Positions 1 through 64,000 of a stretch of 64,000 nucleotides of DNA are shown in pieces (the first letter of the stretch is position 1; every line of letters begins with the position of its first letter). The notes under the pieces were generated by a model. It saw only the letters and a program-made list of their open reading frames with translations, made no database searches and was not told the origin of the DNA. The stretch covers positions 1 to 64,000 of the forward strand of contig JALLLS010000002.1 in NCBI GenBank assembly GCA_025094145.1, in the 5' to 3' direction. This stretch comes from Spinellus fusiger. Its lineage: Eukaryota > Mucoromycota > Mucoromycetes > Mucorales > Phycomycetaceae. Both the position numbers and the translations under genes were made by a program.

Positions 1-219
<219 letters not shown>

Positions 220-1875
220 TTTGTTTGTGATATTTCTTGAGAGTACCCTTTTCTTTTTTATATTACTTTAACACCCTAAAATGAGGGTGTCAATATCAAT
301 AAAGTCTTTTGTTATAAAAACTAAGGATTGGTTGAATAATGAAAGACATTGGATTATTACTGAGGGAAAAGAAGTACACACCCAAAGATGTCTGGGATAT
401 AAAAGGAAATATTCTGAGAATAAAGTCGAAATATTCTTATGATTGGCTAATGTGTTTGAAAATATCTTTTCGCTGTCTAAATGAGCTATTTCAAACTCGG
501 ACTGCCTGTTTTAGCAATCACTATTGACTTTGCAATTAAAAAGTATAGAATTAGCTGTAAAGACAAGAAATAGAACAAGAATCTACTTAATATTACAACT
601 CAGTCACTGCATTTATTGTTTAACATAATGTGTTAACTATAAGCCCACAGTATTTGTAGCATAACACTGCTTAAGAAAGATGTATTATAGAACACAGTGA
701 ATTAACTCTAGTGGTCATTGTCCATAAAATAGAACCAAGCTTACTTAAATTGAGAACTGTATAGCCATTCATTGATTCAATATTCATAATCACTTCAACT
801 AACTCATTGTAACTGGTATTAACAGTGGTGCTTGATGACAACAAGGTATTGTTTCTAATACTAGAATTTAGTCTTAAGGCAAATAGAGCGTGAATTGTTT
901 GACGTGTGAATTTGACTTGTGGATTTTGACTTGTGGATCTTATGAGTGGAGGCTAGTGTATACATTACCAGAATAGAGAAAGAAGAATGATTTGTTTTGA
1001 TATTCCTCTCCTTTTGTTATTTCCCACACTGTACATACAACTTAGCACTCAAGTACTCGTCAAGATGAACATAAATAAGCAAGCTAATGCACTATTATTA
1101 ACAAATAGAAACAATAGAGGGAGGTGATAGACACTACCAAGGACTATTCTAGTGATAAAAAGGTAAGCAGTATCTTCATCTGGGCTATGGCTTATTCTAA
1201 TGTACAAGACACTCATTGTATTGTTATTAGGCAAGTTAAGACTCCTTTCAAGTCAGTCTTAGGTGGTCTTCTACAAGGTCAATACTGTCTAAGGTATATT
1301 CTCTAGTGGTATCTATCTCCCAAGAATAAAGCACAAGGCCTTTAGGGTATAGATTCTATTGCTATGAAGGAGTGTACTTGGGCAGTGGCTATAGTCATAC
1401 TATAGTATTATCTATACTATTACAATAAACAATTTTATTCATAAACACTATATTTTACTGATAATACAATTTGATATTGAGGTATCCACAAAAGGAAACA
1501 ATTATTTGGATACTTGTAACTCTTTTGATTTTAAACACAGTTCCATAAAAGGGCAAAATATTTTTCGACGCAAAAAGGAAGATATTGTTCAGAAACGACC
1601 AGGAACAAGAGGTGTGTTTGGTAATAAAAAGGTTGTATTTCTCAAAGTTCTATACTAAAACAATTACAACTACTTATATACTTTTCAGACTATTATATAT
1701 TAATATAATCTATACAATAGCAATGTCTCTTGGAATGTACGGGTCAAATTCCTCAACATTCTCAACAATATCATCGCTTAAAGGCCAGAATAATCTCCTG
1801 ATGTGTAGAAAGTGTTACTGATAATCCACTATTATTTATCTATTTACTACTCTTCTTTTTCTACCAGGACAAACA
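220..1875. other. Intergenic stretch between CDC48 and the quinone oxidoreductase
   Basis: AT-rich DNA without a supportable gene. Short open frames exist on both strands but lack family resemblance. Most of the stretch (about 600-1590) is one arm of a dispersed repeat that recurs in opposite orientation at about 23.86-24.96 kb. The last ~280 bases are presumably the promoter of the oxidoreductase gene. Confidence 0.6.
600..1590 (-). repeat. Dispersed ~1 kb repeat, copy 1
   Basis: Read on the minus strand, this segment matches 23858-24960 on the plus strand with scattered substitutions and indels. Matching blocks include one near 1440-1483 (around AATACAATTTGATATTGAGG), one near 1230-1270 (around CAAGTTAAGACTC), one near 780-730 and one near 620-645 (ACATAATGTGTTAAC, present as GTTAAACAATAAATGCAG in the partner). 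The partner has about 100 extra bases in its middle. Copy 2 leads directly into a Fanzor-like nuclease relic; copy 1 does not visibly continue into such a gene. Probably a mobile-element remnant, identity unknown. A minus-strand frame near 860-720 (NELVEVIMNIESMNGYTVLN) looks protein-like, but I do not recognise it. Confidence 0.7.
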
Positions 1876-3358
1876 ATGCAATCAATTCAAGTAAAAGAAC
1901 CAGGTACTATTTACCCAACCACCTGTTTATTCATATAGACTAATCCCATTATGCTAGGGGATGCCTCTCAATTGTATATTGGAGACTATCCACGACCTAC
2001 TCCCAGTAATACTCAACTGTTGGTCAAGGTAATTCTCCAGAGACAAAACACCTTCCATTAGCTCTACTCAATAATACGAGCCAGGTCCAATGCTTTTCTC
2101 TTAACCGTGCGGATCTCCAACAACGACAAGGAATAAATCTTCACCCACCAGGAGTAAGTCCTATTCTTGGTATGGAGCTATCAGGCACTGTCGTCTCTGT
2201 AGGAGAACAAGGTCAGTCCATTGACTTGCATGTATAAGATAAATAAAAGAGTGACATGTCCATTGATCTCCCCCTTTGACAGTAACACGATTCAAGCAAG
2301 GCGATGCTGTGTTTGGACTTGTTTCTGGAGGTGCTTATGCAGAAGTAAGTGTTCAAACCTACTACTTTTCCTTTACTCACTAGGATGGACAAACAATGAC
2401 TAGTATGCAGTCATGGAAGATGGTTTGACTATTCTCAAGCCAAAAGACCTTTCTTTTGAAACAGCAGCAAGCATTCCAGAAGCATGGTTTACAGCTTATC
2501 AGTGCCTATTTCATGTGGCCCATCTTTTACCACAGCAAGATGTGCTTATTCATGCAGGTGCATCAAGTGTAGACATTGCTGCCATTCAATTGGCAAGACA
2601 TAATGGGGCGTAAGTAGTCCATTGGGATCGATGAAGAACGAGGTTTGTAGTGTGTACTCATGTCTGCTTCCTCTCTCTCTTTGCTTTTGAGGGGGAGGTA
2701 GTCGTCGTATCTTTGTCACTGTGGGATCAGATGAAAAGGTTGCATTTTGTGAGAGTCTTGGTGCTACTTGTGGGATTCATTACAAGAAAGAAAACTGGGC
2801 GGACAGAGTGAGTCACTGATAGAGAATACTATATTAACATCCACTGTAAAAGATTTCACAAGAGACACAGGGAAGGGGTGTGGACATTATTGTGGATTTT
2901 ATTGGCAAAGACTACTGGCAGGACAACCTGAATTCGTTGGCTATGGATGGATGTATGGTGTTATTGGGTCTTATGAGTGGTTAAGTCATCCTCCTGCTAT
3001 GTTAGAGCTATGACTAACTTCTGTTGGGACTTGTTAGGCTCTGACATTGAACACATCAACATGAGTCCTCTACTCAAGAAGAGACTCAGAGTAAGCAAAC
3101 ACATCCATGGGCCTGCCTGTCCTGATTCTCTTTCTTTAGATTGAAGGATCCACATTAAGAAACCGTTCACTGGAATACAAATCACGTCTTTGCAGTGATG
3201 TGAATATGGATGTCATTCAACCCCACTTTGCCAATGGACAGACTACTTACAAACTCATTCTTGACAAGATATTTGACTGGAAAGACATCATAGAAGCCCA
3301 TCGTTATTTGGAGAGCAATGTATCCAAAGGCAAAGTGGTTGTTTGCGTTCATACCTAA
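1876..3358 (+). CDS. PIG3-like quinone oxidoreductase (zinc-less MDR family)
   Basis: A multi-exon gene, with at least seven short exons joined by GT-AG introns. The first exon is 1876-1903 (MQSIQVKEPG), spliced to 1958 in frame. Reconstructed order: GroES-like N-terminus with SLNRADLQQRQG, the ILGMELSGTV block, AVMEDGLTILKP, IPEAWFTAYQCLF, the nucleotide-binding HAGASSVDIAAIQLAR, VDIIVDFIGKDYWQDNLN, MDGCMVLLGLMSG, and a C-terminus ending in GKVVVCVHT. The order and spacing match TP53I3/PIG3, an NADPH-dependent quinone reductase of the cytosol. The dinucleotide motif is GASSVD where the family normally has GxSGVG, so one Gly is replaced by Asp. It is transcribed towards RPL12, with about 135 bases between the stops. 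Confidence 0.85.
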
Positions 3359-3494
3359 AGCATCTCTTTTTCTTTCTTTCTTTTCTGTTCATCAGTCAGT
3401 CAGTCTATTCTATTTTAGTCTATTTTTTTTTGCTTCCATCCGCAAGTCTTTATTTTTAACAGATTTAAAGAAGAATGAATAAAACAAAATCTTT

Positions 3495-4052
3495 TTATTT
3501 TTCCTATAAAGAATAAAACAGTAAGCCAGCCTATATCATTTCTCTTTAATAATAACAACTTACGGGGATTTCAACTTCACCAGCATCAATGGCATCGCAC
3601 ATATCCTTGGGGCTCTGACCGTCAACAGTGCAACCGACAGAGTTGGCAGTACCAAGGATTTCCTTGACAGTACCCTTCAATTCACGGGCAAGAGACTTGA
3701 AGCGCATGGTACGGGCAATATCGATGATGGCCTCAAGGGACACGTTACCGCTGTGCTTGATGTTCTTTTCCTTCTTGCGGTCTCTGAGGGGCTCGTTCAA
3801 AGCCTTGATGACCAGAGAGGAGGCAGAGGGAACCACGGAGACCTGAGCCTGACGGTTCTGGATAGTCAACTGAACAGTGACACGGAGACCCTTCCAGTCC
3901 TTGGTACCCTTGGCGATATCTTCACCGACCTTCTTGGGGGACAAACCAAGAGGACCGATCTTGGGGGCAAGGGCGGATGAAGCACCAACTTCACCACCAG
4001 TGGCACGAAGGTAGATAATCTTAACCTCAGAAGGATCGAACTTGGGAGGCAT
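3495..4052 (-). CDS. RPL12: 60S ribosomal protein L12 (uL11)
   Basis: Starts at ATG 4052 with [20 protein letters not shown] and contains the uL11 hallmark [16 protein letters not shown], the [20 protein letters not shown] block and the [13 protein letters not shown]-terminal RNA-binding region. It binds the 25S rRNA GTPase-associated centre. The long frame would end VEIP-VSCYY, but GTAAGT directly after the VEIP codons (3563) is a donor. A 60-nt intron (3504-3563) ends in TTTATAG, and the last exon (3495-3503) is only GAA AAA TAA. This gives the expected ...EIPEK end, like the yeast terminus EIPEN. The start is unambiguous because the N-terminus is near-invariant in the family. Confidence 0.95.
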
Positions 4053-4592
4053 CTAATAAAAGTAGGAAGGGTAAATATAGGTCCGTGGTATGCCGATGTG
4101 AGTGTAGAGAGCGTACAGTGTACAATGTACAGTGTATTGTAGAATGTAGAATGTAGACTGTAGATTGTAGATTGTAGAATACACAGTATAGAGAGTGTAG
4201 TGAGGGAGTAGAATGTCCATGCTGCTCCAATATTGTTTCTTAGTATCTTTCTTTTTTCTTTTTCTTTTTTTTTTGCAGACTTCTTCTATAGATCCATCCA
4301 ATCTTCCACTCATCTCCTCCTCCTACATCTCCCCATCCATTCATACACTCATACATCCTCCATTCATCTTTCTCTCTAACCTCACACTGGGGGCAGTGAG
4401 CAGTATTACCTGACGGATGGATAGGTAAGAAGGAAGTCTACAGTTCCCTCCCCTGCCACCCCCTATGGCTCCGGGCCGGCTGCCGTGGACAGTAAACTGA
4501 CATTTGGCGGTCACACTCTCCATGCACACACCCAACCAAGACCCCAACCTCATACATGCAAAATAGTAAGAAAATGAAAAAGAGAAATAAAC
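4053..4592. promoter_or_regulatory. RPL12 promoter and 3' flank of the EF-hand gene
   Basis: No gene is seen. It must contain the RPL12 promoter and leader. At 4110-4200 there is a degenerate 8-base repeat (TGTAGAAT/TGTAGATT) and at 4230-4275 a pyrimidine tract on the plus strand. A GC-richer patch (4440-4510, containing GGCCGGC) stands out from the AT-rich surroundings; its role is unknown. No textbook ribosomal-protein promoter element was recognised. Confidence 0.4.
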
Positions 4593-5800
4593 TTATATTA
4601 AACTCATGGCAGCATCTAGGCTGACCATACTTGCACCTCTTCCAAGGTGATGTGAGGGAATGTGTGCATTATAAATGACACTTCCTGAACTGGGGGAATG
4701 AATAGAAGAACGAGGACTAGGGGAAATATTTACAAATGTCTGTTGTTGTTGTTGTTGTTGTAGACTGTAATCCACAAGATCCGCCTGAGAGAGACGCTGG
4801 GAAGATGTGTGGAGACGAGACATGGAGACATTGGATCGGTAGGAGCGAAGAGAATAGATGGAGGGAGGGCGTGGCTGGTTAGAGATATGGTGCTGGTCCA
4901 AGAAGTGCTCGAGGAAATCCGCCATCAAGGGTTCCTTGAGAGCCGACAGCTTGTATTCTTCAAAAGACTACAGTGCAATAGAGTGCATCAGAATACAGTA
5001 GATACAATCCAATACATAAAATACATAAAATACATAAATGTCTGCCTTACCAATTTCCCATCACCATCCACATCAAGGTCCTGGAAGAGTCGTTCAATGA
5101 GCTGCTTTATCTCTGTCGATTGGTCCTGTTCTGAAAAGGCATGCGACTAGAGAACAAGACAATGAATCCATCGTATCGATTCCTGTTCTTACCAATTGCA
5201 GCATCACTTTGGCAAGTTCTTGTTTTGATAGATAGCCATCTCGGTTGACATCATACAGCTTAAAGGACACTGCGGGGTGAGATGGGTGTTGGTGGGTGAG
5301 GTGGGGCTTACATGTCATCTTTTCATCCGGTGTTCCTTTCATAAACACACTCAGTCCATCCACAAACTCACTGTAGTCATAAGAACAGTAGGTCATGAAC
5401 ATCTTATATCAATACCACTCTCAAATACCACTCACCCAAAGTCAAGAGCCTGGTTGTTGTTGACATCGAACGCTGCATAGAGTCTTCTCAGAAAGACATC
5501 ATCATGGCCAGAGACAGATGGCACATACTTCTTGACTGTCTACCTCAAGTCAGAGAAAAGGAAGAGTGGGCTGTCTGTGGGTACCTCTTTAAACACATTC
5601 TCAGTGATGCTGCGTTGGTCTGCCTGTTGAGTGGATGCCCCTACATTAGAACGAAGACTGTCTATTTCCTTTGAGGAGACTGTTTCCAAGCAGTGAGTTT
5701 TTGTGTGGGTTGAGTTGTTGGCAGAAGAAGGACACCGCCTTGACTTACAGTGAGTGGTGCGAGCCAAGTTTCTTGTCTCTTTGCTACGTGCTTGACCCAT
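4593..5800 (-). CDS. N-myristoylatable EF-hand calcium-binding protein (calcineurin B/NCS-like)
   Basis: Starts at ATG 5800 with MGQARSKE, a good N-myristoylation signal (Gly2, Ser6). Splicing gives about six exons with introns of 36-85 nt. The visible EF-hand loops are DVNNNQALDFGEF, DVNRDGYLSKQE and DVDGDGKL followed by SFEEY, each with acidic residues at positions 1, 3, 5 and 12 or nearly so. The first exon junction (T|TC) joins ARTTH to SSKEID. The C-terminal ~105 residues are low-complexity: ISNQPRPPSIYSLRSYRS, a seven-residue Gln run from a GTT-rich tract at 4740-4760, then a Ser/Pro-rich end. This is longer than calcineurin B or recoverin. It could be a calcineurin B homologous or NCS-type membrane switch; the exact subfamily cannot be fixed by eye. 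Confidence 0.8.
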
Positions 5801-6119
5801 AACTCAAAGGATGGAAGGTTAAAAAAAAAGAGCTATTGACACCTGTTCAACTTCCGCCATTGCCTGTGTTCATTGCAGTGTGACCGAGTACCCCCTTTTT
5901 TTTTTTTCTGTTTTCTCCCCTTCAGTGGCTATGGATTTGAGAGTGAAAGAGATAATGAAATGGGATGGTGCTATAATAGTAAGCTAGTGCTATTACTATT
6001 ATCAGTATGAATTATTACTATTATCAGTATGAATTATTACTATTATCATTATTATTACAAATACTATTGTTTTGTTATACTCTCTACAACCCACTCGGGT
6101 ACACCAACTCTCCTATTCA
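5801..6119. other. Short intergenic spacer with ATTACTATTATCAGTATGA repeats
   Basis: This holds the promoter of the EF-hand gene at its left and the 3' end region of the arrestin gene at its right. A poly-T run (5897-5908) and a ~22-base unit repeated two to three times (5990-6050) are seen. No gene. Confidence 0.5.
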
Positions 6120-7307
6120 CTATGCATACAATGGTGGCTCAACACACTCTTCTTCACTAAAATCCCCCATCATCCCTCGTCCTGTCTGTCGCTCTGGTCT
6201 GTAGAGCATTGTCCCAAGTGCGTGTTCATAGGTAGGAAGCCCCTCTTGCTTCTCATCCACAATCACAATTGCAATGGAAGAACGCAATTCCATCATCCGC
6301 CCTTGTTGATCCACCAAAGACACAACGTACTTGAGCTTATGTTCAATTTTAAACACATCACTCACAGTATCACACCTCACGGCATGGGATGAGCGTGGAA
6401 TAGGCACTGTCTGTGTCTTCTCCCATAGCCTCCCCAGACACGGGAATTGGTGATCTCGGTTAAATCGAATGACTCTGGACTCTGCATGGACAGTACGACC
6501 ATGGACTCTAAACGACGTGTATTCCTTTAAGAACCAAGTAAGATGGCGAACTTTTAATCCCAATTGGAGGGGCCTCAGGACAAATAGGACAAACATAGTG
6601 TCCCCCCTACACACATGCGGATGAACAATAGAAACATTGTATTCCATTGTGTCTTCCCATCGACTGCCCATGCAAGCTACCAAAGGAGTGTCCACGGCAT
6701 AGCGCACTACAGTGAGCGGATGGTAGACAGTGGTATTGGAATGAAAGTGCGGGCGTTGGGCCACCGCCTTCAACTTGTACGACAGAGAGCCATCCAGATG
6801 GTCATTGACAGACTCTGGTGCATTGCCTGGAATAGCCCATTCAAAGGGGTATCTGTAAGTACCAGGAAGAAATTGCTCCACTCCGTTGGGGTTGGATGTG
6901 AGGAAGAGCCACTCGTGACTTAGAATAGAGACGTGTTTCTTGTAGTGGCGAGGGTAGGCATAAAGAGAAGGACCTTTTATTGTATTTATTATTATTGTAT
7001 TTATTACTATAGTGTGGGTGTAGTGTATAATAAGAAAGAGGTCTCCCACTACTTGTCACGGAAGAAGAAGAAAGAAAAAAGAAGAAAGGAGAGAGAATTG
7101 CTTACGTTCAATGCAGTGTATTTTGGCTTTGGCTGTGAGTCGAAGGGTAAGACCTTTGAGGCGAGTGGGCTGCTTCACTCTCAGCACAACACAGCCACGC
7201 AATACGCAGCCTACAGATTCCTCAGGTGTTCCCCATAAGGTGAGAGTGGATGTTTCTGTTGTTATGGCAATATGGAGGGATTGGAAGGAATGGAGGGACA
7301 ATGGCAT
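6120..7307 (-). CDS. Alpha-arrestin (ART-family endocytic adaptor)
   Basis: Two exons: 7307-7106 and 6973-6120, with a 132-nt intron (donor GTAAGC, phase 1, joining IHCIE to R-PSLYAYPRH). ATG 7307 (MPLSLHSFQSLHI) is the first ATG in the frame. The N-domain shows LTLWGTPEESVGCVLRGCVV and the LKGLTLRLTAKAKI strand, then HEWLFL, LPGTYRYPFEWAIPGNAPES and the SLSYKLKA strand, all typical arrestin-N features. The arrestin-C half has VCRGDTMFVLF and a VSLVDQQGRMMELRSSIAIVI strand. A GLPTYEHA motif near the C-terminus is the PY-like (L/PPxY) motif by which such adaptors recruit Rsp5/NEDD4 ubiquitin ligases. Likely role: cargo-specific ubiquitination and endocytosis of plasma-membrane proteins. At about 352 residues it is on the short side. 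Confidence 0.82.
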
Positions 7308-7889
7308 AACAAAAAGATGAACAAGCAATAAAATCTATAAAAGAAAAGTAGAAGCTGATGTGCATAGCAACCCATTATGTGTCATGGTAACACATTTCAG
7401 TTTAGTACTACCTTGTGTATAGTGAGGGTGGAGTGATAGACCTTGCAGTGTAGATGAGGTGGATTTGTATGTCTAGCTATGTTGGGTCATGTTTCCTGTC
7501 ATTGGATATGACCATAAAAGGAGATTTCAAGACACAGGCAATGCATAAAATGTCGATTTGTTTTTTAATATGCAAGAAATGAAAAATGCAAGATGCAACC
7601 ACAGAACATCTTTAGATCTACCCCAAGTATAATAAAAGAAGGTTATGAAAATAGGATGGGAGATGGCAGAGTGTATAATAACATATAATATCATATAATA
7701 TCATTATTAATTCTACACCCCACTGCCTCTCTGGAAATACAGCTTCACTCCACAGACCCCTTTGCCCTTTTTACATGTATAGGTTTATTATTCATAAAGA
7801 GAAGACTAAGAATGGTATAGATTAAGAGAAGGTGTGGGAAAGATCTAAGAAACAATCTTGGGGTATTCTAAATATAATGAGAGAATAAC
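7308..7889. other. Intergenic, AT-rich
   Basis: This contains the promoter of the arrestin gene and the 3' region of the secreted-protein gene. A short TATAATA/CATATAATAT repeat lies at 7670-7710. No gene seen. Confidence 0.5.
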
Positions 7890-8721
7890 TTAGACAATGG
7901 TCAAGAAGGGCATGGAGAGCAAGGCGTATTGTTGTACTGTCACAGTCTCATAGGCAGTGGCAGGAGAGGTAACAGTGATTGTCTCTGTGGGGAGAGTAGA
8001 CACCAGGGTAATGGTGGGTACTTCATGGGTAGAAGTGGTGGGCTTTTCAGGGACAGTGTAGTAGATGTAGACGGTCTTCTTGTCGTGGCTCTTGTGTTCA
8101 GACCAGTCCTCATCCTCCTCATCCTCCTCATCCTCCTCCTCATCATCATCATCATCATCATCGTGGTCTTTCTTGTAGAGAGACTGGATTTGAGATCCTT
8201 GGACAAGACGAACAGCAGCAACACCCAATTCATTAGTAGAGTCTGCAACATTGATAGTAATCTCATGGGCACCAGCCTCAAGAGCAAAGGTACCCTTGCT
8301 TACACGGCTGTCTCTTTCTGCCTCATCGGGATCAGCAATGTAGACAGATGCATCATCTTCAGTAGGAGTGGTCTGACCAAGAACAACACCATTGTCAACA
8401 ATCTCATAGACATCACCAGCTAATAAAGAATGAGCTCAATGGTCTATTATTCCACTATCTACAAGAGTACTTACTCAAACGGAGATCTGTCACCATCAAT
8501 TCAGCAGGCTCACTCAATTCAACAGTGAAAGTGCGGTCTACAGCAGAACCAGATGCATCTGACTTCCAGTTAAAGGTCTCGTATTCACCATTAGGCTCAA
8601 GAGAGAAGACTTGAGGGGAGGAAAAGTCAATGTCCTGTTCACCATTAGAAATAGCAGCAGGAACAGCTGTGGCCATACGAGCCAAAAAGACAGCAGAAAG
8701 TAAGGCAAGAGTAAAACGCAT
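7890..8721 (-). CDS. Secreted acidic protein, Asp/Glu-rich with Thr-rich tail (unknown function)
   Basis: Two exons: 8721-8475 and 8419-7890, with a 55-nt intron (GTAAGT...TTAG, phase 1) that joins VTDLRL to T-GDVYEIVDN. MRFTLALLSAVFLARMATAV is a clear signal peptide. A beta-rich domain follows (FSLEPNGEYETFNW, RTFTVELSEPAELMV, GTFALEAGAHEITINV), suggesting a small jelly-roll or carbohydrate/pectate-binding-like fold (inference). A run of seven Asp plus Glu/Asp repeats (encoded near 8105-8165) and a Thr/Val-rich segment (STLPTETITVTSPATAYETV) come next. The C-terminus YALLSMPFLTIV is hydrophobic and could be a weak GPI-attachment signal. I do not recognise the family; a wall or surface protein is likely. 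Confidence 0.75.
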
Positions 8722-8862
8722 AGCAAGAGATAAACTTGAGGGAAAAGAGAGAGAGAGAGAAGAAACAAGTAGAGACGAACGAATACTCTACAACAAGCCC
8801 ATAGAAGGTTGCCTTTATATAAGAAAAATAAATAGCCAACACTCTCCTGACAGTAGAATCTA

Positions 8863-8921
8863 ATGATTATGTTTATGTTTATGTTTATGAATATGTTTAT
8901 GTTTATGTCTATGAATATGTT
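8863..8921. repeat. GTTTAT hexamer microsatellite
   Basis: GTTTAT repeats about nine times with GAATAT interruptions. Confidence 0.85.
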
Positions 8922-9019
8922 TTTTTTACATATCTTGCTCAAGAATGATAATCAAAAAGCGTCGACAGTAAAAATTCATTCCTGCCGGCCACATCAAAAT
9001 GGCACTCTTTTGTGGGTAA

Positions 9020-9112
9020 ATTAGTCACTATGGAATTGGTCACTATGGAATTGGTCACTATGGAATTAGTCACCATGGAATTAGTCACCATGGAATTAGT
9101 CACCATGGAATA
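9020..9112. repeat. 15-nt minisatellite (TCACTATGGAATTGG / TCACCATGGAATTAG)
   Basis: Six to seven head-to-tail copies. The left copies carry CTATGG and GGT, the right copies CCATGG and AGT, so the variants are sorted by position, as expected from local expansion. Confidence 0.85.
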
Positions 9113-9140
9113 TGTTTTGGTATTATTTATTTATTCAAGT

Positions 9141-10037
9141 CTATTTTGATAACATGCCATTGCCAAAGGGTCCATTTGTTTTTCCCTTTTTAGCTCTGTA
9201 CAGCTGAATAGCCCTTTCACGCTCATTGTCCAGTGCCTTTCGAGCAGCTGCACTCATTGCCTGCAATTTACGCTTATGCGATGCCTTGAGCTGCTTCATA
9301 TTTTCATCTTCTTCTGACTCATAGCCTTCCTGTTTAGATGTGTCTTTGGCAGCATCCTTGGCTGTTGATTGCTGTTTTGCCAGGGCCTGTTTTGCCTCCA
9401 ACTCATGTTTAGCACGGCCACGGGCCTTTGGGAGATTCTGGAAAGTAGGCGGTGCATCTGCCACTTCTCCAAACTTGACATTGTCCTGTAGATCATCAAA
9501 ATCACGGCCACCGTAGATCTCTTCTACTTTTCGCTTCTTGGCTGTCTTTTTCTCTTTGCGTGATTCTCTATTTCTCTTCTTTCTGTCACTGGTGGGTTTG
9601 GACGCCTTGACTGCTTGGACGAAATCCCCCTTGTACTCTCTCTCCACTCTCAGCGAGAAGTCCTTCATACGTTCTCCAGGCTGGATCGTGAGACGAGGCT
9701 GTGTCTAATACGAGGGGTTAGTCTCTGTCTTTTAGGTAGTATCCGTGGGCTAGTCTCTCCCCCTCCTCTCCTTTGTTTTGGCAGAGGGTGGACTAGCCCA
9801 TGCGTATTACTTTTTCTGGTTTGGGTTCCTGTGTCGTCTTTTCTTGTTTCTTCAGTTTGAAGTCTTTGAACCGCAAGAGACGAGCAAACCCTTTGGGTGT
9901 GTCATCCTTCTCATTCTGTGTGACAGGTGCATCATGTCCTACTCTACTCTTATCAGTGCCATTGCCCTAGTGTCTAAAGAAACTCACTGCTTCTTTCTAG
10001 CAGTTCGAATACTGGACTTTGCTCTTTTGTGAGGCAT
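9141..10037 (-). CDS. CCDC137-like basic nucleolar-type coiled-coil protein
   Basis: ATG 10037 opens MPHKRAKSSIRTARKKQ. GTGAGT then starts an intron. An exon near 9930-9820 reads GFARLLRFKDFKLKKQEK, and the last exon begins before RLTIQPGERMKDFSLRVERE and runs to FGNGMLSK. The fungal CCDC137-related family has this layout: a basic start, a PGE-x-x-x-(D/S)F-x-x-R(V) motif, long Lys/Arg/Glu coiled-coil (DRKKRNRESRKEKKTAKKRK is a strong nuclear or nucleolar signal) and a short FGxGM-like end. Human CCDC137 is chromosomal/nucleolar. The molecular role in fungi is not known to me. The middle exon border near 9800 is approximate. Confidence 0.65.
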
Positions 10038-10128
10038 GATCAAGAGACAAGATCAATGACAGGTGGTTCATTGTTAACCGTCACAGACTATCCATGAAGA
10101 GAAAAGAATAAAAAAAAAATAGAGATCT

Positions 10129-11595
10129 TTAATATCCCGCCATTTCTGTTGATTCCATAAAACATCGCATATGATAAGCTAGTCCTCCTGTTGTAGAGGC
10201 AATGAACTTTTCTCCATATCTTTCTGTGCGTCTTTGGATCCATGTACGTACAACAGCAGGCAAGTGTTTGTAGTGAGGAGAATCAAATTGGAGCTGTTTG
10301 TGGCAGCGATAACAGGGCTCTGTGAACAAGTGGTAGTAGCTGGCCAACCAATGCTAGAATCCAATCCAACATAGAATATAGAGTTCAATAGATGAGTTGC
10401 ATGCAATAATAAAGAAAGGTATTTACCAGAATGCTAGACACAGCCTCCTTTGTAGACAATACTGTCATATCTCCAAAGGCATCATTGGCTATTGTGTTTA
10501 TCTTTTGAAAGACAAGATGTTCTGACAATTGCCATGCTAGCTTCTACACTCTATGTTTATTCTCATGTCTTGTCATAGATATAACCTACCTCCTCTCTTG
10601 GTCCACAAATGTCATGTTGATGAAGGAAGAGTGTGTTGGAGTCCTTTTCATAGCCCAGTGCCAGAGTAGCCACCAACACTCTCTGCACAGACACCTAGTA
10701 GAGACAGAGATTAGGATCTATCCATCGATATACCTCTTCTTGTACTTTAATGCAGCAGGTGGATCCCATGAGTGTTTCTACTTCTTCCTGCAGTATGTCG
10801 ACTGTGACTGCAATGTGTGCTGGCTTCTCATTCACAAGCCAGTGCTGAATACACGACGTAATGTATTGACTGGGTTTTGTGAGTCTGTTTGTCTTTAAAA
10901 CGTGTCTGCATTTCTTACGTTGAAGATCGCTGTGTTCTCTCCAACACCACCAAAGAAAGCTGCCTAGATTCACCACTGAGTACTCCAACTACAACCCCTT
11001 CCCTCCCCTCCACACACACACACAGTCTATAGCCATAGCTACCCAAGCACATGGTCGGCCTTTTCCTTGATGGCCATGCCTACTTCCTTTTGCATGTCTC
11101 CTGTCTCCTGTACTGACTGTTCTTCAGCTGCCTTTTTTCCTGCTGCTCTACCACCATCAACCACCAGCAATAGACATGGGATCAATGTCCAATAATGTGA
11201 CGGGTGTTTACCTACGCCTTGATCATAGGCCACACAAATGCATCCTTGCCTGACAGCTGCTGGGCATGGTCAAGAGCCCCTAGCTTTATAAGACACTCAG
11301 GTCGCTACCTCAGTCAGTGTTACCTCGAAGTCGGTCACTCTCTGTCGACAGTTTATTGAGTTCTCTCTTCACTGCATTCAGACGGTGGCTAAAGTTCTGT
11401 ACAAAATGAGGTCCCTTTCTATCCTCCTGAATAAGCCGCGTAAAGTAGCGTAGAGAAGTTCTGATCTCAGAGACCTATAGAATAGATAGAGTAAGAGAGG
11501 AGCCATGGCAGTGCATAGGTCCTTCTACTGACTGTAGCAAGGGACTGCTCAATAGCAATGATATCTTTCTCGAGCTCAGCTGTAGTGTGGCTCAT
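10129..11595 (-). CDS. MED27: Mediator complex subunit 27
   Basis: Seven to eight short exons. The first starts at ATG 11595 (MSHTTAELEKDIIAIEQSLA). The next gives SEIRTSLRYFTRLIQEDRKG and RLNAVKRELNKLSTESDRL, a coiled coil. Later exons give GALDHAQQLSGKDAFVWPMI, AFFGGVGENTAIFN and ITSCIQHWLVNEKPAHIAVT. The last exon gives LASYYHLFTEPCYRCHKQLQ, RTWIQRRTERYGEK and AYHMRCF. The C-terminal CxxC...HxxxC knuckle is the Med27 (fungal Med3-equivalent) signature. It is expected to sit in the Mediator tail and to relay activator signals to RNA polymerase II. Its promoter region faces away from the Sec7-PH gene across a 1.8 kb gap. Confidence 0.8.
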
Positions 11596-13378
11596 GGTAT
11601 CTGGTGCTATAAAGTGCTATTGGGCACAGCTCCCTTTCTCTATGGACTTTGACTTTCTGTCTTTGTTCTCTTGCTGTAGTAAGCCAGTCACACAGCAGTT
11701 TTAAACCCCCCTCCTTCTTACACACTCAAAGATGTTAAATTTCATATATTTTTTTTTTCATATATTTTTTTTCATTGGTAGCATAGACAGTGAGTTCATT
11801 CCATTGTCTTTCTTTCACATTATAGCTGCCTTACTTTCTATTGAACTATTCTTGGGTATAGAGTGGTTCCATTACACTTGTACTGATGGAGACCCAATAA
11901 GAGAGAAAGAATGGAGTTGTATACTGTGTTTGTGCATAAAGAGAATGAAAGGGTGTTCTATTTTTGGTAGATCCATGAATCCATAGTAAGCTCCTATGTT
12001 GTTGTGTCTATACTGAAACACAGATCCATTGATTGTTTATTATTATAATAATAATTGTTTATATTGAATAGAATAGTTATGCAAGAAAGAAATGCTTTGA
12101 AATGGATTGGTATGTATAGCAGATGGATACAATGAGCGTTATAGTTACTATCACTACCAATAATATAGTCCTATATCATACTGAGATGGATGTCTTTAGA
12201 ATAGTCTTCATTGGATAAGAATCCCATTCTACTGCAATATCAATAGTATACAATGCTATAAATCTATTATTATAATTACTTTTTGTCAAGATGGCTCAAT
12301 TACAATAGTTGGGAGAATGACTAAATGTAGAAATGTCATTTGTACACAACAATGTATTCTCAGTGATCAGCAGTCTGTGGAAGAGATGAAGTCTATTGAG
12401 GAGGAAGTAACGATGAAATTAATAAGGATCTTTTTTCCTCCCTCTGCAATCAATAGACACAAATGCTTAAGAGAAATGTAGAGTGTAGGATCTACTGAGC
12501 AAACTCTTATTGTTTTCTTACTTTTTAATTTTGTTATTTATTGAAGATGAATTTGTCGATAATTGAGTGATTGAGTAATTACTTAGTTGCTTAGTTACCT
12601 AGTTGCTTAGTTACCTAGTTGCTTAGTTACCTAGTTGCTTAGTTACCTAGTTGCTTAGTTACCTAGTTGCTTAGTTACCTAGTTACTTAATTAATTACTT
12701 AGTTACCTAATTACTTAGTTACTTAATTACTTAATTAAATAGTAACATAATTCAATAATTACAAATTTACACAAGGACACAGACACTTAAACACACAGAC
12801 ACACAAGTAGCCATTGTACTTATCCCGCCACTAGTGTGGGATTTGATTGTCTTTATTCACAAATCCACAAACTCGGCTATATATCTCCAATGCCCTTTAA
12901 ACTTTTCCATTTCCATTCTGCACGTTTTAAATTGACCTTTTATAGATATAAATATAAAACTAGCGGCATTTCCTGATTAGCACCATTGAATAAACCAGTA
13001 TTCTATTCTTTATCAAATTACTGTCCAACAAAAACAATACTAACAATAGAAGGAGGAGTGCAAAGACCATTGACAAAGGCAAACTCCCTGCTTTGGAATC
13101 TACACCCTAATGTAGCCAGACACAAAGGGTCTCTTTGTATATGAATATGTATTGAATTCTGTTCTCCCTTGACCTACACTTGTTTTGTGCCTTACAGTAT
13201 AGGAGTAGGTTCCTATTCACAATAACAAATAGCAGAAGATGATTGGTATTCTCGCTTTGCTGTTTCCAAATAGGACAGAATAACATTTCTTGTGGCACAT
13301 CAGCCTTATAGCATTAGGCAAATGGGCATCTATTCACTGGCATTTTCTTTTTTCTTTTTTCTTCTTTTTCTTCTCTCG
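11596..13378. other. Intergenic region between divergent MED27 and Sec7-PH genes
   Basis: AT-rich, with no recognisable coding exon. It carries the 16-nt minisatellite listed below. A strong pyrimidine tract at 13340-13378 (TTTTCTTTTTTCTTCTTTTT) lies immediately before the Sec7-PH start codon and is probably part of its core promoter/leader. Confidence 0.5.
12578..12745. repeat. 16-nt minisatellite TTAGTTACCTAGTTGC
   Basis: About six near-perfect copies, then decayed copies with ACTTAATT variants to about 12745. Non-coding. Confidence 0.9.
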
Positions 13379-16300
13379 ATGTCTTGGCTGCCCAAACGAA
13401 GCCAGTCGCTAGCCCACCGTCCCTCACGACTATGCACCAATGAGCCTATAGAAGCCAGCCTATTGTCTGTCCCACCTAGATTGGTTGTTTCTTCTCTTGA
13501 GGAGTCACTCCTGTTCAGTGAAGTATGGACAGACAAAGACACAGACATCTATATGTCCTCCACTTCAAGTAATAAACACACCAAAAACAGAATAAACTGA
13601 TCCATCCAACCGAGGAGTGTAGGTACTCAAAGGTCACCCAAACTGAAAAAGATGTCCAACCAGCGTAAACTTGTCAAGTCCTTCTCTGTAAGTTGGGCTC
13701 TACTCTCTACTGTTCTTGTGTGCTTGCTACCATCCACCCATCTCCAATGGAATAGAAATGAACCTACTCGCCTTGTATTGACTTAATTTTATTTGGATTC
13801 AGTCCAGTTCGGCTGCGCGAGATGGAGCCCCAATAAAGAATAGCAGCACGATCTACCTGTCACCCACACCTGTCACCCACACCAACCTGCCCATGCGTTC
13901 TAGTTTAAAGCGAGAGACACACTCTCTTCAATCCACACCCTTTGAGACCACAACTACAGCTGGAGATCCATTTCCCAGGTTAAAAGCAAGCCCCTATTCA
14001 AACCCACTCTCCGATTATTCTCCACTGAAACCCTCCAGATCCATCTCCACTATCCACACAAAAGAGAGAAAAGATGAAAGTGATGAAAAACAGAGAGTCC
14101 ATTATTACTGTGAAGAGCCCACAGAATTAGTAGTACCTAGCCAGCCGAGCCAACTGAGCCATCAGAAATATCAGAAATATCAGAAATATCAGAATACTGA
14201 ACTACAGGAAGTACTAATACAATGGAAACGTACCTCTTCATTACAACAAGAGCAGCCTAGTGTCCCTCCAATAGAAACTGGGCCATGTAAAAACCACCCT
14301 TCCTCTCAAGAGATCCTCACCGTCCCTTCATCCCCTTTGCCTTTATTGCCCGACATGATGGATCAGCAGAGAGAGAGCCAAGCAAGAGAAGTCGCAAACA
14401 AGCTGTGGAGAGAAGAAGAAGGGACAGTATCCAAGGAAGAGATGACATCCTATTTCGGAAAACTGTAGGCTTGTAAAGTGGACTTGCATTCGAAACATAT
14501 TAACTCTGTTAAAGTGATCCATTTCATCAGCGAGTCCTTGTCCATTACCTTAAACACTTTGACTTTAAAAGACTCACACTGGAAGAAGCATTTAGGTAGG
14601 CTTACAGAGAACACAGAAAAAAAAAAAAGAGGCTCTTGTACTGTAAATCTAAAGAAAAAGATCCATTGACTAGGAAACTCTGCTCTAAACTTCATTTCAA
14701 AGCAGAGGCACAGGAGATTGATCGTGTGCTGGAAGCCTTTTCCATTCAATACTGGGCTTGTCATAACGATAGCCTCTATAGAGACAAAGGTGACTCATCT
14801 ATAACGTTATCTTTCTCCTCTACTCAACACAACTATGGTCACCAGATGTTGTTTATGCTGTTGTCTATTCATTGATGCTCCTTAACACGGACCTCCATGT
14901 TGCTCAAAGATCAGGCCATGTTCGAATGACGTGCGCTGAGTTTATTAAAAACACAATGCAGGCACTACTTGATCATGCATATTATGCAAAGACATGCAAA
15001 GAAAATCCTGGTCTGTTTCATCAGTGGCAGCAAGACATGGAAATATGTCTAAAGGTAAATGAAGAAAAAGAAAAAGAAAAAAGAAAGGGGGAGAGTGTTC
15101 TTTTCTATTGCCAGTTGATAAATTCTTCTTCTTCCTTACAGAAGCTATATGTATCTGTTAAGCAGAATGGGATTCTACAGCCATTTGCAGCAGCTCAACA
15201 GCAATTGGAAAGAAAACCCACGCTTCTAAAGCGGATAGGATCGAGGAAACATCTATTAAAACGTGGTCATTCAACACGAGAAGATAAGCACCACTCAGCC
15301 ATTGTAAGTAAAGAGACAGTGTAGGGTATAGGAGCAGTGGCTTTGGCTGGTAGTGTAAGGTGTATTCATCGTGTTCAATTGCCTACTACTTGTCACTCAC
15401 TACACCTAATAGGCTGAATCTTGCTATGCCAACAAGTTAAAAAACAACCATGGTCCATGGTCCAAGGGATGTTACTGGGTCAAGAAGAGCTCACTGGGTC
15501 GTGGGCACAAAGAATGGAAATTGTCTCGGGTCATTCTGGACAATGGCTATCTACTGATAGATATAACCCATGATGGCATGCGTAAAATGTCCTCTTTACC
15601 TCTGCATGACTCATTGGAGGTGACCAAAGAACCCACTGTAGGTGCCTCTTTCTTCTTCCTTTCTTTTCCTTTCCTTTCCTAGTGTGTTCTATGGGGAGAG
15701 TAGAGAGATGACTCCACATAACAATAAAAGAAAAGAAAAAAAAGAAACTCCACAGACATTGGAATGCAGAGTGCATGTTGTAACTTACCTTGATACATAG
15801 GATAAATCGCATGATACTGAAATACCACTGTCTCATTGTCTTGCTAGTGCTGTTTCTGTGGATCATAGGTCTTTTGTCATGTCAGTTCAGACTCCTTTCC
15901 AAGAAGTCTACTTTATTGAATACGATACTAAAGAACAGCAGAGCACGTGGATTCTCTATTGTAACTACTGGTCAGCACGTGAAAGCAAGATTCCGTTGCG
16001 CAATGGTGTCAGCAGCACAGAGTATGGATGGAGCACTCGTATTCTAGAACGGAGCACTGACCTTTCAGAAGCCACCATCAGTGACTGGAAAGCACCCACA
16101 CCACCCTCAGGAGAAAGCCATTTGGACCAAGAAGCACAGTCCAAGGCACTTGTTCACTATGCTGCCTCTCTGAGCCAACTTCATTCTTTACATTATTCAT
16201 ACCTGCCCCTCATGAAGATGGTGAGGCTTTCTAGTAGGAAGAATAGCCTTCTTTTGTGGTGAATGGTGTGTACTGACTGTTTTGTTTTGTTTTATTTTGT

Positions 16301-16582
16301 TTTTACTATCAGCTCTCCAGTAGAAGCCCTAACTATAACCTGATCATGGCCAATTGGAAGGCAAAGAAGGAGTATCTTGAACAAGAGATGATGAAATACA
16401 CGTGCTATTGTGAAAGCATTTCTTCTTGGCAAGCCACGCCTCTTTTATTGCTCAGTGAGGACCGTCCATTCTCTCTTGGGGTTGATCTGTGGGAAGAAGT
16501 CTGTCAAGAATACCAGCGTAGAAAGGGCAGTGACAGTGACCAGAAGGGGTTGTCTTTGAAGTGGGATCCTAATGTACTATAG
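13379..16582 (+). CDS. Sec7-PH domain ARF guanine-nucleotide exchange factor (EFA6/Yel1-like)
   Basis: The start at ATG 13379 (MSWLPKRSQSLAHRPSRL) is chosen because a 54-nt intron (13569-13622) joins MSSTSS in frame to TQRSPKLKKMSNQRKLVKSF; the next ATG, 13652, is internal. The Ser/Pro-rich N-terminal region is followed by a Sec7 domain: NKLWREEEGTVSKEEMTSYF, LDPFHQRVLVHYLKHFDF after splicing, the glutamic-finger region FKAEAQEIDRVLEAFS, SLMLLNTDLHVAQ, and RMTCAEFIKNTMQAL. The PH domain has TPFQEVYFIEYDTKEQQSTW. A helical C-terminus (SLSQLHSLHYSYLPLMKM, NWKAKKEYLEQEMMKYTCYC) matches the post-PH coiled coil of EFA6-type factors. It should activate ARF/Arl GTPases at membranes. The classic LPGEAQ finger is FKAEAQ here, but the Glu is kept. 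Confidence 0.85.
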
Positions 16583-17717
16583 GCTTTATTTTATTATTAT
16601 TTTTTTATTATTATTACATATTTTTTAATTGCTATGTGCTGCAATGCCAAGTGAAAGAAGACCGTCTCCAGTGCAGGCAAGTACTATATAAGGAAGGGTA
16701 TGTATGGGATGGTCATTATTAGAATGGTGGTGATAGTGATAGTGATAGTGATGATAATGATGTTATTATCATAATAGTAATAATAGTAGTAATAGTCATG
16801 GTAATAGTAATAGTAATAGTAATAGTAATAATATTAGGAATAGTAATAATAAATAATAGTAATAGTAATAATAACATCATAACATCATAACATCATAATA
16901 ACAACATAATAACAACATAATAACAACATAATAACATCATATTAATAACATATTAAATATAGTCATGATAGTGGGTGAGTGCTCTCACTTGGAAATGGTT
17001 GCAGTAAGAATTGACTCACTGTTCTTAATCATAAGTGGTATAACCCCCACAAATAATATAACCCCATTAATGGCATAAATCTTAATCATCAACAGACAAG
17101 TGTGGAGTTACTTTTTTTTTTACCTTTAAATCTCCTTAAGGTAGACAGAAAATACAAACAAAAATGAGTTTATTTCTTTTTTGTTCACTTGTTTTGCCTA
17201 TATCAAGGTATTGAATGAATCAAAACTCAGTAGTATACTTGTTCCTGTCAAAATACTGACGAATCATAGCAAAGTCTCTTATCATTACCATTTATGTTAC
17301 AATCCTAATATGGTAATAAGCTAGAGATATCTCTAGTGTATAGAAAATGAGGATGAACTGACTACCCAGCAATGGTGAAATTTCTCCCTCTTTTCGATTT
17401 CTCTGACTGTAATTCTGACTGTAATTCTGACTGTAATTCTCACTCACACACTCTCTCTTTATTCATAGGGAGGAATGCCCTCAGAATGAAAGAGAATAGG
17501 CCATGGATTGTAATCCAGAATAAAGTGAAAATATTGCATTTCAACCTGACCTCCCGTATCCTGGGAAAGTATTGTGGGAACAGTCTAATCTATAAATCAC
17601 ACGTGATAAGATCAAGGGAGCATCTTATCAGTCCCTTGTTACACACATCATCTCTTCCTTATTTAATAGAAAGAGCAAAAACACACTTTATTGCTTTATT
17701 CTTTCTCTCTTTATCCA
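16583..17717. other. Intergenic region upstream of the CSL gene
   Basis: 3' flank of the Sec7-PH gene and promoter of the CSL gene. A long imperfect trinucleotide/nonamer tract of AATAGT and AACATCATA units fills 16729-16960. CTGACTGTAATT repeats three times near 17403-17440. No coding exon recognised. Confidence 0.5.
16729..16960. repeat. AATAGT / AACATCATA imperfect microsatellite
   Basis: It grades from GATAGT through AATAGT to AACATCATA/AACAACATA units. Non-coding. Confidence 0.85.
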
Positions 17718-19601
17718 ATGAACCATCAGACACACGTCATTTCTGAGCAAGTCTTTGGTTCAAGCAAGAAAATACAGCTGATTCGTATGACGCCCATGGA
17801 TTCACTGCTCAGTGTGATTGACAGTGTGCCTCGCATTCACCTTCCCCAGCCACGCAGCAGACTCAATTCCAAGCAGACATCCAAGCAGACCATGTCGATT
17901 GAGGCTATTCTGGACTCCAATGGAGAAACACCAGTGACAAGAACAGCAGAAAACACAAAGCGTCGATGGCTCAGCATGGAGCCAGAAATACGATCCACCA
18001 AAATGCGCCGCTGTCATTCAGACACCCACTATGTGTCCTGTCATTCTCCACCCTCGGACGACGTAGCCTGCCACCCACCCACCCACCATCTGTCGACCAT
18101 TACCTGTCTTCATGCAGCAGTGGCGCAGAAGTCCTATGGATCTGAAAAGCGCTTCCTATGCCCGCCCCCAGTAGTAACACTTCAATCCTCGGATGAAGGA
18201 GTCCATAAGATCGATCCATGGGTGGTATCTGTCTCTATTGCATGCGAGAACACCGACAGACAGGTAGAACAGCGGACACTCTTGGATGATTCCATGCGGG
18301 GAAGCTTCAAATACCTCCATGTGACAGGTACAGCCAAGGCCAAGCAGTTCTGTCTGAGGGTAGGACTAGGCCACCAGCAGCCAGCAGCACCCGGACCCCA
18401 GCCACAGCTGCAGTCCTCCCAGACATTCACCAGTTTCTACTCTACGCCTGTCTCCATCATCTCCAAACCATCCAAAAAGACAGCCAAGGCACGCAATGTC
18501 TCGACATGCATTCTCGACAACTCGCCTGTCTCTCTGTTCAATCGCATCAACTCACAGACAGTACGGACAAAGTACATGTCCACAGAGAAGGACCGGCTGT
18601 GTGCAAAGAGCTCAGAATGGTCGGCCTTTGCCATCAACCTTCTCCATCCATCTGTGGAGGAGAGAAAGAAAGGCCAGGGAGTGCCGATCATGTATGGTGC
18701 AGAGATTGTCCTTGAGGATATCCACACCAAAGTCACCTCACCACCGCTGCTTCTTTGCAAGGTGGAGAAGGGATGCATTGATGCCACAGCCTCGGGTCCC
18801 ATTAGTCAGATGCAAAAGGTCGCCCTACAACTTGTCTCTTCTGTCGGGAGCCAGCCCATGTATCTGAGTGCAGGTGGAAATGCCATTGCACCCACCGATG
18901 CCCAGGACCAGCACACCACAAACCAGAATGCCAATGCGTGGCTTGATGTCGCCCCCTCACAGTCCGTTCCACTTCTCACCACTGCCGACCTGTCCAGAGA
19001 AAAGACACGGGAGAAGACACGGGAGAAGACACGGGAGAAGGTGGATGACTATCTCTGCTGGACCATTGTTAGTATAGCCAAGACAGAATACACCTTTGTG
19101 GATCCTCTCTCTTGCAAGAAGAAGACTGCACCTCTTTCTGGTCGTCTTTCACAGCCCTCACCTCCTCCTTCTCCCCCTCGCACACTTATGCCCTGTCCCA
19201 GCCTGCCCTGTCCCAGCCTGCCCTGTCCCTCTGTCTCCTCTATTGTCTATAACCCCACTGCCCACACCCTCACAGTGACAGGCCAGCACCTTGTACAGAC
19301 AGCACCCATACTGCGCCTTATTGAAGTATGGCTGGGCACCCACCCACTCACCCACTCACCTCTCCATGGCACAGCAGAACACACATTAACCCTTCCACTA
19401 CCACCCACCCAGGATCTGTTAGTAGCAAACCACAACCTGCTCGTAGCCCAGGCCAATGGAGAGCGACATCTTAAGCTTCCTATCTTTCTTGTTCGTCAAG
19501 ACAGTGCTGCTTACCCCACAGGCAAATCCCTCTCTTGTACAGTGCGAGTGAATGGCGATGCTGACTGTTGGCATGTTGTCCCTACACACTCCTTTTCCTA
19601 G
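17718..19601 (+). CDS. CSL (CBF1/Su(H)/LAG-1) family transcription factor
   Basis: A single uninterrupted frame of 627 residues from ATG 17718 (MNHQTHVISEQVF). Domains in order: an unstructured N-terminus; the NTD with SYGSEKRFLCPPPVVTL and SFKYLHVTGTAKAKQFCLRV; the DNA-contact segment LFNRINSQTVRTKYMSTEKD; a beta-trefoil domain with EWSAFAINLLH, PLLLCKVEKGCIDATA and GPISQMQKVALQL; then CWTIVSIAKTEYTF and a C-terminal IPT/TIG-like domain (HTLTVTGQHLV ... LPIFLVRQDSAAYPTG). This is the CSL architecture. Fungi lack Notch, and fungal CSLs (for example S. pombe Cbf11/Cbf12) bind GTG(G/A)GAA-type sites and affect adhesion and cell-cycle or lipid genes. Two short internal amplifications are visible: four REKT units (about 19006-19040) and CPSLP triplets (about 19195-19225). 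Confidence 0.93.
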   Translation: MNHQTHVISEQVFGSSKKIQLIRMTPMDSLLSVIDSVPRIHLPQPRSRLNSKQTSKQTMSIEAILDSNGETPVTRTAENTKRRWLSMEPEIRSTKMRRCHSDTHYVSCHSPPSDDVACHPPTHHLSTITCLHAAVAQKSYGSEKRFLCPPPVVTLQSSDEGVHKIDPWVVSVSIACENTDRQVEQRTLLDDSMRGSFKYLHVTGTAKAKQFCLRVGLGHQQPAAPGPQPQLQSSQTFTSFYSTPVSIISKPSKKTAKARNVSTCILDNSPVSLFNRINSQTVRTKYMSTEKDRLCAKSSEWSAFAINLLHPSVEERKKGQGVPIMYGAEIVLEDIHTKVTSPPLLLCKVEKGCIDATASGPISQMQKVALQLVSSVGSQPMYLSAGGNAIAPTDAQDQHTTNQNANAWLDVAPSQSVPLLTTADLSREKTREKTREKTREKVDDYLCWTIVSIAKTEYTFVDPLSCKKKTAPLSGRLSQPSPPPSPPRTLMPCPSLPCPSLPCPSVSSIVYNPTAHTLTVTGQHLVQTAPILRLIEVWLGTHPLTHSPLHGTAEHTLTLPLPPTQDLLVANHNLLVAQANGERHLKLPIFLVRQDSAAYPTGKSLSCTVRVNGDADCWHVVPTHSFS

Positions 19602-19642
19602 TGTGTATGTATGTGTGCCTCACTCTTTCTATCCTTCTGTCC

Positions 19643-19783
19643 CTTGTTCTGTCCCTTGTTCTGTCCTTTGTTCTGTCCTTTGTTCTGTCCTTTGTTCTGT
19701 CCTTTGTTCTGTCCTTTGTTCTGTCCTTTGTTCTGTCCTTTGTTCTGTCCTTTGTTCTGTCCTTTGTTCTGTTCTTTGTTCTA
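19643..19783. repeat. 12-nt minisatellite TTCTGTCCTTTG in the CSL 3' flank
   Basis: About twelve head-to-tail copies; the first two read CCCTTG. It starts about 40 bases after the CSL stop, so it probably lies in the 3' UTR. Confidence 0.9.
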
Positions 19784-19957
19784 GTGCTGCCTATGTAAAC
19801 AGTTTCTACCTATTCTATTGTCTATAAGATTCCACCCTTTCTCTTTCTCTTTCTCTGTTAGTGTCTATTGTCTATTGTCTATTATCTTGTAAATAATATA
19901 TACTATTTGTAAACATATCCAACTTACATGGATCTACATGGATCTACCTATATATGA

Positions 19958-20195
19958 AAAACATACATACATACACAGATACACACATATATATACATAC
20001 ATACATACACACCTACATACATACATACATACATACATACATACATACATACATACATACATACATACATACATACATACATACATACATACATACATAC
20101 ATACATACATACATACATACATACATACACACCTACACACCTACATACACACCTACACACCTACATACACACCTACACACCTACATACATACATC
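19958..20195. repeat. (CATA)n microsatellite with ACACCTAC blocks
   Basis: About 30 uninterrupted CATA units, flanked by CACACCTACATA variants. It produces long spurious open frames on both strands (Tyr-Ile-His and Met-Tyr-Val-Cys repeats), none of which is a gene. Confidence 0.95.
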
Positions 20196-21838
20196 TCCAT
20201 TTATTTCTTCATCTTCTCATGTCTACCTCTAGGAAGAATGTGTGTCTACCAAAGGCCCTTCCACTCGTCTCTCCACTATCTTTACCATTTGATACCTACA
20301 ACCAATCATAGCACGAATACTTATCAACTGGAAAATATGGGTTCAGATCCCAAAGTAGCAGTCGAACGTGGGAACTATTTTACTGATATCCATGAATCAT
20401 TCGAATACGACCCTGTGATTGGATAAGAGTTCAAATGCGTCCTTGGCACTGGTGGAAAAGTGGATGAGTCTTGCATAACCTTTTGGACAAGTCATAAACG
20501 TCATACGATCTTATCTTTTTTTTTTATATCTTTTTTTGTGCAGAAATAGGTGGAAAATGTTCTTATTCAAGATAGCCAACAACCAAGAATACTCATCATC
20601 TCTATATTTGTATATTTGTATGTATATTTATGTATTTATATATTTATGTTTATATTTGTATTTGTATTTGTATTTGTATTTGTATTTGTATTTGTATTTG
20701 TATTAATGTTTATATATTTTTCTTTCAATAACTTTAACACTATGAATACACGAACTCTAATACAATATATATATAAAAGGATGAAGCTAGTATTAAGCTT
20801 AGTAGGTGTCACTTTCTTTGACTTGTCATTCAAAAGATAATCTTTTAAACCTTACTCGCTATAGAATACCATTTTACCGTTAATGCCATCGGAGATGTGA
20901 ACAAACAACCTCGGAAATTTACGTGATATGAATCTATTTTTTTTTACTATTACAATTACTATTACTTAAGCCCTCTTCCATTTCTTGTCCTACTCTTTGT
21001 TTTATTCTATGCATTTCTTCATCATAACACAAGATCTTCTAGACACAAAGATGTGCGACAAGAGAAGAAAAGTAGTACCAACATTGCATTTACTGCCTTA
21101 TCAGCATCATACACAGATACATACATCTATATCATTGTTAGATTCATCTTGTAGATTTCTTTCTCTTAAGATGGGACATGGGACAAACAATAGAAAGAAA
21201 GAAAGAAAGAAAGAAAACTTATAGAATAGAATAGAGTTAAGTGTTGTATAAGTATGTAAATATTTACACGTGAAAAATAAATAAGCCTAAGACAAAGGAC
21301 AATTCTACACACAAAGACATAGAATAGACATTATGACAGAGAAGAAAAAAAAGAAAAAAAATCATGGGGTGGTACTAGTCTTTTATTTGTCATTTGTAGA
21401 ATAAGAACAAGAATAGTATATTAATATACATTGATCTCGATAGAAATAAGAACATAAGGAGTGGAATCACTTTTACATAATATTGTATTGGGTTCCTGTG
21501 ATTTGTATGTGAATGATAGAATATAGCTTAGCATGAATGTGTTAGATGTGATATATATATACTCAGTCCAGTTACTTGCATAGGTAGAAGGATAGCTCCA
21601 CTGTTCATGATACATGTTATTGGAAAATAATAATAAAGAAAAAGAGAAACTCAAACATCCAAAAAGCAGAGACATTGTTCATTGTCATTTACAGCAGCAG
21701 CAGCAACATAATAGAGACAACACTACAGAGGGAAACATAGACATGTAATAATAGACATGTAATAATAGACATGTAATAATAGACATGTAGTGTTTTCATG
21801 GACTAAAATAAAACATAGTCCAAGGTAGACTCTCACAA

Positions 21839-22081
21839 ATGACTTTTCGTTCTACCTTTACATATAAAACAGAGAACATAGACATAGATAACTCACCGAT
21901 TGCACTTGAGTCCAAGAAGTATCATATTAAAAGAATACAAAAGACCACTGACAAGCAATTCAATGCCCTGCAATGCAGTATCAGAGCAAATGCCAGCCAA
22001 TATAGATTAGGTTTCAGAGCACTCATCAGACAGGTTCACAAGGACTTTATCATTAAGGTCGGTTGTGTAGCCTGTCATTAG
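21839..22081 (+). CDS. Doubtful 80-codon ORF
   Basis: An ATG-started frame of 80 codons (MTFRSTFTYKTENID ... VGCVACH). It has mixed, protein-like composition (KKYHIKRIQKTTDKQ, ASQYRLGFRALIRQVHKDF), unlike the surrounding low-complexity frames. I recognise no family, and no splice partners are evident. It may be an orphan gene, a decayed exon or chance. Confidence 0.15.
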   Translation: MTFRSTFTYKTENIDIDNSPIALESKKYHIKRIQKTTDKQFNALQCSIRANASQYRLGFRALIRQVHKDFIIKVGCVACH

Positions 22082-23857
22082 ACTGACAATAGAAGATAAA
22101 GAGCTGAAATGGGTACTATCTTTTCATGCTCTCCTTGGTCTTGTTCATTCTCCACACAAGAAAGAGAGACAAGACAGAAACGTCGGCTGTAGAGAATAGT
22201 TCTATGGTATTCCAGCCTATTTTCCTAAACATACGTATTATTAAATGCAGTTGCAATAACTAGCATAAAGAAAGGGGTGGCTCATTCATTCAAGGTGTAA
22301 CATTCTTCGATGTCTTTTGTCAGTGATCTACCAATTAACCTTATGCTTGTAGACCCAGCCAAGTTAAGCTACAAATGTCGATGGATTCAATCTACTCACA
22401 CCATTAAAAGTCAGATACCAAAGCCCTTTCTAATCTTTGTAGTGTATTCGACACCCAATAGATAGATATTTACAGTGAGAAATGGTCCTACTGCAGTTAA
22501 AAGTAGTGTTAGACATAGATCAGAATAACTTTTAGTGTCAAGCAATGGATTTTTGGACAAGCACTCCATCTCTCTTGTTATTGCGATCACTCTATTTTAA
22601 CCCATACACAAACAGACATGCAAAAACAGAGCCATGATATCATAAATTTCTTTATAGCAATCCACCTAATAAATTATTATTATATTTACAATGATCTTGT
22701 TGGATATTCATGTTGTGTATATTCTTTCAATGAAGAATAGATCAACATCAGAATGACCTAAAAAAAACAAAACAAAGGAGGATCTGTTTTTGATAAACTA
22801 AATACATTCTTACTTTCAGTTAAAAAATGCTGATGTATTATGAATTACTGTAGGTTGACATGACAATCCTTTATATAAAGACAAATGTAGAGTGTTTGAC
22901 TCCATCCCTTTTTATTTCTACTTTATACTACTAATGAACATTGAACTTAATTTTAAAGTACTACTGAAACACTAAAATAACGGTCTTGGATAAAAAAAAA
23001 CAACGATAGTAGAATGTACCTATAAACACACAGCCTGTCAGTTAGTCAAATCAACAACATCCTATAAATAGGAGTCATTAAAGACCATTCAATTGATGAT
23101 AAGAACTAATACAGTACTTGGTGCACAAAATTACAAGAATTCTATTACTGCATAAATTAATATTCTCACACAACAGATCAGTGGGTTCAATAAAAAGCAT
23201 AGTTTTCATACTAAACTAGTGATGGTCTATGCACAAAATATAAGAAAAAAACTACACTTATAGAATACACACAGATAAACTGCTATTAGTGCTATGGTTT
23301 TATATTTCATTGTTTAGCAGTATCTTATGTTTCTGTGTAAAGCTGTTTGTGTGATACATTGTGTTAGTTTATGCAAAACATTAAAGGCTATGAATCTCAA
23401 CCATAGAAACTATGAAATCATTTAAAAGATATTTATAGAAAGTAAAGACATTAGAAAACTCCATGGTAGTCCATAGTTAACTACTGAATCCAAGGCACTG
23501 TTTATGTTCCAGTTATCTATTGTAAACCCTGCAGTTAGATACTAATTATATCAAGGCAGTATACATACTCTACACTCTCTTGACAAGTCCGTTTCAAGTA
23601 CTACATCGAATCATTCCAGGATAAGATCTCAACAAATGCGTCAGGGAGGTATTTAAAATGAAATCACTTAACCTCAGTGCACATTCATTCACTTGTATTC
23701 ACTTGAGGATTAGAGAAGTAAAACAGTGCTTATAGAAATATCATTGTGTTCTCAAAAAAAAATTTTTTTAACTATTACCTATCCATACTGTCATACTACC
23801 CATCTACACACCAGGAGGTTTTTCTGGTCTTTAAGCGGTGATATCTCCTTCCTTTTA

Positions 23858-24960
23858 CGACACAACGCGATATTGCCCTTTTATGGAACTGTGTTTAAAA
23901 ACAAAGGTTTGAGAGTGTCCTGATTATTATTTCTTTTTGTGGTATACCTCAATATCAAATTGTATTATCAATAGAATATAGTGTTTATAAATAAAATTGT
24001 TCATTATAACAGTATAGATAATAGTATAGTATGCACTATAGATACGGTTGTTCTAGATGGATTCTCTCATAGCAATAGAATTCACACCCTAAAAGCCTTG
24101 TGCTTTATTATTGGGAGATAGATAACTATGCTTAGGAATATACCCTAAACACCCTAGACAGTATAGAAGGAAGAATAGACCACCTGAGACTGACTTGAGA
24201 AGAGTCTTAACTTGTCTAATAACAGAAGAGTGTATTATTAATAATTCAATCAAGAGAGATAGTATGCCTACCTTGTACTTAATACTTGTTTTGAGAATAA
24301 TAAGCCATATACCATCTATTAGAAGAAGAGTCAGCACTATGCCTTGTGGATTACATTGAACTCAAGCCCAGATGAAGACACTGCTTACCTTCTTATATCA
24401 AGAATAGCCTCTAATGGTGTTTACAATCTCCTTCTATTGTTTTTCTTTGTTAATAATAGCACATTACCTTGCTCAGATATGTTCATATTGAAGAGCACTC
24501 AAGTATCAAGTTAATAGTTTCTGTGAGAAATAACAGTAATAACAGACCAAAGAATAGAAAATATTTTCATTTTAGTGATGTACCACTTTAGCCTTCACTT
24601 TCCACTAATTTATTAAGTCAAAATTCACTAGTCAAACAATTCACACTCTATTTGTCTTGGGCTTAAAGGATAGTATTATTTCTAATACTTAGTTCCCACT
24701 AAGTACTATTGTTGAGAACAGTTACAATGAGTTAGCTGTTAAAGTGATTATGAATATCGATTCAATGAATATCTATACTGCTCTTAACATAAGTGAGTTT
24801 GGTTCTATTTTATGGACAATAACCACTAGAGTTAATTCCGTGTGAGTCCTATAATATATCTTTCTTAAGTAGTGTTATACTGCAAATAGTGTGAGTTTAT
24901 GGATAACACATTATGTTAAACAATAAATGCAGGGATTGAGTTGTAACATTGGCTTCGATT
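23858..24960 (+). repeat. Dispersed ~1 kb repeat, copy 2
   Basis: The inverse partner of 600-1590. Collinear blocks run from GCCCTTTTATGGAACTGTGTTT (about 23875) to GATAACACATTATGTTAAAC (about 24900). The copy merges on its right with the Fanzor-like relic (24927 onward). It is probably the 5' part of the same or a nested element. No terminal inverted repeats or target-site duplications could be fixed by eye. Confidence 0.7.
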
Positions 24961-25842
24961 CTTTCTTTTATATTCAAAATAATTCCTGGTTTGTACTTAC
25001 TTCAAATGATCAAAAGGCTAATATAGACGCATTATCTACAGAGCTGTCTATAATTAATACTCCTAAACCATTTACTGAAGCTCGTTTATCTACTAATCCT
25101 GGTGCTTACATTCTAATGCTCAGAGAGATTTAAAGAATATGTGAGCAACTACACTAAAATCACCGACAAGCTCAACCACAACCGCAAGAAACTCAAGAGC
25201 AAGATCAATAGCAAAACTCACAAGAAAGACTACCTCATCTATTCTCATTGTCTCCAGTACTTTCCTTAAAGTGGAGATTCATAACAATAGATTTGAAAAA
25301 TCTTCCACTGCTATCTGGTTTAAAATCAAAAAGCACTTACCAAGAGAATCTATATCTATTCAATACAGTCTTTGACTTGAAAGGACTCAAGATAGACGGG
25401 TAGACAAAAAATATCCACCTGTATACATGAGACTCTCCACTTACATGAAAAGAAAAACAAACAACACAAAGAATGAATCAAGAGGGTTTGACAAGAATTT
25501 TATATCAATCATTGAAGAAAAGACAAAAAGATGGAGATCATCTTCTAGTTGATATCGATGAGTTCCTTACATCGAGGGTAAGCAGGATTGATCTCTCACC
25601 TAATATACAAAGCTCTTCTAATAGTTTTTTGTTTTGTTTTGTTTTTTGTTCTCAAGATCTGCCACACTTGTAGCACACATAATCTCACCAAGGTATTAGT
25701 AAATTTCAACAGTATCCACGCTTGCCAAGGTTATGGAATTGTTTGGAACAGGAATATGAATGCATCATAGAATACCTATAAAATTGCAGAAGAGGCTTTC
25801 AATGGTCGCCACAGACCAGCTCCTTTCTGTCGAGAAGAATAA
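24927..25842 (+). pseudogene. Decayed Fanzor-like (eukaryotic TnpB-related) nuclease gene
   Basis: Fragments in several frames. They are a segment with LSIINTPKPFTEARLS, a basic segment (KITDKLNHNRKKLKSKINSK), an exon with ILYQSLKKRQKDGDHLLVDI followed by DEFLTSR, and, after a GTAAGC...CTCAAG intron (about 25578-25657), ICHTCSTHNLTKVL, GIVWNRNMNAS, stop, NTYKIAEEAFNGRHRPAPFC and REE with stop at 25842. The pattern TS-R-x-C-x-x-C ... C-x-x-[C]-G-x-V-W-N-R-[D]-x-N-A-S-x-N is the zinc-ribbon plus RuvC-III block shared by TnpB and fungal Fanzor proteins. The second knuckle's last Cys is Tyr, the RuvC-III Asp is Asn, and a TAG interrupts the helix after NAS. With earlier frameshifts, this copy is dead. 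The N-terminal half is not recognised. Confidence 0.6.
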
Positions 25843-28800
25843 ATCTTCTTATTCGTATTCATATTATATCATATTGTTACATCGAAGGTGGTTTCCTCCA
25901 GGATTCAGATATTTACAGATGGATCTACATAATAATCTTTATTTAAAAAACTAACATGAATATGTCAATTTATTTTCACACCTCAAATCGATTTGTCATT
26001 TTTAAACAATTGTATTTCGACTATTTATTTTTATATCCTAAAGATCTCCTGGTGTGTAAAAGGTTTCTATTGATATTTAGGCCTTTTTTTTAACAATAAA
26101 AATACCAATACCCTCTTTGTGGATCCAACCATAGCACTTTATGGACTTGAGATCGTCTTGGTTTTCTAGTACCTTTTAGGAGATATCTACACCTTTAGTC
26201 CAAGATGTGTGATTCTTCTGATCCAGTGATTGGGAGTAAGAGCTAATGTTAGATTATCACTGTTGAGGATTGCTTAGGTTAAATCAAACATTATAAAAGC
26301 TATTGGGAATATATGTTTATAGAAAGAATTAAGTATAAAATGAAGGTCAATACATATCTTTTCAGATGGTGATACTATTGAATGTTAGACAAAAAACTAT
26401 CCAATTTTCAGTCTCTAATCGTCTAGTTTTAGGTTAAAAACATGCATTATCATCTGACAAGATACATGTAGATCTATATGTTACATGATCTATATTTTAC
26501 TTTAGACTTATACTAACATAGAATTCTTTATTATTTGCTTGCTCATCATTATAATAATAGTATTGTGCTCTGACAAATATACAATACGATACAATCATCA
26601 GACCTTTTAGTTTTCTCTTGAGTGAAAGATCAAACAGTAGTACATGAAGTCATTGTAGTTAAACAAAAACAAAAAACCAGAAAAAAAAGTAAAAAATAAA
26701 ATAAAAGCACATGTTCAGATCAAAAACTATACTATTGTTCTACATTGCGCCAACCTATGTTGAATAAGACTTTTATGGCTATAAAAAGCAATCAAATAGA
26801 GTATTGAGAAACAGAAAAATAGGCTCAGAGGTATACCTTATAGTGTACCAATTTATTAAGGCTTAGTGGATGATGCCACATAAAATAGTTTTTTTTTATT
26901 TAAAATAAAATAAAAAATAAAGATACAAACAGTTAAACCAAACTAAAAATAAATAAAAATACCAATTGAGCTCAACAGACTTATAGTGATAAGTTTATTG
27001 TATTCTCCCTCGAAATACAAAATAAGTAATAAACAGTTAAATTAGATAGAAATGGAACTAGAATAATAGAAAAAAAATAAGACATCTGAATGCCATGTTT
27101 AAGATAAGAGACAGTGTTACCAAGAAAAAACTATTCCATAGAACACTTGTCTCATAGGATACAGGCTTTCTTTAAATGGCTGTTTGTATCATGTCAAACA
27201 CTGGTACCTTTCTTACAGTATAGTTTTGCATTGGGCTGAAGATGGTTTTGGACACTAAATAATTTGAAAATAGCTCAGTTAGTACTAATCTTATAAAGAT
27301 AGATAAGATTGTAAATATCCTATTTATTATCAACCTATCAATTTGACGTCAATATCTTGAAAGGTATTGGAGTTATTTAGCTGATTCTTCTTCTAACCAT
27401 GAAAGCATTGTACTTCATTAGAAACGAATCTTTGGTCACATATTTTGGATCAGCTCTTTTGTTTACACAAACTTATAAAATTACACTAACCCGTGATCAC
27501 AGGAGAAGGATAATAAAATCTAAGTCTTAGGCTCTTATGGCATAGAGTGTGTATATAAAAGTGTTCATTCTGTAAGAGTAGGTTAAGCCTACAATACGTC
27601 AGTCTTTTTTCTTGATCTTATAGAACTTATTAAATAATGTTGTGGTGAATGGAGTCCTGAAAATATTAAACTTTAGGTTATAACACTATGATGATTAAAA
27701 CACTATCTTTTTTTTTGTTCTATTCATCCACATTAATGAATTTGATATTGATTCATGAGCTTCATATTCTTTCTACAATAAGTCCTATTTTATTGTTAGA
27801 TAAACTCCCGTAAACAGGTCATTGCACAACAATAGAATAGTTCTTTATATCACTTGTAAGATTTACATTGAATGCTGACACTAGATCAGATCCGTTTCAT
27901 CCTTATGAGTTACAAATAATATTTTCTTAAATATGAGATATCTAATGATTATTCTTTATTGTCTGACATCACGGCAACTATCCTTCCATCTATCATATTT
28001 AAAAGTAATATGCTATCTATTCATTCTATTGCTTCATATACTCGAACAGATGTACTGCCTAATTCAATGGATGATAGGTAGGTAACTACCAATATCAGTT
28101 TCTTGTAAATAAAACCACTCAACATCCAATCGGGATGGTTTCCTGAAGTGCTTATTTGTTAATCAAAAAGGTTCTACACTTTTTTTTCTCTTCCTGTCGT
28201 TGAATACCAAAAGAATAAGTGCACTATGGATTGCTGCCTATATCTTTGACTGTGAATAAAGCCCCTTGTTAATTTTAAATAATATCTGCTTACTGTATAT
28301 TGCCATCTTGATTAAGGATATCTTGGTAAATGCTTAAGGGCAAGCAAACCTTAAACTCTAGTGATTAGAAATACTCCCCTTATTATACAGATGTTTTCAT
28401 GTTGTCTGAATATAGTCTGTAGATCTGTTTAAATACAGTATCTACATGATTTATGAGCTAGAGTAATCAGTAGGCTCTTAATACACAAGCGTATTAGCCT
28501 CACTTTAGTTAGTCAATAGAAGCTATAATTATTAGATGTTTAGGAAGAAAGCAGTATGTTCAATCACTCTAATATTCTTTCAAATATAGTGTTGCCTAGT
28601 CTCACTCAAGTATAATGTTCTTCTGGTAACTCATACTACTTTTCTTTATGATTTTAAATTGTAAATTGTATTATAAATTTGAAGAACAAGCAAATGAGCC
28701 ATAGAACATTCTTGTACAGGCTAATGCATTAGTCTATCTAACTATTACACAGTGTACTGTCAAGTCTTTAAGTTTGATATTGGCGTCGTGACCTTTCATC

Positions 28801-29167
28801 AATAGCATTTGGATTATTTTTTGAACAATATAATAATAATGTTCTTCAAACTATTATAAAAAAAAATGTATTTGTTTTTCTCAACAAATTCTCTGATATA
28901 TTCTCTTGTCATCTATGTGAGTCTAATATGATGCATCATTTTAGAAATTTGTTGATCCAATTGGCTAAGTTTGTAGTTTTTCTTTTACCATCTTAGTACA
29001 TTTGCACTCAATTGAGTTGAATACTTTTGAAAATATATTAAGACAAAATATATGGGATATGTTCAATATCAAACAAAACGCTTTACATTTGATCTAGAGC
29101 CTCTAAAATTTATCATCCCAAAGCCCAACATCTTCTATTTATCGAGAATGGAAAAATAATAATATAG
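25843..29167. other. Gene-poor AT-rich region
   Basis: 3.3 kb without any recognisable exon, with poly-A/T runs and no long open frame on either strand. It probably consists of old transposon debris, but I cannot name any of it. Confidence 0.5.
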
Positions 29168-30239
29168 TTAATATTTTGTATGGCCTCCTCTGGCATCAAT
29201 GACTGCCTGGCATCTGTCTATCATACTTTGAATTCATTCTTGTACAAGCTCAACACCGACTCTCTCCCACTCCTCTGGAAGTAGAGCCTTCAAACTTTCA
29301 ACATTGGTAATAGATACCCTTCTTTTTTCAATCTGTCTTTCTATAGCCCACCAGATGTGTTCAATTGGAGTTAAGTCAGGAATTTGTGCGGGCCAGTACT
29401 CAAAGCCCCTAATATGATGCGTCTCTCTACCATATGGAATAGGCCCCAGTATGACATCTGGCATCATCTTATTATAACAGAAACACCCTGTCCTCTTTCT
29501 GATGCAATTCTATTAACCAAGGATAAAACTCACCAGCCAAAATATTGATATATTTGCATCGGTCTACAGTGCCATCAACAAAGACTAGTGAGCCAAATCT
29601 ATCTTCTCAAAAACAGCTCCAAAGCATGACCCCACCGCCACCAAACTTTGGTGTTGGAACACTATGATTAATATCATACCTTTCTCTAACTTTTCTGATG
29701 ACAAGGGCGCCTCCATTGCTCCCTCTCATGGTGTACCTCGACCCATCAGACCCGATGACGCCCTTCCGCTGGTTGTTCGTCCAATTGACATGTTCCTTAG
29801 TCCAAAGAAGCCTTTTCTCCTTATATTTTTCAGTTAAAGCTGGCTTGTGGTCAACAGAAAAAGATCCAAACACTAACTGATTACAGTAGCTGATAAGAGC
29901 TTTTCTATATACATCTACTTCAGACTTCAATATTTCTGATTTCAGTTGATCATATGGGGCAAATGGATCTTTTCTAATGATCTTTTCCAGGTATCTAAGG
30001 TCCCTCTCACTGGATTTTATTTTCTATGTTTTTCATGACTCTTTAAACGTAATGGTGACCTACGTTCTTTGGTATTCCTAATACTATTTTTGAACCGTAG
30101 GCGTTTTCATTTCAACTATGCTTGCAATGATAGTCAACTTTAATCTAGCCTTAAACTGGTAATATATGTCCTATCTTTCATTATCTTCCACTTGATCATA
30201 TTCTCCACAAGTGTGAGTTTCTGAGAATGCATCTGACAT
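29168..30239 (-). pseudogene. Tc1/mariner-type transposase, inactivated
   Basis: Read on the minus strand from a possible ATG at 30239 (MSDAFSETHTCGEYDQ), an N-terminal part with an HTH-like KARLKLTIIASIVEMKTPTV is followed by SERDLRYLEKIIRKDPFAPY. The DDE region follows: LLWTKEHVNWTNNQRKGVIG, SDGSRYTMRG, FGGGGVMLWSCF, VDGTVDRCKYINILAGEF, DDARCHTGAYSIW, YWPAQIPDLTPIEHIWWAIE, and the typical end GGHTKY. The catalytic Asp of SDGS, the DDA Asp and the PIEHIW Glu are present. TGA after WSCF and two TAA codons before DDA interrupt the frame. Each is explained by CGA or CAA codons changed by C-to-T. Upstream stops and frameshifts also exist. TIRs were not identified. Confidence 0.85.
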
Positions 30240-31067
30240 TTTGTACTGGTTTAACACTATTTGGAAAGAAAAAGAGTTTTATGCAATAACAACAAAAGGG
30301 TACTTTTTTTTTATTAAAATTTAGGCAAGTATTAAATTCAATTGGGTATAACTGTATAAAGACATCTTTTACTCATCTTTTTATTTGATCAAAAAAGCCT
30401 TCTATGATTTTTTAGTTTTATCACTAATTAGTGATGATTTTAATAATAAATAATAGTATAATCCCAATACAATATATCCTAATAACAATAATAGTTCCGG
30501 AATGATAATTCTGTATAATTATTATGTATTCACAACAGCTAGTCTGCTTTTCTTTCTTTCTTTATTTTATAATAAACAGAAAAATGTATGCCTCAAATCC
30601 CTTTGAAGATAATATTCAGCTGTTGAAAAATATAACTTGTACACTGTGATGAAATATTGTATTCTTATAAAATTCTCAAATTCTCAGATCCAAGCTTTTT
30701 AGCATATCTACATCTCTGGTAAAGTATGGCGAGATTATGTATGATGTTGTCAAATAAACTAAACATTATTAAGGATATATATTATGAAATTTTGATTTAT
30801 GATAGTACTATGTACATATCAAGTAATTTTTTTTGCAATGCATAGATGTCTTGCACAAAAGAGAAATGTCTTGCTGATCATTACATCACTGAAGAATGCA
30901 ACACCATAGTACTTATTTTTGGGATATTGAGCCTGTAATAAAATCTAACACTACACTGGTTATGTGCTGTGGTAAAGTATAAAGAGAACTCATTTTCTTA
31001 TTTTACAACACACCTTCATTAGTTAGCTTCAATATCAATATCAATATCAATATCAATAGTACTTCTA
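30240..31067. other. AT-rich intergenic spacer
   Basis: No gene. A (CAATAT)n-like run (31030-31057, ATCAATATCAATATCAAT) lies just before the 173-codon ORF, in its presumed promoter. Confidence 0.5.
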
Positions 31068-31589
31068 ATGATGCCCATATTTACTTCTCAATACGTCAAA
31101 GCAGAGATAGTCAATCTGAATAAGCACTATACCTTTCGATACAATAATTTAGAGGAAAAATATAAAGAGCATCTAGTTCTTGAGCAGATATTCTTTCAGT
31201 ATGACAAAGAACTCAGACTTACTAAGAGCTGTATTCGCTCGCTGAAAAATAGATATCAGAGAACTACAAACCAGCAGTTGTGGACCAGTTCTAAACAGAA
31301 AGAAATGCTTCGCACATTGATCGATGGCAAGCTTGAGAGCCAAAGGTCACTAGAGGCATCTATACGAGAAGTTGTCAAGTGTCTCAAGTTGGAAGCGGAC
31401 ACAATTGTCCAGGAACTTGAAGTACTCAAGAGTATTTCTCGGGGGAAGAAAAATCTTATGAAAGAGTATAAAAAGTACAGGGCGAGCGAAGAGTCCAAGA
31501 GGTACACTCTAGAAAGCGATAAAAATCCAAAGAAATGCAGTAAAATTGCACACATTTGGAAGGCATTGTCATTCAAAAAAGACGTATAA
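31068..31589 (+). CDS. Hypothetical coiled-coil protein, 173 aa
   Basis: An uninterrupted ATG-started frame in AT-rich surroundings where frames are normally short. The protein is strongly charged and largely helical: YRYNNLEEKYKEHL-like heptads, YDKELRLTKSCIRSLKNRYQ, KCLKLEADTIVQELEVLK and a Lys-rich end (KNLMKEYKKYRASEESKR). No signal peptide, transmembrane segment or known domain is seen. It reads like the coiled-coil part of a kinetochore-, spindle-body- or septin-associated protein, but that is only an impression. Codon use resembles the neighbouring genes. It is most likely a real lineage-specific gene, possibly with unseen exons. Confidence 0.5.
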   Translation: MMPIFTSQYVKAEIVNLNKHYTFRYNNLEEKYKEHLVLEQIFFQYDKELRLTKSCIRSLKNRYQRTTNQQLWTSSKQKEMLRTLIDGKLESQRSLEASIREVVKCLKLEADTIVQELEVLKSISRGKKNLMKEYKKYRASEESKRYTLESDKNPKKCSKIAHIWKALSFKKDV

Positions 31590-31644
31590 AACAAACAGAT
31601 GTCATAGCTTAGCTGAACATCTTGTTTTGTTTAATAATAGAAAA

Positions 31645-31830
31645 ATGAAATTATTTATTTTTGTTATAATTCTTTTAAACTGCTGTTCTCTACAGACTGT
31701 TTGTTGTTCAGACAGAACTACCAAGGCATTAGAAAACTGTGGACATGCCACACAGATTCTATGGATGGAGAAGCAGCGAGTATTTGCACAAGTACCTACA
31801 ATCTTGAGAAATATAAGTCATTTGTTTTAA
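31645..31830 (+). CDS. Possible small secreted Cys-containing protein, 61 aa
   Basis: ATG 31645 opens MKLFIFVIILLNCCSLQTVC, a convincing signal peptide. It is followed by CSDRTTKALENCGHATQILW and a short basic-hydrophobic tail ending in NISHLF. Four to five Cys lie within the first 35 residues. It begins 55 bases after the preceding ORF, on the same strand. The CTCTACAG inside the signal-peptide segment could also be an intron acceptor, in which case this is a 3' exon of something else. Confidence 0.25.
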   Translation: MKLFIFVIILLNCCSLQTVCCSDRTTKALENCGHATQILWMEKQRVFAQVPTILRNISHLF

Positions 31831-32589
31831 TATCTGAGAGCTAGATTGATGGATGATCGACGATAGTATCATGTTTAATTGTCTATATCTTTAATAGAAT
31901 AAGTATAATATTTTTAAACAGGTATCAGTATATTCTATTAACACATCAATAGAGGAGTCTATATTGATATAGGTATGCTGATATGAAAATAGTATCAGGC
32001 TTACTTTTTTGGTGAGTTTTAGGAATATATTAATTCCATACATAATGAGTATTCTGTTGAGTCTAATATATCTTATTAGCAGAATTCTGATGCTAGATTT
32101 GAAGTGATAAGTGTTTATAAAATGTAAATAGAATAGAGATCTTGCCAAGTATTATTTATGTAGTTCTAGAGTCATTGTCTTTAAAGTTTATTCCTTAAGA
32201 GTGGGAAAATTAGCCACATCCGTGCCAATAATTTGATCTTACAGATCAAATAGAGATTTAGCAGTGAAAGATCAATATTTTCTTAACTGTTGTTTTCTGT
32301 CTAATTATTATTTTAGTGCATCGTACTGAACTCACAAAAAGAACTGAATTTATCTGAATTTATCTGAATTTATCTGATTCTATCTTCCAATACTTGCTTA
32401 TCTAAATCTAAATCTATATATCATATCATCATATACTATAGAACATACACAAGTTACATACCAAGTCCTGGTTTATCCTATCGATCCAGGTTCATAGATC
32501 TCTAATGTCTATCGGAGATTTAACAAAGACTCACAGCACTGTATGTCTGGCAAGTACGCGTTGAGTTCCGCTCTCTATCAGCAACAGTC
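31831..32589. other. Intergenic, promoter of the MSI1-like gene
   Basis: AT-rich. TTTATCTGAA repeats three times at 32347-32380. No gene seen. Confidence 0.5.
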
Positions 32590-34401
<1,812 letters not shown>

Positions 34402-34580
34402 TAAATGTATGGTTATGTGCTTAACTTGATCTTGAATAAATTGCCCTTTCAAATTGAACTGGGAAAACCCCGTTCTTTTGATTGGATAGTGTACTATGAA
34501 ACAGTATAGATGCTATTTTGTAAAGACTATAAGAATAAGCATGTTTGTCGCTTTAAAGGGCTTCCTTTTCCACTCTTTTT

Positions 34581-35014
34581 ATGTGCGATTTAAATTGGTG
34601 TCCCGTCTGTGAAAAGACAATACCTCTAGACTCAGTAATAACAGACAGCAAGAGAAAAGAGCCAAACACACTAATCCTTGTACATTGTAGCAGTCATTAT
34701 ATTGTTCATCAAACTGTCTGAAACAAGACGCGTTCAGTCATAGTCCACTTGTAGAATTTCATTCTTCAAGCCTACACGACTTTTTTATGTCACCTTATCG
34801 GAACTATGGCATGTTATCCGAACGTTCGTTAGTTAAAAGAAGAGAACAAGCACCCAGGCTGTCACTCATGCTATCACTGCCTAAGAGGATGGAGATAAGC
34901 CCGCCACTACAAAAAGATACCTTAGACTACACCAAGCCCATCCACTGGACAAGAAGAGTGCTTCTAACTCCCAAACAAATCAATCTGAATAGACTTGCCT
35001 TACCATTCTTATAA
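34581..35014 (+). CDS. ECL1-like zinc-knuckle protein, first of two
   Basis: Exon 1 from ATG 34581 reads MCDLNWCPVCEKTIPLDS and ends at a GTAATA donor. The acceptor ...TTGTAG (about 34691) leads in frame to QSLYCSSNCLKQDAFSHSPL and on to LDYTKPIHWTRRVLLTP, with stop at 35014. The spacing C-x2-C ... YC-x3-C at the very N-terminus is that of the S. pombe Ecl1-family (extender of chronological lifespan) fungal zinc-binding domain. Ecl1 proteins are small and induced by sulfur, amino-acid or metal limitation. The rest is Ser- and basic-rich. The second gene of this type starts 1.6 kb further on the same strand. The exon 2 frame was confirmed by continuity with the CxxxC half of the knuckle. Confidence 0.65.
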
Positions 35015-36571
35015 AATAGAATAAAGGATGGCTCTAATCAATAAAAACAGAAACCCCAAGACAAGAAGTGTTTTGATGTTACTCAATTTTAGTCACTCCC
35101 TATGACTTACTTTTAATACTCTTTTCTCACTCTTTTCTCACTCTTTTCTCACTCTCTTCTCCCTTTTATAGTATGAAATGTGTCCTACTTTGTAGAATAT
35201 GGACATTTAGAAGTAAGTATGGGGTAATATTCTGTCTCTAATTTCCTGGTAAAGATCCACCATGTACACCAATGCGCAAATATATCTTTTTGATGTTTGT
35301 AGATCATAAATAATAATAAAAAGGCTTTGCTATAAAAACAATTACATCTATATTTGTAGTTTGTACCTAGACTTCTTTCATTATTCCATATCAAAGAAGA
35401 GAGTCATCGGTGGTCAAAGCGGTTTTGAAATAACACTTGAGATACATGTCTTTGTAACAATTCTTATAAAATACAACAAAAAAAAGGGGATGAGCAGGGA
35501 TAGCTCTTTCTGATGTTGAACTGATTCTTTAAAAAATAAACTGATTTATTAATTAATATTACTTGATAGCACTTGTTAGTACTATTAATAAGATGGGCTA
35601 ATAAAATGAGTGTTTTTTTTGCTACTCTAAAGTCTACATTATAAGATAGTACGAGAATAAATATTACTACAATAAATAGCATGAATAATAACAATAACAA
35701 TAAGGGCTTAAAGTCCGTTCTATCACAACTCAATCGGATTACATTTGACAAAGAAAAACAAGCAAAACATACAAAAAAAATAGTGGCACTGGTGTACAGA
35801 AGATGTGGCCCCATCATTAACATATCGGAGGGAAGCATGAATCACACAGGTTTACAAACAAAATAAAGTTTATCCAATCATTCTTTATGAAATGCTCAGG
35901 TCTGCAAAGAAGATTGTTCCTTTCCACAACCACCTTTGCCATTTACCTAGGTTAGCTAACCATCACCTTAAATAGTAGTGTGCACGATACTTATGTCTTT
36001 GAAGACAAACTAGAGTCCTTCTACACATCATCTAACAAACCAAAACATTACTGAAGATGACAAAGTTTAAATTATTCGTGCTTACTAGAACTTTAATACT
36101 CCTTGTTAGAATTGTGCAGTACGGTACAGTACAGTACACTATAGTATAGTACACTACACTACACTTCAGTAGGGTCTATTATAGTATGGTATAGTATGAT
36201 ATAGTATGATATAGTATGATATAGTATGGTATAGTATGGTATGGTGTAGTGTGATTAGAGGCAGGAAAAAAGTGAAGGTTCTTGGAGATAATCGAGACTT
36301 GTATTCATTAAGGAAAGAATGACAACATCTTTTACAGGCAATTAGATAGAGATTTAATTTCTGTCAACAGAATCATCGGAGCACATCTAGTAAGGATGAC
36401 TACAGCTTCACTGTGACTTGAGAAAATAAGGTGGTTAAGAAGAGCAAGAAGTATAAATGATGTTGTTCGTACCCTCTTTTCTTTTACTTTTCAGTTATCA
36501 CTACTGTTCACATTTTAAGTGCAGAAATTATCCTATCTATACACTGTTCTATTATATACTATTCATTAAAA
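35015..36571. other. Intergenic between the two ECL1-like genes
   Basis: AT-rich. TCTTTTCTCAC repeats at 35120-35160. A small 61-codon ATG frame lies at 35681-35866 (MNNNNNNKGLKSVLSQL...) without known similarity; it faces a longer opposite frame and is not called. The pentamer-based repeat at 36118-36256 is listed below. Confidence 0.5.
36118..36256. repeat. TATAGTATGG/TATAGTATGA 10-nt minisatellite
   Basis: Degenerate GTACAGTACA units grade into TATAGTATGATATAG units. It lies about 320 bases before the second ECL1-like start. Confidence 0.85.
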
Positions 36572-36969
36572 ATGAGTGACCTCAACTGGTGTATTTACTG
36601 CGATAATGCTATCCGTCCCTTTTCTGTAAGTTAATATGTTATTTATAAGTCACTTACCTCTCAAATAAGAATTTGCTCTACTGTGGTGAGAGATGTATGG
36701 AGGCAGATTCTATCTCTAGTCAACCTTCAATGAATTACGCCTCTCCAGAATTCATTCACTTTTCACGCTCTCCTCTCAGCCAAAGTGGTTCATCTACAAC
36801 CTGCACCTCCCTTTTGTCTGTGCCCAGCAATTCACCGTCCCTGTTGACTTGTCTTGACTTGAATCATACATCCTACACTTCCTCTGCTACACCAAATTTC
36901 TCTGATCGTTCAATGACATCTACTACCATTTCTCAAGACCTAGCCGTAATAATTACCGAGCTAATCTGA
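36572..36969 (+). CDS. ECL1-like zinc-knuckle protein, second of two
   Basis: Exon 1 (36572-36625) reads MSDLNWCIYCDNAIRPFS. A 44-nt intron (GTAAGT ... ATAAG, 36626-36669) joins it to NLLYCGERCMEADSISSQPS. The C-x2-C ... YC-x3-C knuckle, the DLNWC start and even the intron position match the gene at 34581. The rest is Ser/Thr-rich (SPLSQSGSSTTCTSLLSVPS, SYTSSATPNFSDRS) with no further domain. Stop is at 36969. The two genes look like an old local duplication that diverged outside the knuckle. Likely role: zinc-binding stress/lifespan regulator (by family). Confidence 0.7.
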
Positions 36970-37601
36970 TAAACACGAGTCTTGATCAGAAGCAGACACC
37001 TATTTATTCTGGTGTTTCATAATCTACATCAAATTAACATCATGATGTTGAATCCTTTAACTTTATTTCTCTCTACACAAGTTCAGATCATCTCATTTTG
37101 GGATGTAGAATTCAGCTTGTTTTCTCTCAACATGGTTTTCTGCTATAATTGTCCATTTCTATCTACAATCTAGATAGCTTATTAAACACTGTAAATAGTT
37201 CATGATGGCACTTTCTTATTGTGTAGCCTTAAACTACCTGTTTCCTGTAAATAAAACCATGCTTAGCTCCTGTACCATCAGCTTATACAGGCAGTGTAAC
37301 TTCTCCTACATCCTCCTGGCCAGCTAATTTGACTTTTTTTTATACAAAATATCTCCTCTTTGACCCTCCTCACTCCCCTTACTATTCTTATTAGCACTCA
37401 AAACCTATTGTCTTTTTCCTGTTTTCCTACAATGTCATTCTTTATTGCTATATATCTTCTTACTATACCACGCCCTTGTCCCTTCTTTTTTTGTAGAGTA
37501 CTTGAGTTTCATATTCTTACTCTCCTTTCCATTTTTTTATTTACTTGTATGGCTTTATAGAAAGATACTTTTAAAAAACATCTTCTTTCCCATCCTTTAT
37601 T
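36970..37601. other. Intergenic or unresolved 5' exon region of the GPCR gene
   Basis: Pyrimidine-rich. A short ATG frame at 37432 (MSFFIAIYLLTIP) looks like a signal peptide and could be a first exon of the downstream receptor, since several TTTAG/TATAG acceptors lie between it and 37613. I could not build one convincing in-frame joint. Confidence 0.35.
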
Positions 37602-40600
37602 ATGTCTGCTTTAGCTCATACTCATGGCTACAGTCGCATGAGTAATAGTCATTCCAGTTTAATTCAATATGACACTTTAAACAACTTTACCTTTATTGTC
37701 AATTATCGAAATGGATCTACATTTATATCTCCTTTGAAAACAGAGAATCTAGTTGAACTCAAAGTGGGTGTCTTATTACCATTTCACCAAACTAATAATA
37801 ATTCTACAATGAAAATTACACTGAGGTATGAGTGAAAGCAGCACATTCGACCTTATCTCACTAAGCTATGTATCGATTTCAGTGGTGCCTCTGCTATTAG
37901 GATGGCTGTCACTGAGATTAATAGGAAGCAACTCATTCCAGGAGCCTATATTACTTTAGTAGAAAGGGACTCTTTTCCAAATCAAGTAGAAGGGCAGGCT
38001 GCCATCAGTCAAGCAGTTTTTGCAGCCATGTCTCTAGTACAGGAAGGCGTTATCGGTCTCATTGGAGATATTTCCTCTTCATGGACGTCTCTCTCAGCTC
38101 TTGTAACAAGTACTCTTCAGATTCCTCAGTGTTCTTTCTCTGCTGTTGCAAGTATGTAACCATTTGCTATTGTTCCTTAGTGATTTCTGTGTGAGCTAAT
38201 TACGGTCCAATTCATTAGCCTCTCTATCTGATAAGACACAATATGGATACTTCTTTAGAACAATTGCAACCGACCTTCTTTATGTTGATGCAGTACTCTC
38301 CTTTATTACTAGTCAAGGGTGGCCTATAATTGGTGTTCTTTATTCAAGCGATGACTTTGGACAGCAGTGTATGTCAACCATCTTTGATAAATACTAACTG
38401 GTGTCTACTCTATTAGTATCCCAGAATACACTGATGAAAGCACGTGCACGTGGAATTACTGTTAAAACTTACCAGTCCTTTTATGAAGATGGACCAGCGA
38501 GCAATGTTCAACAATCGATCAAAACACTAATGAATTCTGGAGTACAGATTATAATCATTGCTGCTGAAGGAAAAGCCCTTTCAACTGCACTTACAGTAGC
38601 AGCAAATTCTGGATATATGGACAATACGAACGTATGGTTGACGTTTGGAGATATTAGCCCTTCACTTCAACAAGCTGTTTATAAATTCAACGAGGCAATT
38701 GATCGACGAATTCAAAGGCCCCAAAATACTCAGACAATCGTACGATACACTGGTCTTTCAGCTCTCAACCAGAAACTACGTCAAAATGTTGATCCTACTG
38801 AATATGCAGCAGAAACAACTTCACAGATCAGCCGGATTGATTATAACACAACCTTTTCTGGAGGAATATTCATGTTCAGATCTCGTATTGACCTTTCAGG
38901 ATATCCTCCATTTGATGAATTTATTGATAAGTGGGCAAAACTAGACCCAGAGATGTAAGTTGGTGAACGAATGTAGTAGTTTAGTATTTAACCTTTATTA
39001 TAGATACCCATATGGTGGACAGAAGATCATTAGTAGTAATGAAGGGTGAATTAGTCTATTATTTTTATTTGATTATCTTATACACATTATTCATTTAGGT
39101 TAGCCTATTCTTGTATGATGACTATGGCTCAAGGGTTCAATAATGTCATCAATAATTCAACAAACTCTACAACAGCCTTACAGAAACTTTCTAATGGACA
39201 GCTTGGACAGTATCTTACACCTTCTGCATTCAATGTTAGTTTTGTTGGACCTGAAGGCCCCGTACTATTTGATCAGAATGGTGATATGGCTATTGGGTAT
39301 TTTATTTTATTTATATGGCTTTGTAATTTATTCATTTGAATTTATCAACAGAAACTTCCATATCTACAATCTTCAAAATGGTACAGCAGTAGAAATTGGA
39401 AACATATTAGCAGGCAATCTTAACTTGACATCAGCACCTATTTATCACGATGGAACAACAAAAGTAATGATTTTCTTTTCTTATTTCTCTATTCTATAGA
39501 ATATCTTTATTTATAATTGCACATGAGTGTAAATGTGATTGTAAACTGTATCTTTATATACATTCCTTACACAGTCTTAAAAGGTTCCTGCGGGTGTGCC
39601 TCCTAGAGCAAGTCTTAATCCTGGATACTCCACTTCAATGTCACTTGCCATTGTATCCATCGCATCTTTTGGTACTCTCATGGCCATTATTACGATTATC
39701 ATTGTGCTTATCTATCGAAAGAGAGAAGTATTCAAGGCCTCAAGGTTTGTACCTTTTAAATACTCTTATATTAACCTATCTAGTCCACTGTTTTGTGTCC
39801 TCGAGTTGATTGGATTCATTCTGTCCTACATCTCTGTATTCTTTTTTACAGGCCATAGAGATAGAGTTGACTGTATTATAATTCCCATCACTTTTCATTT
39901 AGGCTATTCTTTGATATTGGGGTAAGTCACCCCTAGATATACACCATTATACTCAAACATTATACATTAGAAACCTAATTGCCAAAAATTATCGTGTTTA
40001 TCGTATCTTCAATAATATCTTTATAACTCGAACAGTGGTTACTGATCTTCAGTTACTAAAAGTTTCAGGCGGCATTTTGGCTGTGGACATCGTATGTTTT
40101 ATTTTTCACTTCTAATACCACAGAATCTATAGACTAACTTTTTCTGTTGATTATTCTAGATCCTTTTGTCGTTTTGGTTAAGCTTATCTGATATTCAGGC
40201 AGTCAAAATCCCAGTGTCTGGTGTTGCATATTATGCTAGCTGTTCTTATCATGGCGCAACGCATCCTTATTTCTTGTGGTTTCTGACTATCTTTGCTGCT
40301 GGCCAGCTTGTATTTGCCACTTTTTTGGCATTCAAAACAAGAACTGTTGGAAAAAACTATTCAAAATACAGTGAATATAAACAGATTGGACTTTCTGTCT
40401 AGTAAGTGAATAGAGAAAGTGTATATGTATCTATAGGCTATTGATTCATAAATTCTTTAGCAATATATTTTTTTCTGGATTGATTGGGTTTATCATCTAT
40501 TATTTACCAACAACTGATTACTTTACTCGCCACTACTTAACAGCTACAATGATCGTATGGTCCAGTACTTTTTCACTCTTGACACTATTTGTTCCTAAAC

Positions 40601-41693
40601 TTTACCGGTTCTTTTTCACTCCTAAATCCTCTACTAATGTTATTGGAAAAGCCTCAGATCTCACTGGTAGATACCGTCCACCACCAGATCATTACAATGC
40701 TTCCACAATCCAAGCAAAGCTGGATCAAGATTCCAACTATGATAAGATTGAACATCAACAAGAGATTGAGGATAGTCTCGATCAAATGACATCAGAAGCT
40801 TGTTCTTCAGATCCAGAAGATGTATTAAGACAAAGCCATAAACCTGTTCTTCATAAGAACCATGGTCGCTTAGATAATCCATCAGAGTTGCATGGAATCC
40901 AAATAGAGGCTCATGAGGTAAGTTACATCTTTCATCACTTTGAGCTCATCACTTAGAAAAGGCACGAATGCCGATCCAACATGTATTTCGCTACTTGCCA
41001 TTTTTAGCAGCCTGGGATATGAAAAATATCATTCTGTTTCCAGGTCATGGCTATTTCTCTTGGATTTCCGTAAGTTGTCTCTATATTCTCTTATTTTTCA
41101 TCACTCTAATCCATATTCTTCAGGAGCGCTCTAACAAAGGCCGTGTATTTGGGTATTCTCATGCTTCTTTTGCTTCATTATCACCAGAAGCATTTGTTGT
41201 AAAAGTGCACGGATTAGGCTTTTATGATGTTTATATCCAAGTCTCGGATCAAAATTCTCTTGAACAATGGTGTTCTTGGTTCAACCAAAAGTCGGCCTCA
41301 GCTTCACATTCAGCCTCATTTATTACTAGTCAAAGCCATTTAGTGACTCAACCCTACAACTCAATTTGTGATGCAAACGATGCTTCTCGGAAGATGTCTC
41401 ATTCAAATCAGTCTGCAATCCATCCCAGTGATAAATATTCTTCAAGTTATCGTCGTGGTAGTGAAGCTACACTAAGAACTATTGACTGTCCTGAGATGTC
41501 TGTGCTCAATAGAAAAGAAAGCAAGAGTAGTCAAAAGACACTGTGTGCTTTGGCCTATCCTCCTAATGAATTCGGGTTACGAAGGAAGAATGAAAGCATA
41601 TTTCCTCAACAAGAGTCCACTCAACGTTCACCTGAGCTTTGTGTTTTAAATGAAGATGCCGAAGAATCTCCCTTTTCACACCATCTCTACTAA
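37602..41693 (+). CDS. Class C (GABA-B-like) G-protein-coupled receptor with C-terminal PH-like domain
   Basis: About twelve exons with introns of 44-100 nt. A Venus-flytrap ligand domain (37.75-39.47 kb) shows ELKVGVLLPFH, GASAIRMAVTEINRKQLIPG, GVIGLIGDISSSWTSLSALV, YFFRTIATDLLYVDAVLSFI, GWPIIGVLYSSDDFGQ, GVQIIIIAAEGKALSTALTV and GPVLFDQNGDMAIGNF. The seven-helix part follows: SMSLAIVSIASFGTLMAIIT, ASSPLFCVLELIGFILSYIS, FHLGYSLILGNLIAKNYRVY, GGILAVDIILLSFWLSL and FLWFLTIFAAGQLVFATFLA. After a basic/acidic linker, an intron ending AAAAG (40961) joins EAHE to ARMPIQHVFRYLPFLAAWDM, then ILFPGHGYFSWIS, GLGFYDVYIQVSDQ and LEQWCSWFNQ, a PH-like fold. A Ser-rich tail ends at 41693. Class C receptors are known from early-diverging fungi. 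The ligand is unknown. The true start may lie further 5', because no signal peptide follows ATG 37602. Confidence 0.82.
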
Positions 41694-42150
41694 AATTTCA
41701 TCTTGTTTTAATGCATCTTCTCCAAACTAATATATTAATATTATGTAATAACTAAAATCATTATTCTATAAATAATAAATTTCTCTAAAAAAAAAAAGGT
41801 TAACAGTAGCAGATGATGATGGTAAACAAATAAGATGTAATGTTCATTGTAACCATAGTATTGTCTCTTGTGAGACTCATTGTAATAATAAGAGCTCCGC
41901 CTCAAAAGAGGTCTTTCCTTCAGTTCAATAGTCGGAGATACCTGCGGGTAAATTATTGTTTTGTTTACGTAATAGATTAGGCCAATCATGTACCTAATGA
42001 TCAAGAAATGAAACTGGACCCTGGATTATATAAGCAGATGCCTATTTAAATTCCGAAGACTCTTACACACTTTTCTCATTTATAAACATTTATTGGCTCT
42101 CATTCTCATTCTTCTCTCTTTCTCATTCAATATTTCTATTTATTCTAAAA
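41694..42150. promoter_or_regulatory. Intergenic, promoter of the GlcNAc-6-P deacetylase gene
   Basis: The last ~90 bases before the ATG are rich in TTCTC/CATTCT, a typical pyrimidine leader. GGATTATATAAGCAG at 42022-42036 contains a good TATA box about 110 bases before the start codon. Confidence 0.5.
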
Positions 42151-43574
42151 ATGCCTACAAATTCAAACGAAAAGATTTATAAAATAATCAATGCAAGGCT
42201 TTTGATAAACCATGAGATTGTAGAAAACTCCTATCTCTGGTACAAAGGAGGGAAAATCATTCATCCCCAAAGCCTTTTCTTTGACCATCATCGAGATGCA
42301 GATGAAATCATTGATGCTAAAGGTCTTTTGGTGGTGCCTGGATTTATTGACACTCAAATCAATGGTGCCTATGGTATTGATTTCGCTGATTATGAAGACT
42401 CAGTCGAGACTATCAAGAAGAATATCAATATTGTCGCAAAAGGTTTACTCAAGTACGGATGTACTGCCTTTTGTCCCACGATAGTCAGTTCGTCACCAGA
42501 AGTCTATGAAAAGGTAATGACACCAATATTACGATACAAGCCTAAATGTCACTCTCAGGTCCTTCCTCTTTTAAACGCCCGAAAAGGCACTGCACAAGGG
42601 GCAGAGATACTGGGTGCTCATGTTGAGGGACCTTTTATTTCAGTAGAGAAAAAGGGAGCACATAAACAATCAGTATTTCGTGATGCTAAGGAGGGTATGG
42701 CTGATTTCGATAAAGCCTATGGTCCAGAGCTTATTAAGGGCAAGAGTTCAGTGGCTATTATGACTGTAGCACCTGAGATTGCAGGTGTGAGTGATACAAT
42801 TCCTGAACTTGTGAAGCGTGGCATTACAGTGGCGCTTGGTCATTCAGCATGTCGTATTGCTGAGGCTGAGAGTGCAGTGATTAACGGTGCAACTAGTATC
42901 ACTCATCTCTTTAATGCAATGCAAGCAGTAAGTCATTGACATGGAGATGATTAACTCAACTATTAGTTTCACCACCGTGACCCTGGGCTCATTGGTGTGT
43001 TGGGTGCAGCAGAATTACCTATACCTGCTAGCAGTATAGGTCACCCAGAGCCTTCTTCTACATCTCCCTGTCGTAATAAACCAGACCCTCGTCCTTTCTT
43101 TGGACTCATATGTGATGGAGTTCATGTTCATCCTAACTCTATTCGAATTGCTTACTATTCTCATCCACGTGGAGCAGTTCTTGTAACGGTAAGATGAATA
43201 TATTCTTTACACATTCTAATGGGTTAAAGGATGCCTTATCTGCCATGGGTTTACCAGAAGGTGAATACACATTAGGTGGATGTGAATTGCAAATTGATAA
43301 AAATGGAGCTGCTTATATCAAGGGCACTTCTACATTGGCTGGCAGTACCATAACTATTGATGAGTCTGTCAGAAATTTTCAAAAGTTTACCAACTGTACT
43401 GCAGTAGAGGCCATTGAGGCTGCAACATTACACCCTGCAAAACTACTTGGCATTGAACATCAGAAGGGTACTTTAAATGTCGGTGCAGATGCCGATTTTA
43501 TCTTTTTAGATGATTCAACAGGTGAATTACACGTAAAAGATGTGTTTGTTGCTGGTGAAAAAGTTATCTTTTAA
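42151..43574 (+). CDS. N-acetylglucosamine-6-phosphate deacetylase
   Basis: Three exons. ATG 42151 (MPTNSNEKIYKIINARLL) opens the first. Motifs of the amidohydrolase fold are LLVVPGFIDTQINGAYGIDF, YGCTAFCPTIVSSSPEVY, the metal-binding ILGAHVEGPFIS, the ITVALGHSACRIAEAESAV strand, and TSITHLFNAMQA spliced to FHHRDPGLIGVL. Exon 2 adds FFGLICDGVHVHPNSIRIAY. Exon 3 begins near DALSAMGLPEGEYTLGG and ends GELHVKDVFVAGEKVIF. NagA converts GlcNAc-6-P to glucosamine-6-P plus acetate in cytosolic amino-sugar catabolism (DAC1 in Candida; AMDHD2 in animals). In a chitin-walled fungus it would also recycle wall GlcNAc. About 415 residues, the usual length. The exact donor after AVLVT at about 43188 is inferred. 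Confidence 0.93.
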
Positions 43575-45078
43575 TATCTAGTCTGTATTTTACTTATTTC
43601 TTTCAATCTATGTCTTTATTATATAAATATAAAAGTGTATAAAACTCTCAAGAAATTCTTCTTTTCAATTAGTCATAGCTCTGACTCTTTTAGTGATACT
43701 AGACATTATAATATCTTTTGCATAAACAAAATTAAATAAGACACACTTGATTATTTTTTTAGATAGTTTACCTGTATCATGGGTTTCCTTCAGTTATTCA
43801 ATCGAGTTTCCATAGATCACTGCGGGGAACTAGGAGAGTGAACCAGAAGATATGGACCTTTTCTTAGTTCTAGTAGCATTTTGTTAAATAAGTAGTATTC
43901 TCAGTTCAGAGAAATAGATAGAAATATAACAATAAAGAGAAAATAAGTAGCCTATTTTTAATAATAACATTGAATAGTATTATTTGTTATTTATCATCTA
44001 TTGATGTGATGGTGTCGTCAATAGTTTCTTAGGTTCAAGGTTATTTGTTTAGTTAACGTACGATTCACTCTGCTATTTAACCTCTTTGTCATTCTTTTAT
44101 ACTTCTACTCTACTCTAATGATTACTACAAATAGAAGAACTTGACGGAAATAACTACCTAAAGGCACACATTCTAATATAGGCTGTTGTACTTTCATACC
44201 ATCTCCAAAAGATATATCCACTGCATTCAAATACGCTACAGCTTATCATAAATATTTCATCCCAGACGAGTCATTGTGTGGATGTTTCTTACGAATCCCT
44301 AACTGCTAATTTCTCGTTTTTAGGGCATTTTTTCTAGAGAAGAAGCTCTATTGATTTTCTCGATAAAGATTTGTCACACTTCTGTGATATTTATCACAAA
44401 CCTCACCACTCAAATATTGCACTCTATTCTTTAAATCCTGAATAGACATGCATAATATTAGTATTTCTTACTGAATGAGTTTGAAAGATAGACAAACCTC
44501 TACAAAGGTATGGACTGTATTTAGTTTTATGTTCTACTGTCACTTGAGTGATTTATGAAGATTTACAATAGCAACTATAAACACTCTCAGGACCTTTAGA
44601 TTATTATTATTATTATTTTTAAAAAGAAAAGGTTTTGAGTGGAAAATTAGCTGTAGATTTAATCAGATACAAGTAAATCCATTGGAACTTTCTTTTGGTC
44701 CAGAAATATTTAGTTTCTATTCAGTAGAATTCCAATATGAATAGAAACATATAATTATGGAAAATATATCCTTTCTATTAGTTACCATGGTCCATTGTTT
44801 TTACAATTCTTAATATAATATAACCAGTTCACATCATGAATCTGAAAAATAAAAGTAGTTTTATATGTGCGAAAACACCCCAAGTTTAATTATGAGTTCA
44901 AGAACATGCAGGTTTCTTTTTAAAAGTGACCAACAGAAAGAGTTAGGATTTTTCAAATTCAAGGCTATTCTTCTAGAAATAATAAACGTTCTTTTTATTT
45001 TATTTTATTTATATTACTACCTTTCTAATAAATTCTATACCACCCAGCACTGAAAATATATTTACCAAGATCCTCAAG
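43575..45078. other. Intergenic AT-rich region
   Basis: 3' flank of the deacetylase gene followed by AT-rich DNA with (ATT)n at 44602-44622. No exon recognised. The right part should hold the left end of the Tc1 element that follows, but its terminal repeat was not found. Confidence 0.5.
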
Positions 45079-46020
45079 ATGTATAAGAAGCATACCAGTA
45101 TTGAGACTCGCTCAGCCATCCTTCACCAGGTGCTGAGCTTGAACTCCACCCAAGTCGAGGCATCTCAAATATTCAACGTGCCTACTTCCACTGTAAAGAA
45201 CATCATTAAGCATTCCAAGAAGACAGGCTTGGTATTAACTTTACCCAAGAGTGGTCTCAAGAAAGATTTTGACTAAAGGGTCATCTAGTGGTTGCGAAGA
45301 ACAGTTGTGAGGGATCCCAAACAGACCAAGGATGCCATCATGGTAGACATGGCTATCAAAGTCTCTAGACAAATATTGAAGAACTATCTCGATAGAATGG
45401 GGCTCCGCTCTTTTATTCTGGTGCTCAAGCCTTTTCTCACCAAAAACATGGAGGCAAAGCTCCAATGAGCCCATGAACACGTTGACTTGACGCTTGAGCA
45501 GTGGCAAGAGGTGGTCTGAGTCTAGGGCCGAGATTATAAGCTTTGACAGGGGCGCCAAGGTCATCAAACAGTGTGGTACAGCCTTTGATCCTAAGAGCGT
45601 CCTGGAGACAAAGAAGTTTGGAGGTGGTTGAGTGATGGTATGGTGCTGTTTCAGTGGGAAGGGTGTTGGGAGATGGATTGTAGTGGAGGATATGATAAAC
45701 TCCAACAAGTGCATCAATGTCTTGGGAGATGTCTACTGCCATGAACTCGAGTATCTCTCTTCTAAAGCCCGGAGTCAGCTTCTACCTACAGGAGGACAAT
45801 GCTAGAATTTATACAAGCAAGGCGGCTAGAGAATAAAAGGTATTAAAAAAATATAATTATTTATCTTTACTGGTCCATACAAAGACCCGATCTAAATCCA
45901 ATTAAGCATCTGTGGGACCACCTAAAGAAGATCATCAGGAAGAACAGAAAGGTGTACACCACCAAACAGAGGTTGAAGGCTGCCCTGATGCTAGAATGGA
46001 GCAGAAATGACAGGCAATGA
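45079..46020 (+). pseudogene. Tc1/mariner-type transposase, inactivated (catalytic Glu lost)
   Basis: ATG 45079 (MYKKHTSIETRSAILHQVLS) opens a paired-like HTH region (ASQIFNVPTSTVKNIIKHSK). It continues in shifting frames: RRTVVRDPKQTKDAIMVDMA, MGLRSFILVLKPFLTKNME, SFDRGAKVIKQCGTAFDPKS, ETKKFGGG-stop-VMVWCCFSGK, WIVVEDMINSNKCINVLGDV, LQEDNARIYTSKAARE, and YWSIQRPDLNPIKHLWDHLK. The family's DDE motif should read SDES ... QQDNA ... NPIEHLW. Here the SDE block is shortened by a deletion, and the Glu is Lys (AAG for GAG). Several in-frame stops (TAA, TAG, TGA) confirm decay. It belongs to a different Tc1 lineage from the copy at 29-30 kb, judging by sequence. Confidence 0.88.
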
Positions 46021-46405
46021 TAGATACCAAAAACTGATATTGCTTACTAAGCGACCTACAAACAATTTTTTTATATCTTATAAACACTATTCCATGTATC
46101 TATTAAAACTTTCATATCTTTAACTAATGAATTCATAAAGTTATAACACTATTAAGAAAAGTATGAATATAAAAAAAAAGAAATATGCACTTGAAAATGA
46201 CCGGTTACTTATTGAGGGTTACTTTATTTTCAAATGAGTTGTTTTCTTTATCACTATATTATCCATTGTAAATACAAAGAGGTCTCTTATTAGTCTATTA
46301 CTTTGACACTATATCAAACAGTAAAGTAGTATTGGTCAAGTCACAGTCTAATTCTTATGTTTGTTAATGAAGACATATTCAGATACACCATTTTATAAGG
46401 AAAAC
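46021..46405. other. Spacer between the dead Tc1 transposase and the HTH-array ORF
   Basis: AT-rich. It should contain the right end of the Tc1 copy. No inverted repeat matching the left flank was found by eye. Confidence 0.4.
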
Positions 46406-48019
46406 TTAATTTATTTCATCAATTTGTAAAAGGTGAGCTTGATAAGTAGATTGATCCTGTTCATGCTTAACTTCTTCATTGTCTGGAGTGGTTTGTGTCT
46501 CTTCCTTCAAGTTCTCCAAATCATCCTCCTTGGTACTTATGCATACACTCTCTTTATCTTTTATGGACTCAAGAGTGCCGTTTTCCCTGAATCTCTTCAA
46601 GATAATGCAAACAGTCGATAAGCTAGTACCCACTATGGCAGCTATCTTCCTTTGGCTGAGTCCATTGACCTTGTGTTCATATATAACAGTGTTGCACATG
46701 TCTTCATCAACACGTTTTCCCTTTTCAAAAGTCTTATGTGGAATTCCAGTACTAAGTGTATGCTTTTTCAATATTGTACCAACAGTCATTTGGCTAGTGC
46801 CAGCTATAACGGCTATCTTCCTTTGGCTGAGTCCATTGTTAATGTGTTCATGTATAACAGTGTTGTGCATGTCTTCATCAACACGTTTCCCCTTTTTATG
46901 AGTTTTATGTGAAATTCCAGTACTAAGCGTATGCTTCTTCAATATTATACCAACAGTATTTTGGCAAACACCAACCATGGCCGCTATCTTCTCTTGACTG
47001 AGTCCATTGACCTTGTGTTCATGTACAATAGTTTTGCGCATGTCTTCATCAACACGTTTTCCCTTTTTACAAGTCTTATGGGGGATTCCAGTACTAAGCG
47101 TATGCTTCTTCAAAATATTGCTAACAGTCATTTGGCTAGTACCCACTATGGCAGCTATCTTCCTTTGGCTGAGTCCATTGACCTTGTGTTCATATATAAC
47201 AGTGTTGTGCATGTCTTCATCAACACGTTTTCCCTTTTTACAAGTCTTATGTGGAATTCCAGTACTAAGTGTATGCTTTTTCAATATTGTACCAACAGTC
47301 ATTTGGCTAGTGCCCACCATGGCAGCTATCTTCTTTTGAGTGAGTCCATTGTTAATGTGTTCATGTACGATAGTTTTGCGCATGTCTTCATCAACACGTT
47401 TTCCCTTTTTACAAGTCTTATGTGGAATTCCAGTACTAAGTGTATGTTCATTCAATATTTTACTGATAGTACATGTACTGGTGCCAACCATGGCAGCTAT
47501 CTTCTTTTGAGTGAGTCCATTGCTAATGTGTTCATGTACGATAGTTTTGCGCATGTCTTCATCAACACGTTTTCCCTTTTTACAAGTCTTATGTGGAATT
47601 CCAGTACTAAGTGTATGCTTTTTCAATATTGTACCAACAGTCATTTGGCTAGTGCCAGCTATAACGGCTATCTTCCTTTGGCTGAGTCCATTGTTAATGT
47701 GTTCATGTATAACAGTGTTGTGCATGTCTTCATCAACACGTTTCCCCTTTTTATGAGTTTTATGTGAAATTCCAGTACTAAGCGTATGCTTCTTCAATAT
47801 TATACCAACAGTATTTTGGCAAACACCAACCATGGCCGCTATCTTCTCTTGACTGAGTCCATTGACCTTGTGTTCATGTACAATAGTTTTGCGCATGTCT
47901 TCATCAACACGTTTTCCCTTTTTATGAGTCTTATGGAGAACACCTGTACCAATTATCTCTTTAGTAGTGTCTGTTTGCTCATTAGCAGCCGTTTGTTTGA
48001 TGAGTGAAGTGGTAAGCAT
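46406..48019 (-). CDS. Tandem helix-turn-helix array protein (eight 57-residue HTH units)
   Basis: An intronless frame of 537 residues from ATG 48019 (MLTTSLIKQTAANEQTD; a GTG seven codons upstream is less likely). Residues 26-481 are eight consecutive 57-residue units without spacer. Each has a basic arm (HKTHKKGKRVDEDM), a helix (RKTIVHEHKVNG) and a textbook HTH (LSQEKIAAMVGVCQNTVGII). The last unit ends STVCIILKRFRENGTLE, the wording found at the end of Tc1/mariner paired-like HTH domains (RFRETG). The units are therefore probably amplified transposase DNA-binding domains. A 56-residue acidic tail (KEDDLENLKEETQTTPDNEE...) follows; there is no DDE catalytic part. A role as a multi-site DNA-binding protein is inference, and it could also be a young, non-functional expansion. 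Confidence 0.6.
   Translation of the reverse strand: MLTTSLIKQTAANEQTDTTKEIIGTGVLHKTHKKGKRVDEDMRKTIVHEHKVNGLSQEKIAAMVGVCQNTVGIILKKHTLSTGISHKTHKKGKRVDEDMHNTVIHEHINNGLSQRKIAVIAGTSQMTVGTILKKHTLSTGIPHKTCKKGKRVDEDMRKTIVHEHISNGLTQKKIAAMVGTSTCTISKILNEHTLSTGIPHKTCKKGKRVDEDMRKTIVHEHINNGLTQKKIAAMVGTSQMTVGTILKKHTLSTGIPHKTCKKGKRVDEDMHNTVIYEHKVNGLSQRKIAAIVGTSQMTVSNILKKHTLSTGIPHKTCKKGKRVDEDMRKTIVHEHKVNGLSQEKIAAMVGVCQNTVGIILKKHTLSTGISHKTHKKGKRVDEDMHNTVIHEHINNGLSQRKIAVIAGTSQMTVGTILKKHTLSTGIPHKTFEKGKRVDEDMCNTVIYEHKVNGLSQRKIAAIVGTSLSTVCIILKRFRENGTLESIKDKESVCISTKEDDLENLKEETQTTPDNEEVKHEQDQSTYQAHLLQIDEIN
46577..47944 (-). repeat. Eight tandem 171-nt units encoding HTH domains
   Basis: Unit borders on the minus strand fall at about 47944, 47773, 47602, 47431, 47260, 47089, 46918 and 46747, ending at 46577. 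The plus-strand marker CATCAACACGTTT recurs once per 171 bases. About 338 bases at 46730-47068 appear identical to 47585-47923, exactly five units (855 bases) away. Other units differ from each other by several substitutions. The unit length is a multiple of three, so frames stay open on both strands. Confidence 0.92.
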
Positions 48020-50903
48020 TAAGGAAAGTGTCGAATACACTGTAGTTTGGATGAATTATTATTCGGGAAATGAAAATATGACTGTGATATTCACAGAGTA
48101 GTTAGGATTTTCACTGCTTAGATATTCTTCCCTTCTCTTCATTAGAATAAAGCAATCCAGCTACACCAAGTCATTCGTAAGGAAAAGTTCAACTATTTGA
48201 CTCTCAACATAGAAACACCTTTTTATAATTATTATTGAAGGAATGATATATATATCTATATATCATCAGCTAATAAATGTCTTTTATTTCTATCCATCCT
48301 ACTATTATAGTGGCTTTGATGTGATTAAAAATATAACACGACTCTGCACAGGCACAGTGATGTAGATCTTGGACTTATTTATTTATTTATAAATAATAAA
48401 CGCTATTTGTTATTTATATTTATAAATTATAAGAAGTCTAATGTCTATCTAAAGAAGACCATTTTAAATTTGAAAATCCTTATAATTTGTTTTACTCTTT
48501 GTTAAGTATAGCAATTGACAATATGTTCTTGAAATATATAGCTTTTCATTGGATTTAATTAAGAAATACAGGTTATTTCAAAATAATAGATATCTTTCAA
48601 GATCTTAGTGTAAATAGTACAGTCAATACTATCTTTCATTGCATATAATCTTCTCATATTTTGACTATAAAACGAAGTCTACATCATTATTTCTCTAGTT
48701 CTACCAAGACCTATTGCTTTCTTTTCATTCTTGAATAGAAGATCTTTATTCTTTCTCTATACCAAATTTTGCGGTCATTATTGAAGATAGTATAGTATCT
48801 TGATTTATCTGATAAGACAATGACACACCGCTTTTTCTTGGTCTAATATTGATAATTTTTATCTTGTTCAAGTCGTATCTTTTTGTACTTTCTGGTAGGA
48901 GTATGGTTTTATATGACACTATCCAAAAACAACATAATTTTCTTTGTTCTTTTGCTGAATGTGTTCATTAAAACTTGGGCACCCATTTCTATGTAGAATT
49001 TCTTTTGTATCTGAAATATATATCAATATGAATCATGAAGTATGCATCTCGTTCTTATCGAGGATAAGCTTTCTTCGAGTACAATATTTAGTTTTGAAAG
49101 TATAATTCTCTTTGTGTCTTTTCAGTAAATATGAAATAATCATGAAATCCACATTAGAATTAGCATTAATTTAAAACTGGATAGTGTAATTTACAGCCGC
49201 CTCCTGAACGATAAGACAACAGGTAAAGTGTATATTTTTTTTATTCATTTTGTTATAAATAAAAAGCTTGATAGTTTGCTCATTTCTGTGAGATGAGATA
49301 GGCATCATAGTAGAATAGTCATGAGAGAAAGATAAACAAAGAAAAGTAAATATTTTCCAAACAAAATCGAGTTATCTATAAATGTCCTAAAACTCGTTGT
49401 ATTTGTAAATCAACATAGTACTTTTCTGGTTTACTTATCTTTATGTAGACTATTCCATCTCTGCTAGCTCTAGACCTTGGATAATAACTGTTCCCTGATA
49501 ATTATTTATTGAGTAAAAATACTAATCTTGTTGTAGGGTTTATAGATAATGTCTTTAAATCAATATTGAGTTTGTGCTTCTTCCTTTATCTCATCATATT
49601 TTTATTTAATCTTTGAAACTGTTAATGATAGTTATTGTTTTTTTTAATTATATTTATTAAAGACACTCTTTTGTACTAATTATCATGAATATTTATAGAT
49701 TGAGAGGTTAGATTTTCCTAAGACATAAACTTGGGCTTGTGCTTTTCAAAAGATCTACTCTTCTTGGTGTGTGTGTGTGTGTTTTTTTTTTACAACCTCT
49801 TTTAAAAGATCTTATGGAGTCTCCAATAGAACCAATGGGTGATTGATATAGAACAATTTTCAAATATAACCCTATAAAATATCTTTCTTCTGATACTGAA
49901 TATCTTTGGCATCTCTTTCTGTATTGATATTATCTATTACATATAATATTAATCTTTTGTCCTTGAAGGGGTTTTTAATACATTCCTTATTTTTGTTTAC
50001 CTTTCCTCTTTTTACTATTTTTATTATCTGTGTCTCGGATATTTTATCAGCATACTTCAGTTTCATTCCACGTTCTCAGATGGTCGGTAAGTCTAATATA
50101 CGTCTAACAGCCAATACCTACAGCATGAAGCAACTCAAACTCTATTCCTTATATTTCAAATACCATGTAACTATAATCTCCCTACATAATTATATTAGTT
50201 TGTCTTATTTTATAAGTAAATGTATGTACATGTAAATGCAATATTTATTTATTTTGAAATCTGAGTACCATACAGGAAATATACAAAAATAATTATGTAC
50301 TCTAAATGTCTCTTGGAAAACTATTCATAGAGTAATGAAAAGAAGAAGAGAAAAGATCTAACAAGTAAATAAGGAATAATAGAGTGCATACACTTATACT
50401 ATTCTAAATTTAATTTTCAATCGTACAAAGCATTCTAGATTATTATATTGTTTAGCATATACCGATCGAGATAAACAATAATGTCCCATAGATCCGATAA
50501 GCCTACTTATTCCATTTATGCTATTGACTCTGCTTGAAACACTTGATGGTTACTTTAGCTTTCTGTTATTGTTTTTAGGGTATATCTTTAATAAATTTCA
50601 TTTTCAGGATTTATTTGGACAAAATTTTAATTTATCATAAGTTATACACATCATCCCACCTATTGTATTGCTCGTTTCAAAAAAAAAAAAGGTATCTCAT
50701 TTGCATGCGCTTTATTGTAGACATTAACTTCTATGGCACTAATTTCATTTTGAAATGTATGCAATAGTAAGAAGAAAGGTTACTATTTTAATTTAAATCA
50801 ATATCATAAATCCACCTATATTGGCCTCCAGTCTTCTACCTTTGTACTTCAAAGAAGCTGTCAAGTTGGATACTCTTCAGTATACAAGCCAACTTATTAT
50901 GTT
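48020..50903. other. Gene-poor AT-rich region
   Basis: 2.9 kb without a recognised exon. A (GT)n run followed by poly-T lies at 49770-49791. A hydrophobic plus-strand frame at 49906-50235 (LFLFTFPLFTIFIICVSDIL) is AT-composition driven and not supported as a gene. The 3' flank of ZGPAT is at the right. Confidence 0.45.
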
Positions 50904-52347
50904 TTAGAATGAAACCATTTTTTCTCGATCTTTTGTGCGTCTAAGTGATCCTTGTGTGTACGCTTCTTCTTTTTTAAGTCTTTCCAATGTCTTGGCAATC
51001 TCCTCTGCCTTTGATTTGAATTTTCCTAGCATAGGAGTGTCCTTGTTGCGCTTGACAGATTCTAGAGCACTTGACAATTGAGATGATGTCTGTTTAATTT
51101 GAGCCTGGAGCTTATTCAAATGTCTCTGAGCTTCCTTAGGATCCATGACCACCGGTTTCTTGGAAGAAGGTTGAACGACTACTGATTTGGGTGTAGCCAA
51201 AGTAGTATTCAAAAAGTCAAATACTGAAGAGCTAGGTAGTGCTCGAGTGCGGGTTGCTTTTTTCTTTACTTCTGGTTGACTGCCCAACCCTGGTCTTTCT
51301 TGACCTGCTGTCATTCGCTTGCCAGAGGTATAAGGGAGTACTTGGATTGGTTCCACTCGGCCTTGACCATGAATACCCAGGCCTTTACCCTTTTAGATTG
51401 AATATAGGCATGCTACTTAACAACCAACAGCAAATAATAGACACATTTCTATATAGATACATTTCTATATAGATATATAGATATATAGATATATACTTCT
51501 ATGTATACTTCTATGTATACATAAACTCCCCCAAAGACCTATCCACCCACCCACATCTATCTACTGATCCGTAGATGCACACTCTTCGCCGTATTTCTTT
51601 GATTTCTTATTCACTTACAGCAGCATAGCCCATTTTCTTCATCATCTTGGCTGCAAATCCAGTAGTGTGTACTTGCCAACTACCAAAACTTGCCGGATCT
51701 TGCAACTCAGGCTCACAAGAATGCTCTGATTCTACATCAGACTCACTTTCATCACTCTCCAATGATTCAGGGCCATGAAAGAGCCTTAGTGGTATAATAG
51801 ACTCAATTGTCACTGTATTTAATGTAGCAGGCTCAGCAGTGCACCTAACACGCCAATGCTTAGACGACACCTGGTTTACAATACGCGCAGCCTGCCATAC
51901 ACTCGAGTCTCCCACTTTGCACCACACCTGTTTAGATTCGTTGTAGTGTGTCATATCAGTCATCTGCATAGCATCATAAGAAAGCAGCTCATCGACGGCA
52001 ATAGAATAGCCATGAGAGCGTTGGTGTGGACATGGCTCTTGGCAAGCGTGTTTTGCCACATAGTCTGTACATGGCACAGTCTCCTGTGTAATGGGTGTGA
52101 TGATCAAGACGAGTACGTGGGTTGTCGTACGTTCCAAAATAAGGGCAGGCAAGAGAACTTGTCCAAATGGGCTGCAAGAGAAAGGAATGGTGCATTTTGT
52201 CCCACACGGATAAGTATCAGCAGGCTTGATAGCCTCTAGTAATTCATAGAGATCTGCCAGCATATTAAGAAGACTAGTGTCTGTAGGTGATACAGCCAGT
52301 AGATCTTCCAACTGCTGTATCATAGCCTTTGTATCCTCTAGTGATGC
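50904..52347 (-). CDS. ZGPAT-like protein (CCCH zinc finger, Tudor-like and G-patch)
   Basis: Two exons: 52347-51619 and 51389-50904, with a 229-nt intron (GTAAGT ... TAAAAG, phase 0) inside the G-patch. ATG 52347 (MASLEDTKAMIQQLEDLLAV) is preferred to the in-frame ATG 52428, because the Glu/Leu helix is the normal ZGPAT start. Order: helical N-terminus; a Cys-rich finger PCTDYVAKHACQEPCPHQRS followed by HG; a Tudor-like segment (KQVWCKVGDSSVWQAARIVN); an acidic linker (ESLESDESESDVESEHSCEP); the G-patch GSWQVHTTGFAAKMMKKMGY joined to AAGKGLGIHGQGRVEPIQVL; and a coiled-coil C-terminus. G-patch proteins activate DEAH helicases. ZGPAT in animals is a transcription repressor/splicing factor. Nuclear role inferred. 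Confidence 0.85.
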
Positions 52348-52640
52348 CATCAAGGGTTTATTCACAAGTAAGAAGAAGCATAGAAGAAAAAATTTGTAGA
52401 TTTGATTCAATCCCAGTCTTGCCTCCATATTTTTTAAGGCAGGATAGGTTCACTGCATGCATATTCATATTCATATTCATATTCAAATACATACATACAT
52501 ACAAACATACATTTATATAAAGTGTTTATTAAGAATAAAAATCAGCCATTGTCATGCAAGGCCTATACAAATACCAGGTACAAACATTATCGATAGTTAG
52601 ATTAGTAGACAAATAGTAGATCAGAAGTATGAGAGAAATA

Positions 52641-53405
52641 TTAATTCTTCTCAATGCTCTTTTCATCGTCTATCTCATCATCTCGTACTCTTCTCGTATG
52701 TCCAAGCAAGTATTTAGTAATGTGCCAACTCGTTGAATAAAACAAGCATAGGACACACATCAATGCAACCCAGGTGGCAGAACTGAATTCACCGTGGACA
52801 TTTTTACTGATTTCTCTCGCTGTAGAGAGACCACGTAATGAGAGTAATATTGTCAGAATCAATGACAATAGCATGAAAAAGAAAGACAAAAAGGTGGATC
52901 CAATCAACAGAAGACTAGGCAATGGCTGAAATCGTCTGATAACAAGCATACTGATTGAAATAAAGTTGATAAGAAACGCAATCCAATATGAAGCAAAGTT
53001 GAGTACAAATAGATTATCGTATTTCCTTAAACTAGCCACTAATATCCCAACACCATTGGCAGTTGCTGTAAAAAGACTTTTTGTAAGTGATCTACTTGTG
53101 CCAGTCCATTTGTTTTTATCTTATCAGGTTGACTTACTCCAAATGAATCCGCCGACAGGATGACTGCACTGGAATGTAACGTCACCAGATCCATTGCAAT
53201 ATGACCTAAAGACAATGATAAGGTGACGGTGTAAAGACAAAAATTACCATAAGCCAAACGAATAGAAGATTTTTCCAAGAGTAAATCGAAAAAAATAAAT
53301 GTCTTTTAAGAGAGGTTTGTTGTAGGTGCTTCCAATGAATAGAAAGAGTTGAAGAATAAAAACAACGCCTAAGCTTATAGTAGCAATGTGAGCAGACAAG
53401 CCCAT
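52641..53405 (-). CDS. SUR7/PalI-family four-TM plasma-membrane protein
   Basis: Three exons: 53405-53248, 53205-53138 and 53065-52641; the introns are 42 and 72 nt. ATG 53405 opens MGLSAHIATISLGVVFILQL (TM1). The extracellular loop reads LKDIYFFRFTLGKIFYSFGL, then W-SYCNGSGDVTFQCSHPVG after the first splice. FGLWSYC ... CS is the family signature of SUR7/PalI proteins (W-G-x-x-x-C ... C). Three more membrane spans follow: SYWIAFLINFISISMLVI, LLLIGSTFLSFFFMLLSLIL and ATWVALMCVLCLFYSTSW. The cytosolic end is charged (RRVRDDEIDDEKSIEKN). Members organise eisosomes/MCC patches or sense ambient pH (PalI/Rim9). Which branch this is cannot be decided by eye. Confidence 0.78.
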
Positions 53406-56204
53406 TATAGAGAAGAAAAAATAACAAGAAGAAAAAGAATAGTAAACAACGCAACAATAAGTTCTTTTTTTTTTATAAATGTGTCTTTAAAGAGAATCTA
53501 TGATATTCTTAGAGTGAAATGCAGGGATATAAACTCAAATATATATCTACAGGTACCCAGCATTTGTTTTACTTAACATTACTATAGTCTATTTTCCTTT
53601 TATTTGAAAGGCGAAACACAAAATGTTCAGTGTCCGTATTTATTTTTATTTTTATTTTTGTTATAGTAATAAAAACGATCAGGAAAACTATAAAAATAAA
53701 TATATCCTAGTGACAAGAGAGCAATTCTTTTTATTAAACAATCAATAAACCTTTTTTGAGGCTATTATTAAGATAGATATGAGTGGGATCTTCAAAGACA
53801 TCTATTCTTATAATAAAATATGTTGAGATGTTCATATTTATATTTATATTAGCATACCTATGGACCATAACATTATCATTGAAATGTACAATTGATTATT
53901 GTAAATTCGACTAAAATCGAAAAGATATCTTCACTGCTGAGATTATTCCTCACTGAAGAAGAAGAAAAAATGAAATTCAAATCGTACGTTTGTTGCTTTG
54001 ACTAAGATATAACGCTTGTTGAAAACTGTTGTAATATAGGTAACATTTCTGCAACTTTTATGTAGAATATTATTTATACTTCTCAATTAGTTTTATTATA
54101 AAAATACTATGTATTATAATTGATTAAATAAAGTTATCATATTGATCAATCAATAATGAAAAGATATATATCAATCCAAAGGAAAAACACTCACAAGGAA
54201 AATAAAAGGGAGAGGGCATCCTCTTATAATTTACTACTTGTTGAGTAGCACTTGATTCTATTCCATCACCTCTTTGAAACCCAGTATTCTGTCTGAACTA
54301 TTCAAAGGCTCCATGTCGTTTACAACAGTACAGATATCCATTTACTTATCATAAAGTGTAGCAGGAAAGGGAATTGTATAAATATATATATCTTTTAAAC
54401 TATAAATATGTTTTGTTTCTATAAGAGTTGTTATTCTTATAAAAGAAAGTTCAGTTTACCTTTTAGCTTACAGGAGTAGAACACAATCTTTAGAATAAAT
54501 AGCCACAAATATTCTTTGCAAGGCTTTATTGTTGCTGTTGTTGATGTTGTTGTTAAATTTATAACCCTTACTAACCCACTATATTACTTGTGCTTTTATG
54601 AAATAAACAAAGGTATCAGAAGAAGCAAGTTATAAATTGAGTTTTATGCCCTGCCAAGAGTATCTGTCTATAGAAGGTTATGCATTAACCCGGGAGAATC
54701 CTTCATGTCTGGAAAGATGAATATGGGGAGCAAGCTACTACAGACAAGTAAAAACAATGCACATCAAGGCGTTATAGCACCCTTAAAGAGAATAGAAGAA
54801 ATCATGTCCTTGAATAATTACTGGATCTTCTTAAACAGTTGAAGATCACTTTAGTAAGCAATGGAGTTATTTTATTTTCTGTGTTTCTACTTTTCTACTA
54901 TTTTCATATTTTGTAAACACTTGTGTACTTTACTATGATTTCATAGTTTTTTATTGCTTATTGTCTATTCACCCACTCTTTTAATAAACCAAATAGCTTG
55001 TTTCTCTTATTCTAATTTAAACTTTAATGCATTCTTATTGTTTCTATTTAAGCTAAACATTGGTCATCCTTCTCTGATAAAATATATAAATATATATATC
55101 ATCTTGTCATATGACCAATAACTCTTTATGCACATAACTGTATATTTCTTATTATGCCCATCACTCTATATGAGTATCCTTTACTATAAAATAAGCACCC
55201 ACTATAATTGGATCATAGAACATAACCTTGGATTGTGATTGTATTCAATCGATCAATCGATCAATCGATGATACTAAAAATTGGAGTACTAATAACAAAG
55301 GAATATGGATTGAGTCGAATTCTTATGTCACTATAGAATGAGTCATATCTGCAGATCCACCTTATTGAACGACATGAATGAATGTCTAAATAGTGCCAAA
55401 ATCCCTTCAAGGACAGTCACTACTAAATTATTCTGGATAGTATTCAGTGCATAAAGCACGATGTCAGTATTTCCTAGTTCTCAATGTATTTATTTACATT
55501 TTATTTCCATGACTAGTTTTAGTAATGTATCAAGATGCAGGTTGAAACTAATGTTCTCCAAAAGAAACAATGTGTTGGAGTTTATTTTCCGTGGAGTAAA
55601 AGAATGATGGGTGCCTCAATGATGAATTTGGTTTTGTTGTTGCTGTTGTTGTTGTTGTTGCATAATAACAATAGATTGTGTAGTTATATTCTTAAGATGG
55701 AATAGACTATCCACTTGGCTGTTTAACAAAGGCTATGCATAGTCTACCAAATGTATAAAGTCATTACCATACCCTCTGTAAAAAGAGATTCTACAGTGGG
55801 TGTCTACTCTTCCTATTTCTTGCTCAGAAGTATTTCTCTTTTTAATTATTTTTACAAGTGCAGTGGATAATAAGGAAATTAGCTTTATTCAATTTCCATT
55901 GTGTATTATTCTCCAGTGTAAAGTACGTTTATCATCATAAGACAGTGTGAAGGAATGGAATAACAAGGCATAAAAAATAAACACAGATTGTCTCCTGGAA
56001 TAATTATTCTTTTATATGTTCATAACAAATATTAGTGAAGGATCTTTCTTCCCTCACCCTTTCTTCTGTCTTTAAGGATAAGATTCAAAAGAAAGAAAGA
56101 AAAAAACAACTTTATTTCTCCTCTTTGTTTCTATCTCTAATGCATTGCACTACAATAAGCATAAATCCATAAATAAGGAAAGGAGAGATAATATTATAAA
56201 CAAC

Positions 56205-56349
56205 TTGTTATAAGCTATTACTTGTTATAAATAACTACTTGTTATAAGCTATTACTTGTTATAAATAACTACTTTTTATAAGCTATTACTTGTTATAAAT
56301 AACTACTTTTTATAAACAACAGCTTGTTATAAATAACAGCTTGTTATAA
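56205..56349. repeat. 32-nt minisatellite (TTATAAATAACTACTTGTTATAAGCTATTACTTG-type)
   Basis: About four and a half alternating units of TTATAAATAACTACTT and TTATAAGCTATTACTTG, then decayed AACAGCTTG forms. It lies about 240 bases upstream of the SEM1 ATG. Confidence 0.88.
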
Positions 56350-56461
56350 AGATATATTTCCCCTTCTTTTCCATAGTCCATCTAATAAAGAAAGAAAGAA
56401 AGAAAGAAATGACTAGTTGACCCTTATTCTCTTTTCTACCGTCCTTTTAAAACGACACTGC

Positions 56462-56469
56462 TGACGTCA
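56462..56469. promoter_or_regulatory. CRE/ATF palindrome TGACGTCA upstream of SEM1
   Basis: A perfect 8-base TGACGTCA palindrome 115 bases before the SEM1 start codon, followed at once by CATGATCA. It is the consensus site for fungal ATF/CREB bZIP factors such as Atf1 or Hac1/Sko1-type proteins. A single 8-mer can occur by chance, but in AT-rich DNA a GC-containing palindrome in a proximal promoter is worth noting. Confidence 0.4.
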
Positions 56470-56583
56470 CATGATCAGTACACGCGTGTTGTATTGCTAG
56501 TGTGTGAGCCTACTTTTTGCTCATCTGCTCTTTTTCTCCTCTTCTCCTTTTCTCCTTTTTCCCTCTCTCGTTTCTTGTCTACC

Positions 56584-56962
56584 ATGGCATCATCCACACA
56601 GCAGCAACAGCAGCAACAGCAGCAACAGCAGCACCAACAGCAAGAGAAGGAAGAACAGACAAAGAAAAATTTGCCTCAATTGGGTGCTCTGGAAGAAGAT
56701 GACGAGTTTGAAGAGTTTGCTGCAGAAGGTAACGTGAATGTGTATAATGGCACCCTACTTATTCTTTGTATAGAATGGAGAGACAATGAAGAAGACAAGG
56801 ATGACGCTCACTTCTGGGAAGATAACTGGGATGACGATGACATTGAAGACGACTTCTCCAAGCAACTAAGGTAATAGACTATGTTATGCAAACACTGTCT
56901 CACAGTGTACTAGAACTGAACTTGAGAAGGCCTCTAGTCAGCCCCAACCCATGAAGATGTAG
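56584..56962 (+). CDS. SEM1: SEM1/DSS1, small acidic 26S proteasome lid subunit
   Basis: Three exons. ATG 56584 opens MASSTQ followed by an eleven-residue Gln run and a further QQQ. Then [18 protein letters not shown] joins (G|AA) to [19 protein letters not shown], then [15 protein letters not shown] third exon after GTAATA...TACTAG adds [25 protein letters not shown] and the WEDNWDDD-(I/V)-EDDFS-x-QLR block are the two conserved ubiquitin- and partner-binding segments of DSS1. It holds the proteasome lid together and also acts in BRCA2, TREX-2 and septin/exocytosis contexts. The N-terminal poly-Gln is an addition not found in the human or yeast protein. Confidence 0.95.
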
Positions 56963-57162
56963 GATATATCAACCTAGATGTGAATAGTGCTCTTTACATA
57001 AAAAAAAGTAACAAGAGAGGGGTATGAATGCAGAACCAACTGACGCTAGAGAAAAGAGAAAGAAAGGGCGTGTGTCTAGGATCTATGCCTAGTGATGCCT
57101 AAACCCACTCATGTCTCTTGTGTATATATATATACAGTATGTCTCTGGATTCATCTAAAGAA

Positions 57163-57194
<32 letters not shown>

Positions 57195-57403
57195 GTATGT
57201 ATGGCATTGCAGTTGGATGAATGGATCAAATGTTTATTCATTCATTCATTTTATTTATTTATTTTAAAAGAAAGAGATTCTTCACAGCATAGAAGACGAG
57301 TGAATGGATGAAATGGATGAGTTGGTAGACAAGAAAAAGAAGTATGTCTTTGTCTTTTTTCTTTTCTTTTTGGGAGGGCAGCGGACTGGGTGCCATTGGA
57401 ATA
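56963..57403. other. Convergent 3' flanks of SEM1 and Tudor-SN
   Basis: Contains a TATATATA tract (57122-57135), a (GT)n/GTATGT microsatellite (57162-57202) and an ATTTATTT run. No gene. Confidence 0.5.
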
Positions 57404-60400
57404 TTAGTCCTCAGTAGCAGTGATATCTCCATATTCAAACATGCCAAGCTATATCCATGTTAGCGTGAAGAAAAGGAAGAGGATAGATCACTTACTCTTT
57501 CTCGTTTGGCTTCTTCCGAGGCATTCTCGAGAGACTTTAGAATAGTTTGGTAGGCACGAGCATAACGCACTTTAGGCGTCACTAACACTAGACCATCACG
57601 AGCCATTTCTAGGTTGAGACTGGCCTCGGCACTGCTGGAGTGGGAGGGATCGTAAAGAGTAAGACAAAGAACACCACCCTCACGTGCATCAACGTTGGCT
57701 ACCAGTTGTTTGCCCTAAGAACACTTAGAAAGGGAGGCCTCGTCTTATGAGTCATAAACTACTTACTCCTGTGATTTCTCTGAATCTCTCATAAGATTCC
57801 ACACCATAATCTGCTTCTCTCTCAGGACTCTTGACAAAAGACAAAACAGCCTCCTGTGCTTGTGGCTTCAGAGACTTGAATCTGTCGGGAAGTGAGCGGA
57901 GACGAGCATAAGGGACAACCTCAGACTGCAGACAGACATATCGATGGATGAGTTGAGACATGGATGAGTTGAGACATGGCTTAGGTAAAAGGAGGATACA
58001 CTTACATTGCCATAATCAATGTACACAATGTCTACACCTGCAGCAGTGACTTTACGGACTTTGCCTCTATACCAACTGTCATCCTCTGAGAATTTGGCAC
58101 ACAGCACATCACCCACACGAGGCTTCAGTACTTCATTGGGTCTGCCACTCTGGTATTTAGTAAGCTCAGTCATCAAGTCCTCCAATTGACGGACTTCTGC
58201 ATTCATCACTTGGATGTAAAAGTGGGATCCACTGATGATCTCTGAAATCACAATATCAATGTATTCACGGCGTGGTTCTGGCACCACATCTGATGCCTGG
58301 GCCTGGGCTGCTGCTGCTTCTTCTGCTGCTGCTGGATCATAGTCCTTCCATACACCCTTCTTATCTGCCTTGCCAATACGCTCAGCATTGAAGAAGTGGG
58401 TGGCATACCGAGACTCATTGGCAGAGAATTCATGGACAGAGGCCAGTCCCTCCTTAAGAAGAGACATGGCGATGTTATCCCCTCCAATGAACACATTGCC
58501 AACAAAGGCACCTGTTTTATCGATGTTTTCTACTTCAATTTCAACCTAAACACATAAGAAAACATCCCTTTGTTCAAAAAAAGTCACTTACATCGCGTTG
58601 AAGACATCTTTCACTCATAAAGTTCAATGATTCTTGGCCAAATGGCTCTGATTTCTCAGTAGGTGTGCGGCCCACTCGAGGAGCACGAATACCAGACAAG
58701 ACAAGACTGAGTCTACAGTTCTCTTTGGGGATCCATACAAAGAGACGAGATCCATTGGCGACGTGGTCCACAACACCACCCATTTTGCCGCTCTTTTTCA
58801 AAAAGGTAAGGAATTGGCGGGCCTTGGCTGCATTCTATTGTTTCTGTCATAAGTATCTGATGCTATTCTAGTTTCTTTGTGCAGGACATATAGATAGACA
58901 GGACACATAAATAAATAAGTACCTCTGAAGCATCCACAATGCGCACAATAGGCTGTTCCTTTGTACTGTGAATGCCCTTTTGTCCTTCTTGTGCCCTGAA
59001 CATTTCCTCCTCTTGTTAGTCTCTGGCATTTGCCTTGGTATTCTCTCCTCATGGACTTACTTTTCCTCAGCCAACAACAGCTGATCATAACAATGCGACC
59101 GGTTATCATCGTCTTTACGGTGTCGAATAACAGAAGCAAGACCTCTCTCCACCAACTGCTCAGAGATATTGCTACCATCCAATAAAGACATGAATCTCTT
59201 CTACTCCACACCACACCTACTTACCTACTGCCCACTGTGACAGTCACACAGTCCTTGGCTTCAAATCCATCCTGAGCTGGCTTGTGATAGTCCACAACCA
59301 CACGGACTTGTTTACCGATGAGCTTCTTTCTAAGGAATTCTCTGGCTTCAAATTGGTAGCCCACTTCCTTGACATCTCTGGACTTGGCACTACCACCTGG
59401 TGCAGTACTTCCTGTACCCCTGATAGTTCTCCATCAATCCCATGGACCGCCTCTCTCCACACACACACACAGAATGAGTGACTTACCGTGGTGCCTGTTT
59501 CAGACTAGCCAATTGTACCTTTCTTTCAACACCCAGCTTTGTCTTTACTACAAAGGTATCCCCATTGATGATCTTTGCTACAGTAGCATCGAACTCTGAA
59601 TCATTGGTCTTTTCCTTGGCAGTGAAATGGCGCCAAATACGCAGCTTGTTCTCCTTTGCTGTCCTAATCCACAAGGATGAATGATCTGTCCTGGTAGGTA
59701 TGCCTTACTTTTCAGCCTGTCTTAATCGTGCAGGTCCCTCTGTAGCCATGGTGATACTCCAGTCAACACACTTTGCCATGCCATTGCTCAACAGTAACTC
59801 GGCAATGTTGCCTGCAGGATGTCTGACAGATCCTATAAAGTTCTGTCCTCCTGACTGAGAAACACCCTCGAGAATGACCTTGACACCACGCTGGAGAAGA
59901 CGGCTCTCCACAAAGAACTTGGCCTCTTCACCAAAGGGTTCAGATGTGCCCTGGGGTTGATCTGCAGCCACATTGTCTCTCTTGCAGGCAGGTGATTTGA
60001 TGCCTGACAAGAAGAGAGTCATCATCTGCTGAGATCCATCGGGCAAATGAAGGAGAATGCGGTAGGTAGATGCATCCCGTACCTGTTCAATGATTGCTGT
60101 ATGCCATCATGTCAATCAAGTAGATAGAACACATGCGGATGAATTCCACCAACCCATCTCTCTCTCTCTTCCACAGTCTAATCAACTTACCATCCAAGGA
60201 GAGTCCCTTGTAGGCATTCAAGAAGGTACGGGCATCTTGTTCAAATCCATGAGATACTTTACGAAGACCCTTTATTTATTTATAATATAATATAATATAA
60301 TATAAGAAATAAGAAATAGACATTCGTCCCCTCCTCTTTTTCTTCTTATTTTCCATGGACACTAACCTTTTCTCTTGCTTGCCACTGGCCTGCCTTTGTC

Positions 60401-60949
60401 TTTTGTGCTTCCTCCTCTAGCTCCTGAAGTCTGTCCAGTGTCTGTTCGTAGGCCTCTTCTGAACCACTGTGGGACTTGTTTTCGCGCACTTTGAGCCATC
60501 CTTGCTGAATGCCCAGTTCAGCAACGCTTTCTCCTGTGCTGAGTAGAATAGAGCCATACTCACGAGGAGGGTTGGTGGAGACAGTGTATTCGGGGATAAA
60601 TGTGATTTCCTTGCCCACCAGTAGTTTGCGTAGGTATTCTCTTGCCTGGAAAGCAAAAGGCTATGGATGGGTAGAAAGAAGAAGAAGAAAAAAGACAAGA
60701 CAGAAAGATGTCAGTAGTAGTAGTGGTGGTGGTGGTGTTTTTTCTCTTCTTTTCTCTTCTTTTCTCTCTCTCCACCTATTTCACTAGAAAACTGACCTCG
60801 TCTTCTCTGTCCTTGGTGCCTAGACGGGGTGCCTGTACGTTGGAGAGGGCCAGCAGACGCTCAGCAGGAGGTCCGTTGGCTCTGGGCTTTCCTCTCAGAA
60901 TCACTGTGTCTCCAGAGAGAACATTCTTAACTGTGGCCTTGTGCTGCAT
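57404..60949 (-). CDS. Tudor-SN / SND1 (staphylococcal nuclease-like and Tudor domains)
   Basis: About thirteen exons. ATG 60949 ([20 protein letters not shown]) starts SN domain 1 ([35 protein letters not shown]). SN2 has [15 protein letters not shown] and [22 protein letters not shown]3 has [20 protein letters not shown] and [22 protein letters not shown]4 has [31 protein letters not shown] and [18 protein letters not shown]. The Tudor domain has [20 protein letters not shown] and [10 protein letters not shown]. The truncated SN5 ends, after a splice into [14 protein letters not shown], at stop 57404. The full SND1 architecture (4xSN, Tudor, partial SN) is present. SND1 binds and cleaves (hyper-edited or small) RNA and joins splicing and stress-granule complexes. 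Fungal presence is patchy: yeasts lack it, basal fungi keep it. Confidence 0.95.
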
Positions 60950-61352
60950 AATCCACTATTCTTGCTTATATCAAGCCTATGTCTGTTTTTAATAGTAAAA
61001 ACAGAGAAGGAAGAGAGAGGAGAAAGAAGAGAGGATCCAAGTAACGCGTACTTTGAACTCCAAAAGAGGGTCTTTGAATGCGGAGTCGGCTCACTATTCC
61101 CCACCCATTCCACGATGAAGGATGACCAATGGCAGTCAGCTACGCACTCTTCTCCACACCAAATAATAACAACGCCAACGCCAACACACCCACGCTTCTT
61201 CTGCCCCTTGATAAAGAGCATATATATGTATATATGTATGTATGTGTGTGTATATGTGTATGAAGAGAGGGAGTCTATAGGTGTGTATGTGTTTATGTAC
61301 ATCATAAGGAATAGATGGTAGAGAATAGAACAGAGGGGATATCTTTTTCTTT
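60950..61352. promoter_or_regulatory. Tudor-SN promoter region
   Basis: Between the Rpp25-like stop and the Tudor-SN start, both on the minus strand. A (TATG/TGTA)n microsatellite lies at 61218-61262 and a purine run at 60996-61035. No gene. Confidence 0.45.
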
Positions 61353-62062
61353 CTAATGCAAAGACAGGTAGATATCATTTCCTGTGGGTGCTTGGAATCC
61401 ACAAGTCGTCTCCAATTCAGGCACAGCTGCCAAGGACAGATGCACTATCAACACAGGCACTTGTTTCTTCACTACCACTCTTTTATAGGTGTAGAGAGAG
61501 ATGTAGAGAGATGTAGAGAGATGTAGAGAGATGTAGAGAAGAAAGAGAGTATTTTCATTATCATTCTCATGTGCAATAGAGAAGGGTCTATCCCTCTTCT
61601 TCCTCTCTATTCACTTACGTGTCGAGTGCTTCCTTCACAGGATCCCAGGTCTCTGTAGCAGCAACACTTCCTATCTGTGTGTACTGGTACAGTTGACCCT
61701 CTTTACGGCGTTTGATGATCTCTGCTACAGTGACTGTTTTGTTCACAGTAGCACCCTTTCCTACAAGGACAATGTGGGGTGCTGTCTATAGAACATGGGT
61801 TGAATAAAGACCAAGAAGGCGAGAAGAGGGCAAAAGAAGGTCCTATCCCTTACCTCAAGCATCCTGAGTCCTGCATCCACATAGCGTGTAATAGTTCCAT
61901 TCTGACTGAGGTGTATTTCATTGTCTGGGTGGGGGGGTGTCGTCTCAGTGGAGGGTGTGCTAGTGACTGTCTGTCTGCGGTAGGCCTCCACTACACATAC
62001 ACAACAGGTCAGATTCTACACACAACAGGTCAGGCAGAAAGGCGTCTTCTATCAGACCTACT
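61353..62062 (-). CDS. Rpp25/Alba-domain RNase P/MRP-type protein
   Basis: Exons run from about 61990 down to the stop at 61353. They read AYRRQTVTSTPSTETTPPHP, DNEIHLSQNGTITRYVDAGL-RMLE, APHIVLVGKGATVNKTVTVA-EIIKRR, LYQYTQIGSVAATETWDPVK, and VVVKKQVPVLIVHLSLAAVP, ending GFQAPTGNDIYLSLH. The GKGATVNKTVTVAEIIKRR block and the IxIxLS ... GFQxP C-terminus match the Rpp25/Mdp-type Alba proteins that bind RNase P and MRP RNA. No ATG lies in frame. However, a GTAGGT donor directly after an A at 62062 and a TATGTGTAG acceptor before TGGAGG (61990) would create a split start codon A|TG followed by EAYRRQ. The start is therefore provisional. Confidence 0.7.
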
Positions 62063-63670
62063 CTTAGGGTTAGGTGAGATGAGGAAAAGGTGAACACTAT
62101 GTGCTGTTATTTTGTGTGTGTGTATTGGTGGATAGATTCTTTATTGGTTCAGCCGACACACTCTACTATGCTAAAGGTTTTTTTTTTTAAATGAATAAAT
62201 TAAAAAAGAAAGGATATGGGCAGTCACATAAGAGAAAAGGTACAAGGTGTGATGTGCTATGACGTAGCACAGGTAGGAAACAATACAAGTAAATAAGATA
62301 TACTCTTTTATTGATCGTAGTGTTTGTTCTTATTTATACTGTTCTATAATACCACAGCATTGTCTTTTATAAGGTCAATGGCTTATACTAAGGCCATAAC
62401 TCTTCATTGATCTTAACCACCGTTCTGGTTGAGCTCATCGCTCTCAACAAAGGGCAGTCACGGGACCACGGGCTTCGGATGGGGGAGTGGGTGGTGATGT
62501 GACATGAGATGGCACTGCACCTTTCTTCTGCAGTGGAGCCGAGAGAGAGAAAGAGAAAAAGCATATTGTATTTAGAAAGTGGGGCCTCATTGTGTGTTCC
62601 TTGTGATCCCTGATTGGACAGACTCCTGACTACACATCATCACTGGCTGACATAGCTATAAGATCAATTGACTAAAGGCATAATAAAATTAAGTCAACAA
62701 GTTTCATTTCCACCTGATAGAATAATAGAGGTGCTGCACTCAGTAGTAAAGTTGTTCACATGCCATCCAATGAGGTTTGTCTCTTTCTCCATGCCCTCCT
62801 TTTTTCTTCTTTCATTGTACCCTCTGTTGACTTTCTACTGCATAACAAAGCAAGACCATGCTGTAGTCTTGTTGTTGTAATACAAAAAGTCCATTCTATC
62901 CTTGGCTAGAATAGAATGTTGATCTTGCTTTTTGTTTTCCACCAATAGCATCATACTAAGAATGCACTGGTTCAGGAAAAAAGCGTGGTTGTGTTGTATA
63001 TATTGTGCTGCCCTTTAACATACGCGTCGATTTCTTGGACGAGATGTTCTAATAACAGTACACCTCTACAAGAAGAGAACAAAAAACAGCAAGGAAGAGT
63101 TTCCCCAGTGTCTAGTTTTCTTCTAGTTGAGGCAGGGGTTTATTCTGTGTTCGGCCTTACGATACCAGTCTATAGACTAGAGAGAAAATAAAGGTACCAA
63201 GATTTCGAACAGTAGGGTTGGATAAAGAGGTGGTGGTTCGGGTAGGTAGGTGGGTGTGGATAGAGAGACAAACACTGAAGATACACTGGTTTCGAACCTT
63301 TTACGGCATCATCCTTGTGCAGCACACACATATATATATATACAGACTGCTTACCTTTATTTTACAAAGAGAATAAAGAAACACCTTGACAAACAAAAAA
63401 TAATATTCTAAAGAAGAGTCTATTTTGAAAGAACAAAGAGAAAGAGAGAGAGAGTAAACAACGCGTCATTCTAGATTCAACACCAGCCCTCAAACATAGA
63501 TTGGTAATCCACGCTTGTGATTGGCTCGCTCGACAGAGGAATCACTCCACACCCCACGGCTCGAGTAAGAATAACCTTCCTCCTCCTCTTCCTCTAATAT
63601 AACAGTCACACCAAGCCACTTCCTTTGACGTCCTGGTCTCTTTCTCTCTTGTTCCCCCTGTCTCTTCCCC
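62063..63670. other. Unresolved region with scattered coding-like segments
   Basis: No gene could be built. Protein-like stretches are: plus strand 62668-62775 (GIIKLSQQVSFPPDRIIEVL followed by HSVVKLF, ending at ATGAG|GTTTGT) and 62949-63090 (HHTKNALVQEKSVVVLYILC ... YASISWTRCSNNSTPLQEEN), which could be two exons of one plus-strand gene; and minus strand 62520-62430 (KKGAVPSHVTSPPTPPSEAR). The right end, with an inverted CCAAT (GATTGGC at 63519) and pyrimidine-rich DNA, should be the promoter of the bL9-like gene. Confidence 0.3.
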
Positions 63671-64000
63671 ATGTCACTGTTGTCTCGCTCATGCCCACGC
63701 ATTCAGGGCTTCTCTGTGGCTCTAAACACTACAAGCAAGGTAAAAGGCCCCTTTGTTTTCAGGAAAGCTCAATAGCCCCAGAGATATGCCCATAAAAAGG
63801 CGTCTATTCAGGTCAAGCTGAATGAATATATAGAGGGCCTTGGTCTGGAAGGTAATAACAGTCTCCAAGTGCACTTGTCTCAACCCAATGTATAGGTGAG
63901 GTGGTGTCTGTCCGAGGTAAGTAGTAGTCTACCAGCCACTGTTTTCTTTTTGCTATAGGACTGACCCACACACACACCTTTATGATACACACCAGCTGGA
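63671..64000 (+). CDS. Probable mitochondrial ribosomal protein bL9m, 5' part (runs off window)
   Basis: ATG 63671 opens MSLLSRSCPRIQGFSVALNT, an Arg/Ser-rich, acid-free presequence typical of mitochondrial import. A short intron (GTAAAA ... CCCCAG, 63740-63781) joins TTSK to RYAHKKASIQVKLNEYIEGL, and a second splice joins GLEG to EVVSVR. The (K)xIQVKLLxxVxGLGxxGEVVxVR pattern is the start of the bL9 N-terminal domain. After the third donor (63917) the expected PG-x-x-RN segment is not clear in the remaining bases: the exon after TATAG reads GLTHTHTFMIHTS. Either a further intron begins or the frame I chose is wrong there. The 36-nt alternative for intron 1 (acceptor AATAG) is also possible. 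Confidence 0.5.

Follow-up and report, generated by a model that had tools for sequence, protein, structure and literature searches.

A tandem array of helix-turn-helix units in Spinellus fusiger, probably belonging to a large gene family of apparent transposase origin

Introduction

Proteins that carry DNA-binding modules in tandem are found in several settings. The polydactyl C2H2 zinc-finger proteins, of which KRAB-ZNF proteins and PRDM9 are examples, and the bacterial TALEs are the best-known polydactyl arrays of changeable specificity. Tandem repeats occur also in Drosophila Psq, which has four Psq motifs, and in MYB proteins, and we know of no large family of either the Pipsqueak or the MYB type in which the recognition residues are variable.

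The window studied here is the whole stretch of DNA that was analysed, 64,000 nucleotides of a contig from the fungus Spinellus fusiger. It holds a long open reading frame made of repeated helix-turn-helix (HTH) units, and the question raised by this locus is whether the frame is a passive repeat, a part of a mobile element or a gene in its own right and, if it is a gene, what its repeated units might do. A preliminary description of the window had suggested that the HTH of a transposase was amplified into an array of DNA-binding domains. The comparisons presented here lead us to conclude that the frame is probably one member of a large polydactyl HTH gene family.

Results

Layout of the window frame

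The frame lies on the minus strand (48019 -> 46406) and consists of 537 codons and a stop, with an ATG start and a TAA stop codon. Measured from stop to stop it is 549 amino acids long and reaches 48055, so that 12 open codons lie upstream of the ATG. The encoded protein has eight HTH units of 57 residues, a new unit beginning each 171 nt, and the same period is reported by Tandem Repeats Finder at 46622-47935 (7.7 copies, 85% matches, 0% indels). The units are followed by a C-terminal tail of 56 residues, in which D and E together number 16 and K and R five. The frame, the spacing of the units and the composition of the tail thus bear out the eight fused units and the acidic tail that had been described. 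The units had also been said to lack linkers; they are indeed contiguous, but an AlphaFold model of a unit has about 16 basic, non-helical residues ahead of helix 1, and such a segment is present in each of them. The features are given below, with the residues at four variable positions of helix 3 written as a code for each unit.

46406..48019, minus strand: whole array ORF, 537 codons and stop
47789..47959, minus strand: HTH unit 1, helix-3 code QN..GI; its first residues are unlike those of the other units
47618..47788, minus strand: HTH unit 2, code QM..GT; DNA identical to unit 7
47447..47617, minus strand: HTH unit 3, code TC..SK
47276..47446, minus strand: HTH unit 4, code QM..GT
47105..47275, minus strand: HTH unit 5, code QM..SN
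46934..47104, minus strand: HTH unit 6, code QN..GI; DNA 92% identical to unit 1
46763..46933, minus strand: HTH unit 7, code QM..GT; DNA identical to unit 2
46592..46762, minus strand: HTH unit 8, code LS..CI; continues into RFRENGTLE; the counterpart in the Tc1-like transposase L056 is KKYRETG
46409..46576, minus strand: acidic C-terminal tail of 56 residues
44951..46228, plus strand: Tc1-like element with broken frames, from a common dispersed family; a neighbour outside the array

The identity of units 2 and 7, which extends across all 171 nt, together with the close similarity of units 1 and 6, indicates duplication of a two-unit block. Against Pfam, the whole protein matches HTH_23 (8.8e-36) and HTH_SB, the Sleeping Beauty HTH (1.8e-32), across the repeated units; a single unit falls below every cut-off. 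The 25 best of the 56 Pfam matches are mostly to HTH families and include no zinc finger, no HTH_psq and no DDE family, in agreement with the earlier observation that a DDE catalytic region is missing. The second HTH (RED) is not present in the window protein either, and the acidic tail is found there instead. Elsewhere in the window, at 19961-20194, a long ACAT repeat gives rise to a low-complexity open frame of HTYIHT repeats that is unlike the array.

Related loci in the genome

When the genome (38.08 Mb, 197 contigs) was searched with the window protein, 96 matches were obtained and collapsed by hand into 74 loci on 40 contigs. The figure of 74 is a lower bound, 81 of 448 first-look candidates having been scored, and the weakest of the 96 matches, several of which have inner stops, may be transposon copies or lone HTHs. 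The loci are clustered, with 12 on the contig of the window where 2.3 would be expected and six on contig C137 where 0.6 would be expected.

We read 42 of the 74 loci, namely the window and 40 regions holding the 41 best-scoring loci, a choice that biases the sample toward open frames. The 42 arrays that they contain have from 1 to 10 units each. A single open frame holds all of the profile-detected units in 36 of them, counting as open L013 and L019, in which 16 N-terminal residues match in another frame, and with the proviso that L026 is cut by the end of its contig and that tails are cut in some arrays, for example L011, L014 and L028. In the remaining six (L009, L010, L015, L027, L034 and L037) stops interrupt the array or its units fall in different frames. 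With regard to the C-terminus, 28 of the 42 have an acidic tail, as defined by a text pattern, eight have a RED domain, as defined by a RED profile, and six have neither.

Two of the arrays, at L017 (G000:C140:12500-19200), are placed head to head, with a common 5' leader, different units and different C-termini, one of the RED type and the other an acidic tail. The tails of L025, of the minus-strand array at L017 and of the window have in common an acidic segment followed by an end rich in leucine, DHDPSSLQALLLLHAG for L025 and DQSTYQAHLLQIDE for the window, and by eye these ends resemble LxxLL or activation-type motifs.

Protein searches gave no homologue at E<=0.001, either with the window protein among 7992 candidates scored or with an alignment of five members among 7995 candidates scored. 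Of 17 stretches in viral contigs that fitted the pattern none was confirmed as an array homologue, nor was any of 38 in bacterial and archaeal genome contigs. Records of close relatives may be missing from these collections, and the results have no bearing on other fungi.

Constraint on units and tails

It could be argued that the array is a passive 171-bp satellite, its open frame being a functionless by-product of recent tandem duplication. The head-to-tail arrangement of the repeats, the identical copies within an array and the splitting of 6 of the 42 arrays would fit such a history, for which the preliminary description had anticipated a dN/dS near 1 between units and the absence of any intact multi-unit homologue. 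Neither was found. At all codons other than 45, 46, 49 and 50 the units have a pN/pS of 0.34-0.54, and within the same genome, which is where multi-unit homologues were sought, open multi-unit paralogues are common. The acidic tails, which are not repeated, have a pN/pS of 0.32 (10 close tails, 45 pairs) or 0.34 (15 tails, 100 of 105 pairs), counted over all pairs and including tails of the split loci L015 and L037; L009, L010 and L034. When neutral change of the window frame was simulated, the frame stayed open in 7.9% of 1000 runs at 0.05 changes per site and in 0.6% at 0.10, whereas many of the diverged paralogues are open. A passive satellite does not fit the constraint on scaffold and tail and the rare survival of the frame under neutrality, nor does it fit the concentration of fast change at four codons of the recognition helix, and we consider it highly improbable.

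Relationship to Tc1-like transposases

Other family members, when used as queries, also retrieve Tc1-like loci in the same genome. The transposon at L056 (G000:C119:206600-208700) has an open frame for a Tc1-like transposase, 335 residues long, in which HTH_23, HTH_Tnp_Tc3_2 and DDE_3 domains are found. Its inverted repeats, 279 nt long and 99% identical, extend to the limit of the retrieved sequence, and with such arms and an open frame this transposon is probably young. The DNA-binding domain of L056 can be aligned with the end of the array protein L022 over 108 residues, ungapped and through both HTHs (29% identity, E=2e-18). Its match to the window protein (BLASTP, 30% over 83 residues, gapped, E=1e-10) covers the last unit and extends slightly beyond it. 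Both alignments uphold the derivation of the units from a transposase HTH, and L056 is a possible source type of the arrays.

The array unit is thus homologous to the PAI-like HTH with which such a transposase begins, and it is present in 1-10 tandem copies, with block duplications. The simplest reading is that this HTH was multiplied, that the catalytic half was lost, and that in most members the RED domain was replaced by an acidic tail. In the eight arrays that retain RED, the frames end shortly past it without a DDE continuation.

Flanks and mobility

Since the HTH derives from a Tc1-like transposase, and the transposase family concerned is abundant (1398 first-look candidates, of which 150 were scored), the arrays could themselves be part of a mobile element that they assist, acting for instance as a repressor of Tc1-like transposons or as a helper that binds their ends. 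A Tc1-like match of at least 300 nt is present in the fetched stretch of 22 of 41 sources. In addition, eight of the 42 arrays, mostly from one close subfamily (L010, L020, L028, L029, L034, L046, L047 and L048), have a 5' arm of the L056 type, about 360 nt long and 74-82% identical, which precedes the first unit by 475-832 nt and is oriented as in the transposon. It may be left over from the 5' end of the source transposon, or it may go back to an old insertion that these arrays share. However, a 5' arm in transposon orientation accompanied by an inverted 3' arm of this type was found in none of the 42 arrays, and judged by such arms no complete mobile unit carrying an array was seen among them. 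For the window array, no L056-type arm was detected at E<=1e-3 between 43001 and 52000, and the region 45700-48900 contains only two short pairs of inverted repeats, of 70-85%, compared with the long and nearly identical arms of L056. Furthermore, homology between paralogous loci stops at differing points, as it does in segmental duplication. Taken together, membership of the arrays in a mobile element seems quite unlikely.

The family of the Tc1-like element at 44951-46228 is dispersed, with 616 first-look candidates, of which 40 were scored. Kin of this element also lie beside L015 (95% identity) and, as partial copies, beside L019 and L037 (74-75%), in each case 363-367 nt from the units, and the equal distance at these loci and in the window is attributable to joint duplication. 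At L020 an element of the same family lies 290 nt past the units, in the opposite orientation relative to the array. The shared Tc1 remnant and the differing ends of homology suggest that segmental duplication accounts for at least part of the spread of the clustered loci. A functional partnership between the array and this element was considered and dropped, as the element belongs to a dispersed family, has broken frames and has an HTH that by eye reads differently. A further open fragment in the window, at 29607-30023 on the minus strand, has the look of a Tc1-type transposase by eye, with GGGGVMLWSCF near its end.

Variation at the recognition helix

The AlphaFold model of a unit has three helices, the third of which starts at residue 48, so that the variable residues 48, 49, 52 and 53 occupy helix positions 1, 2, 5 and 6. 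In HTH proteins these positions of helix 3 form the base-reading face. They correspond to columns 45, 46, 49 and 50 of the unit alignment. Over 168 near-full units and 53 columns, the two highest entropies are those of recognition-helix columns 46, with 3.31 bits, and 45, with 3.16. Columns 50 (2.63) and 49 (2.28) are also raised, yet not above several columns of the arm (4, 5, 6, 9 and 14); within the arm and linker, column 14 reaches 2.96 and column 4 reaches 2.73, with columns 5, 6 and 9 raised too. Core columns 26, 30, 37, 38, 51 and 52 have values of 0.23-0.61. Columns 45, 46, 49 and 50 contain 13, 17, 9 and 13 different amino acids, respectively, in 159 units, and 109 distinct four-residue codes are found across 148 units.

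Selection was assessed on 148 unique units from 202 unit matches, in pairs that share no unit, leaving out the six split loci, gappy units and identical units. Pairs without shared units replaced a binning of codon pairs by pS, which was abandoned because it inflates the lowest bin, and pairing by whole-unit similarity was added because pairing by scaffold similarity favours low scaffold divergence. At codons 45, 46, 49 and 50 pN is 0.31-0.45, which exceeds the pS of the other codons taken together by a factor of 1.5-4.3 in eight overlapping comparisons that should not be counted as independent tests. These are the four fastest codons in six of the eight, and random sets of four codons equalled their summed pN in 0 or 1 of 20000 draws. 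Relative to the other codons, the ratio of nonsynonymous to synonymous changes (N:S) at the four is shifted in all 74 pairs (p=0.00003), in pairs matched on columns 1-42 (p=0.00007) and in the 37 pairs matched on whole units (p=0.0003), where the four-codon pN is 0.23 and the core pS 0.12. In the closest 15 pairs there are 20 N changes to 1 S (p=0.002 against all other codons).

The pS of the four codons is itself raised, being 0.18-0.43 (0.03 in the closest 15 pairs, where it reflects one change), and their own pN/pS is about 1.0-1.7, reaching 4.97 only in the closest 15 pairs. As pS is raised there too, this ratio on its own would not show positive selection, and exchange of short segments, local mutation bias or relaxed constraint may contribute at the four codons. 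Taken further, gene conversion that exchanges old divergent pieces of helix 3 among units, under relaxed constraint, could account for the variable residues altogether without any selection for new specificity. Besides the raised pS, identical codes and blocks do recur within and between arrays. On the other hand, in the same pairs the neighbouring codons of helix 3 (43, 44, 47, 48 and 51-53) have an ordinary pS of 0.07-0.22 and a low pN of 0.04-0.11, which limits any exchange of the whole helix since such exchange would have to spare them, and the N:S shift at the four codons is toward N. Gene conversion with relaxed constraint as the full explanation is in our view unlikely.

The transposase domain itself served as a control: 26 loci gave 22 matches and 18 unique rows, some of them with stops, and all pairs were compared. 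In these 18 copies the first two of the helix-3 positions vary (pN 0.51 and 0.37) and the last two are conserved (0.16 and 0.06), the four together having a pN/pS of 0.63 compared with 0.39 for the remainder of the HTH. The transposase is thus already variable at two of the four positions, and half of the pattern may be older than the arrays. By these sequence comparisons it is the opening of variability at all four positions that is special to the arrays, in which scaffold and tail are constrained while helix-3 positions 1, 2, 5 and 6 change fast. This fast change, in a family of at least 74 related loci, lends support to the polydactyl logic put forward in the preliminary description.

Discussion

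Variable residues at the expected base-contact face of a conserved scaffold suggest a family of DNA-reading arrays, and as such we think it likely, with any particular role held less firmly than that. Each unit would place its basic arm and recognition helix on successive stretches of DNA, and the array would thereby read a long composite site. New target sites could be gained through change in the four residues or by the copying and shuffling of units, and the acidic tail could contact other proteins. Structure prediction is uninformative on how the units are set against each other, a model of three units having a mean pLDDT of 62.9 and a pTM of 0.29. The most likely role of the arrays would be sequence-specific regulation or silencing. 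Mobile DNA is a plausible driver of the fast change of the codes; as the preliminary description proposed, the window array could perhaps bind nearby transposon ends, and its acidic tail could recruit transcription machinery.

It is conceivable that the arrays are no longer specific DNA binders and that their HTH units act as protein-protein or RNA-binding repeats. There is a precedent for such a change in Caenorhabditis, where F-box proteins captured a Tc1/mariner HTH that is described as uninvolved in transcriptional regulation and as a possible protein interaction platform (PMC12062965). In the same study, however, the F-box HTH is said to be mainly under purifying selection, whereas change in the present arrays falls on the face expected to contact bases. 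The window array is also basic, with 80 K and R to 37 D and E over its 456 residues. We regard a role away from DNA as very unlikely.

The family of DNA-reading arrays can be set beside several known systems, and a search of the mostly open-access journal literature found no description of such HTH arrays. The conversion of transposase parts into host proteins is known (PMC10027918, PMC12062965, PMC10085805). The Cbp1 family of fission yeasts, for instance, comprises transposase-derived host proteins with N-terminal tandem HTH domains (PMC10085805), and in Cbp1 and the F-box family, as in the arrays, domesticated transposase parts appear to have been amplified in a host lineage. The Cbp1 proteins differ in that they retain a mostly degenerate DDE domain, and the F-box proteins in that their HTH is accompanied by F-box and FTH domains. 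In the text consulted from these two papers, no long array of a single HTH is described for either family (PMC10085805, PMC12062965). Homeodomain-like proteins are named as one of three expanding families of fungal transcription factors (PMC5415576), and members of the array family may for this reason already lie unrecognised in annotations.

Tc1/mariner transposases, such as Tc3 and Sleeping Beauty with their PAI-RED arrangement, share with the arrays a homologous HTH and, in 8 of the 42, the RED domain, and a transposase frame of this kind is present in the same genome. The arrays are set apart from them by the repetition of the first HTH in up to 10 copies, by the variability of all four helix-3 positions and, for the window protein, by the lack of a catalytic domain. 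Pipsqueak and MYB proteins also consist of tandem HTH-like motifs, and Psq too is said to come from a transposase, that of pogo (PMC10027918). In those proteins, however, the repeats are few, and HTH_psq does not appear among the 25 best-scoring of the 56 Pfam matches of the window protein.

The closest likeness in pattern is to the animal C2H2 zinc-finger arrays, which the present arrays would resemble while being built from a transposase domain. In both, DNA-binding modules stand in tandem, four specificity residues per module, all in one helix, vary, the frame is kept and the genes form multigene families (PMC5588721). The arrays differ from C2H2 proteins in having an HTH rather than a zinc-finger fold, in their 57-residue units and in their fungal host. 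According to the same paper, C2H2 diversification is tied to metazoans and the binding of fungal fingers is called constrained (PMC5588721). If our reading is true, the fungal HTH family would have arrived at the polydactyl strategy independently, using a transposase domain with relatives that persist in the same genome. The arrays would then offer a new modular DNA-binding scaffold, and through them it could be tested whether arms races with mobile DNA drive polydactyl families outside animals. A wider proposal, which we hold tentatively and at somewhat less than even weight, is that a fungal transposase HTH gave rise to a fast-evolving polydactyl family of regulators or genome-defence proteins, in which four helix-3 residues serve as the code and unit duplication builds long target sites; the arrays could in that case join C2H2 fingers and TALEs as a third class, found in nature, of DNA-reading arrays that look programmable.
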